In this document: piece after piece, positions 1 through 64,000 of the stretch
Layout: the number at the start of each line of letters is the position of its first letter
How positions within the stretch are numbered: the stretch's first letter is position 1
Source: Spirochaetae bacterium HGW-Spirochaetae-1
GTDB taxonomy: Bacteria; Spirochaetota; UBA4802; UBA5550
Length of the DNA stretch: 64,000 nt
Direction of reading: 5' to 3'
Assembly (NCBI GenBank): GCA_002839375.1
Contig: PGXY01000008.1
Location: 124,001-188,000 of the forward strand
Notes under the pieces: model-generated
The model's database searches: none
Seen by the model: only the letters and a program-made list of their open reading frames with translations
Told to the model about the DNA's origin: nothing
Program-made: the position numbers and the translations under genes

Positions 1-347
1 ACGGTCAGTACCACTATATTCCTGGACGGGTCATTGCAGTAGACATAAATACTTTTATGCAACATGTTATCGCCGTGGCCTGTTTTTAGCGTAATCTCGA
101 TTTCCCCCCTGCCGCCGGCAGGGATTACACTCTCGGAAAGGAGAGTGCCGGTGCAGCCTCAACCGGCCCTGACTTTCTGTACTATCAGGGTTGCCTCTCC
201 CGTGTTGGAAAATCCAAAGACATGGACCAGTTCGCTTTCGGGCTCAACTATGCCGAAATCATGGCTCGTCTGATCAAAATTAATTTTTGGTGTTCCTGCA
301 CAGGATACGAGAATCAATGCTGCTAAGATAAAAAAAAGTCTGTTCAT
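1..347 (-). CDS. DUF1573-family lipoprotein with in-frame UGA (cut by window edge)
   Basis: The ATG at 347 is preceded by AGAGG. The product starts with a lipoprotein signal (ILVSC lipobox) and continues into a DUF1573 Ig-like domain (FDQTSHDFGIVEPES). After 62 codons an in-frame TGA lies at 159-161. Past it the same frame runs open to the window edge with unmistakable family sequence (GCTGTLLSESVIPAGG, later SIYVYCNDPS). Family members normally read C-G-C-T here, so the TGA replaces the first Cys of the CGC motif. Two readings are possible: a UGA-encoded selenocysteine, or a nonsense mutation or base error in a gene otherwise free of damage. A hairpin follows the TGA at once. DUF1573 proteins are exported and of unknown function. 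The family call is secure; the meaning of the TGA is open. Confidence 0.75.
128..147 (-). promoter_or_regulatory. Hairpin just after the in-frame UGA (SECIS-like candidate)
   Basis: On the minus strand, 11 bases after the TGA, CACTCTC and GAGAGTG form a perfect 7-bp stem around the 6-base loop CTTTCC. An outer CCGGCA/TGCCGG pairing (146-151 with 115-120) could extend it. The UGA-to-loop distance of 18 bases fits the range known for bacterial SECIS elements. The loop lacks the G expected in its first two positions, which argues against a standard SelB-binding element. Confidence 0.35.
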
Positions 348-575
348 CCCTGTATTACCTCTGATGCTCTATGATTTGCTGCAGCATGTTTCGCTGCAAT
401 CGGAACTGAAAGTATATTGTAATACAACAAGTCTAATACACCCTTTTAAAATCTGTCCAGACAATAATTAACCCCCATATTGAAAATATCATATTTTAAC
501 ACAGGATTATAAAAAAATTACATGATCATGATTTTTTTTAATAAATGAATAAAATATATTAATGGGAATCCACTT

Positions 576-604
576 TTGACCGATTATAGTAACGATTAAT
601 AATT
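576..604 (+). promoter_or_regulatory. Possible promoter of a short orphan transcript
   Basis: TTGACC at 576-581 is followed after 17 bases by ATAATT at 599-604 in a very AT-rich gene-free stretch. Transcription from here would run only about 60 bases before the strong terminator at 639-674. The -10 match is imperfect. Confidence 0.3.
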
Positions 605-638
605 ATTTACACTCCTAATTATATTTACCAGGTTAAAG

Positions 639-674
639 GCTTTTGCAGGACGCACCCCTGCAAAAGCTTTTTTT
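639..674 (+). terminator. Rho-independent terminator without an upstream gene
   Basis: GCTTTTGCAGG (639-649) pairs perfectly over 11 bp with CCTGCAAAAGC (657-667) and is followed by seven T residues. In the opposite direction only a poor T tract follows, so it is oriented for the plus strand. No plus-strand gene precedes it in the window: 348-897 holds no convincing ORF, only this terminator and the weak promoter at 576-604. Confidence 0.8.
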
Positions 675-897
675 ATTTGAAGAACATAAAATATTTCTCC
701 ATTCCGGGATAAAGGCTGTTCCGGCTGCGATAGATAAGGAAAAGAAATTATAAAGACGAACCCTGAAGTAGTAATTTTTTATCGGGCCGGTAACGATAAT
801 AGTAGTGAGAAGAGCCGATTTGATTTGGATGCGGGAAAATACCAAAACCGGTGATTGAATTGTGATCAATTTGACGGCACAGACAGGATCAGTAAAT

Positions 898-1509
898 ATG
901 ATATTCGTGATTCATGAAGTAAATCCTCAGGGGAGGCTCATAGAAAAGGCCTGTGAAATCCTTGAAGAGGGCGGGGTAATTATCTACCCCACGGACACGG
1001 TTTATGCCTATGGCTGTGATATCAAGAGCAAGCATGCCATTGAAAAGATTTATCACATAAAAAAAATTCCAAAGAAAAAACCCCTGAGCTTTATTTTTCC
1101 CGATATATCCAGTATTAACGAGTATGTGCGCAATATTTCAAATGATGCATTCAAAATAATGAAGAAGGCCTTCCCGGGGCCCTATACTTTCATTTTCCAT
1201 GCTTCGAAACTGGTGCCGAGAATTGTGACAACGGAACAAAAAACGATTGGCGTAAGGATGCCTGATAATAATATTGCCCTTGAACTGGTCCGTACCCTGG
1301 GGAGACCGGTTTTGTCCACGAGTGTGAGCACCGGGACCGGGGAGTATATCGTCGATCCCCGTGACCTGGAAAAGGTTTACCGCAATGAAGTTGACCTGGT
1401 TATAGACGCGGGACCGAAGGTGTCGGACCCGTCGACGGTAGTGGATATGACCAGCGGATATCCCGTGGTCCTGAGAAAAGGCAAGGGTGAGCTCTTTTTT
1501 CTGTCATGA
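898..1509 (+). CDS. Sua5/YciO/YrdC-family protein (threonylcarbamoyl-AMP synthase-like)
   Basis: The 203-residue product carries the family signature YPTDTVYAYGCD near residue 30 and KKIPKKKPLSF near residue 60. Sua5/TsaC enzymes make threonylcarbamoyl-AMP from threonine, bicarbonate and ATP for the t6A modification at position 37 of tRNAs reading ANN codons. The short single-domain form without a Sua5 C-terminal domain, and the NPQGRLIEKA N-terminus, look most like the YciO branch, whose role in t6A synthesis is less certain. An upstream GTG at 862 would add 12 residues, but homology begins at the ATG at 898. The gene stands alone; the structured repeat at 1553-1734 follows it. Confidence 0.85.
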   Translation: MIFVIHEVNPQGRLIEKACEILEEGGVIIYPTDTVYAYGCDIKSKHAIEKIYHIKKIPKKKPLSFIFPDISSINEYVRNISNDAFKIMKKAFPGPYTFIFHASKLVPRIVTTEQKTIGVRMPDNNIALELVRTLGRPVLSTSVSTGTGEYIVDPRDLEKVYRNEVDLVIDAGPKVSDPSTVVDMTSGYPVVLRKGKGELFFLS

Positions 1510-1552
1510 ATGGATACGGGAATAAAAGAGGGAGGCGTACTCGCGGGTATGG

Positions 1553-1734
1553 CCCCCGGCGGATAAAGGACATCAAGAGTCCATTACGCGCTTTCGCCGC
1601 CCCCGAAGGGGGCTTGAATCCATTGTTCTGCGCAGCGAAGTATTTTTAAATGAATTGCCGGGCAGGTGATTCATCGACCCCTCACAGGGGTGGCGAAATA
1701 AAGTTTTTCACCGGTGAGATTGTGTTCGCCGGGG
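1553..1734 (+). repeat. Structured palindromic intergenic repeat, copy 1
   Basis: The element is bounded by near-perfect inverted ends, CCCCGGCGGA (1554-1563) and TTCGCCGGGG (1725-1734). Inside are TTTCGCC (1592-1598) pairing with GGCGAAA (1692-1698), a hairpin GCCCCCGAAGGGGGC (1599-1613) and a hairpin ACCCCTCACAGGGGT (1677-1691). The same blocks in the same order occur at 18920-19074. It has no ORF and lies directly after a plus-strand stop codon. It could be a non-autonomous mobile element or a structured RNA family. Confidence 0.7.
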
Positions 1735-1789
1735 TCAAAGATCAGAAGTAGTTTTCAACACAATATTTACACAATAGAGAGAGGTTACG

Positions 1790-2116
1790 ATGTCACCGGA
1801 AATAAGAAGTTTTTTACTCATGATGAAGGCCATTGCAATTATTCTGGCCATTGGAGCCGCTGTAGCGTTTATTTTTTATAATGTCAGGAAACGAGACCTC
1901 TTTGGCGGCTATATAGGCGGTTTAGTGGTGGGTGTTATCGGGGCGCTGGTGGGAGGTTTTCTTCTGGATTATCTCTTCTATGATATTATGGTGCAGCTTC
2001 TGGAGTTTTTTTCCCGCGGTGCGGGAGTCAATGTAATCGCCGGATTTATCGGGGCCTATGCCGCCCTCTATATCATGAACAGGCTGAATCACAACAAGGA
2101 AAGGAAGAAGTACTGA
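1790..2116 (+). CDS. Small membrane protein, unknown function
   Basis: This 108-residue protein has a good ribosome site (GAGAGAGG) before ATG 1790. It has three hydrophobic segments, about residues 8-29, 38-66 and 78-96. The second is glycine-rich (GGYIGGLVVGVIGALVGG), a glycine-zipper pattern also seen in GlsB/YeaQ-type small membrane proteins. The C-terminus is basic (NHNKERKKY) and probably cytoplasmic. I do not recognise a specific family. It is convergent with the VOC gene, whose stop lies immediately downstream. Confidence 0.65.
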   Translation: MSPEIRSFLLMMKAIAIILAIGAAVAFIFYNVRKRDLFGGYIGGLVVGVIGALVGGFLLDYLFYDIMVQLLEFFSRGAGVNVIAGFIGAYAALYIMNRLNHNKERKKY

Positions 2117-2692
2117 TCAGTCCAGGGCCCTGCCCAGGGCTTCCATCAGTTCTGATATCTCCTTCCTGCTAAGATCGATGCCGGCGGTTCCTCCTCCCTC
2201 ATGGGCCAGGGTAAGCCTGCATCCTTCATCTCCGCGTGTTACCGTGAATTTTTTTCCGCTCCCGAGGCATACCGATTCGGCCAGCCAGTCATCGGGATTG
2301 AACTGCGCCATCTGTATGAGAACTCCGAAGGCGTCCCGGGGATGTATGAAGAGTTCCTTCCACGCCGTTCCATAGGCATTATAACCGAAGTAGGGAATGT
2401 TGTTTATTTCCAGTATTTTCTTCGCCTCATCAATATCCCGCACCTGCATGGTGATATGATGAACCCCCCCCTGCCGGTCTTCCAGGAAGTTGTCAAGAAA
2501 GCTTCCTTCGCCCGTGGGCGTCAGCAGTTCCAGCCTGCTCAGGTCTCCCAGGGCGAAGTTCTGCCAGAGATATTTCATGCCACGGTCATCGGCATGGGAC
2601 CCGGGGATAGCGCCCAGTATTTCTGTGAAGAAGCGGAGAGCCTTTTCATAGTCCCTGACGGCAATGGCTACGTGATCTATTCTCAGTATCAT
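2117..2692 (-). CDS. VOC-superfamily protein (glyoxalase / methylmalonyl-CoA epimerase-like)
   Basis: The 191-residue product starts at the ATG at 2692, which has AGGAGG eight bases upstream; an in-frame start at 2719 lacks this. The N-terminal 130 residues form a VOC domain: MILRIDHVAIAVRDYEKAL opens the first beta-alpha-beta module and HHITMQVRDIDEAKKIL the second, giving the two metal-ligand His residues. The last ligand, usually Glu in GVLIE of methylmalonyl-CoA epimerases, is Gln here (GVLIQM), so the substrate cannot be assigned. A C-terminal extension of about 55 residues follows. It begins 38 bases after glpC and is probably the last gene of the glp transcript, though no metabolic link is obvious. 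Confidence 0.75.
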   Translation of the reverse strand: MILRIDHVAIAVRDYEKALRFFTEILGAIPGSHADDRGMKYLWQNFALGDLSRLELLTPTGEGSFLDNFLEDRQGGVHHITMQVRDIDEAKKILEINNIPYFGYNAYGTAWKELFIHPRDAFGVLIQMAQFNPDDWLAESVCLGSGKKFTVTRGDEGCRLTLAHEGGGTAGIDLSRKEISELMEALGRALD

Positions 2693-2730
2693 GGAAGGCG
2701 TCCTCCTGTGTGTCGGCAAGGTTTTTATCG

Positions 2731-3927
2731 TCAGGCCAGGGCCTGGGCCAGAAGCGTCAGGGGATGTACTACCCGGTACGGTGTGAAGTTCTCAATCTGC
2801 CACTTGCAGGTAACGCAGTCGGTGACCACTATCTCCGGATTGGCATGGTCTATCCTCCTGAAGAGGTCCGAGCCGACATCCTTCGATATCCTGAAATATT
2901 CACTTTTAAATCCGTAGGTGCCCGAAAGGCCGCAGCACTCCGAATTGAGGATGACCAGGTCAAGACCGGGAATGCGTTTCAGCACATCAATGGTATAGAG
3001 GACACCGCCCGTTCGTTCCAGGTGGCAGGGTGAGTGATAGGCGGCGCGTACATGCACCGGGTTCATCCGCGGTATATGTCCCTGTTCGAACCTGCTGCTT
3101 AGAAATTTTGTGATATATTCAATGTTGTCGTAAATGGCATCATTGTTCATTTTAAGGAAATTCCTGTACTCATATTTCAGGGCGTAGGTTCCGCTGGAAC
3201 AGGTCTGAATTATTTTCTGGTTGCGTACGGAAATGGCCGCACCCAGGGAATTGATGTTAAACTGTGCATTTTTCCTGGCCCGTTTTACATCGCCGTTGGC
3301 GATGGCCGGTACACCGCAGCATTTCTGCCGGGGGACGTTTACACCGATGTTCATGGCATTGAGAACGCGGATGAGGTCTTTTCCCAGGTCATGGTCCATG
3401 TTGTTGACGCTGCAGCCGTGAAAGTATACGACCTGTTCGGGGTAGAGGCTCTGTTCCGGCGCTTCCTTTTCGAACCATTTTCTGAAGGAGCTGCTCTGGA
3501 AGCGGGGGAAGGTTCGTCCCGAGGCGATGCCCAGGATTTTATCCATGACGAACTTTACCAGTGTCAGGCTCATGAAGTAATTCACGATAACGCTGAAGGG
3601 CGACAGAAATTTACCCATGAGGTCCATGCGGCTCAGCAGAAAGTTTCTGAGATTAAAATGGTGTTTTCCGTAATTCCATTTTGCCTCCTGGATTATATCG
3701 GCTATTTTCACATCCGAGGGGCAGGCGGTTTCGCAGCGTTTGCAGTTGGTGCAGTATTTCAGTGAGGAATCAACCAGGGCAGGGTTCTTGATCCGCAGGC
3801 GTTCCGCGTCGGGACCTGACTGCTTGGGGCCCGGGAAGAGATGTGTGGCTTTTGCCACGGGACAGTAGACGGTGCAGACCGTGCATTTAATGCAGTGGTC
3901 GAAGCTTATATTCTCAAGTTTTATCAT
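2731..3927 (-). CDS. glpC: Anaerobic glycerol-3-phosphate dehydrogenase subunit C
   Basis: The 398-residue product has two N-terminal 4Fe-4S motifs (CIKCTVCTVYCP near residue 13 and CTNCKRCETACP near 60). Two CCG domains follow, with CCGVPAIANG and CCGLSGTYGF, as in GlpC and heterodisulfide-reductase-type subunits. GlpC anchors the GlpAB dehydrogenase to the membrane and passes electrons from glycerol 3-phosphate to quinone under anaerobic conditions. Length matches the family (about 400). It is the third gene of glpABC, 46 bases after glpB. The sequence is complete with all cluster cysteines present. Confidence 0.93.
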   Translation of the reverse strand: MIKLENISFDHCIKCTVCTVYCPVAKATHLFPGPKQSGPDAERLRIKNPALVDSSLKYCTNCKRCETACPSDVKIADIIQEAKWNYGKHHFNLRNFLLSRMDLMGKFLSPFSVIVNYFMSLTLVKFVMDKILGIASGRTFPRFQSSSFRKWFEKEAPEQSLYPEQVVYFHGCSVNNMDHDLGKDLIRVLNAMNIGVNVPRQKCCGVPAIANGDVKRARKNAQFNINSLGAAISVRNQKIIQTCSSGTYALKYEYRNFLKMNNDAIYDNIEYITKFLSSRFEQGHIPRMNPVHVRAAYHSPCHLERTGGVLYTIDVLKRIPGLDLVILNSECCGLSGTYGFKSEYFRISKDVGSDLFRRIDHANPEIVVTDCVTCKWQIENFTPYRVVHPLTLLAQALA

Positions 3928-3973
3928 TGTCCGTAAATCCTGTTCTGCTCGTCTGCCGCGGCCCGACAGGCCG

Positions 3974-5266
3974 CTAGCTCCTGCATTCTTTGATTATTTT
4001 CAGCGCTGCCTGGTATCCCGTTGATATGGCCACGCCGCCGCCCGAACCCTCCCTGATGGGATTATATCCCGCCAGGAGAGCCCCGGCGCAGAAGAGGTTC
4101 TTAACCGTTTTCCCGTTTTCGTCAAGGGGGTTCAGTGATTTATTTGTCTCCACACCGTATTCAAGAAAGCGGTGGCCCTTTTTATCAAAGAAATCTTTCG
4201 AGTACCATTTATTCCGTGCTTCGGGCTTTGAGAATTTCAGGCGGAAGACCGGCTCCTCCATATGGTTGAAACCGCTCCTCAGGCCGCCGCTGAAAAAGCT
4301 GCCCGTGGAAAGAAGATATGTCCGTGCCCGATATTTTGTATCACCGTAGTTTTCCGTAAATACATGACTGACCCTGTTTTCATCGATGACGCCCGATACG
4401 ACCTTGCTGCTGGCCGAGTATTCACCGCCATGGGCGGCGAAGCGGCTGCGCAGCGCAGTGTCCAGGCGCATGCCCAGCAGGGAAGGCGGCAGGGTGGGGA
4501 CCTCGTAAATGATCAGGCCGGTCATCTCCTGGAGCCTCCGGTGAATGTGGGTTGAATTGGTTATCCCGATGAAGGCCGGGAGCCCCACGATCTCGGCGTT
4601 TCCGGCCTGTTTTTTTATCTCATCGGCAAGACGGGGAAGGTATTTCTCCGTTTCGAATACCCGCGCCAGGTCAATGGACCTGAACTCGTGGAGGTTTTTT
4701 TCGGTCCTGAGGTAGTGAGGCATTGTTATTTTACCGCCGATGATTTCAATGTCCCTGAACATGGGATGCTTTTTCAGGTTCTCAATTCCCAGGGCTGAGT
4801 AGTAATCCCTGAAACCATCAAACTCAAGTACGGCTATCTTGCCCTTCCGCTCAAAGGCCTCCTTGATCTTTTTGCTGAAAACGCTGGCCTGTGATAAATA
4901 TGTGGGTTTGAGCGTGCCAAGGGCCGTTATATGAAAATGGTTGTTGTTGCCGTTGTTGTAAAGATTCAGGTTTTCCCGCTGGACTTCTTCTGTAAAGAAA
5001 TCCATGGCCTCGTGGATGACTTTTGTTCCCGTTTTGACATAGGGATGGTCGCCGCCGCCCGATATGAAGTCTTTCAAAAATTCGAAGGGATCGGTAATGA
5101 TCCTGCCCCTCTGGTTGTATCCGAAAAGGTCGATCGAGCCCGATGAGAAATGAAGCGCGCTCATACCTCCCGAGAGAATAACCGTTCTCAGTCCTTCTTT
5201 TGCGCATTTTATGCCGCAGGTGAGGCCTGCCAGTCCGCCCCCGATTATAATACAGTCATAGCTCAC
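3974..5266 (-). CDS. glpB: Anaerobic glycerol-3-phosphate dehydrogenase subunit B
   Basis: This 430-residue FAD-binding protein starts with the dinucleotide-binding motif IIIGGGLAGLTCGIKCAKEG and ends with an FAD-contact segment (NLFCAGALLAGYNPIREGSGGG). Together with its position between glpA and glpC this identifies GlpB, the flavoprotein that helps move electrons from GlpA to GlpC. The start is a GTG whose last bases form the glpA stop (GTGA overlap), implying translational coupling. Length agrees with the family. Confidence 0.92.
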   Translation of the reverse strand: MSYDCIIIGGGLAGLTCGIKCAKEGLRTVILSGGMSALHFSSGSIDLFGYNQRGRIITDPFEFLKDFISGGGDHPYVKTGTKVIHEAMDFFTEEVQRENLNLYNNGNNNHFHITALGTLKPTYLSQASVFSKKIKEAFERKGKIAVLEFDGFRDYYSALGIENLKKHPMFRDIEIIGGKITMPHYLRTEKNLHEFRSIDLARVFETEKYLPRLADEIKKQAGNAEIVGLPAFIGITNSTHIHRRLQEMTGLIIYEVPTLPPSLLGMRLDTALRSRFAAHGGEYSASSKVVSGVIDENRVSHVFTENYGDTKYRARTYLLSTGSFFSGGLRSGFNHMEEPVFRLKFSKPEARNKWYSKDFFDKKGHRFLEYGVETNKSLNPLDENGKTVKNLFCAGALLAGYNPIREGSGGGVAISTGYQAALKIIKECRS

Positions 5267-6942
5267 GGCTGTTTATTTCCCTCTTCTGTGTCTTTGTTAT
5301 CATTGCTGTCGTTTTCCCCGTCTTCGGCAGTGAAATCGATGTCACCGAGACCGAAAAGGCCCTGGTAAATCCAGTATGTAAACTCCGATTCGCGGAGACC
5401 GTCGCCCCAGAGTACCGGTTTAATGCCCTTCCACCGTTCGTCGAGGAAATCTTTCAGGAGCCTGGCCGATTCCAGGGGCGATGAGCCGCCGTATTCGTGA
5501 AAGAGTCCTGCTGCGCGGTAGGCGCACAATTCTCCCTGGCATGGTCCCATGCCGATACGTGTTCTTCTTCTCAGGTCTACGATGTTCTGGACATTCAGGT
5601 TCTGCAGGGCATAGGCCACTTCACCCTCGGTAACCATTTCGCATTCACAGATCAGCCGGTAGTTTCTCCTGTCCTTCTTCAGTATGCCGTGCACCCTCTG
5701 GCCGTGGCGGTAAAGGGTCGATCCTACAACCGAGTCGGGAATGCCGGTGAAGACCTTCATGGTTTTTTTATGCTGCGCCTTTTTTTCCGAACCGGGCAGG
5801 GGAACCTTGTGGGTCGTACATTTTTTCTTAACAGACAGTTTTTTGCATACCAGGTCCGAGGCCATCTCGGCCATGAGACGGTAGGTCATGAGCTTGCCGC
5901 CGGCGATGGTGATAAATCCGTCCATGCCGTCGCGCTCCCGGTGGTCCACCAGGACAATGCCGCGGCTGATATCCCGGCCGGTAATTTCTCCCGACAGCGC
6001 CACCAGGGGGCGTACCCCACAGTAGGCGCGGAGGGACCTGGTCTTTTTGATGTTGGGAATCAGTTTTTCGCCGTCCTCGAGCAGCACGTTTATCTCGTCG
6101 TCATCGACGGTAAGTTCCTCGATCTTTGAATAGTCTATTTTTCTGGAAGTCGTCCCTATCAGCGAAACGGTGTCTCCCGGAACGACGATATCGCCGTCTG
6201 CCGGGGGGCGGCACCGGTTGACCACAACGCGGTTGGTCCGGTAGTCTATGATGAGCATGGACCCCTTGGAGGGGAACATCTTCAGTTCAATACCGGCCAT
6301 GGAGCAGATTTGCTGTCCCCATACGCCCGAGGCGTTTATTATTATCTCACCGTGTATTTCACAGGGTTCGCCCCGTGTGTTCATACACCTGACTCCCGTG
6401 GCCCTGCCTCCCTGTGTAATAACGCCTGTGACGGCCGTATGGGTCAGGATTACGGCTCCCCTCTCACGGGCATCCAGCATATTCGAGGCTGAAAGGCGGA
6501 AAGGGTCGATGGTTCCGTCGGGAACCTTTATAACGGACATGGCATAGGGCGTCAGGTTCGGTTCAATTTCCAGTGCCTGGAGCGCGGTGATTTCTTCGGT
6601 CTTGATGCCGGCAAATTTACATCCCTGCAGAAGTTTGGTATGGTAGGTTGGATCATCCTCGGGAAGCGTGACAAAAAGACCGCCCGTCTCCTCGATGCAG
6701 TGCCGGGCAATGGTCTTCAGTATCTGATTTTCTTCGATGCATTCCCGGGCCGATTCCAGGTCATTTACGGCGTACCGGGCACCTGAATGCAACAGTCCGT
6801 GGTTTCTGCCCGTGGTGCCTGCGGCGATATCATCCTTTTCCACGAGAACGCACCTTATTCCTCTCATGGAAAGGTCCCTGGCTATTCCCGCTCCTGTGGC
6901 GCCTCCGCCGATTATTATGGCATCAGTTGTGTATTGTTTCAT
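5263..6942 (-). CDS. glpA: Anaerobic glycerol-3-phosphate dehydrogenase subunit A
   Basis: The 559-residue catalytic flavoprotein oxidises sn-glycerol 3-phosphate to dihydroxyacetone phosphate. Residues 8-40 hold the FAD motif (AIIIGGGATGAGIARDLSMRG), followed by the family segment GTTGRNHGLLHSGARYAV. Near residues 425-480 is a BFD-like [2Fe-2S] domain (CECEMVTEGEVAYAL, GMGPCQGELC). The C-terminal tail is rich in Asp, Asn and Glu. It heads the glpABC operon, and its promoter probably lies in the 7150-7179 interval, giving a leader of about 200 bases. No glpK or glpF is present in the window. Confidence 0.93.
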   Translation of the reverse strand: MKQYTTDAIIIGGGATGAGIARDLSMRGIRCVLVEKDDIAAGTTGRNHGLLHSGARYAVNDLESARECIEENQILKTIARHCIEETGGLFVTLPEDDPTYHTKLLQGCKFAGIKTEEITALQALEIEPNLTPYAMSVIKVPDGTIDPFRLSASNMLDARERGAVILTHTAVTGVITQGGRATGVRCMNTRGEPCEIHGEIIINASGVWGQQICSMAGIELKMFPSKGSMLIIDYRTNRVVVNRCRPPADGDIVVPGDTVSLIGTTSRKIDYSKIEELTVDDDEINVLLEDGEKLIPNIKKTRSLRAYCGVRPLVALSGEITGRDISRGIVLVDHRERDGMDGFITIAGGKLMTYRLMAEMASDLVCKKLSVKKKCTTHKVPLPGSEKKAQHKKTMKVFTGIPDSVVGSTLYRHGQRVHGILKKDRRNYRLICECEMVTEGEVAYALQNLNVQNIVDLRRRTRIGMGPCQGELCAYRAAGLFHEYGGSSPLESARLLKDFLDERWKGIKPVLWGDGLRESEFTYWIYQGLFGLGDIDFTAEDGENDSNDNKDTEEGNKQP

Positions 6943-7138
6943 TTTTTACAATTTATCATGTATATTTCAGGTATATGTTTGCAGTGATCAGAATATCCAA
7001 ATCCATGCATGTCGCCGCGAACATCATTGTCAATTCATAATTCATAAAAGTAGTATACAGTTGCCGTTTAATGTCCTCATTTTCCACACCGTGACGGAAA
7101 ATGGCCTCATATTCCAATATGTAATTGTTATGGAAATG

Positions 7139-7214
7139 ATTTGACATTTATTGTACAGTATAAAAATGAACAGTGTCAAATAATTTTCCTTTAATTAAAG
7201 TGAAGAATTTGACA
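7139..7214. repeat. Three ATTTGACA elements between glpA and dxs
   Basis: ATTTGACA occurs on the plus strand at 7139-7146 and 7207-7214 and on the minus strand at 7174-7181. Spacing is 33-35 bases, about three helical turns. The middle copy is the likely -35 box of glpA. The last contains a TTGACA that could serve dxs. They may be regulator sites, or simply promoter boxes for both directions. Confidence 0.45.
7150..7179 (-). promoter_or_regulatory. Probable glpA promoter
   Basis: On the minus strand TTGACA (7179-7174) and TACAAT (7155-7150) are 18 bases apart. The -35 box coincides with one of the three ATTTGACA elements in this interval. The 354-base region 6943-7296 between glpA and dxs holds no convincing gene. 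Confidence 0.55.
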
Positions 7215-7296
7215 TAATAAGAGAACATTTTTAAAGTGATTTACTTTGCAGCTGTTTTTTTTACTATTTGATGAAAGGTTTGTACCGTACGGCGCC

Positions 7297-9246
7297 ATGA
7301 ATAAAAGGAATAATAAGAATATCACCGGTGAAAACACGCCTGGACAGCCCAGTGACACGAATCATGCCGGCATCCTGGAGAGGATAAACGGTGTGGAAGA
7401 CCTGCGGAAGCTGAAGGGATCGGACCTGGATCTCCTGGCAGACGATGTGAGAAAATACATAATTGAAACAATTTCCAACACGGGAGGGCATCTTTCCTCC
7501 TCGCTTGGCGTAGTCGAACTTTCAATCGCCCTGCACTATACGTTTAATACGCCCATGGACAAGATTATCTGGGATGTGGGGCATCAGGCCTATACGCACA
7601 AGATTCTGACCGGCCGGAAGGAAGCCTTTAAAACCATAAGAAAGTTCGGGGGACTGAGCGGTTTCCCGAAGATGAGTGAATCGGATTTTGATCCCTATAA
7701 TGTGGGCCACAGCAGCACAAGCCTGTCGCTGGCAATCGGCGAGGCCGTGGGCCGGGACATGAAGGGGGCCAATTACAAGGTCGTGGCCGTCATCGGTGAC
7801 GGATCCATGACGGCAGGGATGGCCTTTGAGGCTCTGAACCAGATAGGCCAACTGAACAATGATATCATCATCATCCTGAACGACAATGAACATTCCATTT
7901 CAAAAAACGTCGGCGCCCTTTCCACGTATCTTACCCGCCTTATCTCCGGTACCTACTATAACCGATTCAGGCGGGCCACCATGGAGTTTGTCAGGAAAAT
8001 ACCCCGTATCGGCGAGCCCCTGTATGATTTTCTGTATAAGATGTTCAGCAGCTTCAAGGGACTTCTGGTTCCCGCCAATCTCTTTCGCGACCTGGGCCTC
8101 CGTTATTTTGGACCCGTTGACGGTCATAATATCAATGAGCTCTGCACTCTTTTCGAGAGGGTCAGGAAAATAAATTACGGACCGAAACTCATCCATGTCC
8201 TGACACAGAAGGGGAAGGGGTACCGTCCGGCCGAAATGGACCCTGCGCGGTTTCACGGTACAGGCCCCTTTGACAGGGCCACGGGCATCTGTCCGGGAGG
8301 CGGAGGCGGAGAGACCTATTCAGCCATTGCCGGCAAGACCATCGCAAATCTGGCCTGCAAAGATGAGAAAATCGTGGCCATCACGGCTGCCATGAAGCTG
8401 GGAACGGGCCTGAATGAGTTTGAACTGTGTGCCCCGGAACGGTTTTTTGATGTGGGCATAGCAGAACAGCATGCCGTGACCTTTGCCGGCGCCCTGGCGC
8501 GCACGGGCATGAAGCCCTTTGTGGCAATCTATTCCACTTTTCTCCAGAGAGCCGCGGACCAGCTCATCCATGACATAGGCATCATGAATCTGCCCGTGCG
8601 CTTTCTTATAGACAGGGCCGGCATTGTTGGTGACGACGGAGAAACTCATCACGGTCTTTTTGATATTGCCATCATAAAGAATATTCCCAATTTTATCTTC
8701 CTGGCCCCTTCCGACGGAGAAGAACTGAGGGACATGATACATTACGCCGCTTCCCATGATACGGGGCCCGTGGCCATCCGTTTTCCCAGGGGTAAGGCGG
8801 ACTGCGGGGAATTTTCCTATGAGACGGCCCGTGATTTTCGTCCGGGACGGATAAAAAGGCTCAGCAGGGGAAAGGACTGTGCCATTTTTGCCGTGGGAGA
8901 TATGGTGCATGTGGCCGGAGAAGTACGGGATATCCTGAAGAAAGAGGGCGTTGATATCTCCGTTGTGAACGTTCTTTCCATCAAACCCCTGGATATTTCG
9001 GGGATCGAACGTGTAATCGGCGAGACCCGGTGCTTCATCACCATGGAGAACGGAATCCGTTCGGGCGGTTTTGGCGAATATCTGCTTGGCGGCATAGACC
9101 GGAAGCTTTGCAGCAAATTTCTCTTTCCAGCCGCATTTCCCGATGAGTTTATCACCCATGGCTCCCTTCCGGATCTCTTTAAGCTCTATGGCCTTGACGC
9201 CCGGTCCATTGCCGGTAAAATTCTGAAGGCCTGGAAGCGGTTCTGA
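7297..9246 (+). CDS. dxs: 1-Deoxy-D-xylulose-5-phosphate synthase
   Basis: The enzyme condenses pyruvate with glyceraldehyde 3-phosphate to give DXP, the entry point of the MEP isoprenoid pathway and a precursor for thiamine and pyridoxal phosphate. The latter fits pdxJ in this window. Landmarks are GGHLSSSLGVVEL, the histidine motif DVGHQAYTHK, the thiamine-diphosphate motif GDGSMTAGMAFEALNQIG, and DVGIAEQHAVTFAGALA. I take ATG 7297 (649 residues, usual length 620-650); the in-frame TTG at 7246 would add 17 non-homologous residues. tlyA follows after 14 bases, so the two are probably co-transcribed. Confidence 0.95.
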   Translation: MNKRNNKNITGENTPGQPSDTNHAGILERINGVEDLRKLKGSDLDLLADDVRKYIIETISNTGGHLSSSLGVVELSIALHYTFNTPMDKIIWDVGHQAYTHKILTGRKEAFKTIRKFGGLSGFPKMSESDFDPYNVGHSSTSLSLAIGEAVGRDMKGANYKVVAVIGDGSMTAGMAFEALNQIGQLNNDIIIILNDNEHSISKNVGALSTYLTRLISGTYYNRFRRATMEFVRKIPRIGEPLYDFLYKMFSSFKGLLVPANLFRDLGLRYFGPVDGHNINELCTLFERVRKINYGPKLIHVLTQKGKGYRPAEMDPARFHGTGPFDRATGICPGGGGGETYSAIAGKTIANLACKDEKIVAITAAMKLGTGLNEFELCAPERFFDVGIAEQHAVTFAGALARTGMKPFVAIYSTFLQRAADQLIHDIGIMNLPVRFLIDRAGIVGDDGETHHGLFDIAIIKNIPNFIFLAPSDGEELRDMIHYAASHDTGPVAIRFPRGKADCGEFSYETARDFRPGRIKRLSRGKDCAIFAVGDMVHVAGEVRDILKKEGVDISVVNVLSIKPLDISGIERVIGETRCFITMENGIRSGGFGEYLLGGIDRKLCSKFLFPAAFPDEFITHGSLPDLFKLYGLDARSIAGKILKAWKRF

Positions 9247-9260
9247 AAAACAACTGAATA

Positions 9261-10091
9261 ATGAACAGAAAAAAAATCCGACTTGATGTGCACCTGGCCG
9301 AAACAGGGCTGTCCCAGTCAAGGGAAAGGGCCAAAAAGGAGATCCTGGCCGGATGGGTAAGGGTCAACGGTGAAACCGTGCGGGAGCCTTCCCGTACCGT
9401 ATACGACGATGTCGTGGTCACCGTGGAGCGTCCCGGCGGTCTCTATGTGAGCAGGGGAGGGGAGAAGCTGGCCCGTGCCCTGGAGGAATTTCATATCGAT
9501 GTGAAGGAACGGGTCGTTGTAGATCTGGGCGCCTCGACCGGCGGGTTTACCGATTGTCTCCTCAAGGCCGGGGCACGACGTGTTTTTGCCGTGGATGTGG
9601 GATACGGCCAGCTTGATTATTCTCTCCGTCATGACAGCAGGGTTTTTGTCATGGAGAGAACCCATGTGAAATCCCTCACGCCCGGGGTTTTTGACGAGAG
9701 GCCTGATTTTTTTACCGCCGATCTCTCCTTCATCTCCATCGTGAAAGTCATTCCCGTTGTGAAGGACGTGCTTGCCCCCATTGAGGGGATTATCCTGGTG
9801 AAACCCCAGTTCGAGGCCGAGCCGGGCGAGCACAAGAAGGGAGTGGTGAGAAAAGAGGATATCCATGAAAGAATTCTCATCCGTGTGCTTCTTTCCCTGG
9901 CCTCGCTGGGAGCAGATATCCGCGGTCTCTGCCATTCGCCGATTAAGGGACCGGCGGGGAATATAGAATTTCTGCTCCACGTTTTTATCGACGGGAACGC
10001 TCCCCTCGCCGAAGGGGATGATATGAGACTGACAGTGCTGGTTCATGAGGCCGTGACGCGGGCTCATGGCGATCTCAATCCCGCACCCTGA
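9261..10091 (+). CDS. tlyA: TlyA-family 23S/16S rRNA 2'-O-methyltransferase (hemolysin-like)
   Basis: The 276-residue protein has an N-terminal S4 RNA-binding domain (RLDVHLAETGLSQSRERAKKEI) and an FtsJ-type SAM-dependent methyltransferase domain with VVDLGASTGGFTDCLLKAGA as the SAM-binding loop. The catalytic set is plausible (Lys in SRGGEKL, Asp in VDVGYGQLDY, Lys in LVKPQFEAE). TlyA proteins methylate ribosomal RNA at ribose 2'-OH; in mycobacteria this affects capreomycin sensitivity. Spirochaete homologues were first named hemolysins. It lies directly after dxs, an arrangement common in several phyla. Confidence 0.9.
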   Translation: MNRKKIRLDVHLAETGLSQSRERAKKEILAGWVRVNGETVREPSRTVYDDVVVTVERPGGLYVSRGGEKLARALEEFHIDVKERVVVDLGASTGGFTDCLLKAGARRVFAVDVGYGQLDYSLRHDSRVFVMERTHVKSLTPGVFDERPDFFTADLSFISIVKVIPVVKDVLAPIEGIILVKPQFEAEPGEHKKGVVRKEDIHERILIRVLLSLASLGADIRGLCHSPIKGPAGNIEFLLHVFIDGNAPLAEGDDMRLTVLVHEAVTRAHGDLNPAP

Positions 10092-10251
10092 TTTTTCCGC
10101 CATTTTTTTATATTCTTGCCCCTTTATTGGCCCGGTGAGGTAAATATGTGTTGACCATATTTTTATTATTTATAAAAATATTAATGGATTATTTATGTTC
10201 TGTGTCAATTTTACCACAGTGAGGCATTTTTAAAACAGGTAAGGTAAGGTA

Positions 10252-10644
10252 ATGACGAAACTAAAAATAACAGTGGTAAGTATGGGCCTTGTTATGATGC
10301 TTCTGCCCTCGATGCTTTTCGCCTTCGACCCTGCTCATATAATTGCCTACCCGGTTCCTTTTAATCCCAAACAGGGTGTTAAATTTATTACTATTGAATA
10401 TGATCAGTCAAAAGGAGCGGAAGTTTATGAAAAGATGGTTGTTGAGGTTTTTGATATTAACGGCGATTCAGTAAGGAAAATTGAAAAAATAGGTGCACCA
10501 ACCGTAGCTGCAGTAATTTGGAATGGTCGTAATGATCGGGGCAACCTTGTAAAACCGGGATTATATATCATCAAAGTAACCGTGGAAAATGAGACTCTTG
10601 GCGAGTATGGGAAAAAACTCATCAGGGTCCTGATAAAGTACTGA
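10252..10644 (+). CDS. Secreted protein with FlgD-like Ig fold
   Basis: The 130-residue product has a signal peptide (about residues 1-24, ending SMLFA). A single beta-rich domain follows, with YPVPFNPKQG, VEVFDINGDSVRKIEK, WNGRNDRGNLVKPGLYIIKV. This pattern is typical of FlgD-like Ig domains and the C-terminal modules of many surface proteins, which here form the whole mature protein. It is preceded by a triple AGGTA run. It is followed one base after its stop by the UPF0164 outer-membrane gene, so the two are translationally coupled and may form a surface-export pair. Confidence 0.7.
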   Translation: MTKLKITVVSMGLVMMLLPSMLFAFDPAHIIAYPVPFNPKQGVKFITIEYDQSKGAEVYEKMVVEVFDINGDSVRKIEKIGAPTVAAVIWNGRNDRGNLVKPGLYIIKVTVENETLGEYGKKLIRVLIKY

Positions 10645-10645
10645 T

Positions 10646-11674
10646 ATGAAAAATATTAACATAAATAAATCTCTTCTTTTCTTCCTGGTGACGATAATTG
10701 TATGTAGCGCCTCAGGGGTATTTGCCGCCGGTGCCGGCAGCAGGGCCTCTTTTACACGGGGAGGCTGGGTTGGCGCCCGTTATGTAGCCATGGGCATGAC
10801 CGGCGTGGTTACCGCCGACGATGTGTATGCCCTGTACTGGAATCCCGCCGGCCTGAATGAACTCAAGGGGAAAAACAGGCTCACGGCCGATGAAGTACTG
10901 GAGAAGGCCCGCAAGGGCAATCCCGACGATATAAGTGAGAACGATCTGCTGAATTTTTCACAGGATCAGGCCCAGGATAATGTGGTTCATGTGGCTGTTT
11001 CCGGCGCCATGCTGGATGTGGAGAGAAACGCCCTTTTTTCCGGCGTGGCCTTCAATATGCTGGGGGGTATCGCCGGTATCGGGTTGTATAATATCATGTC
11101 CCTGGGAATTGAAGAGCGTGACGAAACGGGGGCTCTCCTGGGAGAGACTCATTATACGGCCGGTATGATCAACCTGTCCTATGCCCGGTCCCTGGGTGTG
11201 GCTAATTTCGGGGCCACGGTAAAGGGGCTCTATGAAAGAATTGCCGACGTGAATTACATCGGCGGCGGTGTGGATATGGGTGTTCAGGTTTTTGTGCTCC
11301 CCTTTGTAAAGGTGGGATTTGCCGTTCATGATCTGGGCACGGGGCTCATTCCAGCCGGGGATCAGGAAGGCATTGAAACCAGGTATGACCTGGCCAGCCC
11401 CATGCTGAGGCTCGGGGTTGCCGTCATCAGCGATGCCGGTCTTACCTTTGCCATCAGTCTGTCCAAGAAACTGGAGCAGGATGACTATGCCTTCAGCGGG
11501 GGAGTGCAGTATGACCTGGCTAAATATATCTCGCTGTATCTGGGCGTAAACGATTCCAACTTTGCCGCGGGGATTACTACCAGGTTTCTCAACACTACCC
11601 TGTCTTATGCGCTGACCTTTGATAATGTGGACAATGGCGTGAACAATATAGTATCGCTTTCGCTTTTATTTTAA
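10646..11674 (+). CDS. UPF0164 / PorV-like outer-membrane protein
   Basis: The 342-residue protein has a signal peptide (cleavage near GVFAA) followed by GARYVAMGMTGVVTADDVYALYWNPAGL. This is the hallmark of PorV/UPF0164 and FadL-like barrels, where a plug segment precedes alternating strands. The sequence ends in a beta-signal-like strand (NIVSLSLLF). UPF0164 paralogues are characteristic of treponemes; PorV proteins act in export of surface proteins in other phyla. Coupling to the FlgD-like gene suggests that this small secreted protein is its partner. Substrate unknown. Confidence 0.75.
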   Translation: MKNININKSLLFFLVTIIVCSASGVFAAGAGSRASFTRGGWVGARYVAMGMTGVVTADDVYALYWNPAGLNELKGKNRLTADEVLEKARKGNPDDISENDLLNFSQDQAQDNVVHVAVSGAMLDVERNALFSGVAFNMLGGIAGIGLYNIMSLGIEERDETGALLGETHYTAGMINLSYARSLGVANFGATVKGLYERIADVNYIGGGVDMGVQVFVLPFVKVGFAVHDLGTGLIPAGDQEGIETRYDLASPMLRLGVAVISDAGLTFAISLSKKLEQDDYAFSGGVQYDLAKYISLYLGVNDSNFAAGITTRFLNTTLSYALTFDNVDNGVNNIVSLSLLF

Positions 11675-11698
11675 GCTGCCCAGGAGAGCCTGTCGGGA

Positions 11699-12508
11699 AT
11701 GGCAATGGAACGGACTTCAGTACGGATAATGGGAATACTCAATGTGACCCCCGATTCCTTTTACGACGGCGGCCGTTTTGCCGATCGGGAATCGGCCTTT
11801 CGCCGTGGACTGGAGCTGGCGGCCCAGGGCGCCGATATTATTGATATCGGCGGTGAATCCACGAGGCCCGGGTCAGAACCCGTTTCCGAACAGGAGGAAA
11901 TGGACAGGGTCCTTCCCGTTATCGAGGCCGTTAAAAGGGAGATCGCGGTCCCCCTGTCAATCGATACGACGAAAGCTGGGGTTGCCGAAGAAGCACTGAA
12001 GGCCGGCGCTGAAATGATCAATGATATAAGCGGCCTTACCTTTGATGCCGAAATGGCTGCCGTGGCAGCCCGATACGGAGCCTCCCTTGTCCTGATGCAC
12101 ATGCAGGGGCGGCCCGGCACCATGCAGGATCATCCCCGGTATGATGATCTCGTCGGTGAGATCATGGATTTTCTCGGCGCCGCGGCACAGGCAGCCCTGG
12201 ACAGGGGCGTTTCCCGGGACCGGATTATACTTGATCCGGGCATCGGATTTGGAAAGACCCTGGAGGATAATTACCGTATCATCAACCGGATTGGAGAATT
12301 TTGTACATTGGGCTATCCGGTACTGGTGGGGCTTTCCCGGAAGAGTCTTATCGGAAAACTCTATAGCGAAAATGAAGACCGGCTTCCGGCAACCATTGCC
12401 CTGAATATGACTGCGGTCCGGAACGGAGCCGATATCATCAGGGTTCATGATGTAAGGGAGCACAGGCTGGCTCTCATGAGTATTGAAAAATTAAAACAGG
12501 TATCATAA
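11699..12508 (+). CDS. folP: Dihydropteroate synthase
   Basis: The 269-residue TIM-barrel enzyme joins p-aminobenzoate to 6-hydroxymethyl-dihydropterin pyrophosphate in folate synthesis. Both family signatures are present: MGILNVTPDSFYDGGRF near residue 10 and DIGGESTRPGSEPVSEQEE near 48. Further sites are SIDTTKAGVAEEAL, INDISG, DPGIGFGKT, GLSRKS and RVHDVREH. Length is normal. The next gene, cdaA, begins 13 bases downstream; folP next to cdaA is a recurring arrangement. Confidence 0.94.
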   Translation: MAMERTSVRIMGILNVTPDSFYDGGRFADRESAFRRGLELAAQGADIIDIGGESTRPGSEPVSEQEEMDRVLPVIEAVKREIAVPLSIDTTKAGVAEEALKAGAEMINDISGLTFDAEMAAVAARYGASLVLMHMQGRPGTMQDHPRYDDLVGEIMDFLGAAAQAALDRGVSRDRIILDPGIGFGKTLEDNYRIINRIGEFCTLGYPVLVGLSRKSLIGKLYSENEDRLPATIALNMTAVRNGADIIRVHDVREHRLALMSIEKLKQVS

Positions 12509-12521
12509 TCAGATTATTATC

Positions 12522-13328
12522 ATGACGGGATTTTTCGAAAAAATATTATACATAATTTCCAACCTGTGGGAATACCTGCGGCATTTTGTTGATATTGCCA
12601 TTGTGGCCCTCATATTCTACTGGGTATATACCTTTCTCAGCAGGACAAGGGCCATACAGCTTCTTAAGGGCTTTATCGTTATATTTATTGTTGCCATTCT
12701 TTCCGGGCTACTCAGGCTTAATACCCTGGACTGGATAATCAAGAACATAACCTCGTCGTTGATTATTACCGTGGTCATACTCTTTCAGCCGGAACTCAGG
12801 CGGATTATTACGCAGTTTGGACAGCGGAACTGGATCGGTACAGATCTTGTGAAAGAGACGTTTTCTCTTGACGAGCTGGTCAATGCCCTTTTTTCCATGG
12901 CCCAGGAAAGGGTGGGCTCGCTCATCGTCATCGAGAGAAACACGGGCCTGAAGGCCTATGCCGAGTCAGGGGTCGCTGTTGATGCCAGCATCTCCGAGGA
13001 ATTCATCAGGACAATATTTTTTCCTCTTACCCCGCTTCACGACGGGGCTATCATCCTTCAGGATGGCAGAATTGCGGCAGCTGCCTGTTACCTGCCTCTC
13101 AGCGATTCGAAGCAGCTGAAGAAGCAGCATGGGGCGCGGCATCGGGCCGCACTGGGAATTGCCGAGGAAACGGACGCCCTGGTGCTTGTTACCTCGGAGG
13201 AAACGGGGACCATCTCCATTATGGTAAACGGTAAAATGTATTCCCGCATCAAGGAAACGGACATTAAGAACATGATACTCTTCTATATGAATCCAAAAAC
13301 CTCGTATGAGGAGTACAAGACTCAATGA
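12522..13328 (+). CDS. cdaA: Membrane diadenylate cyclase CdaA
   Basis: CdaA makes cyclic di-AMP from two ATP. Three N-terminal membrane segments (about residues 18-100) precede a DisA_N domain. The cyclase motifs DGAIILQDGRIAAAACYLPLS and GARHRAALGIAEETDALVLVTSEE, with DGA and RHR, are intact. The length of 268 residues is typical. The stop overlaps the start of cdaR (ATGA), implying coupled synthesis of cyclase and regulator, as in Firmicutes. Confidence 0.94.
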   Translation: MTGFFEKILYIISNLWEYLRHFVDIAIVALIFYWVYTFLSRTRAIQLLKGFIVIFIVAILSGLLRLNTLDWIIKNITSSLIITVVILFQPELRRIITQFGQRNWIGTDLVKETFSLDELVNALFSMAQERVGSLIVIERNTGLKAYAESGVAVDASISEEFIRTIFFPLTPLHDGAIILQDGRIAAAACYLPLSDSKQLKKQHGARHRAALGIAEETDALVLVTSEETGTISIMVNGKMYSRIKETDIKNMILFYMNPKTSYEEYKTQ

Positions 13329-14305
13329 TGAAATTTTTTGATGATATTATCAGCAAGGGCCGCCATGGGAATATGATACCCAGGGTTATAAGCATACTTC
13401 TGGCCGTCGTTCTCTGGGCCTATGTTTCGGAAAGCAAGGTCGGTGAACTGAATTTCAAGATACCCGTTACCTATAAAAATCTTCCTGCAAATATGACTGT
13501 TTCATTCATTTCACACAAAAATGTAATCGCATCGCTTCAGGGTAAAAACGAGTATCTTAAAAGTGTTCAATTGAAAAATATACAAGCCGTGGTTGATCTG
13601 AAGAATCCTCGAGTCGGATCTCTTAAAAAATATAAAATCCAGCTTCAGAAAACTGAAATTCCCGAGGATATCACCGTTGAACTTGATTCCAAGACCGTGG
13701 AAGCCGTTGTGGAACTGCTTGTTTTTAAGAAACTCAAGGTGGTGCCCAGGATTACCGGCGAGATCGACAAAGAATATTTCGTGGGCAGTATAAAGATCGA
13801 ACCTGAATATATCCTTGCCGAGGGGCCCCAGTCGGTTGTGGACAGCCTGAATTATATCAATACGGAGGATATTGATATCAGCGGACTGAAAGAAGACGTA
13901 ATCCGGGATGTGGAGCTGAAAAAGGACAATTTTACGAACCTGAATTTAAGTGAAACAAATGTCAATGTTGTTGTTCCCATAACGATGTATGGAAGTCTGC
14001 ACAGGCTCGATGTTCCTGTTGTGGCCAAGAATGGGGATGGGAATTTTACCTTTAAATTCGTGGAACCCGTTATAAAAATTTATTATAAATCCGTGGGAAC
14101 CGCTCGCTTTGCTCCCGGGGACATTGATGTATCCGTTGATATCACTTCTCTAAAGCTGAATGTATTGATGAAGAATAGAGATAAGATGGAATTGCAGATG
14201 CCGGTTAAAATAAATGTGAAGCCGGGAATGGAAGGAAAGGGAAAGCTGGAAATAGTATCAGTTATCCCTGAAACGGTGAAACTCTCTATTGTGCGCAGGC
14301 CGTAG
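13325..14305 (+). CDS. cdaR: CdaR / YbbR-domain regulator of CdaA
   Basis: The 326-residue product has one N-terminal membrane helix (IPRVISILLAVVLWAYV) followed by YbbR repeats, visible as recurring VPVTYKNLPANM, VVPRITGEIDKEY, ILAEGPQSVVDSLNYI and LDVPVVAKNGDGNF units. YbbR proteins bind CdaA and tune its cyclase activity. The next gene is pdxJ after 64 bases. Confidence 0.88.
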   Translation: MMKFFDDIISKGRHGNMIPRVISILLAVVLWAYVSESKVGELNFKIPVTYKNLPANMTVSFISHKNVIASLQGKNEYLKSVQLKNIQAVVDLKNPRVGSLKKYKIQLQKTEIPEDITVELDSKTVEAVVELLVFKKLKVVPRITGEIDKEYFVGSIKIEPEYILAEGPQSVVDSLNYINTEDIDISGLKEDVIRDVELKKDNFTNLNLSETNVNVVVPITMYGSLHRLDVPVVAKNGDGNFTFKFVEPVIKIYYKSVGTARFAPGDIDVSVDITSLKLNVLMKNRDKMELQMPVKINVKPGMEGKGKLEIVSVIPETVKLSIVRRP

Positions 14306-14369
14306 GCACGGCTTCCGGGACCGGAAGCGAATCACCGGCTGAATGAATTGATGCAAAGGTCAGGATGCG

Positions 14370-15113
14370 ATGACAGGAATTAAATTATGTATAAACGTCG
14401 ATCACATTGCCACGGTGAGGCAGGCAAGGGGCGGTACAGAGCCTGATCCCGTGGAAGGAGCCCGTATCTGCGAGGAAAACGGCGCTCACGGTATTACGGT
14501 TCATCTCCGTGAAGACCGAAGGCATATTCAGGATATTGATGTCATCGCCCTCCGTGATGTCGTGGTGGGAAAATTCAATCTTGAGATGGCCCTTTCCAAT
14601 GATATAATCGCCGTGGCGAAACGTATCGTTCCGGCACAGATAACCCTGGTGCCGGAGAAGAGACAGGAGCTGACCACCGAAGGTGGACTGGATGTCCGGG
14701 GCAATAAAGAGAAAATACGTTCCATCGTTGAACAGTTTCATGATCTCGGTGTTGAAATATCACTCTTTGTCGAGCCCGATATTGATGTTGTGGAGATATC
14801 AAGGGAAACGGGGGCAGATTTTATAGAAATACATACAGGTTCCTACTGCGATGCCCGTGATGAGGCTGTTGTGCAGAGAGAGCTCGCGAGGATATTAAAT
14901 GCCGCGGACCATGCTGCCAGGGTGGGAATCAGGGTCAATGCCGGCCATGGATTGAATTATCGCAACCTGGAGCCCGTTCTCCGCGCGGCTTCTCTGGAAG
15001 AACTCAATATCGGCCATTCCATAATATCCCGGTCGATATTTGTCGGTCTACCCACTGCAGTCCGGGAAATGATGGACGTTATTGTGGCCCATGAGGCGAA
15101 ATTAAAAGTGTGA
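14370..15113 (+). CDS. pdxJ: Pyridoxine 5'-phosphate synthase
   Basis: PdxJ closes the ring of pyridoxine 5'-phosphate from 1-deoxyxylulose 5-phosphate and 3-amino-2-oxopropyl phosphate. The 247-residue protein has the N-terminal motif LCINVDHIATVRQARGG, the metal/phosphate segment HLREDRRHIQDID, the catalytic Glu region FNLEMALS, and the C-terminal phosphate site AGHGLNYRNL with ELNIGHSIISRSI. With dxs in the same window it shows the DXP-dependent vitamin B6 route. Confidence 0.95.
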   Translation: MTGIKLCINVDHIATVRQARGGTEPDPVEGARICEENGAHGITVHLREDRRHIQDIDVIALRDVVVGKFNLEMALSNDIIAVAKRIVPAQITLVPEKRQELTTEGGLDVRGNKEKIRSIVEQFHDLGVEISLFVEPDIDVVEISRETGADFIEIHTGSYCDARDEAVVQRELARILNAADHAARVGIRVNAGHGLNYRNLEPVLRAASLEELNIGHSIISRSIFVGLPTAVREMMDVIVAHEAKLKV

Positions 15114-15137
15114 CGATAATTAGGATGGTATGATTGT

Positions 15138-15344
15138 ATGAGCTTTATTAAAATGCTGTTTCTGATGCTGTTTATTTACCTGACATATAAGCTTCTTAAG
15201 TTAGTTATGCAGATGAAGAAAAATATTGCTGCGTACCAGAAGAGGATGGAAAGCCAGCGCAGAGAAGCAATGAACAGGACTGACCGTACACGGAAGGATG
15301 AAAATGTCATCGAGCTCGATAAAAACCAGTACAAGGTTGAATAA
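15138..15344 (+). CDS. Small single-pass membrane protein
   Basis: The 68-residue protein has one hydrophobic helix (about residues 4-26) and a charged, probably helical tail rich in Lys, Arg and Glu. No family is recognised. It follows pdxJ by 24 bases and precedes a small lipoprotein gene, so it may be part of the same transcript. Start context is weak. Confidence 0.5.
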   Translation: MSFIKMLFLMLFIYLTYKLLKLVMQMKKNIAAYQKRMESQRREAMNRTDRTRKDENVIELDKNQYKVE

Positions 15345-15398
15345 GTGACGGTATATTCGGGATGATACTATTAAAAACGTGTATTGGTGAGTAGGACC

Positions 15399-15815
15399 AT
15401 GACTGGTCGGTTGTTAAAATATATTATGCTGCCGATGTTTTTTCTCGGCATGATCACAAGTCTTTCCTGCGGAAGAATTGATGGTGAATTCGCTGTCAAG
15501 CGCTCCCAGGACGAGGTATATCACCGCATTACTAAACCGCTGGAATTCAGTTCCGACGAAGAGGCAAAATGGGCATTTGTAACTAAAAAAACCAGGAAAC
15601 GCCGTGACCTGGGCATCGCTGTCCTTAAAAAGGAGCTTGGCTGGATTGAGGTCAAGACGTGGTCTGACTATATCGATATTGAAAAACCCGTCATCCATGG
15701 AGAAATAAGGGACTATCCACCCGGCGATTACCGCATAATGATTCTGGACTTTAAAAGAAATAACAGGATAGTGGGCACCATCGATTTCCTGGTTTATCCA
15801 CTGCAAGAAGACTGA
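15399..15815 (+). CDS. Putative lipoprotein, unknown function
   Basis: From ATG 15399 (TAGGA upstream) the 138-residue product starts with a lipoprotein signal, hydrophobic through FFLGMITSLSC, making Cys near residue 24 the likely lipidated residue. The mature part is mixed alpha/beta with charged stretches and no recognised domain. The in-frame TTG at 15384 would add five residues without benefit. It probably sits on the periplasmic face of a membrane. Confidence 0.6.
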   Translation: MTGRLLKYIMLPMFFLGMITSLSCGRIDGEFAVKRSQDEVYHRITKPLEFSSDEEAKWAFVTKKTRKRRDLGIAVLKKELGWIEVKTWSDYIDIEKPVIHGEIRDYPPGDYRIMILDFKRNNRIVGTIDFLVYPLQED

Positions 15816-15834
15816 TCGGCCCCGCATTTTTCAC

Positions 15835-15864
15835 TTGACACTAATATATAACAGCAACTACAAT
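15835..15864 (+). promoter_or_regulatory. Probable promoter of the HDOD gene
   Basis: TTGACA (15835-15840) and TACAAT (15859-15864) are 18 bases apart, 47 bases before the ATG at 15912. Confidence 0.5.
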
Positions 15865-15911
15865 AGTTATAAGTTTGTACTATTTTAAGACCAGTTCCAT
15901 ACTATATATAT

Positions 15912-17393
15912 ATGATCCTTGCTAAAACATCCCAGCTTTCAAATCAGGTCCAGAAAGGTGAACCGGTACGGTTGAGCTTTCATTATAACAGCAAAGTTAT
16001 AAATAAATTTGTCAATTCCCTCTTTACCAAGGTTCTATCACAGAATGATATGGCTTACCTCCAGGGGATGGTTGAAACCATTCTGCGCGAAATGATCGTC
16101 AATGCCGTTAAGGCCAACACGAAGCGTGTATTCTTTAAAATGCGAAACCTGAATATTGCCGACGAAGGCCATTACCGGGAGGGAATGGAAGACTTTAAGA
16201 CATATCTCATAAGTGAAATAAATCAGCTGCCGGTGATTTTAAAGAAGAACGGTTACAAGGTCGAGCTTTTCCTGAAAAAAAGCGATAAGGGATTCCGCGT
16301 TATGGTCCAGAATAATGCGGCCCTGCTTCCTTTCGAGGAACAGCGGATACGGTTCAGGATAGAGAAGGCGAAGACCTACGGTGATTTTTCCGAAATATAT
16401 ATGGATATTGCCGATGACCAGGAGGGGGAAGGGCTTGGTATCCCCCTGACCATGCTGTTTCTGCGTAACTCGGGCATAGGCGAGGATTCATTTTCAATCG
16501 TTTCTAACGGGGAAATAACCCAGTCAGCCTTCACCATTCCGCTGAAGCTGCAGCCCGCCGAGGTTACCGGTTCAATTCAGCAGCAGATCATCGACGAGGT
16601 GAGGGACCTGCCCACATTCCCGGAGCATGTTCTGGAAATGCAGGCCCTGTGCAGGAAGAAGGACGTTACCATCACGGAGCTGGCCAATAAAATTTCCATT
16701 GATCTCTCCCTGACTGCCGCAGTCATGAAACTTTCCAACTCTGCCGGTTTTGTGACCTCGCGCCGTATCGATACTATACGGGAGGCCGTAAAGGTGATCG
16801 GGCTGAAAAACCTGAATGCCATCCTGGTAGCATCGGCGACGAGGAAGATCATGGACGAGCGTTTTTCATCTTTCAGGGATGTGTGGAACCATTGTAATAA
16901 AACGGCCTTCTATGCCAGGCTCGTGGCGCAGAGATCCGGGCTTAATGCCGTCACTGACATGGTGTTCCTTGCCGGCCTTCTCCACGATCTGGGTAAGATT
17001 ATTCTCCTGTCCACCAATGCGGACCTGGCTGATAAGATCGAGAACCTGGTGGTGAAAAGGCAGGTCCGGACATCGACAGTACTGGAGGAGGTCTCCATGG
17101 GGATCAGCCACTCCACCATCGGGCGCATGATTGCCGAGAAGTGGAACTTTCCCGAATATATCACCGAGGCCATCACCTATCACCACGCGCCGCTTAATGC
17201 AGGGGATAAGTATCGCGATATAGTCTTCATCATCTACCTTGCGAACAAGCTCTGCCTTATCGAAGATAATAAATTTGATTTCAATTACCTGGAAGATGAG
17301 GTGCTGCAGCGTTTCAATCTCATGGATGAGAATGAGTTCAATCGTTTTCACCGGTCCCTGGAAGAAAAGTTCGAGCAGCAATCGGCCCTGTGA
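15912..17393 (+). CDS. HDOD signalling protein with N-terminal kinase-like ATPase domain
   Basis: The 493-residue protein has an unusual arrangement. Residues about 40-210 contain an N-box-like helix (LREMIVNAVKANTKRVFF), then DDQEGEGLGIPLTMLFLRNSGIG, which resembles the G-box region of a histidine-kinase-type ATP-binding fold. Residues about 225-430 form an HDOD domain (LPTFPEHVLEMQALCRKKDVTITELANKIS with LAGLLHDLGKIILLSTN). No phosphoacceptor His or membrane segment is evident. HDOD proteins act in stress and motility signalling without clear enzymatic activity. The combination suggests nucleotide-gated control. The gene stands alone with its own promoter. Confidence 0.75.
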   Translation: MILAKTSQLSNQVQKGEPVRLSFHYNSKVINKFVNSLFTKVLSQNDMAYLQGMVETILREMIVNAVKANTKRVFFKMRNLNIADEGHYREGMEDFKTYLISEINQLPVILKKNGYKVELFLKKSDKGFRVMVQNNAALLPFEEQRIRFRIEKAKTYGDFSEIYMDIADDQEGEGLGIPLTMLFLRNSGIGEDSFSIVSNGEITQSAFTIPLKLQPAEVTGSIQQQIIDEVRDLPTFPEHVLEMQALCRKKDVTITELANKISIDLSLTAAVMKLSNSAGFVTSRRIDTIREAVKVIGLKNLNAILVASATRKIMDERFSSFRDVWNHCNKTAFYARLVAQRSGLNAVTDMVFLAGLLHDLGKIILLSTNADLADKIENLVVKRQVRTSTVLEEVSMGISHSTIGRMIAEKWNFPEYITEAITYHHAPLNAGDKYRDIVFIIYLANKLCLIEDNKFDFNYLEDEVLQRFNLMDENEFNRFHRSLEEKFEQQSAL

Positions 17394-17468
17394 TCCCTTC
17401 CTGACCAACAGCAATGATTATGGTCCTGTCGTTGTTTATGCCTGGTATACTTCTGCAACATGCAATAA

Positions 17469-17526
17469 CTTCTGATAAAAATTACTTTTACGCATACATA
17501 AACTATGTCTGGAATTTTATCAGAAG
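17469..17526. terminator. Long inverted repeat between HDOD gene and tRNAs
   Basis: CTTCTGATAAAA (17469-17480) pairs perfectly over 12 bp with TTTTATCAGAAG (17515-17526); the loop can form a second ACATA/TATGT pairing. It sits between the end of the rightward HDOD gene and the 3' end of the leftward tRNA pair, so a bidirectional terminator is likely. It lacks a classical T run. Confidence 0.4.
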
Positions 17527-17561
17527 ATATTGCGGGGATGGTACGTAATGCGGTAAAATAT

Positions 17562-17635
17562 TAGCGGAGGAGGGACTCGAACCCCCCACACCACGGATAT
17601 GAGCCGTGTGCTCTAACCTACTGAGCTACTCCGCC
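17562..17635 (-). tRNA. tRNA with CAT anticodon (elongator Met, or Ile2)
   Basis: Reading the minus strand, a full cloverleaf folds: acceptor GGCGGAG with CTCCGCT, D arm AGCTCAGTAGGTTAGAGC, anticodon stem CACGG/CCGTG around CTCATAT, and T arm GGGGGTTCGAGTCCC. The anticodon is CAT and the stem lacks the three G:C pairs of initiators. If a lysidine-forming enzyme acts on it, it would be tRNA-Ile2 instead. CCA is not encoded. Confidence 0.9.
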
Positions 17636-17644
17636 ATAATCAAT

Positions 17645-17717
<73 letters not shown>

Positions 17718-17728
17718 ATCTAGGCGAC

Positions 17729-17757
17729 AACGTATAAAACTATGCCATCAGTGTCAA
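17729..17757 (-). promoter_or_regulatory. Promoter of the tRNA pair
   Basis: On the minus strand TTGACA (17757-17752) is followed after 17 bases by TACGTT (17734-17729), 11 bases before the 5' end of tRNA-fMet. The position fits a stable-RNA promoter. Confidence 0.5.
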
Positions 17758-17909
17758 TCTTTTTTAATGAACTAAAATAAAAAGGGATATTATTAAAATT
17801 TTTGTACAAATAATACTATGTTTTTATCATTCCGCTGCTGATACTGGAAAAATTATTGACCTCCTATTATTAATAGTAATACATAATTTAGCAGGTATCC
17901 CGAAATTTC

Positions 17910-18914
17910 ATGCGCAAAGAAGAAAATAAAATGTTTAATCCATTGAAATATTTTAGAAACCGCCGGGTTGGTCTTGCCCTGGGGAGCGGCGGCTCCAAGG
18001 GAGTGGCTCATATAGCCGTGATAGAATACCTTCGGAATATGGGCATACCCATTCATATGATCTCCGGTTCCAGTATCGGGGCCGTTGTGGGGGCGTTATA
18101 CGCCACGGGCAGCCTGGATAAATTCAAGGAGGACCTGCTGCGTAAAACGAAACGTGATTTCTACGGACTGGTGGACCCGGTGTTTCCCCGATCCGGACTC
18201 GTGCAGGGCAGGGGGTTCATCAATTATCTTGCGGAATATATTCCCTCTGCAACGAATATCGAGGATCTCTCCATTCCCCTGGGAGTGGTGGCCACGGATT
18301 TTTCCAATGGAAAGAGCGTTGTCTTCAGGAGCGGAAATCTTCTCGAGGCGCTTCGGGCCAGTATTTCAATCCCCGGTGTCCTGGTGCCGGTCAGGTACGA
18401 AGGGACATGGCTGATGGACGGAGGGGTAGCCAATCCGCTTCCTGTCAATGTAGTGAAAAACATGGGAGCGGGCATTACCATCGCGGTAAACCTTCATCCA
18501 CGGTTGAATAAACCCGTCATGAAAAGTTACCTGCGTGACAGCGTGGACAGGGGAGGTGTTGTCATCGATTCCGGCGGCATCATCAATGAAGGTGATGGTG
18601 AACTGAAGACGGATAAGGCCGGGCAGGCAGGCTGGCTGAAGTCCGTGGAACAGTGGCTTGGCCTGAATAAGAAGCAGAAGGAATCACCGCTGCCCAATAT
18701 CGTCGAGACTATCACGCAGGCCATCGATATCATGGAATTTGTCAATACGGCCCTGGTTCTGGAATTCTACAAGCCGTCGGTTCTCATCGAGCCGAATCTT
18801 GTGGACGTTTCTTCCCTTGATTTTTCCGATGTTTCCCGTCTACTCACGGAAGGGTATCACGCCTGCACGCGGTCCAGGAAGGCCCTGGTACGCAAAGTGA
18901 AGATATGGGTGTGA
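17910..18914 (+). CDS. Patatin-like phospholipase (RssA-type)
   Basis: The 334-residue protein has the patatin signature: an oxyanion loop LGSGGSKGVAHIAVIEYL, the nucleophile elbow GSSIGAV (Ser55 from this start) and the dyad Asp in DGGVANPLP. Patatin-family proteins hydrolyse acyl groups from phospholipids. The C-terminal third (after residue 200) is a charged linker and a helical region not part of the core. An alternative ATG at 17931 has comparable support, and neither has a strong ribosome site. No signal peptide is visible. The second copy of the structured repeat follows six bases after the stop. Confidence 0.85.
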   Translation: MRKEENKMFNPLKYFRNRRVGLALGSGGSKGVAHIAVIEYLRNMGIPIHMISGSSIGAVVGALYATGSLDKFKEDLLRKTKRDFYGLVDPVFPRSGLVQGRGFINYLAEYIPSATNIEDLSIPLGVVATDFSNGKSVVFRSGNLLEALRASISIPGVLVPVRYEGTWLMDGGVANPLPVNVVKNMGAGITIAVNLHPRLNKPVMKSYLRDSVDRGGVVIDSGGIINEGDGELKTDKAGQAGWLKSVEQWLGLNKKQKESPLPNIVETITQAIDIMEFVNTALVLEFYKPSVLIEPNLVDVSSLDFSDVSRLLTEGYHACTRSRKALVRKVKIWV

Positions 18915-18919
18915 CCCGG

Positions 18920-19074
18920 CCCCCGGCGGATGAAACCGCTCTGTACCAGATAACTGGTTTTCGCCGCCCCCTGAGGGGGCCCAGAAATTGTTGACAACTG
19001 GACGATAATGATACAAACCCCTTCCAGGGGTGGCGGATATGGATGATTAAGGAGAACATGTATATCTGCCGGGG
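18920..19074 (+). repeat. Structured palindromic intergenic repeat, copy 2
   Basis: This shares all blocks of the copy at 1553-1734: the left end CCCCCGGCGGATGAAA, the hairpin TTTCGCCGCCCCCTGAGGGGGC, the hairpin ACCCCTTCCAGGGGTGGCG, and the right end TCTGCCGGGG. The unpaired spacers differ. Changes inside stems are partly compensated (GGCGAAA becomes GGCGGAT while the partner becomes TTTTCGCC). It starts just after a plus-strand stop codon, as does copy 1. Confidence 0.7.
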
Positions 19075-19089
19075 TTTAAAGGTTTTTAG

Positions 19090-21180
<2,091 letters not shown>

Positions 21181-21181
21181 T

Positions 21182-22822
21182 ATGGGAAGGATAAAAGAAT
21201 TACTGAAGAATCATTATTATCTCCTGACGGCGCCGCTCATGTATCTCTCCTTTCCCACTTATGACGTGTGGATATTGAAGGCATTTCCCCTGATTGCCTG
21301 GTTTTGCATGGTTCCTCTTTTTGTGTATGTGAGGGGCAGGGAAAAGAAAGATATTTATCTGTCGTCCTTCATCACGGGCCTTGTGGCGAATTTTTTAAGC
21401 TATGAGTGGATTGGAAATTTTGCCGGTGACCAGACGGGCGGTTATACCATCATCGTTATTTTCCTAATTCCAACTCTTTCGGTCTTTTTCGCCCTGAAAA
21501 TTTTTATTGCAGAAATGCTTTCCCGTGAATTTGAAAAAGTTCGGTTTATCATATATCCCCTTATATGGGTCCTTATCGACTGGGTGCAGTCCATCGGTTA
21601 TATTGCCTTTCCCTGGACCAATATCGGGCAGTCCCAGTACACCTTTCTTCCCATGGTGCAGATGTCCTCGGTTGCGGGCATTCTGGGTGTCAACTTCCTT
21701 ATCATCATTACCGGTTATTCAATTTCCCAGGTGGTATATGACCGGGTGTTTCTCAAGACGGCATGGGAGGATATGTCCGGCCTATGGTCTATCCGGCGGA
21801 CAGCCCTGCTGGTCCTGCTTATTGCCGGTATAATCACCGGAGGATACCTGGTCATTCCCGGGGAAAAGGGTGCCGTGAAGAGTGATCTGCGCGTAGCCAT
21901 GGTGCAGACCTGCATCGATCCCTGGGAGAGCTGGAGCCAGAACAGGTTTAAATACCTGGCTGAATTGCAGCGACTCACCGATGCCTCGCTCCGGGAAAAT
22001 CCCGGTTTAATCATATGGTCTGAGTCGGCCACGCTGGAGACCATATCCTTCGATTTTGAGCGGGGGAAACTCAATCCCTTCCAGAAGGAGCTTCTTGAAT
22101 CTGTCAGGATAGGCGGGAGGCCTCTTCTTACGGGGGAAATCGGCATAACCGAGGAAATCAGCGGCATGTACCTGCGGCGATACGCCCAGAATAACGCGGT
22201 GCTCATTAATGAACTGGGCGAGGTTGTAAAGACCTATCCCAAAATTCACCTGGTGCCCTTTGGAGAGTGGTTCCCCTATGAATATCTTCCGATTGTAGGA
22301 AAACCGGTGAAGGAGCTGGCCAATGCCTATGGCGGGTCTAACTTTGTTCCCGGCGAGAGGCCCATGATCTTTTCCCTTGATGGAATCAGTTTCGGAACCC
22401 TGGTCTGTTATGAAGGAATTTTCTACCGTCTATGCCGGGAGTACAAGGAACTGGGAGCCATGTTCCTGGTGAATATCACCAATGACGGATGGACCGATAC
22501 ATACCGGGGACATATGCAGCATTTCTCGGCCTCGGTATTCCGTGCCGTGGAAAACGGGCTCTGGGTACTCAGGGCAGGGAACACGGGCTACACGGCCTTT
22601 GTTGATCCCTATGGAAGAGTGACCGCGTCGATTCCCATACTGAAGCCGGGATACGTGGTGGGGGATGTGGATTTCCGGTTCAATCACGATACCTTCTATT
22701 CCCGTTACGGTGATCCGTTTCAGTATATTTTTATTATATCGGCATTTCTTCTTATTGCGGCTTATCTGGTGCGTCTTGCCGTGAAGAAGCGGCGGAGGGA
22801 GCAGCCGGGACAGGAACACTGA
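21182..22822 (+). CDS. lnt: Apolipoprotein N-acyltransferase
   Basis: Lnt adds the third acyl chain to lipoproteins in the inner membrane. The N-terminal 220 residues form about six membrane segments (TAPLMYLSFPTYDVWIL, FPWTNIGQSQY). The periplasmic nitrilase domain has its triad in IIWSESA (Glu), YPKIHLVPFGEW (Lys) and GTLVCYEGIF (Cys). NDGWTDTYRGHMQHFSASVFRAVENG is a typical family segment. A last hydrophobic helix precedes a basic tail. It is presumably co-transcribed with ligA. Its presence fits the several lipoproteins in this window. Confidence 0.94.
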   Translation: MGRIKELLKNHYYLLTAPLMYLSFPTYDVWILKAFPLIAWFCMVPLFVYVRGREKKDIYLSSFITGLVANFLSYEWIGNFAGDQTGGYTIIVIFLIPTLSVFFALKIFIAEMLSREFEKVRFIIYPLIWVLIDWVQSIGYIAFPWTNIGQSQYTFLPMVQMSSVAGILGVNFLIIITGYSISQVVYDRVFLKTAWEDMSGLWSIRRTALLVLLIAGIITGGYLVIPGEKGAVKSDLRVAMVQTCIDPWESWSQNRFKYLAELQRLTDASLRENPGLIIWSESATLETISFDFERGKLNPFQKELLESVRIGGRPLLTGEIGITEEISGMYLRRYAQNNAVLINELGEVVKTYPKIHLVPFGEWFPYEYLPIVGKPVKELANAYGGSNFVPGERPMIFSLDGISFGTLVCYEGIFYRLCREYKELGAMFLVNITNDGWTDTYRGHMQHFSASVFRAVENGLWVLRAGNTGYTAFVDPYGRVTASIPILKPGYVVGDVDFRFNHDTFYSRYGDPFQYIFIISAFLLIAAYLVRLAVKKRRREQPGQEH

Positions 22823-22934
22823 AGGGGGTGCGGTTTTGTTCTCAGCGTCATCCCTGTTTTGGAAAGGCGTCCCTTAAGCGGGGCTGCTTTTCATGTTCAA
22901 GCTCCAGTCAGGGAGAAGTCCTTTACCTGAAGGC

Positions 22935-23396
22935 CTAAGTGTGTACCTTGAGAACCCTGGGATGGGTAATTTTCTTAAAATCGTCGAATTTCATCTTGAT
23001 AAGCTCCGTATGTGACCCCGCGTTAAAGGCGATTTCCTCATCGCGTGTCAGTTCCTCCGATACGAATTCTTCCATCCCGTAAAGATTCCCAAAGGGCGGC
23101 ATGGCGCCCGTTTCGCAATCCCTGAAAATGAACTTGAATTCTTCTTCGTTAGCCAGTTCCACGTTTCTTGCTTTAAAGGCCTCCTTGATCAATTTCATAT
23201 TGATCCTCTCATTGGCCGAGCAGACAAACATGGTCATTTTCCCGTCCACTTTCAGGATAATTGTTTTTACGACTTCGTTTCCGTGAATATGAGCAGCATG
23301 TGCTGTACGGTGTGCTGTGAAAGCTATGGGGTGTATGATGCTCTCATATTTCACCTCATGACTCTTCAGGTAATCCTTCAGCTTCTGACCTGGCAT
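22935..23396 (-). CDS. YbaK/ProX-type aminoacyl-tRNA deacylase-like protein
   Basis: The 153-residue product is a single YbaK/EbsC domain (YESIIHPIAFTAHRTAHAAHIHGNEVVKTIILKVDGKMTMFVCSA, GAMPPFGNLYGMEEFVSEEL). Family members hydrolyse mischarged aminoacyl-tRNAs such as Cys- or Ala-tRNA-Pro in trans. The start at 23396 is set by GGAGG five bases upstream; longer readings up to 23486 add Cys- and Arg-rich sequence without homology. A terminator lies between it and the upstream tetR gene, so it is a separate unit. Confidence 0.85.
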   Translation of the reverse strand: MPGQKLKDYLKSHEVKYESIIHPIAFTAHRTAHAAHIHGNEVVKTIILKVDGKMTMFVCSANERINMKLIKEAFKARNVELANEEEFKFIFRDCETGAMPPFGNLYGMEEFVSEELTRDEEIAFNAGSHTELIKMKFDDFKKITHPRVLKVHT

Positions 23397-23540
23397 AACT
23401 CCCTCCTCCACTGGAATAAGTTGACCGGTGAGACGCCCTCTCATCATGCGGCACGATGAAGAACATCTCTGGTAACAATATAGCAAGGGAACAGGTCAAA
23501 AAAAATTTTTTATTACAGGGTGGAAGTTGTTATGAGGATA

Positions 23541-23574
23541 AAAAAAAGGCTGCTCGCAGAAATGACAGGCAGCC
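23541..23574 (-). terminator. Rho-independent terminator
   Basis: On the minus strand GGCTGC (23574-23569) pairs with GCAGCC (23553-23548), followed by a run of eight T. It ends the tetR transcript (gene ends 23776) before the YbaK gene. Confidence 0.75.
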
Positions 23575-23775
23575 GTATATGAATCACTGTTACCAGAAGT
23601 GATTGCTGATTTAATTGTGTCAATAATGGCATAATAAAATATGATATCGATTTGTCAATCACAACTTAAAAATCTAAAAAAATAACTAATACTTACAAAA
23701 AATGACATGTGTTGATATTGTTGGGATTGCTTTTTATAAAATATCCCGATATGGAAGGCGATAGTTCAGGTTTTG

Positions 23776-24405
23776 CTATCGAAATTCTTTCACAGTTTCG
23801 TCGATGATGCGGTCAATAGCGGCCCTGAAATCACCTACCTCCAGGGTCACCCTGCTGTTATGGAGGGAAACTATGCCGTGAAGGGTGGCCCATACCCGCA
23901 TGAGGTGATGAGTGGTGGGAGTGCCTCGCAGCTTTCTGTTTTTTACAGCCAGGTCCCGGAAGGCCTTTTCAGCGAGCCGTGCCGTCTGCAGGGCTGTTTC
24001 ATTCTGCATGGCTGCCAGTTCCTGGTGCTCCGTGCCGATATAATCGGCATATTTCGGCAGATCCATGCTGAACATGATGTTGTAATGGTGGGGATGATCA
24101 AGACCAAACTGTACGTATGCTCCTGCCATGGCCCGGATGCGTGTGAAAGGAGACGTCGCTGAAGAATGGGCCCCGCTCATGCACTCATGGAGGATTTCAA
24201 AACCCCTGGTGACGACCTTGAGATAGAGCTCATCCCTGTTGGAAAAATAATTGTATATAGTTTTTGCCGCGATACCCAGGCGCGAGCCCAGCTTCCTCAT
24301 GCTGAAATCGGCGTATCCTCCTTCGTTAATGAGGGATACGGCCTCGTCGATGATATTGTCTTTTATGGATTCAACGGTTTCCCGTGATGCGGGAGCTTTT
24401 GGCAT
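23776..24405 (-). CDS. TetR-family transcriptional regulator
   Basis: The 209-residue repressor has a canonical N-terminal HTH (SMRKLGSRLGIAAKTIYNYFSNRDELYLKVV) and a ligand domain with HHYNIMFSMDLPKYADYIGTE and WATLHGIVSLHNSRV, typical of the WHG-type TetR C-terminal class. The start at 24405 has AGGAAAG upstream. It lies downstream of the SDR gene on the same strand. The perfect palindromes TGTTACGGTAACA/G around 25.4-25.5 kb are its probable operators. A paralogue with the same architecture is at 35215. Confidence 0.88.
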   Translation of the reverse strand: MPKAPASRETVESIKDNIIDEAVSLINEGGYADFSMRKLGSRLGIAAKTIYNYFSNRDELYLKVVTRGFEILHECMSGAHSSATSPFTRIRAMAGAYVQFGLDHPHHYNIMFSMDLPKYADYIGTEHQELAAMQNETALQTARLAEKAFRDLAVKNRKLRGTPTTHHLMRVWATLHGIVSLHNSRVTLEVGDFRAAIDRIIDETVKEFR

Positions 24406-24555
24406 TGTCTTTCCTCGTAATTTTTTTCTAAATAAAGGAATATTCAGGATCGTTCCTTTTTTTTCCATGCCTCCGTAGTGAAGGATTATTAAAATATCAT
24501 TGCGGGATTACAGCGCGCTTGATATAAAAATAGTATGTTATTAAATATCTGATCA

Positions 24556-25383
24556 TCACCTGATATTTTTCCGTGCCTTTGCAATAACAGCATCGGAGGT
24601 TATTCTCGTTGTCCAGCCGTTGCTCAGGCGGTGAAGGAAATAGAAAAACCTGGTCACATGGCCCGGGACATACATGAATTGCTTTCGCGCCACGGCCTTC
24701 AGTATGACTCTGGCCGTGTAGTCGGGCATGAGAAATCCTCCCATGGTTTTTTGCGCCCGGCCTTCGGCGGGAAGAGTTTTGGCTTCCTCAAGGTTCATGG
24801 GTGTGTCAACCTCGGGGGGATACATGACTGACAGGGATATGCCCAGAGGCTTCATTTCGTACCGCAGGCTTTCGGCGAAACCCATGAGCGCGGCCTTGGA
24901 TGTTCCATATGACGTGTATCCGAACATGCCGAAAAGAGCGGCAGCCGACGAAAGTACAACCACTTGGCCTTTCGTCTCCTTCAGGGAATCCAGCAGGGAA
25001 TGGATCATGTTTCTCACACCGTAGAGATTTATCTTCATTACTTCATCGAACATGTCATGGCTGATGTTCTCGAAACGGTCGGCATGGAGGTTAACGCCGG
25101 CGCTGTTTATCAGGATATGGGGTGGGCCGAAATCCTGAACGGCAATATTCATTTTTTTCTGTACATTCCGGTGGTTACCCACATCCACGGACATAATGTT
25201 AATTTTCTGCGTTTCCCGGCATGTCAACCGGTCCATTTCGCTTTTTGCCTCCATAAGCTTTTTCCTGTTACGGGCCAGGAGTAGCAGGTCGGCACCCTGC
25301 GCGGCCAGAATCTTTCCCATTTCCAGGCCGATACCGCTGGAAGCGCCGGTTAAATATATCATTTTTCCGTCAAAATAGTTCAT
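24556..25383 (-). CDS. Short-chain dehydrogenase/reductase
   Basis: The 275-residue Rossmann protein has the cofactor motif TGASSGIGLEMGKIL, the NSAG motif (ILINSAGVNLH) and the catalytic Ser...YxxxK set (VVLSSAAALFGMFGYTSYGTSKAAL). C-terminal basic and hydrophobic segments (HVTRFFYFLHRLSNGW) resemble membrane-associated 3-ketosphinganine or keto-lipid reductases, so a lipid substrate is possible. AGGAG precedes the ATG at 25383. It is divergent from the DUF362 gene across an operator-bearing interval. Confidence 0.85.
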   Translation of the reverse strand: MNYFDGKMIYLTGASSGIGLEMGKILAAQGADLLLLARNRKKLMEAKSEMDRLTCRETQKINIMSVDVGNHRNVQKKMNIAVQDFGPPHILINSAGVNLHADRFENISHDMFDEVMKINLYGVRNMIHSLLDSLKETKGQVVVLSSAAALFGMFGYTSYGTSKAALMGFAESLRYEMKPLGISLSVMYPPEVDTPMNLEEAKTLPAEGRAQKTMGGFLMPDYTARVILKAVARKQFMYVPGHVTRFFYFLHRLSNGWTTRITSDAVIAKARKNIR

Positions 25384-25424
25384 GCCCTGGCTCCTTTTTT
25401 TATATATATTGAAGCAGTAAACTA

Positions 25425-25437
25425 TGTTACGGTAACG
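25425..25437. promoter_or_regulatory. Operator-like palindrome (SDR side)
   Basis: TGTTACGGTAACG matches 12 of 13 positions of a perfect dyad and repeats the core found at 25522-25534. It lies 42 bases upstream of the SDR start codon, where a bound repressor would block transcription of the SDR and tetR genes. Confidence 0.6.
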
Positions 25438-25491
25438 CCCGTTTCTGATTTGTCAATTATTTTTATGCGTCCCCCGGGCAGCATTTAATTC

Positions 25492-25543
25492 TTGACAAAA
25501 TTAAGGAAAAAATGTAACTTGTGTTACGGTAACATGTGTTACA
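25492..25543 (+). promoter_or_regulatory. DUF362 promoter overlapped by nested operator
   Basis: TTGACA (25492-25497) and TAACTT (25515-25520), 17 bases apart, form the promoter. Downstream TGTTACGGTAACA (25522-25534) is a perfect 13-base palindrome, flanked by TGTAAC (25513-25518) and GTTACA (25538-25543), which form an outer inverted repeat overlapping the -10 box. This layout suits repression by a TetR dimer pair; the nearby TetR (23776-24405) is the obvious candidate. Confidence 0.65.
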
Positions 25544-25569
25544 TTAAAAACCACGGCAGGAGTGGCATT

Positions 25570-26922
25570 ATGTCAAAACGAAAAGTCATTATCCGTAAGT
25601 GCGATGAGTATGACACGGCTCTGATTTCAGGAATTATCCGCGAGGGTATGGAAGAACTGGGTGAGAAACCCCGGGGGAGGGTTCTCATCAAACCCAATAT
25701 CGTTACGGCAAATAAGAGCTATATCCATCATTCCTTTACGGAGCCTACCGTTATGGAGGCCATGGTGCAAGTCCTCAGGGATTCTTTCAGTCCCGAGAGT
25801 ATAACCATGGGAGAATCTGCGGGCATCGGAATGCCTTCGAGAATGTTTTTCAGCGAATCCGATTATTACCGCCTCGCCCGGAGAATTGGTGTTCCTCTTG
25901 TTGATTTTAATGAACAGGAGACCAAGGAAATTCCCTTACATAAGGCCAAATGGCATAAAACGCTTCTGCTGGCCAAGGCTTTGTATGAGGCCGATTACAA
26001 GATATGGATGCCCAAACTGAAGTTTCATATCGTGACGGATTTTACCAATGCACTGAAACTCAATATAGGCATTACAACGCATAAGGAACGGTTCCTTTAT
26101 CACGATGACCGGCTTCACGAAAAAATTGTCGATCTCCTTGAGATCGGTTATCCGCATCTTGTTGTGACGGACGCAATCACTATTGGAAGAGGATTTGAAT
26201 CGAGCCCCTATCCGGAACACTTGGGCGCCATAATCATATCTAATGACCCGGTGGCCGCGGACATTGTAGCTTCACATATAATGAATTATGATCCTGAAAA
26301 GGTGCGTTTCCTCGTTGAAGCGCGGGACAGGGGATACGGTTCCCTGTCAATCGATGATGTTGAAGTCAGTGGTGATATCAGCATTGATGAACTGGCGGGA
26401 AGAACCCGAAATCTTTATTCACCCTTCCAGGACCTGCAAAAGTTAGATACTCCAATATCCTTTTATGAAGGAGTTAATAAAGAGTCGGGCAATATTTGTT
26501 ACGGCGGATGCGTATGCAGCATCAAGGGCGTACTGGGCACCTCCGAGAAGCTTCACGACGGTAACCTGAAGCAGGCGAAGAAAGGGGCCATAGTCATGGG
26601 GTATTATGAAGGCGATGTAATCCATCCCGGTGAGCCCGTGGCCCTCATCGGAAGCTGCGCCGGCGTATCAGGAAGGCTCGAGGCCGGGAAGGTAATCCGT
26701 ATCAAGGGATGCCCGGTAAAAGTGGCGGACCTCATGTTCTGGATGCTGCCGCGCTTCCATATTAAAAGTCCCGCCAGCGATCCGCGCAACGCACTTATGC
26801 TCATCTATTTTTCGATTATCAAATTATTTATGCGCATGACCATCCCCTTCCGGCCCCGGGCCAGGATTGGGGCTTATAAAAAGACCGGTGATGTGCATCG
26901 GTGCGGCGGCCCGTCGATGTAA
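25570..26922 (+). CDS. DUF362-domain protein
   Basis: From the ATG at 25570 (AGGAG upstream) the 450-residue protein contains a DUF362 domain: VLIKPNIV, MGESAGIGMPSR, WMPKLKFHIVTDFTNALKLNIG, and NDPVAADIVASHIMNYDP. A Cys-containing segment (GNICYGGCVCS, later SCAGVS and KGCPVK) follows. There is no 2x4Fe-4S ferredoxin domain of the kind fused to many DUF362 proteins. A hydrophobic segment near the C-terminus (NALMLIYFSIIKLFMRM) suggests membrane association. Function unknown. Shared operators tie it to the SDR and tetR genes. Confidence 0.78.
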   Translation: MSKRKVIIRKCDEYDTALISGIIREGMEELGEKPRGRVLIKPNIVTANKSYIHHSFTEPTVMEAMVQVLRDSFSPESITMGESAGIGMPSRMFFSESDYYRLARRIGVPLVDFNEQETKEIPLHKAKWHKTLLLAKALYEADYKIWMPKLKFHIVTDFTNALKLNIGITTHKERFLYHDDRLHEKIVDLLEIGYPHLVVTDAITIGRGFESSPYPEHLGAIIISNDPVAADIVASHIMNYDPEKVRFLVEARDRGYGSLSIDDVEVSGDISIDELAGRTRNLYSPFQDLQKLDTPISFYEGVNKESGNICYGGCVCSIKGVLGTSEKLHDGNLKQAKKGAIVMGYYEGDVIHPGEPVALIGSCAGVSGRLEAGKVIRIKGCPVKVADLMFWMLPRFHIKSPASDPRNALMLIYFSIIKLFMRMTIPFRPRARIGAYKKTGDVHRCGGPSM

Positions 26923-27051
26923 GGATATTGTCATTGTATAGTGATGCCCGGTTCCTTATAAAAAGGCTTTACACGATGGAAATGAAGATTATCGTGGATT
27001 TCTTTGAAGGTTGCCCGTGGGCAATATCCTGCAACACAGGGAAAAATCGCA

Positions 27052-28095
27052 ATGACGGATTTAATACTGGTGATTCTGGGCCTGCTGTCCATTTCATCTC
27101 TCTGTTCACTGCTTGAGTCGGTGCTCTTTTCTCTTAGCCGTCCATACATTCAGGTTCTTCTGGATAGGGAAAAGCGTTCGGGTCGCATGCTTAAAAAAAT
27201 GAAGGACGACATTGATGAGCCCGTGGCGGCAATTCTTACGCTGAATACGGTTTCCCATACCATAGGGGCCGCCATATCGGGCGCCCTGGCTATCAATCTT
27301 TTCGGCTCCCGCTGGATGGGGTTCTTCTCGGCATTGCTTACGCTGATGATCCTGGTTTTTTCTGAAATAATACCGAAAACAATTGGCGCACGGTACTGGA
27401 AGCATTTAAGTCCCGTGAGCGCCTACATGCTGCGGGGTATGGTTATCGTTCTCAAGCCCCTGATCGTACCCATGAATTTAATTTCCCGACTGTTTTCCCG
27501 CGGAGACCCCGGGGAGAGGGTGAGCAAGGCCGAGGTGTATAACCTGGTCCGCATCGGATACCGACAGGGCGTTCTCGATGATGCCGAGTTTGCTATCATG
27601 GAAAATCTTTTTAATCTCCGGGATTTCACCGTTGAGCAGATAATGACACCCCGCACGGTCGTTGTTTATCTTTATCCCGATAGCCCGCTGAAGGAATTGC
27701 AGAACAGCGCGGCGCGACTTGGTTTTTCCAGGATACCGCTTTATGACAGCCTCACGAACCAAGTCACGGGCATCGTGCTCAGAAGAGACATTATGAACAG
27801 TATTGTCGATAAAAAGCTTGGGAGGAGTGTAAAAGCGTTGGCCGTAAAACCGCGGTTTGTACCGGAAACCATGTCGGTGCTCAAACTCCTGACACTGCTT
27901 GTGAAAGACCGGGTGCATATGGCCGTTGTCCTGAACGAGTTCGGCGACTATGTGGGGATTGTGACAATGGAAGACGCCCTGGAATCACTCCTGGGAGCGG
28001 AAATCGTCGATGAATTCGACCCTGTCGTCGATATGCGGAAACTTACCATGGATAAAATAACTGCGCGCAAAAAAAGAAAAAAACAAAAAAAATAA
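27052..28095 (+). CDS. CNNM/CorC-type membrane protein with CBS pair
   Basis: The 347-residue product has an N-terminal CNNM (DUF21) membrane domain with about four segments and the motifs LESVLFSLSRPYI, LNTVSHTIGAAISGALA and LVFSEIIPKTIGARY. Two CBS domains follow (VEQIMTPRTVVVYLYPDS; VKDRVHMAVVLNEFGDYVGIVTMEDALESLLG). The CorC/HlyC C-terminal domain of longer homologues is missing; instead it ends in a Lys/Arg-rich tail. Family members are linked to magnesium or other divalent cation export. ATG 27052 (AGGGA upstream) is preferred to 27004. Confidence 0.87.
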   Translation: MTDLILVILGLLSISSLCSLLESVLFSLSRPYIQVLLDREKRSGRMLKKMKDDIDEPVAAILTLNTVSHTIGAAISGALAINLFGSRWMGFFSALLTLMILVFSEIIPKTIGARYWKHLSPVSAYMLRGMVIVLKPLIVPMNLISRLFSRGDPGERVSKAEVYNLVRIGYRQGVLDDAEFAIMENLFNLRDFTVEQIMTPRTVVVYLYPDSPLKELQNSAARLGFSRIPLYDSLTNQVTGIVLRRDIMNSIVDKKLGRSVKALAVKPRFVPETMSVLKLLTLLVKDRVHMAVVLNEFGDYVGIVTMEDALESLLGAEIVDEFDPVVDMRKLTMDKITARKKRKKQKK

Positions 28096-28101
28096 TTTTT
28101 T

Positions 28102-29007
28102 CTACGATGATGACGCGCGGCAGGTATTACGCACGTGCTCTATGGCAGATCGGGCCGCAATGGCCCCTTCGCCCACGGCCTTGCTGATCTGCAGGAAGCC
28201 GCCCGTGCAGTCTCCGGCCGCGTAGATTCCCGGGGCATTGGTTTTCATGTTCCGGTCCACAACGATGAAATTTCCCTCGGTGAATACTCCCAGCGACATG
28301 GCAAAATCCAGTGATGAAGCGTCTCCCAGGGCGATGAAGAGGCCATGGGTTTCCCTTTCTTCACCGTCGTTGAATACTACCCGGGAGAGGGTGGGGGCGC
28401 CCTTCAGGGCCGTGATGTTTTTGGTGATCACCGGTATATCGAGCCCGCGCAGTTTTTCAGTGTATTCTGCGGCCATGGCAATATTTTTTCCCAGAGTGCA
28501 TATGGCCACATTGGGTGTATATTCATGAAGCTCAATGGCCTGGTTGGCCGCGTAGTTTCCTTCACCCAGCACCACGACCTGTTTGTTTTTAAAGAAAAAT
28601 CCGTCGCAGCTTACGCAGTAGGATATGCCCCGTCCTTCATAAACGTCCATTCCCGGTATATTGGGCTTTCTCCTGGAAACGCCCGTGGCCAGGATTATGC
28701 TGCAGGCCCTGATCTCTTTGGATTCCGTTTTCACCAGGTACCTGCCGTCATCTTCGAAATGGATGGAGAGAACGCGGTCGCACTCCGTATGGGCGCCGAA
28801 ACGCATGGCCTGCCTGACTCCTTTTTCAATAAGATCCCTGCCCGAAATGGTTTCGTCAAAGCCGAAATAATTATCGATATCATAGTCACCGGCTACTTTG
28901 GGATCGCATCCCAGGATCATGGTGTCCAGGCCGGCCCTGCTTGTATAAATGGCTGCCGACAGTCCGGCAGGTCCCTGTCCTATGATGAGCACTTCTGTGT
29001 CTTTCAT
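28102..29007 (-). CDS. Thioredoxin reductase-like FAD/NAD(P) oxidoreductase
   Basis: The 301-residue protein matches thioredoxin-reductase length and layout: FAD motif VLIIGQGPAGLSAAIYTSRAG, redox pair CVSC in ISYCVSCDGFFFKNKQ, a central NAD(P)-binding region GEGNYAANQAIELHEY, and the C-terminal FAD motif GIYAAGDCTGG. The redox motif is CVSC rather than the usual CATC, and the NADPH region has GEGNYAA instead of GGGDSA. The electron donor or partner may therefore differ from classical TrxB. ATG 29007 has AGGAGG upstream. No thioredoxin gene is adjacent. Confidence 0.82.
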   Translation of the reverse strand: MKDTEVLIIGQGPAGLSAAIYTSRAGLDTMILGCDPKVAGDYDIDNYFGFDETISGRDLIEKGVRQAMRFGAHTECDRVLSIHFEDDGRYLVKTESKEIRACSIILATGVSRRKPNIPGMDVYEGRGISYCVSCDGFFFKNKQVVVLGEGNYAANQAIELHEYTPNVAICTLGKNIAMAAEYTEKLRGLDIPVITKNITALKGAPTLSRVVFNDGEERETHGLFIALGDASSLDFAMSLGVFTEGNFIVVDRNMKTNAPGIYAAGDCTGGFLQISKAVGEGAIAARSAIEHVRNTCRASSS

Positions 29008-29257
29008 GGTGTATCCTCCTGTATACGTTGTCGGCTCTGATTTTTCCTGTGCTGGTATGATTATTACCTGCACAGGGCATAATTGCAAGGCAAAATCAAG
29101 GTTGTTCGCGATGCCGGCAATGTTAACATTTTAGTAAAATGTGAAAAACTAAAATACTTCTGGTTACAAAAATATGCATATCAAAGATACTTGTTTTCAG
29201 GAAACCAGGACTAACAGAAGCCCTGGATAGGAGAGGATACGGCTGGTGGGGGAATGG

Positions 29258-30364
29258 TCACTGGTTCTGACGGTTGCCTCTCTGGCTCTGCCGTCTTTCG
29301 CGGATTTCGCGGCGCATTTCGCGCAGTTCACGGTTATGACGAAACTGCTTGTTTCCCGGTACAGGTTCATTGCCATCAACTGGTTTGTCACCGTTTTCAG
29401 ACTGGTTATCATCAGCTGGGGGAATATTTTCTTCATCGGACTTTTGTTTATCTCCGGGGGCAATGGATTTTCCCTGTTCCCCGGTGTGTTCAGCGCGGTT
29501 TTCGAATTCACGTGTCAGGGCAAGGATCTCGTTTCTATCGGCCTCGGTTATGGCATCGGTCCGCATGGTCGAGGTTATGACACAGCGGTTCCCTTCAGTC
29601 AACTCGATGGTTTCACCGGTTTCCATAGAGGTAATTTTCAGCCTGCCTTCCGTGAGCAGTACCGTTGTGGCCTTTTCTTCGGCCTGGAGCAGAAATTGTG
29701 TTCCTATGGAATGGATAAGGGCCTGCTGCGTATGAAAAGAATATTCGAGGCCCGATTCGTTGTGCCGGAAACGGGCATAGACGGTTCCCCGGTTCAGCAG
29801 AAATGAGAATATTTTACGTTCAGATTTGCGGTCGTATCGGGCCTCATCGACTTCAAGGCGTGATTGCGGCGCCATGGCGATGGAAAAGGTCTCCTGCAGG
29901 CCGATCTCCGACCGGGATTCACGGGCCGTCTCCAGTGATGATCCCGCCTTAATAGCGGCGCCCTGGGCGGCTTTTGTTTCATTTATCATGAAAGAGCCGC
30001 TGATTTTCACGGCAGTTATATCAATGGTTTCGTCACGGCCGTCCCGGAAAAGGGAAAAGTATATTCCGAACATGAACATGATGGATGCGGCGACACCCAG
30101 TGCCAGGGGGCGTAGTCTGTCGGGAAGTGCCCTTTTCACCGGTTTTTGCATTGACCGGTAAGACTGTATGAGGCGGCGCTCCACCTGTTCCGAAGGCATT
30201 ACAGTGCTGTTATCGGATGGTTTGATCAGTGCCAGATGGGCCTCATATTTTTTGGCGCAGTCCTGACAACTCGAGATATGATTCAGCACTTCTTGTAGTT
30301 TATCACCCGTAATCAGGCCCAGGGCTGCATTATATATATCATTTTTTTTAGGATGCTTTCTCAT
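29258..30364 (-). CDS. FecR-domain protein with zinc-finger anti-sigma N-terminus
   Basis: The 368-residue product starts with an anti-sigma zinc-binding motif (HISSCQDCAKKYE, residues 29-41). One membrane segment follows (about residues 85-107, LALGVAASIMFMFGIYF), then an extracytoplasmic FecR domain (about 170-270, LNRGTVYARFRHN, GTQFLLQAEEKATTVLLTEGRLKI). The last 90 residues are low-complexity, acidic then strongly basic (Arg-rich, RREIRERRQSQRGNRQ). It overlaps the sigma factor gene by four bases. The family model is a membrane anti-sigma factor that passes an envelope signal to its sigma. Confidence 0.82.
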   Translation of the reverse strand: MRKHPKKNDIYNAALGLITGDKLQEVLNHISSCQDCAKKYEAHLALIKPSDNSTVMPSEQVERRLIQSYRSMQKPVKRALPDRLRPLALGVAASIMFMFGIYFSLFRDGRDETIDITAVKISGSFMINETKAAQGAAIKAGSSLETARESRSEIGLQETFSIAMAPQSRLEVDEARYDRKSERKIFSFLLNRGTVYARFRHNESGLEYSFHTQQALIHSIGTQFLLQAEEKATTVLLTEGRLKITSMETGETIELTEGNRCVITSTMRTDAITEADRNEILALTREFENRAEHTGEQGKSIAPGDKQKSDEENIPPADDNQSENGDKPVDGNEPVPGNKQFRHNRELREMRREIRERRQSQRGNRQNQ

Positions 30365-30942
30365 ATTGAGACATTGCCTCTGCTATATTGTACAAACAGG
30401 TACACAAAAATTGCCATACATGCGAGAATAAAAGAGATAAAACCCCCTTTTTTCAGGTATTCCGTGAGCCCTTCCATGACTGTGTGGAGTTTTCTTCTCA
30501 CGGTCCTCTCCGATTTACCCGTTTTTTCCGCAATTTCCGGGATGGACATGCCGAGTTCTTTCTTCATGACGAAAATGGACCGTGTCACCCCGTCGAGCGT
30601 TTCCACGTAGGCGTTTATATGGCTTTTCAGTTCATCACGTTCGATTTTCTCACCAACTCCGTCCTGGATTGCCGGGGAGTTGATTTCATCGATCGCGGTG
30701 AATTCAATCCGTTTTTTCCTTTTAAGATGATTGATGCTCAGATTGTGGGCGGTCCTGTACAGGAATGCCCTGACAGTCTCTTCGCGCAGTTCGTGTTTTT
30801 TCGAATATTCTATAAGATTGACAAAGCAGTCGTGGAGTATGTCTTCGGCGGTCTCCCGGGACCCGATGAACCGGTAAATATAAATAAACAGTTCCCTGCC
30901 GGTCTGACTGTAAATTTGTATTAATTTATCTTCCTTTATCAT
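30361..30942 (-). CDS. ECF sigma factor with C-terminal membrane helix
   Basis: The 193-residue protein has sigma region 2 (LFIYIYRFIGSRETAEDILHDCFVNLIEY) and region 4 (LDGVTRSIFVMKKELGMSIPEIAEKTGKSERTVRRKLHTVMEGL). After region 4 it has a clear hydrophobic segment (residues about 167-186, FISFILACMAIFVYLFV) and a short tail. Most ECF sigma factors are soluble, so the tail would tether this one beside its membrane FecR partner. It heads the sigma/FecR operon, and no other target gene is adjacent. Confidence 0.85.
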   Translation of the reverse strand: MIKEDKLIQIYSQTGRELFIYIYRFIGSRETAEDILHDCFVNLIEYSKKHELREETVRAFLYRTAHNLSINHLKRKKRIEFTAIDEINSPAIQDGVGEKIERDELKSHINAYVETLDGVTRSIFVMKKELGMSIPEIAEKTGKSERTVRRKLHTVMEGLTEYLKKGGFISFILACMAIFVYLFVQYSRGNVSI

Positions 30943-31076
30943 TATGCAGGTTTTTCGGATATTTCAGGATAGTTCCGTTTCGTAAAACATGGTTCTTGTC
31001 GGTGAATGACTTAAACTGGTATAAAGGGAATGTCAATTACAATAATTGAAATATGACAAAAACTGTACGATGAAAA

Positions 31077-31985
31077 TCAGTAGATCGGCGGTTCAATGAT
31101 TTCTTTCTGCCGCCACTCCTGGCTGATGATTACTCCCGCGATTACCAGGACCGAAGCGGCATACTGATGCATGTTGAATGTTTCATCGAGAATGAGCCAT
31201 GCAAGGAAGACCGCCAAGACGGGCATGAGATTTACGAAGGCGATGGCCTGGTTCGTGGGTATGCGGCTCACGCCGAAATTAAAGAGCCCGTAGGCCACCA
31301 GCGTGACAAATATACCAAGATACAGTATAAGGAAAATGGGCATGGGTTCAAGGCTTTCCGGGATGGCCGTTGAAGGGAAAAACAGCATCGGGAAGAAAAA
31401 GATGCTTCCAGTGAAGGCCTGAAAGGCCGTGAGGAAAAAAGGATTATAGCGGGCGCTGAGTTTTTTCATTATAAGGGTGTAGCCGGCGCCGCAGATCATG
31501 GCAAAAAACTCCAGGGTGTTTCCCAGGAGGGGGTTCGGAGCGTAGTCCGATGTGTCACTGCTCAGGCTAAGCCAGACCGCACCGGCAGCGGCAAGGATAA
31601 AACCGGCGATTGTTTTTTTTCTTATTGATTCGCCCAGGAAGAGTGCGGCTCCTATAGCCACCATGACGGGAAATATGGCCGTTATCATTCCGGCCTGGGA
31701 GGCCGTAGTTCTCACCAGGGCCATCATTTCAAAAACAAAATAAAAACACGGTTCGAACAGCGCCATGGCCAGAAGATATTTCCAGTCGCCTTTGCGATAC
31801 ATGCTGCCCCGCAACCACCGGTACAGGAAGAGGAAGCACAGGGAAGCGACAAACATCCTGCCGAAGATGACTATGACCGGGTCAAAGCTCTGAAATGAGA
31901 GTTTGAGGGCAATGAACGAGCTGGACCAGAATATCATGGCCGTGAGAAGAGCGAGGGTGGATATGATGCGGCTTTTTTTTTCCAA
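31077..31985 (-). CDS. EamA/DMT-family transporter
   Basis: The 302-residue protein has ten hydrophobic segments in two EamA repeats (LTAMIFWSSSFIALKLSFQSFDP; LEFFAMICGAGYTLIMKKLS). The second repeat ends with AFVNLMPVLAVFLAWLILDETF, the family signature. Members export metabolites or amino acids across the inner membrane; the substrate cannot be read from sequence. The start is TTG 31985 with GGGAA about ten bases upstream, as the first ATG would cut into the first helix. Confidence 0.85.
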   Translation of the reverse strand: MEKKSRIISTLALLTAMIFWSSSFIALKLSFQSFDPVIVIFGRMFVASLCFLFLYRWLRGSMYRKGDWKYLLAMALFEPCFYFVFEMMALVRTTASQAGMITAIFPVMVAIGAALFLGESIRKKTIAGFILAAAGAVWLSLSSDTSDYAPNPLLGNTLEFFAMICGAGYTLIMKKLSARYNPFFLTAFQAFTGSIFFFPMLFFPSTAIPESLEPMPIFLILYLGIFVTLVAYGLFNFGVSRIPTNQAIAFVNLMPVLAVFLAWLILDETFNMHQYAASVLVIAGVIISQEWRQKEIIEPPIY

Positions 31986-32172
31986 TTCTCAAGATTCCCT
32001 GTATGTCGGTAATTATTAAGTTTATAGCACCGATGTTATACAATGCCATGAACAGGCGAACCATAAATGTATCAAGAACTTTTTGAAGCCGCACATGGAA
32101 GGCAATAAAGCAGAAAGGGGTGGGGGATATAACCGTTGAGGACGTGGAGTATGTCCCCAACGGCCCTGCTGA

Positions 32173-32454
32173 TCAATATCCGCTCAGGTCTCTCTTGGCG
32201 TTGCCGTTTTCATCATAGCACTGGTTGGAATTGCTGTGGCATGAACTGGAATAGCTGGATACGCTTCCGCAATCAGAGCCTTTCGCCTTTTTGCAGATTT
32301 CCATGGCTTTTTTTCTGTCTGAAAATGAATCACCGGGAACACAGACCTGGATTTCACCTTCATTCTGGAACCTGTAACACTTGGCCAGCGCTGTTGACGC
32401 CGTTATCGCCGATAAAAATATCATCATTAAAATGATACTTATTGTTTTTTTCAT
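32173..32454 (-). CDS. Small secreted cysteine-rich protein
   Basis: This 93-residue product starts at 32454 after a GGGGGT ribosome site. A clear signal peptide (MKKTISIILMMIFLSAITAS, cleavage near TALA) leaves a mature peptide of about 69 residues with six cysteines, enough for three disulfides, and a Ser/Asn-rich middle (VSSYSSSCHSNSNQCYDENG). I recognise no family. A longer in-frame reading up to 33156 overlaps the GGDEF-like gene and is not credible. An inverted repeat at 32133-32163 follows the stop and may end its transcript. Confidence 0.7.
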   Translation of the reverse strand: MKKTISIILMMIFLSAITASTALAKCYRFQNEGEIQVCVPGDSFSDRKKAMEICKKAKGSDCGSVSSYSSSCHSNSNQCYDENGNAKRDLSGY

Positions 32455-32658
32455 AAACCGACCCCCAGGTTTTTTTTTACAGGTTATTGTAGCATCTGAA
32501 TGATGCGGTGTCAATATGGAACACTGGAAAAATGTAATATCAAGCCCTGGAAGTCGTATGGATAAAATGTGATTGAATTCTGGGATGGCATTAGATAATA
32601 TCCCTTTGCATGAGCCGCTTATTTTTACAAATACCATGGGAAACAGAAAAAGAACAGT

Positions 32659-35169
32659 ATGGACGGCAATGACGGTAATATAAAAGATGAAATGCAGCGG
32701 AAGTTCGATAAGTCTTTCCCCGGCATGGAAATGGATTCCCCGGAGCACAGGGAAAACATCGAGAAATTTAACCGTCTTCTGGACGTTCTGAAGGGACAGC
32801 AGCGCAGCAATGCCGAGAAGATGGCCGTCGTGGAACTGCAGAAGCTCGTGGACAGCCTGATCCTCTATCTGGAAAGAAATGAAGCTATCATCACCGAAGC
32901 GGAAAAGAAGGAACTCATGGTGATCACCGGGTCCGGATTTGACGCGCTTGTAAAAAAGCGCATGGCCGAAGACCTGATTCATAAAATAAAAAACAGGGTT
33001 GACCGTGATAAAAAGCTGAGAATTGAAGAGGATAAGCGCGAGAGTGAGATACAGGAGCTGTTGAACAACAGGCCGGGTCTCCTCAATTGGATCAGGCTGA
33101 CCCGCTTCGCCCTTTCCTTCGGGACCTTGACCCCGTTTAGTCATCGCTTCAGGCATTCCTGCCTGTCCCTGCTGCGCAATGAGGTGAATTCCTGGATCGA
33201 CGCCATTGAAAAAGCCCTGGGAGATCTTCTCGATAACGAATATTACCTCTTCAGCAACCTGGAGTACAATGTCCTGCAGACTGTACTGGGCCTCAAAAAC
33301 GCTATCGAGGATCTTAGGAAAATACCCCTTGCCGAATCATATAATCCTGCAGAACTGTCCCGACCCATGGATGGATTTGCTAACATGTATGTGTCGGTAA
33401 TCAGAAATGCCGATATAATTGAGACAGCTATAAGGAAAATGGCAGGCCGGCATAAGCAGGAGCACGGCCTCTGGGGGTTTATCAAGAATCTGCTCGATGA
33501 ACCGATACAGAACGGCAAACCTGTCTTTCAAACGCAGAATGACCGTATGACGCGCACGATTATGGGTGTTCTCCTGTCCTACTACACGGCCCGGGAGCGG
33601 GTGATCATACGGTCCATTAACCAGATCATGTATCTCACCGGTTCCGAAGGGAGAGTTGATTCAGGTAAAAAATATCTTTCCAGCCGCGCCATGGATATGG
33701 AAAAGGAACGGCGCAATCATCATGACTCGGAGATGGAAGTAACCCGGGAGCGGAAGCGGCTCCTGGACCGTATAACAGATGTCTTTGTTCCGGCGGGTAA
33801 AAACATTGAAGAAAGCATGCTGAAAATTGAAAAGACATCGCAATTTGATAAATGCCTGGCGGAACACCGCAAAAATTCCCTGGTCAGGATACGGCACCTG
33901 GTGGAGTACTTCATCAAGTATTTTATCGAGGACATAAACCAGGGTGACGATTTCGTTCTCCTCTATGACCGGAACAGTTATACCGGTTATTTTTCCCATC
34001 ACGCCGACATCACGCAGGTTGCAAAGAACTATTCCCTGGTGTCCTTTGACCTGGTGGGTACTAAACTCAAGGAATTCACCGGCATAGTGAACCGGGCCGA
34101 GATTCTTGCTGAAAAGCCCATGGAACAGATTATGAGCGGCGAGGCCGCCATTGATTCCATTCCCGGGGTCCCCTTTGTCAGGGAAGTCCTTCACCGGATA
34201 GGAGAAAGAAGCTACATGCTGGGAAACAGGCTTTCGGACCTCCTGGCATATTACAACTCGCGCAAGGAAATCCATAATGAGAATGTCGTGGAGAACTATG
34301 ATTTTTTCATTAATGCCCGGATGACGAGAAGCAGAAACTGCCGGGCGCCCATGGCATTCGGCAGGGACAGCATATCGCTTCAGGAATTCATAGAGGCAGC
34401 CTGTTCACTTTCTTACTTCATCGCCTGGGAGCTCCGTTCCGAGGGAGTAGAGGCCCTTTTAAAAGAGCAAAAGCATCTGACCGAAATTCTGAAGGAAAAA
34501 GAAGGTGTGTCTCAACAGGCTGGTGTAATCATCGATTCCGGCGACAGCGATGACCTTGCGGGTGAGCTGGATCATATGTACATTGATACGCTCACGGGTT
34601 TCAGGAAGAGCGAGTATCTCAACGATGTCATTATCCCCCGCGATTATGACGAGAAAGGCCGGTACAGGGTTTCATCATCGCGATCCCTGTTTATGCTGGA
34701 GATATTCGGCCTGGCGGAAATCAATGCCATGTATGGTCATGATGTGGGCGATAAAGTCGTGCTCGCCGTTACCAGGGCGCTTGCGGAGCATGTCAACGCG
34801 GCGAATATGAGTAAAGATAATATTGTCTTACGTCTGACCGGGAATGAATATCTCGGCTTTATCCATAATGCAGCCCAGACGGAATCGGTGGATATCATGC
34901 AGCGGATTGTCAAGAGCATTGCGTCTGTTGTTATACAGCATGGTGATACCGAGCTTGAGGATATTCCCGTCATGGCCGCCGTGTACGAGGAACGTCCCGG
35001 TTCCTCTTTTTTAATGAACAGCGATGTCGTTCGCAGGATTCTCAGCGTCGTATCGCGGAAGGGGGTGAACATGGTTGGATTTATTAAAAAACCCGATTAT
35101 ATGGTCATGCCCAGGGACTTTGATTCCCGGGGCAACCTGGACGAATCTCTTATAACCATTGTGGAGTAG
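32659..35169 (+). CDS. Large protein with degenerate C-terminal GGDEF domain
   Basis: The 836-residue protein has no signal peptide or membrane helix. The first about 640 residues are helical, charged and of no recognised family (KFNRLLDVLKGQQRSNAEKMAVVEL; LRNEVNSWIDAIEKALGDLLDNEYYLFSNLE). The C-terminal 180 residues align with GGDEF folds (YIDTLTGFRKSEYLN, FMLEIFGLAEINAMYGHDVGDKVVLAVTRALAEHV). The active-site loop reads TGNEY (residues 727-731) instead of GGDEF, so cyclase activity is unlikely and a binding or scaffold role is more plausible. It is convergent with the tetR gene at 35215. Confidence 0.75.
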   Translation: MDGNDGNIKDEMQRKFDKSFPGMEMDSPEHRENIEKFNRLLDVLKGQQRSNAEKMAVVELQKLVDSLILYLERNEAIITEAEKKELMVITGSGFDALVKKRMAEDLIHKIKNRVDRDKKLRIEEDKRESEIQELLNNRPGLLNWIRLTRFALSFGTLTPFSHRFRHSCLSLLRNEVNSWIDAIEKALGDLLDNEYYLFSNLEYNVLQTVLGLKNAIEDLRKIPLAESYNPAELSRPMDGFANMYVSVIRNADIIETAIRKMAGRHKQEHGLWGFIKNLLDEPIQNGKPVFQTQNDRMTRTIMGVLLSYYTARERVIIRSINQIMYLTGSEGRVDSGKKYLSSRAMDMEKERRNHHDSEMEVTRERKRLLDRITDVFVPAGKNIEESMLKIEKTSQFDKCLAEHRKNSLVRIRHLVEYFIKYFIEDINQGDDFVLLYDRNSYTGYFSHHADITQVAKNYSLVSFDLVGTKLKEFTGIVNRAEILAEKPMEQIMSGEAAIDSIPGVPFVREVLHRIGERSYMLGNRLSDLLAYYNSRKEIHNENVVENYDFFINARMTRSRNCRAPMAFGRDSISLQEFIEAACSLSYFIAWELRSEGVEALLKEQKHLTEILKEKEGVSQQAGVIIDSGDSDDLAGELDHMYIDTLTGFRKSEYLNDVIIPRDYDEKGRYRVSSSRSLFMLEIFGLAEINAMYGHDVGDKVVLAVTRALAEHVNAANMSKDNIVLRLTGNEYLGFIHNAAQTESVDIMQRIVKSIASVVIQHGDTELEDIPVMAAVYEERPGSSFLMNSDVVRRILSVVSRKGVNMVGFIKKPDYMVMPRDFDSRGNLDESLITIVE

Positions 35170-35214
35170 ACAGCCCATCCTTTATTTTCCGCCCCTCGGC
35201 GGGACAGGCGTTTT

Positions 35215-35871
35215 TCAGGAAGCCGATGATTCGTTGAAATAGACACGCACAATATTATCGACCATCCAGTCGATGACCTTTTCGGGTCCTTCCTCCACTT
35301 CCTGGAGGACACGGCTGTTGTACAGGCTTACGATACCGTGAAGGCCGCACCAGAGCTGAATGGCGTGATATCGGATGTTTTCAGGGTCAACTCCGCCGGC
35401 GCCGTTCACGGCAAAGATCTCCGAAAGGCACTGAGCCGTCAGATGGAATGATTTGAGCGCCGTGCTCTTTTCATTGAAGGCGATTGATTCCATTTCCGTT
35501 CCGACGTAATCGGTATATTTGGGCGTGTTACGGTTGAACATTATCTCGTAATAATAACGGTTGCCTATACCAAAATCTATAAAGGCCCGGATCATGGCTT
35601 CTCCTCTTATAATGGGGTCGCTGTGTTCGCTGAAAACCGTGGACAGGTCGTCGTAAAGCTGCTCGAAACCCCGGGTCTGGAGCATGAGGTAGAGTTCATC
35701 CTTGCTGGAAAAATAATTGTAGATATTGGCCGCAGTCATATCCAGGCGGGACGCCAGTTTACGCATGCTCATGGTATTGAATCCGTCCTCGATGAGCATC
35801 TGCAGGGCGGTTTCAAGTATTCGTTCCCGGACAAGTTCCACCTCTTCGCGCGGCCGTGATGTTTTGGGCAT
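35215..35871 (-). CDS. TetR-family transcriptional regulator
   Basis: The 218-residue protein has the HTH SMRKLASRLDMTAANIYNYFSSKDELYLMLQ and a C-terminal domain closely like that of the regulator at 23776 (NTPKYTDYVGTEMES; LWCGLHGIVSLYNSRV), so the two are paralogues. The ATG at 35871 has AGGAG upstream. A minus-strand promoter TTGACA (35926-35921) with TAAAAA 17 bases on is plausible. No GTTAC palindrome is seen near it, so its sites and targets are unknown; the divergent tetR-lacZ unit is a candidate. Confidence 0.85.
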   Translation of the reverse strand: MPKTSRPREEVELVRERILETALQMLIEDGFNTMSMRKLASRLDMTAANIYNYFSSKDELYLMLQTRGFEQLYDDLSTVFSEHSDPIIRGEAMIRAFIDFGIGNRYYYEIMFNRNTPKYTDYVGTEMESIAFNEKSTALKSFHLTAQCLSEIFAVNGAGGVDPENIRYHAIQLWCGLHGIVSLYNSRVLQEVEEGPEKVIDWMVDNIVRVYFNESSAS

Positions 35872-35984
35872 TTCAATTCTCCTTCAGGTATGCTGTGTTT
35901 TTAAGCCCGATCCATGATAGTGTCAAGCAAAGAAATGTAATGAGACGCTGCACGTTCCCGGTCCGGAATAGACTCCAATAGTTA

Positions 35985-36056
35985 TTGACAGATCTGCTGG
36001 AAATATGTTATTTGGTGACACACTTGTGTCATACAGATAACTGTTTGTAGAACAGT
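35985..36056 (+). promoter_or_regulatory. tetR-lacZ promoter with two palindromes
   Basis: TTGACA (35985-35990) and TTATTT (36008-36013) are 17 bases apart. Just downstream lies TGACACA-CT-TGTGTCA (36016-36031), then ACTGTT-tgtag-AACAGT (36040-36056). Both are good dimer-binding sites placed to block transcription of the TetR gene and lacZ. Confidence 0.5.
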
Positions 36057-36111
36057 ATGGCCCGCCTTTCGTGGGTAATTTTTTGAATATAACGGGGATG
36101 TGAAGTATTTT

Positions 36112-36774
36112 ATGGTGGAAAGGGAAAAAAGAGCTTATGGGGGGAAGGAGCGGGATGGAGAGATGGACCGGAGGAGAACGGCCATCCTCGATAGGGCCGA
36201 GGAAATTTTCATTTCCCGGGGTCTGGCTGAATCATCCATGACCGATATTGCCAGGGAGGCCGGGCTCAGCAGAAGGACCCTGTACCGCTACTATCCCACC
36301 AAGGAGGAACTGGCTTTCGAAATTGAGTTCCGGATTTTCAGGGACTTCCAAAGCGATGTGGGCAGGATGCTGCCCCTGTTGAAGGGGACGGGCTTTGAAA
36401 AGCTGCAGCAGCTCTTCCGGCATCTTGACCGGTATATTGCCGAAAATGAAAAAAAGATACGTTTCACCGGGGAGTTTGATCATTATTTTTCCGGAGAATA
36501 TCCCTCGGAGACACTGGAAGCGGAATTTGTCCGGATTGTAGGGGCCGGTGACGACCCCCTGGAACTGCTGCTGAAGGAGGGGAAACGTGATGGATCGGTC
36601 AGGGCCGATATTGATGCGCAGCTTGTGTCGCGGACCCTGTCCAACTCCCTGCTGGGCATGGCCCAGCGCGTTACTCTCCGGGGCGGTCACCTGGCAAGGG
36701 AACAGGGCATGGACCCGTCTCTTATGCTGAGCCAGCTCTTTTCCCTGTATCTTGAGGCGGTAAGAAAAAAATAA
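36112..36774 (+). CDS. TetR-family regulator of the lacZ operon
   Basis: From ATG 36112 the 220-residue protein has a TetR HTH (SSMTDIAREAGLSRRTLYRYYPTKEELAFEIE) and a variable C-terminal half. An alternative GTG at 36100 would add four residues. Its stop abuts the lacZ start with no gap, so repressor and beta-galactosidase are co-transcribed and autoregulation via the palindromes at 36016-36056 is likely. The inducer cannot be inferred. It is not closely related to the other two TetR proteins in the window. Confidence 0.85.
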   Translation: MVEREKRAYGGKERDGEMDRRRTAILDRAEEIFISRGLAESSMTDIAREAGLSRRTLYRYYPTKEELAFEIEFRIFRDFQSDVGRMLPLLKGTGFEKLQQLFRHLDRYIAENEKKIRFTGEFDHYFSGEYPSETLEAEFVRIVGAGDDPLELLLKEGKRDGSVRADIDAQLVSRTLSNSLLGMAQRVTLRGGHLAREQGMDPSLMLSQLFSLYLEAVRKK

Positions 36775-39927
<3,153 letters not shown>

Positions 39928-39934
39928 AAGATAT

Positions 39935-42016
39935 TCATATCTTTTTTCTGATAAGAATGGCGGTGAGATCGTCGCGAAGTTTATTCGCGTTGCCTGTATG
40001 GTAATTAAACCGCTGCATGATATAGTCAAGGATTGAGGCCGCATCGCCATGGGGAGCCTCTTCAAGGGACTGCAGGAGTTTAATTTCTCCATAGGGTTCA
40101 TCGTTGCTGTTTCTCGATTCAACGAGAGAGTCGGTGAAAAGGAAAAGGCAGTCATCTTTTTCAAGAACGAGGGTAAACTCATGATACGGTTCCAGGAGGG
40201 TTTCAATTCCCAGAAAGGGCCCGCTCACGGATAGGCCGTCCTTGTTCATAACCATGCCGGTTTTCCCCGTGCTCTTCTTTCTATAGAGCATGGCGGGATG
40301 GGCGCAGTTGACGTAATCTATCTTGTCCTCTCTGAAACGAAGCAGTATTCCCGTTATATAATTATCCACAACGCCCAGTTCACTGATGAGCCTGTTGTTA
40401 ATGATTTCCGTGATGGTATTCAGTTTTTCATTTTTATATTTACTGAAGATGCGGAACACGATGGACCTGGCAAGGAGCGTGATAAGCCCCGATGATACGC
40501 CGTGCCCCGAGATGTCGAAGAGGCCGGCGCCCGTGAGAATGTTGTTTTCATGATAGAAGTCGTAGAAGTCGCCGGAAATTCCCGCCGAAGGCTTGAAGAG
40601 AAAGGCGATATCATACAGGTCCGATGAGGGCGTCACCGAGGGAAGGAATGATGTCTGTATTTTGGACGCCAGCAGCATATCCCTCTGTTGAATGTTATGC
40701 GCTTCTTCCAGTTCGCGGTTCAGGGTGACCAGGTTGTCGTTGACCGCCTCCATCTCCTCAAAAGCGGCTTCCAGTTCCTCGTTGGTTCCAATCAGTTCAC
40801 TGGTTCTTTCCTGCACCTTCACTTCCAGATTCTCATTGAGTTTTCGCAGGTTTATATTCAGGTTGTTGACCTTGTTTGCCATTCCCAGGGAGAAGAGGGC
40901 GATGCTGGCCGTGGCCCCCATCTGGAACCCCCAGAGCGACCAGGTGTGGTTGGCAAGGAGGCCGAAGCGGTTCAGAACGGTGACGATAACGCCAACGAAG
41001 AGGGTGGAAAAGGCCAGCGTGTACATCTGGTGTTCGCGGTTTTTCTTGATCACGGAGTCCGCCATGGGGAAGGCGATGATGCCTATTCCCGGCAGGTATG
41101 CCGCCGCTCCCACACGGATACCCAGAGAGTAAGGAACAAGGAAGGATATGAAGATGCATGCCGTAATAAATATACCGTAGAAAAATGCCACCCGGTCAAA
41201 CATGGGGAAGTTAACCTTCGTGTTCATGTAGGAACGGCTGAAGGATATCATGGTGATTATGGATAAGAAGAGCGTGGCCGGTGTTATATTATTCAGGGCC
41301 GGAACAGTGGGCCAGATGTACTGAAATCCATAGCCATTGAGCGAGAGGGATACAAGAGTCAGCGATATGAGGAAGGATGAATACCAGAAATAGGTAATAT
41401 CCCTCATGGAAATGGCCAGGAGTAGGTTGTATATAATCATTATAAGGAGGATGCCATAGAAAATGCCAAATAAGGTTTTCTGTATATTCAGTTCCGAGAT
41501 GACGCCCCTGCTTGAAAGTATCTGTACGGGAATGCTCAGCGAGCTCTCGGTCTTAACGCGGAAGTAACAGTCGTATGTCCCGGCCTTGACGGGAAACTGA
41601 ATAAGAAAATTGTGGTGATTGATGTCACGGTCCCGGAAGGGGAGCCTGTCGCCCATGGTACGTGACTGGATGGATTTCCCGTCACTGATGTAGAAATCAA
41701 TGCTGTCGAGGAGGGGATACCCTATCTCGAGGTACCAGAGCTCTTTGCTGTTTTCCGGTATGGTCACGGAGAAGCGTGACCATATGACCAGTGAGGTGAA
41801 ACCGTAGTTGGTTCTGACCGCCGGTTTAAACAGGTCCGTTTCGAACACTTCATTGAAACTCCTGGTTCCCTCGGGGTCTTCCAGTACCTCAAGGTGTACA
41901 TCGTAGGAGTTTTTTTCATTGAGTACGACGGTTTCAGCCCTGAGCCGCGGGAGAAATACCGTCATGAACAGCAAGAGGCATATGCAGGGTAGAAGAAAAT
42001 GTATATTATTTTTCAT
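39935..42016 (-). CDS. 7TM sensor with SpoIIE-type protein phosphatase domain
   Basis: The 693-residue protein starts with a signal peptide (MKNNIHFLLPCICLLLFMTV). An extracytoplasmic 7TMR-DISMED2-type beta domain follows (about residues 30-175), then seven membrane helices (about 180-395). Next come a coiled coil (about 400-465, LEVKVQERTSELIGTNEELE) and a PP2C/SpoIIE domain (DIAFLFKPSAGISGDFYDFY, GAGLFDISGHGVSSGLITLL, FLFTDSLVESRN) with its metal-binding Asp residues. Such proteins convert an outside signal into dephosphorylation of anti-anti-sigma factors. No STAS or anti-sigma gene is next to it. It follows ilvN by 103 bases but is probably unrelated. Confidence 0.86.
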   Translation of the reverse strand: MKNNIHFLLPCICLLLFMTVFLPRLRAETVVLNEKNSYDVHLEVLEDPEGTRSFNEVFETDLFKPAVRTNYGFTSLVIWSRFSVTIPENSKELWYLEIGYPLLDSIDFYISDGKSIQSRTMGDRLPFRDRDINHHNFLIQFPVKAGTYDCYFRVKTESSLSIPVQILSSRGVISELNIQKTLFGIFYGILLIMIIYNLLLAISMRDITYFWYSSFLISLTLVSLSLNGYGFQYIWPTVPALNNITPATLFLSIITMISFSRSYMNTKVNFPMFDRVAFFYGIFITACIFISFLVPYSLGIRVGAAAYLPGIGIIAFPMADSVIKKNREHQMYTLAFSTLFVGVIVTVLNRFGLLANHTWSLWGFQMGATASIALFSLGMANKVNNLNINLRKLNENLEVKVQERTSELIGTNEELEAAFEEMEAVNDNLVTLNRELEEAHNIQQRDMLLASKIQTSFLPSVTPSSDLYDIAFLFKPSAGISGDFYDFYHENNILTGAGLFDISGHGVSSGLITLLARSIVFRIFSKYKNEKLNTITEIINNRLISELGVVDNYITGILLRFREDKIDYVNCAHPAMLYRKKSTGKTGMVMNKDGLSVSGPFLGIETLLEPYHEFTLVLEKDDCLFLFTDSLVESRNSNDEPYGEIKLLQSLEEAPHGDAASILDYIMQRFNYHTGNANKLRDDLTAILIRKKI

Positions 42017-42119
42017 TATTTTGTCAGATATCTTTATATTAAAGCCGGTACCTGCCTGTCAGATTTATGTCGTATTGATTGAAAAGTCAATAAAAAAATT
42101 ATAATGACAATATATTCCC

Positions 42120-42419
42120 CTATCCGGCAACTTCTTTAAGAAGTCTTTCCATTTTTGCGTACATTTCGCTGTTTTTCCGGTCATGGACGATTATATCAAG
42201 GACATCATAAAGTTTTCCCAGCTGACGCAGGACCTGTTCAAGACGGATATCTTCTCCAACCAGGAGGAACATCCTGCTTGTCCCGGCCTTTCCCATTGCC
42301 GCGCAGAGGATTCCCTCCAGGTTAAAGGAGCGGCGGGAGAAGAGACCCGTCACCTGAGACATCACGCCGGGATGGTTTCTGACAATAAGTTCCAGTATGA
42401 TTTCATTCATACAGTTCAC
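42120..42419 (-). CDS. ilvN: Acetolactate synthase small (regulatory) subunit
   Basis: The 99-residue ACT-domain protein (ILELIVRNHPGVMSQVTGLFSRRSFNLEGILC) is of the short IlvN/IlvM type, without the second domain of the longer IlvH form. It binds the large subunit and normally mediates feedback inhibition by valine. Its start overlaps the end of ilvB by 17 bases. The end (KMERLLKEVAG) is complete. Confidence 0.93.
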   Translation of the reverse strand: MNCMNEIILELIVRNHPGVMSQVTGLFSRRSFNLEGILCAAMGKAGTSRMFLLVGEDIRLEQVLRQLGKLYDVLDIIVHDRKNSEMYAKMERLLKEVAG

Positions 42420-44085
42420 CTCCGATCATCTCAATATTGGATGCACCGGGAGGGACAATGGGAAGAACATCAAATTCCTCTCCCAGGGGCACGTTTATGA
42501 CACAGGGGCCCGGCGTGTTCAGGGCATGGGATAAAAGTGATATCGGGTCCGCGGCGCCGTCCAGGTTAATGCTCCGTATCCCGAAACCCTCGCCGATACG
42601 GGCGAAATCGGGCTTCGATATGAATTGTGACGCGAAAAAGTTACTGTTGTAGAACATGGACTGCTGCTGCCGCACCAGGCCCAGCTGGTTGTTGTTCATG
42701 ATCAGCACCTTCACGTTCAGGTTCAGATCTGCCAGGGTGGCCAGTTCCTGGAGATTCATGAGGAAGGAACCGTCACCGCTGATGCAGAGAACATTCCTGC
42801 CGGGATTTGCCAGGGCTGCGCCGATGGCCGCGGGAAGGCCGAATCCCATGGTTCCCAGTCCGCCCGATGTGAGCAGGCCGCGGGGGCGGCGGAAAGGGTA
42901 CATCTGGGCGGTCCACATCTGGTGCTGTCCCACATCGGTGGTGATAATGGCGCTGTCGTCCATGACCGCTCCCGCATGCTGGATTATGGCCAGGGGGTGA
43001 TTCGCGGCGTATACCTTTTCCCTGATACCCGGCAATGATTTTTTCAGGGTATCTATGCGGGAAATCCATCGCCGCCGGCGGCGGACGCTTACCTGGTCCG
43101 CCAGAAGGGTGAGGGCTGAACGGGCATCGGCGATGAGAGACAGATTTGTTTTTTTAATTTTATCGATTTCAGAGTGATCGATGTCAATGTGAACAATTGA
43201 TGCGTGCCTGCAGAATTCCCGAACCTTGCCTGTGGCCCGGTCATCGAAGCGGACTCCCACGGCCACGAGAAGATCGGACTCCTCGACGATGAGATTGGTG
43301 CTGCGGTCGCCATGCATGCCCAGCATCCCCAGGAAGAGCGGATCATCGGGAGAGAAGGAACCAAGCCCCATGAGGGACAGGGCCACGGGAATACTGTTTC
43401 TCCGGGCCAGGGTTCCCAGGGCATGGGAGGCATCGGAGGCGATAATGCCCCCGCCTGCATAGATCAGCGGCCTGCGGGCTTCGTCGATCATTCGGGCAAT
43501 CTGGTCTGTGGTTTCCCCGCTGCAGGGCCGGGGCAGCGGTATTTCCGGCGGCCCGGGAAAGCAGATAGCGTCGGCGGTCTGCTGCTGTACATCCTTCGGA
43601 ATGTCGATAAGCACCGGGCCGGGCCTGCCGGAAAGGGAAATACGGAAGGCCTCGTTGATGACATGGGGCAGTTCCCGGGCGTGGCGGACCATGAAAATAT
43701 GTTTTGTAACGGGAAGGGCCATACCATAAATATCAACCTCCTGAAATGCGTCGGTCCCGATCATTCCCGTAGGGACCTGCCCGGTGATGGCGATGATGGG
43801 AACGGAATCGGCATGGGCGTCGGCGATGGCCGTGAGAAGATTGACAGCCCCGGGCCCCGATGTTGCTATGCATACCGCCGGCTTGCCCGTGGACCGGGCC
43901 ATTCCCTGGGCGATGAATCCCGCGCCCTGTTCATGCCGGGCGAGGATGTGACGGATTGAGCTTCCCTGCAGAGCATCGTAGAGAGGCAGGTTTGCACCGC
44001 CCGGGATGCCCGTGACCGTTGTGACGCCCATTTTCTCCAGTGACCTGACGATGATCTGCGCTCCTGTGAGTGAATAATTATTCAT
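42403..44085 (-). CDS. ilvB: Acetolactate synthase large (catalytic) subunit
   Basis: The 560-residue thiamine-diphosphate enzyme condenses pyruvate, or pyruvate with 2-oxobutyrate, as the first common step of valine, leucine and isoleucine synthesis. Glu52 in RHEQGAGF is the cofactor-activating residue. GDGSFLMNLQELATLADLNLNVKVLIMNNN is the thiamine-binding motif, and SGPGAVNLLTAIADAHADSVP is typical. The start at 44085 is fixed by AGGAGG six bases upstream; the reading to 44118 runs into the terminator region. Expression is controlled by the valine attenuator just upstream. Confidence 0.95.
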   Translation of the reverse strand: MNNYSLTGAQIIVRSLEKMGVTTVTGIPGGANLPLYDALQGSSIRHILARHEQGAGFIAQGMARSTGKPAVCIATSGPGAVNLLTAIADAHADSVPIIAITGQVPTGMIGTDAFQEVDIYGMALPVTKHIFMVRHARELPHVINEAFRISLSGRPGPVLIDIPKDVQQQTADAICFPGPPEIPLPRPCSGETTDQIARMIDEARRPLIYAGGGIIASDASHALGTLARRNSIPVALSLMGLGSFSPDDPLFLGMLGMHGDRSTNLIVEESDLLVAVGVRFDDRATGKVREFCRHASIVHIDIDHSEIDKIKKTNLSLIADARSALTLLADQVSVRRRRRWISRIDTLKKSLPGIREKVYAANHPLAIIQHAGAVMDDSAIITTDVGQHQMWTAQMYPFRRPRGLLTSGGLGTMGFGLPAAIGAALANPGRNVLCISGDGSFLMNLQELATLADLNLNVKVLIMNNNQLGLVRQQQSMFYNSNFFASQFISKPDFARIGEGFGIRSINLDGAADPISLLSHALNTPGPCVINVPLGEEFDVLPIVPPGASNIEMIGGELYE

Positions 44086-44116
44086 ATGGCTCCTCCTGTT
44101 TTTTTCTGCTGTAAAC

Positions 44117-44155
44117 AAAAAAAGCCCCTGCCGGTTTACACCGGCAGGGGCTTTT
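44117..44155 (-). terminator. Attenuator terminator of ilvBN
   Basis: On the minus strand a perfect 15-bp stem (AAAAGCCCCTGCCGG with CCGGCAGGGGCTTTT) around the loop TGTAAA is followed by further T residues (44117-44120). It lies between the leader peptide and ilvB. The sequence CGGTGTAAACCGG, spanning part of its 5' arm, the loop and part of its 3' arm, is the exact complement of 44182-44194 (minus strand CCGGTTTACACCG) at the end of the leader peptide. The two structures are therefore mutually exclusive. Confidence 0.92.
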
Positions 44156-44178
44156 GGATCTTCTGATTGTTTATTTCC

Positions 44179-44256
44179 CTACGGTGTAAACCGGTATGTA
44201 TATGAGCGCACCACGACCACGACCACTGAAAGGATGGTTTCGGTAAGGATGCTCAT
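44179..44256 (-). CDS. ilvL: ilvB leader peptide (valine attenuator)
   Basis: This is a 25-codon ORF, too short for standard gene finding. It begins MSILTETILS, then six consecutive Val codons (GTG GTC GTG GTC GTG GTG), and ends RSYTYRFTP before TAG. Ile and Leu codons also occur twice each. The last four sense codons form the antiterminator segment. Stalling at Val codons would leave that segment free to pair with the terminator; full translation would mask it and let the terminator form. This is the logic of the E. coli ilvBN and ilvGMEDA leaders. The ribosome site is weak. The symbol is by analogy. Confidence 0.88.
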   Translation of the reverse strand: MSILTETILSVVVVVVRSYTYRFTP

Positions 44257-44398
44257 AATACTGTTTACACGTTTCGGGTTCATAGTTTTATAATGTTTTT
44301 ATTACTGATTCAGACATACATGGCCATTGTTCAGTCCTGTCAATAAATATTTAATATTTTTAATCAGTTTCCGCGTTATTCCCGGAATATTTTATCAA

Positions 44399-46462
44399 CT
44401 ATTTTGCCGGTATTACGGGCAGATCAATGCGCGACCGGTACCTGTCTCCGCGATAGATGCTCCACAATGTTTCGGGACAATCCCATGGGCTCTCACCGGA
44501 ACAGGTTGCCGGATTTTTTTCGAAGTTTCCGTCATCAGCACCGGCTATGGCGATTCGTATACGGTGCCCTTTTTTAAACAGCCAGGAGACCGGCATAAGA
44601 TCAAATGAAAGCTTAACTGGCTTGCCTTCTCTAAAGGGATCAGGATCGAACTGCCTTTCCCTGTATCCGTGCCACGGGAGGTTTGGTTGGACGTCAAATT
44701 TTCCCAGCACCTGATCATCGTCATTAAAGGTGCGGTGCCATCCCGCCCGAAGTTGCCCCTCTGATACATAGAGGGATCGTCCCGACTGATCCACATCACA
44801 GAGATAGATAAAGACATCGGCGTCGGCCTGATTTGATGTCATATATATGGTCATAAGGGGATGCCCGGTAACCTCCATATCTTCAGCTAGGGGTTCGGTC
44901 TCATAGACCATACATCGCCTGTCAAGATCAGTTCGTTCCATGATCTTGGTTGGTGTTTTCATCATAATCCATCGATTGATATCTTCTTCCCCGTACCCGG
45001 AACGTTGTGTGTAATCGATAGAATGGACATCCTGTCCCGGCAAACCAATTATTCGCATGAGACGGCCCTCTTCAGAAAAATTATAGGAAGTCATCTCCTG
45101 TCTTGCCAGGGGCCATTCCTTTTCCAGACGCCAGCCTCGATTCATTACATAAAGGGAAACCGGCGGCTCTTTATCGATACCGTTCTCGATGTCTTTCAAA
45201 TAACGGTCGAAGAACCGCAGGCGTTCCAGTTCCAGCTGCTCCGGATAATTTTCTTTGTATTCCAGGTGTTTTACGTAGGCGTCAGTAACATAGGGGAGGT
45301 GAAACCTGGGTGCCACATGCAGTTTCTGTACACCGTTGTGCTGCAATGTTGCGAAGAGCTTCATTGTGCCCCGGGAAAAGCCGTCAAACCATCCTCCCAC
45401 ATGGTAGATTGGTATTCCCGATCGGGCGATGAGGTCTGTATAAAAGAGGGGGCTAGCGTTTTGAAATCGCAATCCCTTCAGGAACCTGTTGTTTATACTG
45501 TCAAAGTAGGGCGCATTGGCACGCTTCATGAAGGAAAAGGGTATATTTTTCCGGTGTTCTACGATTGTTTTATAATAAACGTCCCGGCGTTTTGAACCAT
45601 CCCTGTATCGCGGTTTCCCGTCATCAAGGAAGGTGCGGGTGTCGCCATGGTCCGAAAGGGGTATCTCGTCAGCCAGGTCTCCGTCACCATCTTCATCGAT
45701 TACCGGTGCCACGGGGAATACCCGCCGGTCGGGATCAAGTATGCTAAGGTTGAGACCCTTGAGAAAATCAGCATACTGCTCCATCCATGAGACCGCATCG
45801 ATTCCGCCCGGGCGAACACCTTCACTGAAGCTTTCTGAAAGTATCACCTCCGGCATGATGCATTTCAGTGATTTCGGATTTCTCGAGGCAAGCATCAGTT
45901 GGATCCAGGCGTGGTATGATTGTCCCATCATGCCTATTTTACCGTTTGACCATTTCTGAACGGAAATCCATTGCAGAAGCTCTTCTCCATCGTCCACAAT
46001 GACGGGCGTGAAGGGGACCTGGCTCCCGGTTGATGCGCCGCATCCGCGCATGTCGGCTATGACAAAGGCGTAACCATATTTTAGAAGAAGCTGAATTTCC
46101 TTTTTCATCCCATAGTGAAAGATCGGACCGGAGCTTCCCGATTTAACAAAGGCGACAAGTTTTTTCCACCATGGCATATCGAGCCAGCAAAAGGCGCGGT
46201 TGTAGGGAGTGAAGACAAAGACTGTCGGGAATTGATCAGCGGGAGGCCCGTCCGTGGGGAGAAAAACATCCACCGCGAGATTGACGCCATCTTTCATGGG
46301 AACCAGCTGTGTGGCCCGCTTATAGTCTTTATATGCTGGCGAACTGTATCCTGAATATGAAAAATAGCTGCTTTTCTTCTCAGTAATTGACCCGTTATCG
46401 CATCCGGTGACTGCCAAGGTAACTATAAAAATCAATAAAATCCCCGTTGATATTCTTTTCAT
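44399..46462 (-). CDS. CocE/NonD-family hydrolase, lipoprotein
   Basis: The 687-residue product starts at 46462 with AGGAG upstream and a lipoprotein signal (MKRISTGILLIFIVTLAVTGC). The alpha/beta-hydrolase domain follows: PMKDGVNLAVDVFLPTDGPP, YAFVIADMRGCGASTG, and the nucleophile elbow GMMGQSYHAW with Ser. The C-terminal half is the X-Pro dipeptidyl-peptidase-like jelly roll (MTIYMTSNQADADVFIYLCDVD). Family members cleave esters, glutaryl-cephalosporins or X-Pro peptides; the substrate here is unknown. The lipid anchor puts it in the envelope. The AraC gene just upstream on the same strand may control it. Confidence 0.87.
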   Translation of the reverse strand: MKRISTGILLIFIVTLAVTGCDNGSITEKKSSYFSYSGYSSPAYKDYKRATQLVPMKDGVNLAVDVFLPTDGPPADQFPTVFVFTPYNRAFCWLDMPWWKKLVAFVKSGSSGPIFHYGMKKEIQLLLKYGYAFVIADMRGCGASTGSQVPFTPVIVDDGEELLQWISVQKWSNGKIGMMGQSYHAWIQLMLASRNPKSLKCIMPEVILSESFSEGVRPGGIDAVSWMEQYADFLKGLNLSILDPDRRVFPVAPVIDEDGDGDLADEIPLSDHGDTRTFLDDGKPRYRDGSKRRDVYYKTIVEHRKNIPFSFMKRANAPYFDSINNRFLKGLRFQNASPLFYTDLIARSGIPIYHVGGWFDGFSRGTMKLFATLQHNGVQKLHVAPRFHLPYVTDAYVKHLEYKENYPEQLELERLRFFDRYLKDIENGIDKEPPVSLYVMNRGWRLEKEWPLARQEMTSYNFSEEGRLMRIIGLPGQDVHSIDYTQRSGYGEEDINRWIMMKTPTKIMERTDLDRRCMVYETEPLAEDMEVTGHPLMTIYMTSNQADADVFIYLCDVDQSGRSLYVSEGQLRAGWHRTFNDDDQVLGKFDVQPNLPWHGYRERQFDPDPFREGKPVKLSFDLMPVSWLFKKGHRIRIAIAGADDGNFEKNPATCSGESPWDCPETLWSIYRGDRYRSRIDLPVIPAK

Positions 46463-46575
46463 GAAATCTTCTCCTGTGATGGTAATCACAACTTTTTAAC
46501 CTTTTCAGGTTTGAGCTGCTTCATTTTACCCTGTGGGATGATCTCATGCAATCTGAATTATAAATCAGGAAACCG

Positions 46576-47649
46576 TTAATTCTTTTTTTTTCGTACCTGG
46601 GATGGTGAAACACCGAAATACCTTTTAAAGGCATTATAAAAAGCCGATGTGGAATTGAAGCCTACTGCCATAGCTGCGTCCAGTACGGTGAGTTCCGGAT
46701 CATCATGGAGCATCCTTTCAGCCTCCCGTACGCGAAATTCATTGATATAGGACGCATAGTTGCGGTTCATAAAACGATTAAGAATCTCGGAGAGCTGGTG
46801 TTGTGTAACATCAACTCGGGAGGCGAGAGCAGCCAGTGTGAGATTATCATTGCAGTACATCTTTTCAGCGGTCATAATATCGTTCAATCGGTTACAGATA
46901 GTCTTTATATCAAGATTATCAACACGTGTGTTTTTATATCGAATGGATTCAGCCTCAAGACTAATGATGAAGAGCAGCGCCGGTTGGAGATAACTGAAAA
47001 GAAAGATCCCTGTTATAATAATTGTAACTGTAAAATGAATAAAGGGCATCAGTGAAGGTGAAAACAAGATGAAGAACCACAATACGGCAAGGAGGAAAAG
47101 GGCTACTATTATTATGCCGGCAAAAATCAGCACTGAACGGCGTTCACCGGAGGCATGGCGGAAAATTTTAATAAAGAGAATTGTTACTCTGCAATGATAG
47201 AGTAGATATAACCCCACGGAAGAGATGGCTATAGTCTGGTGAAGCTGACCTTCAATTGAGAAATGCGATGGCTTAATGCCGGTAAGAGCGGAAGGGAGTA
47301 TTATAATCATTGTAACGAGGAAAAAAGGAATAAGATTTATCAGGATATAGGGCAGGGAAAGAGATCTGGCCTTTATAATATTCATGAAGTAGGTGTACTG
47401 AAGGGGGCCAACCGCATAAAATGAGACGAGACCGGCCTGTAGCCACAATGAGTCTTTCTGTATCAGTCCCAGTTCAATTAGTAGTGGGGAACCGTTGCTA
47501 AGCTGATAAATACCTATGAAACAGAGTAGTAATGCCAGAACTATATGGTTGCCCTTTCGGCGTATGATAATTATCTGACCAATCCCCAGAATAATACTGA
47601 AAAAACCTCCAAAGAGAATAAACAGGTATATAGCCGGGTAGTGCAACAT
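46576..47649 (-). CDS. AraC-family regulator with 7TM N-terminus
   Basis: From the ATG at 47649 the protein has 357 residues. The first about 235 form seven hydrophobic segments (IYLFILFGGFFSIILGIGQII; ALLLCFIGIYQLSNGSP), and residues about 265-355 an AraC-type DNA-binding domain with two HTH motifs (NLTLAALASRVDVTQHQLSEILNRFM; VLDAAMAVGFNSTSAFYNAFKRYFGVSPSQVRKK). It is thus a membrane-bound one-component regulator, a design frequent in spirochaetes. The TTG reading from 47712 adds a basic segment and is less likely. Its probable target is the CocE-like lipoprotein gene 113 bases downstream. Confidence 0.85.
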   Translation of the reverse strand: MLHYPAIYLFILFGGFFSIILGIGQIIIIRRKGNHIVLALLLCFIGIYQLSNGSPLLIELGLIQKDSLWLQAGLVSFYAVGPLQYTYFMNIIKARSLSLPYILINLIPFFLVTMIIILPSALTGIKPSHFSIEGQLHQTIAISSVGLYLLYHCRVTILFIKIFRHASGERRSVLIFAGIIIVALFLLAVLWFFILFSPSLMPFIHFTVTIIITGIFLFSYLQPALLFIISLEAESIRYKNTRVDNLDIKTICNRLNDIMTAEKMYCNDNLTLAALASRVDVTQHQLSEILNRFMNRNYASYINEFRVREAERMLHDDPELTVLDAAMAVGFNSTSAFYNAFKRYFGVSPSQVRKKKN

Positions 47650-47795
47650 AATTAGTAAGTGTACGGTATATATATAAACGTGCAAGTTTTTTTTAAGTCG
47701 GGAAAGCTTCAAATTGTAAATTCAGGAAATTTCTGCGCAAAGATGTCTGCGATGTAATGATAGCAATAACCGGTTCGCTCATTTTATCAGGATAT

Positions 47796-48455
47796 TTATT
47801 TTTTCATAAAGCGTCCGTAATCAAATCCGGCGGCGGCTCTGATATATTTTTCTTTTTTGACCATGGAGCGCAGCCCTTTCAGCGTGGTGAAGGGTACTGT
47901 TACGCTCACATGATTGATGATGAAGGCGGGGATATTTCCGGCCGGGTCCGCCCAGGATTCCATGGATACATAGGTCCGGCTGTCCGCCAGGCGGCGGAAG
48001 ATCCAGCGGCCCTTCATGCGGGTCATTCTCACGCAGCCGGGGCGGAGGGGCACCGGCGAGGGTTCCGGAACGGAAACCGAGGCTATGAGAGTGTCGCCGT
48101 CAATGATATCCACCGAGGAGCGAAGGACCACATCGCGGTTTGCAATGGGCCAGGGCAAACCTATCATGTAATAGAGGGTGCAACTGAACATGTCGCTGCA
48201 GTTGAATTTCCGTGATTCCCGGCAGTCACCCACCCATTCCGTGTAGGAGTCGACATCGAGAAAGACCTGCCAGATGACTTCAACAGGAGCATCAATGACG
48301 CATTCACCTTTCAGCTCCTCCACGGTAGAATGTACTGTGGGCCTGGTGAAGACCCGGATGGCTTCCCTGTCCAGGCGGAGTTTCCATGGGGCTTCGGGCG
48401 AGGTCATTGAAGACGCCGCCAGGAACGTGATGAAGATCAGGATGTATTTATTCAT
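47796..48455 (-). CDS. START-domain protein, exported
   Basis: From ATG 48455 the 219-residue product has a signal peptide (MNKYILIFITFLAASSMTS) and a START/polyketide-cyclase-type lipid-binding fold (VIDAPVEVIWQVFLDVDSYTEWVGDCRESRKF; PWPIANRDVVLRSSV; RMTRMKGRWIFRRL). Bacterial START-like proteins bind hydrophobic ligands, and export suggests a periplasmic lipid carrier. It is divergent from the Lol-like operon beginning at 48652, separated by about 200 bases. A shared role in envelope lipid handling is possible but not shown. Confidence 0.78.
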   Translation of the reverse strand: MNKYILIFITFLAASSMTSPEAPWKLRLDREAIRVFTRPTVHSTVEELKGECVIDAPVEVIWQVFLDVDSYTEWVGDCRESRKFNCSDMFSCTLYYMIGLPWPIANRDVVLRSSVDIIDGDTLIASVSVPEPSPVPLRPGCVRMTRMKGRWIFRRLADSRTYVSMESWADPAGNIPAFIINHVSVTVPFTTLKGLRSMVKKEKYIRAAAGFDYGRFMKK

Positions 48456-48560
48456 TGCAATCGGATTATGTCCGCCTGTCTTTACTTTTGGGAACATCCA
48501 TATAATGATTTATAGGGGTTGCCTTATCAATCTTTTTTTAAGAAAAAACGCCGGATAAAC

Positions 48561-48638
48561 TTGACGATGGAAGGAGAATTTTGTACTTTTATTTACAAAG
48601 TAACTTTGTAAAGCAAAGTGACTTTGTAAATAAAAGTA
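48561..48638 (+). promoter_or_regulatory. Promoter with nested 55-bp operator
   Basis: TTGACG (48561-48566) and TACTTT (48584-48589) are 17 bases apart. The -10 box is the first part of a perfect inverted repeat: 18-base arms TACTTTTATTTACAAAGT (48584-48601) and ACTTTGTAAATAAAAGTA (48621-48638). The 19-base centre itself contains ACTTTG-TAAAG-CAAAGT. ACTTTGTAAA-type half-sites thus recur four times. The operon encodes a winged-helix regulator (49268-49591), the likely ligand. Confidence 0.72.
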
Positions 48639-48651
48639 TACGGTAATTGCC

Positions 48652-49278
48652 ATGGATAAGGAACGGAACGACCGTGATCTTAAAAAGTACGCCGATGATA
48701 TCGCCACCATCAAATCACTGCTGCTGAAGGTGGACGAAAAACCCCTTATTGAATACTGGGCTTTTTTCACCTGGGCGGGACTCATTCTCGCCGGGACGCT
48801 GATCCATTACCTGCTGCGGCGCACTATGCAGCTGGATATATCGGCCATTTTTCTTAAGGTCTGGCTTCCTGTTTTTCTTGCCGGATTATTCTTTGAGACT
48901 CTGGCATGGATCAGGAAGATGAACAGGGAGGCCATGCCTCTTTTATCAAGGCCGATGATAAAAATGGCCTGGGCCCTTGTGGGCCTCATGACCGGCCTGG
49001 GGTTCATATACTACCTGGTGGTGCGTGTTTCATCCTTTGCCTTCATCCCGTATCTGATTCTGGTTACCTTCGGCATCTTCATGGTTTTTTTCGCGCAGAT
49101 ATCCTACCAGTTTTATTTCGGCTTTGGCTATTTTTATATGCTCCTGGCCATTGTGCTCTATCTTTTTGAGCTGGATGGGGACAACCTTTTTATCATTACC
49201 GGCATGATCCTGGGGGCCACGTTCGTTTTGGCGGGCCTTGTCACACGTCGAAGAGAGAAGGAAGTCAATGACCATTGA
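48652..49278 (+). CDS. Six-helix membrane protein, unknown function
   Basis: The 208-residue protein has a charged N-terminus of about 35 residues and six hydrophobic segments (starting WAFFTWAGLILAGTLIHYLL). The C-terminus is basic (TRRREKEVNDH). I recognise no named family. It is the first gene after the operator. Its end overlaps the start of the winged-helix regulator by 11 bases, so the two are translationally coupled; membrane proteins paired this way sometimes hold the regulator in check, but that is a guess. Confidence 0.65.
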   Translation: MDKERNDRDLKKYADDIATIKSLLLKVDEKPLIEYWAFFTWAGLILAGTLIHYLLRRTMQLDISAIFLKVWLPVFLAGLFFETLAWIRKMNREAMPLLSRPMIKMAWALVGLMTGLGFIYYLVVRVSSFAFIPYLILVTFGIFMVFFAQISYQFYFGFGYFYMLLAIVLYLFELDGDNLFIITGMILGATFVLAGLVTRRREKEVNDH

Positions 49279-49591
49279 TACGCTGTTCACTCAGTTCGAC
49301 AGCGTCTTCTTTGAGAAGACGCGTCTTTCCATGATGACTATACTGTATAAGGAGGAGCCCGTGTCCTTTAACCGTTTGAAAAAAGTAATCGGCGGCACCG
49401 ACGGCTCCATATACTCACATCTTCAGAAGCTCCAGGAAGCTGGATATATCGGCCAAAAAAAGGAGATCATGAGTGGAAAGGCCCAGACATCATACTTCTT
49501 AACGGCCGAGGGGAAAAAGATTTTCCGGAAATACATTAAATTCATGGAGGAAATGATCCATGAGCAGAAGAGGGGGAAGAGCGATGCGTGA
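49268..49591 (+). CDS. Winged-helix transcriptional regulator (HTH_34 / MarR-like)
   Basis: The 107-residue protein starts at 49268 (GAAGGAAG upstream). A single winged helix fills it (TRLSMMTILYKEEPVSFNRLKKVIGGTDGSIYSHLQKLQEAGYIGQKKEI) with a C-terminal helix for dimerisation (YFLTAEGKKIFRKYIKFMEEMI). No metal-binding Cys or ligand domain is seen. It most resembles the short regulators of the HTH_34/ArsR-like class found with ABC exporters. Autoregulation through the ACTTTGTAAA repeats is likely. Confidence 0.82.
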   Translation: MTIDTLFTQFDSVFFEKTRLSMMTILYKEEPVSFNRLKKVIGGTDGSIYSHLQKLQEAGYIGQKKEIMSGKAQTSYFLTAEGKKIFRKYIKFMEEMIHEQKRGKSDA

Positions 49592-49961
49592 GATAGTGTT
49601 CTGGATTTACCTGGCTAATGCCGTGGTCCTTATCAATCATGAAGTAGACTCCGGTTACTGGAAGGAATGGGAGCTTGTCGGCATGAAGGGAGGAATAAGC
49701 CTGTTTCTGCTGCTTCATTTCCCCCTTTTCTTTGTGTTGCTCTGGGGACTGGTGGAAACTTATAAAGGCACCACGGCGGGTCTTGTTGTTTCACTGGTTG
49801 TGAGCAGCATTGGTATTTTTGCCGCCATTGCCCATGCCCTGTTTCTCCGGAAGGGAAATGAAAAGTTCAGGCTCCCGGTTTCTATAGCCATACTGATCAT
49901 GACAGGGATTCTGTCGCCGGTTCAGCTGGCGATGACAGTTTATCTAATGAATATGCAGTAA
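49584..49961 (+). CDS. Four-helix membrane protein, unknown function
   Basis: From ATG 49584 (GGGGGAAG upstream) the 125-residue product has four hydrophobic segments and the start MREIVFWIYLANAVVLINHEVDSGYWKEWELV; it resembles short conserved membrane proteins of unknown function. It overlaps the regulator gene by eight bases. A start at 49560 would add eight basic residues. Its place inside the operon suggests a role linked to the transporter. Confidence 0.62.
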   Translation: MREIVFWIYLANAVVLINHEVDSGYWKEWELVGMKGGISLFLLLHFPLFFVLLWGLVETYKGTTAGLVVSLVVSSIGIFAAIAHALFLRKGNEKFRLPVSIAILIMTGILSPVQLAMTVYLMNMQ

Positions 49962-49973
49962 AGGGAGGATATA

Positions 49974-50732
49974 ATGAATTTAAAAAAAGCGGCTGTAGTA
50001 TGTATTATGGCACTCCTGCTCCCCGCCGGGGAAGGCCTTATGGCCCTCACGGCCAGGGAAATAATTGACAGGGCTGAAAATGCCGTGCGTGGCAACAGCG
50101 CCATGGGTACATACGCCATTACCATAAAGACCAGGCGCTGGACCAGGACAATGGAGCTGAAGAGCTGGGATCACCGGTCGACCAAGAGGTCCTTTTCGGA
50201 GATAACGGCTCCGAAGAAGGATGCGGGAAACCGATTCCTCCTGGTGAATAAGACCATGCATCAGTATGTTCCAAAACTGCAGCAGGAGATCAAGATATCG
50301 CCCTCCATGATGATGCAGTCCTGGATGGGTTCTGATTTCACCAATGATGATATTGTGAAGGAATCCAGCATACTGGATGACTATACTCAGCGTCTTATCG
50401 GCAATAAGAGCATCGACGGTACGGAATGCTATGAGGTGGAACTAATCCCCAAAAAGGACGCCGATGTGGTGTGGGGAAAAATAATCTACTATGCCCGCAT
50501 AACGGACTGCCTGCCGGTGCGCCAGGAATTCTATAATGAGCATAACGTCATGAAAAAGGTCATGGCTCTCAGCAGCTTTAAAACCATGCACGACCGGGTA
50601 ATCCCCACGATAATGAAGATGCAGACCGTTGGGAAAGACGACCGGTATACGGTCATGGAAATAAAGGAAATACGGTTCAATGTGGCAATTCCCGATTATA
50701 TTTTCTCGCTGCAGAACCTCAAGAGGAAATAG
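49974..50732 (+). CDS. LolA-like outer-membrane lipoprotein-sorting protein
   Basis: The 252-residue protein has a signal peptide (about residues 1-24) and a LolA-like fold of the LolA_like/DUF4292-type branch (AREIIDRAENAVRGNSAMGTYAITIKT; RFLLVNKTMHQYVPKLQQEIKISPSMMMQSWMGSDFTNDDI). These proteins bind lipid or lipoprotein acyl chains in the periplasm. It is placed directly before two FtsX/LolC-type permeases and an ATPase, the usual arrangement for a dedicated lipid or lipoprotein relay. The next gene starts immediately after its stop. Confidence 0.85.
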   Translation: MNLKKAAVVCIMALLLPAGEGLMALTAREIIDRAENAVRGNSAMGTYAITIKTRRWTRTMELKSWDHRSTKRSFSEITAPKKDAGNRFLLVNKTMHQYVPKLQQEIKISPSMMMQSWMGSDFTNDDIVKESSILDDYTQRLIGNKSIDGTECYEVELIPKKDADVVWGKIIYYARITDCLPVRQEFYNEHNVMKKVMALSSFKTMHDRVIPTIMKMQTVGKDDRYTVMEIKEIRFNVAIPDYIFSLQNLKRK

Positions 50733-51980
50733 ATGATGAAGAACAAAGAGCTGTCCATTGTGCTCCTCCTGGCCTGGAGGAGCGTATGGAAGAACAAGCG
50801 GCGGACAATTCTGACGCTTCTCACCGTGGTTATCGGGAGCGCCATGATCATTTTTCTCAACGCCTTTGCCACGGGCGGCCATGAGCAGATGATCGAGGAC
50901 GCTGTGTCCACCAACACGGGGCACATACAGATCCACGAGAAGGGTTTCTGGGACAACCGTGGAACGGATTACGCTTTTCAGGCCGATGACGGGCTTCTGA
51001 AGTTGCTGGAAGGCGACAACCGCATAAAGTCCTTCAGCCGGCGAATACACGCCGCGGGCCTTCTGTCCTGCAGGGATACCACTGTAGGAGCCATGGTCCA
51101 GGCCGTTGATCCCGCACGGGAAAATGAAGTCACTGATTTGCACCGACATATAATCGATGGTCGTTTTCTCGATGAAAACGATACAACCAGTGTTGTGCTG
51201 GGTGCCGTGCTGGCACGGAATCTGGGAGTAAAACCGGGAGGGAAGATTGCCCTTATCAGCCAGGGATTTGACGGATCTATAGCCGCTGAGAAGCTCACTG
51301 TCGTGGGGCTCTTCAATTCGGGGAACCCCGAGTATGACCAGTCGCTCATGATAATGCCCTTTGCTCAGGCGCAGCAGACCTTCACCATGATGGGATATAT
51401 CAACGCCATAACCATACACCTGAAAAGCCCGGCATACACAGATGCGGTGCGTGACCATATCCGCCGGCATGTGGACACCGGGGCACTGGAGGTTATGGGC
51501 TGGGATGAGCTCATGCCGGAACTGGTGCAGTTTATCGTCATGGACGATATAGGCGCCTATATATTCGATTTTATCCTGTTCATGGTTGTGGCCTTCGGGA
51601 TACTCAACACCATCCAGATGTCGGTCTTCGAGAGAATCCGTGAGTTCGGTGTTATGCTGGCTATCGGAACCCGTCCCGGTCAGGTGACGGCCATCGTGCT
51701 TTTCGAATCGTTGTTTATTTCGATAATCGGCGTTGTCCTGGGTATGGCCCTGGGTTCCGGGATCAGTTATTACTTTACGCTGAATCCCCTGGATTATTCT
51801 CAATTCGCCGATGAGATTGCCGTATGGGGAATCGCCACAACGCTCTTTCCGGCAAAGCTCACCTGGCTGAACATCACGGTGACTTCTTTTCTGACTCTGG
51901 GACTTGCCGTCCTCTTTACGGTATTCCCGGCGCGCAGGGCGGCGAAGCTCAATCCCATTGAGGCCATAAGGCACTTATGA
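50733..51980 (+). CDS. LolC/MacB-type ABC permease (first)
   Basis: The 415-residue protein has the FtsX/MacB layout: one N-terminal helix after LAWRSVWKNKRRTILTLLTVVIG, a large periplasmic domain (about residues 45-280), and three C-terminal helices beginning FDFILFMVVAFGILNTIQMSVFERIREFGVMLAIGTRP. It ends with the usual ARRAAKLNPIEAIRHL. It forms a heterodimer with the permease that follows 13 bases later, probably powered by the ATPase at 53245. Such transporters extract lipoproteins or export substrates by mechanotransmission. Confidence 0.88.
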   Translation: MMKNKELSIVLLLAWRSVWKNKRRTILTLLTVVIGSAMIIFLNAFATGGHEQMIEDAVSTNTGHIQIHEKGFWDNRGTDYAFQADDGLLKLLEGDNRIKSFSRRIHAAGLLSCRDTTVGAMVQAVDPARENEVTDLHRHIIDGRFLDENDTTSVVLGAVLARNLGVKPGGKIALISQGFDGSIAAEKLTVVGLFNSGNPEYDQSLMIMPFAQAQQTFTMMGYINAITIHLKSPAYTDAVRDHIRRHVDTGALEVMGWDELMPELVQFIVMDDIGAYIFDFILFMVVAFGILNTIQMSVFERIREFGVMLAIGTRPGQVTAIVLFESLFISIIGVVLGMALGSGISYYFTLNPLDYSQFADEIAVWGIATTLFPAKLTWLNITVTSFLTLGLAVLFTVFPARRAAKLNPIEAIRHL

Positions 51981-51993
51981 CAAGAGGTATGTA

Positions 51994-53229
51994 ATGAAGA
52001 TATTTATTATGATGAGCTGGAGAAACCTGTGGCGTCACCGCCGCCGCTCTGTCGTGGTTATTTCCTCAATCGGAGTGGGAATCTTTTCCATGATTTTCTC
52101 CATGGGCTTTATGAACGGCATGAATGTGCAGATGGTGGAGAACACCATCAGCACGTCGCTTGGTCATGTGGCTGTGCATAAAAAAGGATTCCAGGACAAT
52201 ATGAAACTGGAAAACAATTTCATCGCCGATGATGCGATCTACAAAGCGCTTCGCGAGGCTCCCGCCGTGGTGGCCTTTGCGCCCAAGATAAAGGTGCAGG
52301 GAATGGTCCGGTCCTCGGAAACCTCCCGGGGAGTGCTCATCATTGGGATCGATCCTGAAAAGGAAAAAAAGATATCGAAAATATACGATTATACGAGTAA
52401 AGATGAGGGGAGCGCTTTTCTCGATGATATGGCGGCCGATGAGGTACTCATCTCTAAAGCCATGGCCGGAAAGCTCGATCTTGTGGTGGGAGACCGCCTG
52501 GTTCTCATGGTGCAGGATAAACATCGTGAAATCATCGGTGAAGGGCTCATGGTAAAGGGTATCTTTGAATCTCCCGTGGACAGTTTCGACAAGTACGTGG
52601 TTTTCGTTGGTTTGAAAAAACTGCAGGAAGTCACGGGCCTCGGTGATGGTATTTCCGAACTGACAGTCCTGGTAAAAAACAAGGACCGTGTCAGGGCCAC
52701 CAGGGATTATATCAGGAACGCCCTGAAGGACCGCAACCTGGAGGTCCTCTCCTGGCAGGATATGGCGCCTAACCTGGTCCGGGCCATTGCCCTTTTTGAC
52801 ATGATCATGTATATCTTTTTCGCCATTGTATTCGTTACAGTCATATTCTCCGTGGCCAATACACTCATTATGGCCATTCTGGAGCGCTTTCACGAGATCG
52901 GCGTTATGAAGTCCATCGGCACCAGGCCTTCATGGATATTTTTCATGATTATGTTTGAGGCCGTGAACCTGGGGTTTGTGGGTCTTGCCATGGGCATCCT
53001 GGCCGGTGTTGGTATTACGGGGCTGCTGGGGTTTACAGGAATAGATTTTTCTTTTTACATGGAGTCCATGCGCACCTGGGGAACGGGCAGCATCATCTAT
53101 CCCGCCATCAAAATTCTTGATCTTATCGTGGCGGTGATCATAGTTCTTTTGACCACAGTGATCGCGGCGCTCTATCCAGCGGTGAAGGCCGCCCGGATAC
53201 GGCCCCTTGAGGCGCTGCATTTTATATAG
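51994..53229 (+). CDS. LolE/MacB-type ABC permease (second)
   Basis: The 411-residue protein shares the architecture of the preceding permease (SWRNLWRHRRRSVVVISSIGVG at the N-terminus; VFVTVIFSVANTLIMAILERFHEIGVMKSIGTRPSW before the C-terminal helices; KAARIRPLEALHFI at the end). The two differ enough to be a LolC/LolE-like pair. The periplasmic domain opens VENTISTSLGHVAVHKKGFQDN, close to the TNTGHIQIHEKGFWDN of its partner, so they arose by duplication. Confidence 0.88.
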   Translation: MKIFIMMSWRNLWRHRRRSVVVISSIGVGIFSMIFSMGFMNGMNVQMVENTISTSLGHVAVHKKGFQDNMKLENNFIADDAIYKALREAPAVVAFAPKIKVQGMVRSSETSRGVLIIGIDPEKEKKISKIYDYTSKDEGSAFLDDMAADEVLISKAMAGKLDLVVGDRLVLMVQDKHREIIGEGLMVKGIFESPVDSFDKYVVFVGLKKLQEVTGLGDGISELTVLVKNKDRVRATRDYIRNALKDRNLEVLSWQDMAPNLVRAIALFDMIMYIFFAIVFVTVIFSVANTLIMAILERFHEIGVMKSIGTRPSWIFFMIMFEAVNLGFVGLAMGILAGVGITGLLGFTGIDFSFYMESMRTWGTGSIIYPAIKILDLIVAVIIVLLTTVIAALYPAVKAARIRPLEALHFI

Positions 53230-53244
53230 TAAAGGAGCATAGCA

Positions 53245-53952
53245 ATGGATAAAATTATTATAAAGAATCTGACCAAGGACTATAAAACCGACGGCATCAC
53301 CGTGCAGGCGATTCGCGGCATCGACCTGACGGTACAGGAAGGGGAATTTTCGGCCATTGCCGGTCCTTCGGGCTCGGGGAAGACGACGCTTCTCAACATT
53401 ATCGGCGGCCTGGACCGCCCTACCGAAGGCACCGTGCAAGTGGGGGACAGGCTTCTAGGCGAATGCTCCGATCGCGAGCTTTCCGATATACGCCTGCGGA
53501 AGATCGGATTCATCTTTCAGGCTTATAATCTTATTCCGGTGCTCAATTCCATCGAGAACGTGGAATATGTTCTACTGCTTCAGGGCGCCGATAAGAGTGA
53601 GCGCCGGGACCGCGCCGCGGCCATGCTGAAAGAAGTGGGGCTTGAGAAGGAGATGTTCCGGCTTCCCAAAGAACTTTCGGGCGGACAGCAGCAGCGCGTG
53701 GCTGTGGCACGGGCCATTGTATCGGAACCCGAGATCATCCTGGCCGACGAGCCCACGGCCAACCTGGACCAAAAGACCGGCGCTGCTCTACTGGACCTCA
53801 TGCATGATCTGAACCATCGTAAAAATATCACCTTTATTTTTTCCACTCATGACAGCATGGTCATGGAACGGGCAGAGCGGCTCATCTACCTCATTGATGG
53901 CGCCGTTAAGGAGGATACGGTGCGCCAGGGCTTCGGTATAAAGAATTCATAA
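53245..53952 (+). CDS. LolD/MacB-type ABC ATPase
   Basis: The 235-residue ATPase has Walker [10 protein letters not shown], the Q loop ([18 protein letters not shown]), signature [15 protein letters not shown], Walker [12 protein letters not shown] and the switch His (FSTHD). The YNLIP and ADEPTANLD sequences are typical of the LolD/MacB subfamily that serves FtsX-type permeases. It completes the transporter started by the two permease genes. The barrel gene at 54045 follows after 92 bases. Confidence 0.93.
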
Positions 53953-54044
53953 TCGTCGGGATATGCTTTGGCGGTGCTGAAAGAAAGAGGCGCGAAGAGC
54001 GTGATAAGGGATATCGATAGATTAAACTAAAAGAGAATAGGGAA

Positions 54045-55403
54045 ATGTGTAACGGGATAAAGACAGGAAAAAAGGTCTGTGAGTATAGTGTTATTTTTTT
54101 AATACTATTGATGATATTTTTAACGGCCGTATTGCCCGCTGCGTCGGCGGCGGAAAAAAATGACGAAGTTGTTTCGTATGAGGCGGCCATGGAGGATGTT
54201 ACCGGAGAGAAAGGCTGGCAGTATAAAATGACCGGCCAGTACAAGGACCTCTTCACGTACCAGAAGGTCGATGAGTATTACGGCACCGGATTTTTCCCTT
54301 CTGGTGAAAAGGGACTGGCGGCGAACCTGAAGAGGCTGCGCCTCTCACCGGAGGTGACCTGGGGAACCATGCTGCTTCTGCATGTTGATTACGACAATGA
54401 AATAATGGTAAGCAGCTATACCGGCAGCCATGAGTTCGATGCCTACTGGCGTCCTTCTGAGTACAATGACTTCCTGGATCTTTCCTGGGATCCGCATTAC
54501 AGCAATGATCTCTATTACCGGATGAAACTCCATCGCGCCTATGTTCGCCTGAACACCGGTGATTTTTCTTTCACCCTGGGACGCCAGCAGATCCGCTTTG
54601 GAAGCGGCAGGCTCTGGAATCCCCTGGATATTCTGAATCCCATATCACCCACCTTCGTGGAAGGCGCCGAGGAGCAGAAGGGCACCGATGCTCTGCGGGC
54701 CGACTGGTTTTTTACGTCATCGAGCGAGCTTTCCCTTGTTGTAAATCCTGTTCTTGCCAACAACCGGTATGGTGATATGAAATTTCAGAACTGCAATTAT
54801 GTTGCGCGTGCAAAAACATCCATTAAAGAAACCGATGTTGCCCTCCTGGGAGGATGGATATCGCACCGCGGCGTAGCCGGGATTGACGGCGCCACGACTT
54901 TTTTCGATGGCATGCTCCGTGGAAGTGTGCTCTATTCCAATCCGGAAGATTACGATTATTACGTGCAGGCCAGCATGGGTTATGAATATACCTTCAGTTT
55001 CGGCCTTTACCTGCTTGCCGAGTATTTCTTCAATCAGAACGGCCTGAACTACAATGCCGATCTTAAAAACGCTTATGCAGCGAGCCTCATCTCCGGCATG
55101 AGTCAGAGCGGATATAATCTCCTGGCGAATCAGTTTCTCACGGCGAACCGCCACTACCTGGGTTTTGTCCTGGGGTATGATATTCATCCCCTGGTGCGCG
55201 ATGATTTCTTTATCATCATTGACTTTGAGGGACGGGCTGCTTTTATCAACGAGTCATTAAAGTTCAATGCCATGGAAAATATGGACATAACCGCCGGTCT
55301 CATGTTTGCCTTTACCGGCGGAGGCACCGATAAGATTTCGGATTTTGAATCCTTTACCGGCGATAACCTGCTGTACTACATCAGTCTGAGTTTGTATTTT
55401 TAA
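54045..55403 (+). CDS. Outer-membrane beta-barrel protein
   Basis: The 452-residue protein has a signal peptide (cleavage near ASAAE) and then alternating amphipathic strands (RMKLHRAYVRLNTGDFSFTLGRQQIRFGSGRLWNPLDILNP). It ends in a terminal strand LLYYISLSLYF with the C-terminal Phe typical of barrels. The segment with GRQQIRFGSG resembles DUF1302/alginate-export-like porins. As the last gene of the Lol-like operon it may be the outer-membrane partner or cargo receptor, but that is inferred only from position. Confidence 0.75.
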   Translation: MCNGIKTGKKVCEYSVIFLILLMIFLTAVLPAASAAEKNDEVVSYEAAMEDVTGEKGWQYKMTGQYKDLFTYQKVDEYYGTGFFPSGEKGLAANLKRLRLSPEVTWGTMLLLHVDYDNEIMVSSYTGSHEFDAYWRPSEYNDFLDLSWDPHYSNDLYYRMKLHRAYVRLNTGDFSFTLGRQQIRFGSGRLWNPLDILNPISPTFVEGAEEQKGTDALRADWFFTSSSELSLVVNPVLANNRYGDMKFQNCNYVARAKTSIKETDVALLGGWISHRGVAGIDGATTFFDGMLRGSVLYSNPEDYDYYVQASMGYEYTFSFGLYLLAEYFFNQNGLNYNADLKNAYAASLISGMSQSGYNLLANQFLTANRHYLGFVLGYDIHPLVRDDFFIIIDFEGRAAFINESLKFNAMENMDITAGLMFAFTGGGTDKISDFESFTGDNLLYYISLSLYF

Positions 55404-55481
55404 ATATGGTGGGACTTGACAGTTTCAAATTCTCGACATATTATAAATATACAAAGCAGACTTATATATGGGGAACATGTC

Positions 55482-55631
55482 ATGGCATATATAAAATGGA
55501 CCGACGAATTGAGCGTACAGATCCCGTCAATCGACGCTGAGCATAAAACACTCATAGGCATCATAAATGAGTTCTATGACGGTATTGATAAAAAATATAC
55601 GGCGTTTCTGGTGGAAAAGGGCGTTAAATAG
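55482..55631 (+). pseudogene. Truncated bacteriohemerythrin
   Basis: ATG 55482 (GGGGA upstream) starts IKWTDELSVQIPSIDAEHKTLIGIINEFYDGI, a perfect hemerythrin N-terminus including the first iron-ligand His. After 35 residues the sequence loses all similarity and stops at residue 49. The helices with the remaining His and Glu ligands (HFxxEE and HxxxH) are absent, and none is seen downstream in another frame. Oxygen or di-iron binding is therefore impossible. It is probably the relic of a deletion. Confidence 0.75.
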
Positions 55632-55728
55632 AGCAGACTTCTTGCTGAAAATCCGGATCGGACGAAATACCTGAAAAGATGCCAAATGACGGTTTTTTTA
55701 ATAACATAAATTTATTGATAATAAAGGG

Positions 55729-55756
55729 TTGACATTTAATTAGTACTGTCTACTAT
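55729..55756 (+). promoter_or_regulatory. cspA promoter
   Basis: TTGACA (55729-55734) and TACTAT (55751-55756), 16 bases apart, give an expected leader of about 125 bases before the cspA start. Long untranslated leaders are usual for cold-shock genes and often fold to control translation; no ORF lies in this leader. Confidence 0.6.
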
Positions 55757-55887
55757 GACCTCAAGTGATTAAGTCCGTTAAAATCTTCTATTTTCTTACC
55801 TCAAACAAACTCAGGTAATCTTCATAGCAGTATTTTAGGCTTATCCAAAAGGGAAATATCCCGATTAATCTACACAGGAGTTACACT

Positions 55888-56088
55888 ATGTCTCAAGGTA
55901 CAGTTAAATGGTTCAACGAGCAGAAAGGTTTTGGTTTCATTACGTCTAATGATGGCAAAGATTATTTTGTACATCACACAAACATCATGGGATCAGGTTT
56001 TAAAACGCTGCCCGAGGGTGCCGAGGTTGAATTTGAAGTTGAAAAAAGCGAAAGAGGCTTCAGAGCCGTTCAGGTTTCTGTTATCTAA
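55888..56088 (+). CDS. cspA: Cold-shock protein
   Basis: The 66-residue protein is a single cold-shock domain with RNP1 (KGFGFI) and RNP2 (YFVHHT) intact: [20 protein letters not shown]. These proteins bind single-stranded RNA and DNA and melt structure at low temperature or in rapid growth. A strong ribosome site (AGGAG) precedes the ATG, and a terminator follows, so it is monocistronic. Confidence 0.95.
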
Positions 56089-56111
56089 ATAAAAACACTT
56101 CATTTTACTGG

Positions 56112-56140
56112 AAAAGGCGCCCTTAGAGGCGCCTTTTTTT
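56112..56140 (+). terminator. cspA terminator
   Basis: AAAAGGCGCC (56112-56121) pairs with GGCGCCTTTT (56128-56137) around CTTAGA, followed by further T residues. It lies 24 bases after the cspA stop. Confidence 0.88.
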
Positions 56141-56248
56141 ATGCCTTCGCCGGAATATGTCTATTTGTAATATCACCGGCAGATCATTATATTTCATTCA
56201 TTGCGTGACTCAATGAGCATTTGACTATGATAATGCAGGAGAAATGAA

Positions 56249-57097
56249 ATGATTAAAAATATTTTTTTTATAATACTGATAATAACTGTTTCCCTGGGCG
56301 CTGTGATGGGCTTTGCGCGATTTCTTTTTTTTATGAAAGTAAAGAGTGAAGTACGGGAGCTTTTCCGGGAAGTGAGGGTGTCAGAAGCGAAAGTCATAGA
56401 AGAGACGGATCTTGATGGATTGCCTGAACCGGTACAGCGTTATCTGCGCTTCACCGGCATCATCGGGAAAAAGGAGATCAGGTGCGCCCGGTTCCGGCAG
56501 CAGGGCCATTTCAGGACCGACGTAAAACAGGAATGGTTTCCCCTTGATGCCGCACAGTATGTTGCCACGGAAATGCCCGGCTTCATCTGGTTCGCCCATA
56601 TGCATATGGCGCCGCTGGTGACGGTAAGCGCCCGTGACCGGCTGAGCGAAGGCAGGGGAAACATGCTGGTAAAACTGCTGTCCCTGGTCAGGCTTGCCGA
56701 TGCCGCGGGAAAAGAAATAGACCAGGGAACCCTGCTCCGGTATCTCGGTGAGATGGTCTGGTATCCCACGGCCTTCCTGAATCGGAATATCCGGTGGGAG
56801 CCTGTTGATTCACGGTCGGCACGGGTCATTTTTACCGACGGAAACATGACTGTGTCGGGCCTGTTCATCTTCGGTGACGGGGGAGAGGTAACGTCCTTTA
56901 AGGCCCGGCGATACATGAGCAGCGGCAATGCTTCGACTCTCGAGGACTGGTCGGCAGAGATTCATGATTACAGGGAAGTGGACGGCATACGCATTCCCCG
57001 CAGTGCCGAGGTCATCTGGCACCTCGAGGCGGGAGATTTCAGCTATGCCAGGCTGGAGATAAGCGATGCCCGGTTCAATGTTCCTGAACCGTATTGA
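56249..57097 (+). CDS. DUF6544/DUF6920-like membrane-anchored protein
   Basis: The 282-residue protein has one N-terminal membrane helix (residues 4-28) and an extracytoplasmic alpha/beta domain with LDGLPEPVQRYLRFTGIIGK and FIWFAHMHMAPL. The motif PVQRYLRF(T)G followed by a beta-rich domain is typical of the DUF6544/DUF6920 group, whose role is not known. AGGAGAAATG gives a good ribosome site. It is convergent with the MCP gene. The Pfam number is from memory. Confidence 0.62.
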   Translation: MIKNIFFIILIITVSLGAVMGFARFLFFMKVKSEVRELFREVRVSEAKVIEETDLDGLPEPVQRYLRFTGIIGKKEIRCARFRQQGHFRTDVKQEWFPLDAAQYVATEMPGFIWFAHMHMAPLVTVSARDRLSEGRGNMLVKLLSLVRLADAAGKEIDQGTLLRYLGEMVWYPTAFLNRNIRWEPVDSRSARVIFTDGNMTVSGLFIFGDGGEVTSFKARRYMSSGNASTLEDWSAEIHDYREVDGIRIPRSAEVIWHLEAGDFSYARLEISDARFNVPEPY

Positions 57098-57124
57098 TTG
57101 CCGATGAGGGCCGCTTCTCTGTGG

Positions 57125-58702
57125 CTAATCCTGCATGCGGACAGAGAACATTTCCGTGAGTGTGCGCATTTCCACGGCCTGGGCCGACATTTCTTCGCTC
57201 ACCGATGCGGTTTCTTCCACCAGCGAGGAATTTTCCTGGGTTATTTTATCCATCTGCATCATAGCCGTATTTATCTGCTGCATGCCATGGCGCTGCTCAT
57301 CGCTGGCTGAAGCGATTTCCCGTACAACCTCACCGACATTGCCAATGGATTCCCTGATGAGGCGCAGCGCCTCACGGCTTTTCGTTCCCATTTCAGTGGC
57401 ATTATGGATGGATATCATGGATTCGGCAATCACACCATTTATTTCCTTGGCAGCCTCCCTGGCTCTGCCGGCCAGAGAACGCACCTCGGCAGCCACAACG
57501 GCGAATCCCCGTCCCTGCTCCCCGGCCCTTGCGGCCTCCACTGCCGCGTTGAGGGCCAGGAGGTTCGTCTGAAAGGCTATTTCATTGATCATGGCCGTTA
57601 TCTCGGCGATGCGGCTGCTGCTCTCGCTGATTTTCCCAATGGAGTCGATTGCGCCGAGCACAACCGATGCGCTTTCATCGGCTGTTCTGGCCGCATCGAG
57701 GGAGAGCCTTTCAGCCTTCTGGGCATTGTCGGCATTACTGGATATTCCGGCAACGGCCTCTTCTATGCTTGAGGCAATTTCTTCCAGCGATGAGGCCTGT
57801 TCCGTGTTCATCTGGGAAAGCTGCTGGTTTCCGCCGGCGATTTGTTCCACGACGGTAGTGAGCCTGTTGGCGTTTTCCACCACGTTCGCTACAAGGTTTT
57901 CCAGGTTGTCAGCCGATACGTTCAGTGTTTTTGCCAGTGTGCCTATTTCGTCATTCTGGTCCAGTTCGATTCTCTCTTTCAGGTTTCCCCGGGCCAGTTC
58001 TTCGGCAAAGGCCGCACATTGGGCAATGCCGCTTTTAATATTTCGTGACACAAGGTAAATCAACAGGGCCAGGAGGCCGGTAATGATTGTAAAGACGATG
58101 GCGATGCGTATCTGGAGATTTACAAGACGGCCCGCAATCTCTTCGCGTATATCAGCCTCGTATACGCCCGTGCCGATGATCCAGTTCAGGGGAGCGAAGG
58201 TCTTTACATAGGATATTTTCGGCTCCAGGCGGTTCTTGTCCTGTTTGTACTGCCAGATATACTGCACATATCCGGCGTTGTTTTTTTTGCAGACCTGAAC
58301 CATTTCGACAAAGAGCTTCTTGCCCGAGGGATCTTTATAATCCGAAAGGTCCTTGTCATTGAGGTCGGGACGCAGGGGATGCATGACCATGAAGGGCCGG
58401 AAGTCGTTGATCCATACATAATCATTGCCGTCCCTGCCGTAACGTATTCTTCTGACATAATTGAAGGCATTTTCTCTGAATTCCTTCTCGGTAATTACGC
58501 CGTTGATATGATCCTGGTACATGCCATTGATTGTTGCAACGGTGGTATCCACAATATCCATGATCTTTTCCTTTTTCATGTCATAAACTGTCTTCTTTAT
58601 CACGGGGAGCACATAAATGAACATGACAAGGAGAAAGCTGAGAATGACGATTCCGCCGATTGATAATATTTTTGTTTGTATAGACATATTCTTCCAGTAC
58701 AT
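57125..58702 (-). CDS. Methyl-accepting chemotaxis protein with Cache sensor
   Basis: The 525-residue receptor has helix 1 (residues 10-33) and a periplasmic single-Cache domain (about 35-185, [42 protein letters not shown]). Helix 2 (about 190-210), HAMP (about 212-265) and a signalling domain follow, with the conserved hairpin tip [33 protein letters not shown]. The Cache type usually binds small organic acids or amines. GAGGT precedes the ATG. It shows that the cell is chemotactic and probably motile. Confidence 0.92.
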
Positions 58703-58837
58703 GGTATTACCTCGATGTAGCAGGGATGGGGAACGTGGTGATGGGATACCTTTATAGTAACACCCGACTGGAAGACTGTCAATAGCGCATATGAGGAAAA
58801 GACATGGATTATAGGGGTTGTTTATATGTTTGTTAAA

Positions 58838-58849
58838 GGGGTCAGAGCC
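58838..58849 (+). repeat. Short tag GGGGTCAGAGCC, copy 1
   Basis: The 12-base tag lies within AAAGGGGTCAGAGCCCGCTTTT, 14 bases beyond the stop of the YdjM-like gene. An identical copy is at 59553-59564, on the other side of that gene. Both are followed by a run ending CTTT. Confidence 0.5.
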
Positions 58850-58863
58850 CGCTTTTATCGAAG

Positions 58864-59430
58864 TTAATTGGCGCGGAAGGCCGCACTTAAACGCAGAAAT
58901 ATTTTTTTCAACAGATATATGAACATTATCAGGGCGAGAGAGGGGGCGATGACCCAGATCAGTTCACTCTTTATCACGTTGAGGCCCCGTTCGGATATGA
59001 AGGCTTCAAGGCCAATGGGCGAGACCCTTATGGGCCGCCAGGGGAAAAAATAACGGCTATGATCGAAGGGGATGAAGAAACCCACGCCCAGGCCGCCGCT
59101 GGTCATGGCATCCAGGACTCCATGAAGCGCCGTCACGGTTGTGAATATCAGGAAGAGCTGCAGGTAATAGAATATCCCTCTGCGGTCCGTGAGATAAATC
59201 AGGGCGGCCATAAAAAATCCCGTACAGGCGGCGAAGACCAGGCTGTGGGATAAACCCCGGTGTCCGAAGGTATGGCCGTAGGGTATTCCCATTCCGAAGG
59301 CAATGACATCCAGGTCAGGAAGGATCGAGCAGAAAAGGACCGCCATGAAAAGCAGGAAGCCCTTCTTTTGCGGATGAAGGACCGAGGCCAGGGCCGGCCC
59401 TGCCGCCATATGGGCTATTGCCGTGGGCAT
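58864..59430 (-). CDS. YdjM-family membrane-bound metal-dependent hydrolase
   Basis: The 188-residue protein starts at 59430 with AGGAG upstream. It has four or five membrane helices, the motifs [14 protein letters not shown] and [29 protein letters not shown], with the Asp and His residues conserved in the YdjM/DUF457 family. These are predicted inner-membrane hydrolases related to phospholipase C/P1; the substrate is unknown. The gene is flanked on both sides by the tag GGGGTCAGAGCC. Confidence 0.82.
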
Positions 59431-59552
59431 GATTGTATTCTCCTGTCGGATGAGATTTGTCATATTGTCTGTACGCTCATTCAGTGTACAGTATTAACGT
59501 CATGTCATAGTTTTCATCCCGTTTAAATACTCAAGAAATATTTGCATGAAAC

Positions 59553-59564
59553 GGGGTCAGAGCC
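59553..59564 (+). repeat. Short tag GGGGTCAGAGCC, copy 2
   Basis: Identical to 58838-58849 and in the same orientation, within AAACGGGGTCAGAGCCTCCTTT. It lies in the 390-base stretch 59431-59822, which is AT-rich and otherwise holds only the promoter at 59745-59772. Confidence 0.5.
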
Positions 59565-59744
59565 TCCTTTGCCGCTTCATTGCTATTCATAGGAATATCC
59601 CCCGCCTGATTTGATTTTTAAAATATATTTTAGAACCTATATGGCTTAAATGGTGTTATTTTGTGACAATAGGTTCGTTATGGTTGTAAAATATACTATA
59701 TCAAACTATATATTACAAAAAATTACCAGTTAAGGGTTATTCTG

Positions 59745-59772
59745 TTGACACTGGTCTGGAAGATTTTAAATA
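59745..59772 (+). promoter_or_regulatory. Promoter of the metal-transport cluster
   Basis: TTGACA (59745-59750) and TAAATA (59767-59772), 16 bases apart, precede the binding-protein gene. No recognised metal-regulator box or riboswitch fold is seen nearby. Confidence 0.5.
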
Positions 59773-59822
59773 TGAAAATGGATAATTGAAATGATTATAA
59801 AATATAAAGCAAGGTGATCGTA

Positions 59823-60968
59823 GTGTATAAATCTGATAAAAATGTATATAAATTATTATATAATACCGGCAGCGGCACGATGCGAATGATCATACTGAGC
59901 ATGGTGCTTGTGCTGACGGGCTGCTCTCCCCAGGCCGGCGAAAATAAAGCCAAAGTGGTTCCGGGAGAGACCAGGGAAATCATGGATATGAAGGGGAATC
60001 GGCTTGTAGTGCCGAAAAATCTGACCCGCGTCGCTCTTCTCGGCGGTCCGACTGGGCAGGTGGCCTATATACTGGGAGTGCAGGACCGGTTGTGCGCCGT
60101 TACAAAAAGTATCGTCACATCGGAACTGGTAGGCATGTTCGATCCCTCCATGAAAACACGTCCCGTGGCCCGCACTGTCAACGGCACGGTACATATTGAA
60201 CAGCTCCTCAGTTCTGATCCCCAACTGGTAATTGCCGGAGACCTGGACGGGCAGATTGTACAGAAAAAGACAAGCATTCCCGTGGCATTTTTTGAAGACA
60301 GCATGTCCCACGGTATTGAGGATATCAAGAAGGAGCTGAAGTTTTATGCCTCCGTATTTGAGGCCGAAGACCGGTGCAAGGCCTACTGCGATTATCTCGA
60401 TGCCATGATCGACCTTGTCAGAAAACGTACTGCGGGCATTCCGGAAAAAGACAGGAAATCTGTTTTCAACGGGTATAACGCCAATCATCTCGTAACGCTG
60501 GGCGGAGATACATTCATGCAGGAACGTATAGAGATCGCCGGCTGCCGGAACGCAGCTATAAGCATCCGGACCGCGGGCAAACAGGAAGGGCTTCATTCCG
60601 GCCTGGGAGAGGTTTCCATGGAACAGGTCCTGGCATGGAATCCCGATATCATTGTCGTTGATATGGGGGGCGTTGATGAACTGAGCAGGGATGACCGATG
60701 GGCTTCCATAAAGGCCGTGAAAAACAGGCAGGTGTTCATACAGCCTGCCGGTGTATTTATCTGGGACAGACCCTCGGCCGAGGCTGCCGCGCTGCATCCC
60801 CTCTGGCAGGCTTCAATTGCCTATCCGGAAAAATTCAGGGACATCTCCTTTGTGAAGGAGGTGCAGCGCTTTTACCGTGAGATTTTTCATTTCAATCTTT
60901 CGGAAAAACAGGCCCGCATGATTGAGAATGGTTATTTTAAATCAAAGATCATGCGCGGTGTTAATTAG
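59823..60968 (+). CDS. Metal-complex ABC transporter binding lipoprotein
   Basis: The protein carries a lipobox (MIILSMVLVLTGC) and a BtuF/FepB-type periplasmic-binding domain (LTRVALLGGPTGQVAYILGVQDRLCAVTK; LLSSDPQLVIAGDLDG; VLAWNPDIIVVDMGG). GTG 59823 has AAGGTGAT upstream but gives a long n-region; ATG 59880, directly before the signal peptide, has no ribosome site. Class II binding proteins of this type carry ferric siderophores, cobalamin, or molybdate and tungstate. It heads an apparent five-gene operon. Confidence 0.85.
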   Translation: MYKSDKNVYKLLYNTGSGTMRMIILSMVLVLTGCSPQAGENKAKVVPGETREIMDMKGNRLVVPKNLTRVALLGGPTGQVAYILGVQDRLCAVTKSIVTSELVGMFDPSMKTRPVARTVNGTVHIEQLLSSDPQLVIAGDLDGQIVQKKTSIPVAFFEDSMSHGIEDIKKELKFYASVFEAEDRCKAYCDYLDAMIDLVRKRTAGIPEKDRKSVFNGYNANHLVTLGGDTFMQERIEIAGCRNAAISIRTAGKQEGLHSGLGEVSMEQVLAWNPDIIVVDMGGVDELSRDDRWASIKAVKNRQVFIQPAGVFIWDRPSAEAAALHPLWQASIAYPEKFRDISFVKEVQRFYREIFHFNLSEKQARMIENGYFKSKIMRGVN

Positions 60969-60977
60969 GGGCCGGCA

Positions 60978-62027
60978 GTGAACAGGCGAAACCTTCCCGG
61001 CGGGGATGTACAGGTGCGGATAATGTCCAGGCCGGCGAGGGTTAAGCTTATACTTGCCGTACTGGTGGTGGTCGTTTCCATTGCCTCCCTCATGATGGGC
61101 AGAATATATATCCACCCCCTCATCATCCTCAAGGTCATGGCGTCGAAATTTTTCCCCATTGTTCCAGACTGGTCGCCCACCATTGAAAGCGTGATAATGA
61201 ATGTACGGCTTCCCCGGCTTGCCGCGGGCCTCCTCGTGGGGTCCGGTCTTTCCATTTCAGGGGCCTCGTTCCAGGGACTGTTCAGGAATCCCCTTGTCTC
61301 ACCGCATATTCTCGGTGTGGCCGCCGGTGCCGGTTTTGGAGCCGCCCTGGCAATCCTTCTTTTTGACAGCCTGATAATCACACAGATATTTTCATTCGCT
61401 TTCGGTATCATTGCCGTTATCATGGCTTTCCTGCTCAGCAGGGTATACCGTTCTTCGCCTATACTCATGCTGGTCCTGGCGGGGATTATCGTGGGATCAC
61501 TTTTTTCGGCACTCACGTCCTTTATTAAATATATCGCCGATCCCATGAACCGCATGCCGGCTATTGTGTTCTGGCTGCTGGGATCTCTGAATAATGTGAG
61601 CAACAAGGATTTAATCGTCGTTGCCCCGGTGTTTCTTCTGTGCATCGCCTGCCTGCTTCTTATCCGCTGGCGTATCAATGTCATCGCCATGGGGGAGGAT
61701 GACGCCAGGGCACTGGGTGTTAACACGGAACTGACCGGGGCCGTCATCATTCTCTGTGCCACGGTCATCACGGCCGGTGCGGTCTGCATCAGCGGGATCA
61801 TCGGATGGATCGGCCTGGTCATCCCTCATATCGGACGCCTGCTTACGGGACCGGATCATCGTCACCTGCTTCCCGTATCGCTTCTGGCGGGAGCGGCATA
61901 CCTGGTAATCGTGGATACCATCGCCCGTACCGTGATGGTGACGGAAATTCCCATTGGAATCCTGACAGCCATAATAGGGGCGCCGTTTTTCGCGCTGCTT
62001 CTGCGCAGGAACAGTCCCGGGTGGTAG
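60978..62027 (+). CDS. FecCD-family ABC permease
   Basis: The 349-residue permease has about ten hydrophobic segments and the family motifs RLPRLAAGLLVGSGLSISGASFQGLFRNPLVSPHILGVAAGAGFGAALAI and GIIGWIGLVIPHIGRLLTGPDHR. It works as a homodimer. The start is GTG 60978, with ATG 61023 as alternative. Overall it is of the same class as BtuC, FhuB and the molybdate permease MolB. Confidence 0.92.
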   Translation: MNRRNLPGGDVQVRIMSRPARVKLILAVLVVVVSIASLMMGRIYIHPLIILKVMASKFFPIVPDWSPTIESVIMNVRLPRLAAGLLVGSGLSISGASFQGLFRNPLVSPHILGVAAGAGFGAALAILLFDSLIITQIFSFAFGIIAVIMAFLLSRVYRSSPILMLVLAGIIVGSLFSALTSFIKYIADPMNRMPAIVFWLLGSLNNVSNKDLIVVAPVFLLCIACLLLIRWRINVIAMGEDDARALGVNTELTGAVIILCATVITAGAVCISGIIGWIGLVIPHIGRLLTGPDHRHLLPVSLLAGAAYLVIVDTIARTVMVTEIPIGILTAIIGAPFFALLLRRNSPGW

Positions 62028-62030
62028 GCC

Positions 62031-62822
62031 ATGGCTGAACGGATAAAGGTTGAAAAACTTTCTTTCAGATACGGACCGGTCCATGCTCCCCGTGTATTTG
62101 AGAACCTCTCTTTTTCGGTATCAACGGGGGAACTCATGTGTCTCCTGGGGCCCAACGGTACGGGAAAATCAACGCTTCTGAAATGCATGAACGGTCTCCT
62201 GAAGCCGGTGAGCGGAACGGTAGTTCTTGACGGAGAAGATGTATCCTCTCTGTCACGGGAGGACATAGCGAGGAAGGTCGGTTTTGTTCCGCAGTCCCAT
62301 TCATCGGTGTTCCCCTTTCTGGTCAGGGACGTTGTCGTTATGGGAAGAACACCGCACCTTACAATTTTTTCATCGCCGTCGCGCAAGGATCTCGATATTG
62401 CCGGCCATGTCATGGAACAGGTGGGAATATCCCATCTGGCCGGAAAACCCTGCACCATGATCAGCGGCGGTGAATGGCAGCTGGTGCTTATCGCCCGGGC
62501 CCTGACCCAGCAGCCGGAAATACTTATTCTTGATGAACCCACGTCGCACCTCGATATGGGGAACCAGTTGAAAATACTGAATGTCGTGCATGGTCTTGCC
62601 AGATCGGGGCTGACTGTGGTAATGGCCTCGCACTTTCCCGACCATGCCTTTCTCAGCTCCACCAGCGTTGCCGTATTGAAAGATGGTTCCTTTACGGCCT
62701 GGGGAACTCCCGATGATGTCGTGACGGAATCACTGCTGAGGGATACCTATGGCGTTGCCGTAAAGGTGCTCCATGTAGAGGAGGCAGGCAGAAAGGTGTG
62801 CATACCCGTTATGAAAAACTGA
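62031..62822 (+). CDS. FecE/BtuD-type ABC ATPase
   Basis: The 263-residue ATPase has Walker A GPNGTGKST, Q loop VGFVPQSH, signature ISGGEWQLVLIARAL, Walker B ILILDEPTSHLD and switch His in MASHFPDHAF. The signature ISGGEWQ departs from the usual LSGGE(R/Q)Q. It belongs to the FecE/BtuD class and follows its permease by three bases. The last 25 bases overlap a possible early start of the DUF364 gene. Confidence 0.92.
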   Translation: MAERIKVEKLSFRYGPVHAPRVFENLSFSVSTGELMCLLGPNGTGKSTLLKCMNGLLKPVSGTVVLDGEDVSSLSREDIARKVGFVPQSHSSVFPFLVRDVVVMGRTPHLTIFSSPSRKDLDIAGHVMEQVGISHLAGKPCTMISGGEWQLVLIARALTQQPEILILDEPTSHLDMGNQLKILNVVHGLARSGLTVVMASHFPDHAFLSSTSVAVLKDGSFTAWGTPDDVVTESLLRDTYGVAVKVLHVEEAGRKVCIPVMKN

Positions 62823-62866
62823 AAAAATACGGGAAAACCCGTAGTGGTAAGGAGATTGTATTCAAG

Positions 62867-63754
62867 ATGAAAGTGAATGAAAAAAAAACAGTCCTTGAGA
62901 GATCATATGATCAGCTGAAAAGCATATATGAAGAAATGGCATTGCAGCCGGGGACACTTCGTAAAATCGGCCTGAAACGGGCGTGGAATGTCATTATCGG
63001 AAGCCATGGACAATGCGGCCTGGCCCTTAACTTTACGGGGATGCATGCCGTCTACAGTGAGGAACAGAGAATAGCCGACCAGGAAAAACTCCGAACTCTT
63101 ATCGGGCTCTCCCTTTTTGATGCCGCTGCCCGGACCATATCATCGGCTTCTCTCCAGGAACGGTCAATCGGCCTGGCCTGTCTCAATGCCCTGTCGCAGC
63201 CCCTGCGGGACAATGAAATTCTTGAAAAACGAGGTATCGCCCCCGTTTATAAAAATATTGACTCGTTCATTAAAAAGACGGACGTTGTAACGGTCGTGGG
63301 ACACGGCGGTGTGGTGAGGGATTTTTTCGGCAAGTGCCGCGAAATCCATGTCACGGACATGCGGCCGAAAGAGGATTTCCAGACAACGGTAATCGGTGAA
63401 ACAATAACCTACGGGCCGGAAAATATCTTTCTCCATGGCGCCGATGAAAACAGGGATCTCCTTTCCCGCTCGGATTTCGTCATGATCACGGGATCAACCC
63501 TGGTCAATGACACCTTTGATGAACTCATGGGCTGGTGCGCCAATGCCAGGGTCAGAGCCCTGTACGGTCCCAGTGCATACCTGGCGCCGGAAGTCCTTTT
63601 CAGCAATGGCGTCACCCTGGTGCAGCAGGCCGGGATAAGCAATCCGGAACGTTTCGAGTTCGACATGGTGAACGATCTGGATATGGAATCAGCTCTGAAA
63701 ATGAACCAGATGATGAAACATGAATTTCTCGAAAAAGAAAACCCCGGAAAATAA
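62867..63754 (+). CDS. DUF364-domain protein (putative heavy-metal chelation)
   Basis: From ATG 62867 (AAGGAG 13 bases upstream) the 295-residue product has an N-terminal alpha/beta domain (RAWNVIIGSHGQCGLALNFTG) and a Rossmann-like DUF364 domain (VVTVVGHGGVVRDFFGKCREIHVTDMRPKEDF; DFVMITGSTLVNDTFDELM; GPSAYLAPEVLFSNGVTLVQQAGISNP). The Pfam description suggests heavy-metal chelation, but no reaction is proven. A GTG at 62798 overlapping the ATPase gene is an alternative. The neighbours point to metal or oxyanion uptake or processing. Confidence 0.82.
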   Translation: MKVNEKKTVLERSYDQLKSIYEEMALQPGTLRKIGLKRAWNVIIGSHGQCGLALNFTGMHAVYSEEQRIADQEKLRTLIGLSLFDAAARTISSASLQERSIGLACLNALSQPLRDNEILEKRGIAPVYKNIDSFIKKTDVVTVVGHGGVVRDFFGKCREIHVTDMRPKEDFQTTVIGETITYGPENIFLHGADENRDLLSRSDFVMITGSTLVNDTFDELMGWCANARVRALYGPSAYLAPEVLFSNGVTLVQQAGISNPERFEFDMVNDLDMESALKMNQMMKHEFLEKENPGK

Positions 63755-63758
63755 AAGC

Positions 63759-64000
63759 ATGAGGATAGATGTGCACGAAATCGCCGCCTCCGTGGCCGAT
63801 TTCGGCACCATCCTTCCCATTCTCTTCGCCGCGGCCATGATCGCGAAAATAAACCTGGGTCTTGTTCTTGTCTTTCTGGCCGTCTGGTATGTCATTACGG
63901 GCCTTGTCTACCGGATACCCATACCAGTCGAACCGATGAAGGCCATCGGTGCCATCATTATAGCCGGCGGGGCAACGGCGGGAGAAGTGGCGGCATCGGG
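63759..64000 (+). CDS. MOT1-like molybdate/sulfate transporter (partial, runs off the window)
   Basis: The 80-codon start (ATG 63759) reads IAASVADFGTILPILFAAAMIAKINLGLVL, then YRIPIPVEPMKAIGAIIIA. The P-P-x-EPMKAI segment and the ADFGT start are the first half of the MOT1/PF16983 repeat, known from high-affinity molybdate transporters and related putative sulfate permeases. It starts four bases after the DUF364 stop, so it belongs to the same operon. The C-terminal part is outside the window. Confidence 0.8.
   Translation, partial: MRIDVHEIAASVADFGTILPILFAAAMIAKINLGLVLVFLAVWYVITGLVYRIPIPVEPMKAIGAIIIAGGATAGEVAAS

Follow-up and report, generated by a model that had tools for sequence, protein, structure and literature searches.

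Introduction

Experiments have established transcription attenuation at the ivbL leader, which precedes ilvBN in Escherichia coli (PMC11187965, PMC5373646). For a long time, descriptions of leader-peptide attenuation came almost entirely from Proteobacteria and Actinobacteria; according to a survey published in 2010, its own case, that of hisS in Bacilli, was the first to be shown in any other group (PMC2965389). The His, Thr, Leu, Trp and Phe operon leaders (RF00514, RF00506, RF00512, RF00513 and RF01859) belong to the same mechanistic class as the locus described here, but they have other codons and genes, and the locus scores below the gathering threshold for them. Actinobacterial ilvB leaders (Seliverstov 2005, PMC1262725) and the Corynebacterium ilvB-II uORF (PMC10272879) resemble it in that ilvB is preceded by a short ORF containing branched-chain codons and by a terminator, but by their published descriptions they are part of another operon group (ilvBNC, ilvBHC). 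A Streptomyces ilvB leader failed a codon-substitution test (PMC1262725). T-box leaders (RF00230) found before ilvB in Clostridia share the IlvB clade and control by tRNA charging, but bind uncharged tRNA directly and have no leader peptide; that one such sensor can replace another is generally known (PMC2965389). We found no Rfam family for the ilvB leader, and E. coli ivbL gives no Rfam match either.

Here we analyse the region upstream of ilvBN in Spirochaetae bacterium HGW-Spirochaetae-1, contained in a 64,000-nucleotide stretch of its genome (the window). The original prediction placed a valine attenuator here, in what seemed a distant phylum where ribosome-mediated attenuation is little described. 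The host indeed belongs to the Spirochaetota, and the papers we found agree on the second point; the open literature searched describes no ivbL-type attenuator in this phylum.

Results

A valine-codon leader precedes ilvBN

The features of the locus, all on the minus strand, are as follows.

42120..42410, minus strand: ilvN, short ACT-domain small subunit, 96 aa; its start overlaps the ilvB stop by 8 nt, ATGAATGA
42403..44085, minus strand: ilvB, acetolactate synthase large subunit, 560 aa, of the E. coli IlvB (PRK08155) type by NCBIfam
44117..44155, minus strand: intrinsic terminator, 16-bp stem, 4-nt loop and U run at 44123-44117 (RNAfold; covarying)
44133..44149, minus strand: segment 3, CCCTGCCGGTGTAAACC, partner of segment 2 (antiterminator) or of the terminator arm (sequence and pairing)
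44177..44194, minus strand: segment 2, the antiterminator 5' strand CCGGTTTACACCG plus stop codon plus GG (UAGGG) (sequence; conserved core)
44179..44283, minus strand: leader peptide ORF, 34 codons from a putative start at ATG 44283, MNPKRVNSIMSILTETILSVVVVVVRSYTYRFTP, stop TAG 44181-44179
44226-44209, minus strand: six consecutive Val codons, GTG GTC GTG GTC GTG GTG, the putative regulatory codons (letters of the sequence)
44263..44270, minus strand: segment 1, the putative protector strand GTGTAAAC, exact complement of GTTTACAC at 44191-44184 (minimum free energy fold)

The best NCBIfam model for ilvB is PRK08155 (817.6 bits, below the equivalog cut-off of 870), and TIGR00118 scores 662 bits, above its cut-off. 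A strong Shine-Dalgarno sequence, AGGAGG at 44097-44092, precedes the ilvB start codon, ATG 44085. The leader therefore has the location of an ivbL attenuator, before an ilvB of the PRK08155/IlvB clade (support in the tree, 100) that is followed by a short IlvN. The upstream neighbour is a putative CocE/NonD-family hydrolase gene (44399-46489, minus strand) and the downstream neighbour (39935-42016, minus strand) encodes a membrane protein with a phosphatase region (weak SiaA match); neither appears tied to branched-chain amino acid synthesis.

The predicted order of six consecutive Val codons, antiterminator, terminator and T run before ilvB was confirmed letter for letter. The 25-codon leader ORF of the original prediction also exists (ATG 44256, MSILTETILSVVVVVVRSYTYRFTP, ending at the same TAG, 44181-44179, on the minus strand), but its upstream limit had to be corrected: ATG 44283 is in frame with ATG 44256 and lengthens the leader to 34 codons. 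The longer form is supported because it can be aligned over its full length with the 34-aa leader, MKFSSVNIMNSLMTEPLVLLVVVVQLYIKTRFTP, of a locus from the same order (L005), equal in length and pattern. Since neither ATG 44283 nor ATG 44256 has a clear Shine-Dalgarno sequence, we infer the leader start; a promoter search of the region found no sigma-70-like site for the leader.

As expected of an attenuator, the ORF, whether read as 34 or 25 codons, is short and contains consecutive codons for the pathway's end product. When the 313-base intergenic region was shuffled 3000 times with its dinucleotides preserved, no shuffle gave more than 4 Val codons in a row, compared with the six observed. 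Across the whole 5.2-Mb genome, counting every frame, sequence equivalent to five successive Val codons is found at 8 separate sites. Of 73 leaders, 68 have Val as the residue of their longest run, encoded by mixed synonymous codons, and the peptide sequence outside the run varies strongly among loci.

Alternative pairings of the leader RNA

The 13 bases of CCGGTTTACACCG (44194-44182, minus strand) lie directly 5' of the UAG and are the exact reverse complement of CGGTGTAAACCGG inside the terminator, precisely as predicted. The antiterminator helix extends through the stop codon to UAGGG:CCCUG, giving a duplex of segments 2 and 3 of up to 16 bp with one bulge. The terminator and its T run are likewise present, although the stem (44155-44120), predicted as 15 bp, has 16 bp by RNAfold (-32.3 kcal/mol); it is followed by 7 T at 44123-44117, and the U run is 31 bases from ilvB. 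Two further hallmarks of an attenuator are thereby found: an intrinsic terminator with a U run between the leader ORF and the first structural gene, and a mutually exclusive, covarying antiterminator, which shares sequence with the leader ORF and has the terminator 5' arm as its pairing partner. An inverted repeat of at least 13 bases arises in 67 of 3000 dinucleotide shuffles of the intergenic region; a single inverted repeat is therefore weaker evidence, and it is the comparative evidence that decides.

Segment 1, of 8 bases, can also pair with the antiterminator to form a putative protector hairpin. The minimum-free-energy fold of the full leader consists of a long protector hairpin and the terminator (-68 kcal/mol, z -7.3), and the leader part folded alone has a z of -2.7. 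Covarying counterparts of the protector pairing were found in L005 (GCGTAAAC/GTTTACGC) and L004 (GTGCAAACCG/CGGTTTGCAC); the strand is clear in only some relatives (L001, L004, L005, L009 and L013). Matched partners outscored permuted ones (0/5000 permutations overall, 3/5000 in Spirochaetota), with controls that leave some shared ancestry. The protector pairing is supported more weakly than the antiterminator and terminator covariation.

Conservation and covariation

A protein search yielded 11 ilvB-clade loci of the window's order with upstream sequence present, and all 11 have a Val-run leader and a strong terminator, with a stop-to-terminator spacing of 20-28 nt. An RNA covariance model added Val leaders in G011, G039, G040, G042, G045 and G056; G056 (L002) is outside the order, and its leader, an RNA-model match, lies >420 nt upstream. 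Val-run leaders are therefore present in 16 genomes of the order, 11 by protein search and five by RNA model, and no order member with readable upstream sequence is without one. For G039 and G040 the contig stops shortly past the terminator, leaving the next gene unreadable. Weak matches of model R1 in the phylum (E about 1e-4 to 0.01) were excluded, as these are often plain terminators. Relatives that keep the terminator while losing the Val run and the complementarity, the case that the original prediction had named as its refutation, were not encountered among these loci of the order.

The covarying stems that had been proposed as a check upstream of ilvB in relatives were found in the antiterminator/terminator complementarity. 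Across 44 loci the matched complementarity was 22.2, compared with 16.2 for permuted partners (sd 0.56, 0/5000), and for Spirochaetota alone the values were 23.0 and 18.2 (0/5000), shared ancestry partly remaining in both comparisons. In a 22-row alignment that included E. coli, the 11 antiterminator pairs showed 23 two-sided-change cells and a covariation score of 0.322 versus 0.195 (0/500), relative to controls that retain some shared ancestry. The 7-bp core of the antiterminator is 96% paired in the 22 sequences and has 21 two-sided changes (U-A/C-G/G-C, G-C/A-U and C-G/U-A). The terminator gave a covariation score of 0.259 versus 0.139 (0/500), again with shared ancestry partly remaining. 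The antiterminator duplex of L012 and L013 is weak when no gaps are allowed, and upstream of clade members L121 and L122 no leader was seen.

Three Spirochaetota ilvB loci (L118, L119 and L124) have a Val-run leader and the conserved hairpin without the U run, which suggests that intrinsic termination may have been lost there or that control may operate in another mode.

Relationship to E. coli ivbL

A model built from 13 non-Spirochaetota sequences (E. coli and 12 others) matched the window at 45.7 bits (E 5.9e-8, whole 5.2-Mb genome). This was the only significant site in the genome, the next match (E 0.09) being the window's own reverse strand, and the same model also matches most Spirochaetota relatives. 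Homology to known members in both sequence and structure, which defines an ivbL attenuator, is thus found with a model to which no Spirochaetota contributed. Fifteen loci of the other acetolactate synthase clade gave no match to this model, and an ORF scan of them showed no convincing leader (one weak spurious row). The leader unit is also found before ilvB in Proteobacteria, Hydrogenedentota, Omnitrophota, Fibrobacterota, Sumerlaeota, Latescibacterota, Acidobacteriota, Bacteroidota and others.

Direct comparison with E. coli ivbL revealed the same downstream gene pair and clade, a Val-run leader, and an IlvN of equal size (96 codons in E. coli, 96 aa in the window). In both, the antiterminator strand extends as far as the stop codon (GCGCCG-UAG-GG in E. 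coli, ACACCG-UAG-GG in the window), 23 nt separate the stop codon from the terminator, and the terminator has the core CCCC..GCCGG; the E. coli terminator contains CCCCGCCGGCGC. The window, in contrast, has its six Val codons in one unbroken run and few Leu codons, while the Val runs of ivbL are split by Arg and accompanied by several Leu codons. The window also differs in its longer apical antiterminator (GGTTTACACCG), in the protector strand within the leader's first codons, and in its phylum. Most likely, the element and the E. coli ivbL attenuator are homologous, and the element has moved together with the IlvB clade. The original prediction had noted a parallel to the E. coli ilvBN leader; the layout is the same, but the relationship is probably one of homology and not only of parallel logic.

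In a tree of IlvB proteins, the window's clade was separated from the other acetolactate synthases, used as outgroup, with a support of 100. The window joins its order relatives (96), and the other Spirochaetota are scattered among other phyla, a distribution indicative of gene transfer. Several joins have long branches.

T-boxes, tandem units and variants

At the position of the leader, eleven clade members that lack it have T-boxes instead: ten from Clostridia/Bacillota and one from Calditrichales (L041, L044, L047, L052, L056, L059, L070, L073, L082, L091 and L102). Unlike these 11 loci, the window gave no T-box (RF00230) covariance-model match at the gathering score, and a T-box identity was rejected for it. 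Identity with His_leader (RF00514) was also rejected, the score being 33.5 bits against a gathering threshold of 49 and the codons being Val, not His.

Two complete attenuator units, each a separate model match, lie upstream of ilvB in L014, L031, L035, L057, L060 and L114, and in several of these tandem loci a Val-rich ORF precedes each terminator. The ORF scan likewise found two leader-terminator units in L042 and L045.

Similar units were seen in other settings. A 69.6-bit match in L137 (1501-1593) has a leader, MKLRRTTIIHLKDAGKNTGVIFVWIGGIFAP, without a Val run and precedes a 401-codon reading frame that is not ilvB-like; it is possibly a relic or a re-used attenuator. Attenuator-like units with Val-rich leaders occur in L149, L147 (at a contig end) and L153, where the downstream genes encode a divergent acetolactate synthase, with 35% identity to the IlvB of the window, and an apparent aminotransferase. 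In L152, at a contig end, the leader ends in SLVLLLLTNTSWVSS, a Leu-rich run, and is followed by a terminator of the same style; this is a possible Leu-sensing cousin.

Discussion

The leader very probably mediates ribosome-dependent transcription attenuation of ilvBN in response to Val-tRNA, as judged from the anatomy, spacing, conservation and covariation that we observe. For the transcript, stalling, regulation and the step without translation, our model follows established attenuation by analogy. When valine is plentiful, the ribosome would pass the Val codons, reach the UAG and cover segment 2; segment 3 would then be free to fold into the terminator, and RNA polymerase would stop before ilvB. 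When Val-tRNA is short, the ribosome would stall within the run of Val codons. Segment 2 begins 14 nt past the last of these codons, so the stall would lie at least about 14 nt upstream of it. A stall at these codons would leave segment 2 free to pair with segment 3, blocking the terminator so that ilvBN is transcribed. If the leader were not translated, segment 1 or the long leader hairpin would hold segment 2, and the terminator would form.

The hairpin could instead be a mere terminator of the upstream hydrolase gene, with the Val-rich ORF and the complementarity arising by chance or composition; it is, after all, a strong intrinsic terminator about 245 nt downstream of that gene's stop codon, on the same strand. 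This is very improbable, because the unit precedes ilvB across genomes and phyla, shuffling gave the observed Val run in 0/3000 cases, antiterminator and terminator covary, and the 15 loci of the other acetolactate synthase clade have no match. A leader-peptide switch might also act at another level, through ilvB translation, Rho-dependent termination or nascent-peptide stalling in place of Val-tRNA shortage. The loci that retain leader and hairpin without a U run (L118, L119, L124) are consistent with such a switch, as are candidate Streptomyces ilvB leaders that did not behave like classical attenuators when mutated (PMC1262725). In the window, however, the 16-bp stem is followed by a U run, the ilvB Shine-Dalgarno sequence lies free outside the stem, and the peptide varies strongly outside its Val run, as expected if the codons and not the peptide are read; we consider control at another level very improbable here.

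A metabolite- or protein-binding leader, either a riboswitch or an unrecognised T-box with an incidental ORF, has precedents in a Leptospira ilvB motif proposed as a weak riboswitch candidate (PMC8632094) and in the T-boxes that control the same gene clade in Clostridia. We regard it as extremely improbable for the window, which has no Rfam match at the gathering threshold except tRNAs, and whose best sub-threshold match, His_leader, is itself another leader-peptide family. The region is, moreover, only about 165 nt long, and its conserved parts are the end of the ORF and the terminator. Val-tRNA-dependent attenuation thus remains our preferred reading.

The mechanism is a classical and ordinary one; what is new, by the open literature searched, is its host phylum. 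To the first reading of this locus we add the putative protector strand, the longer ORF and the probable homology to ivbL, and the homology across phyla is of more interest than the single site. On balance, we favour the view that ivbL-type attenuators form one homologous RNA family, without an Rfam entry, that has moved with ilvBN as a sensor-plus-enzyme cassette among about ten or more phyla, has been exchanged with T-boxes in Clostridia (in either direction), has been tandem-duplicated in several lineages and has at times come to stand before other genes. If this is right, attenuators of the ribosome-mediated type can remain recognisable across phyla and were not invented anew each time. 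The points that are new are the probable homology across many phyla, the lack of an Rfam family, the tandem copies and the T-box exchange.

A classical valine attenuator with the E. coli layout is very probably present in the Spirochaetota, and it is shared by many phyla that were not previously known to use it. The ilvB leader is an RNA family that could join Rfam. Leader peptide and T-box, two sensors of tRNA charging, offer a natural comparison on a single enzyme clade. Our findings suggest that the regulator is inherited or transferred with its enzyme, so that regulation in uncultured phyla may be predictable from sequence alone.
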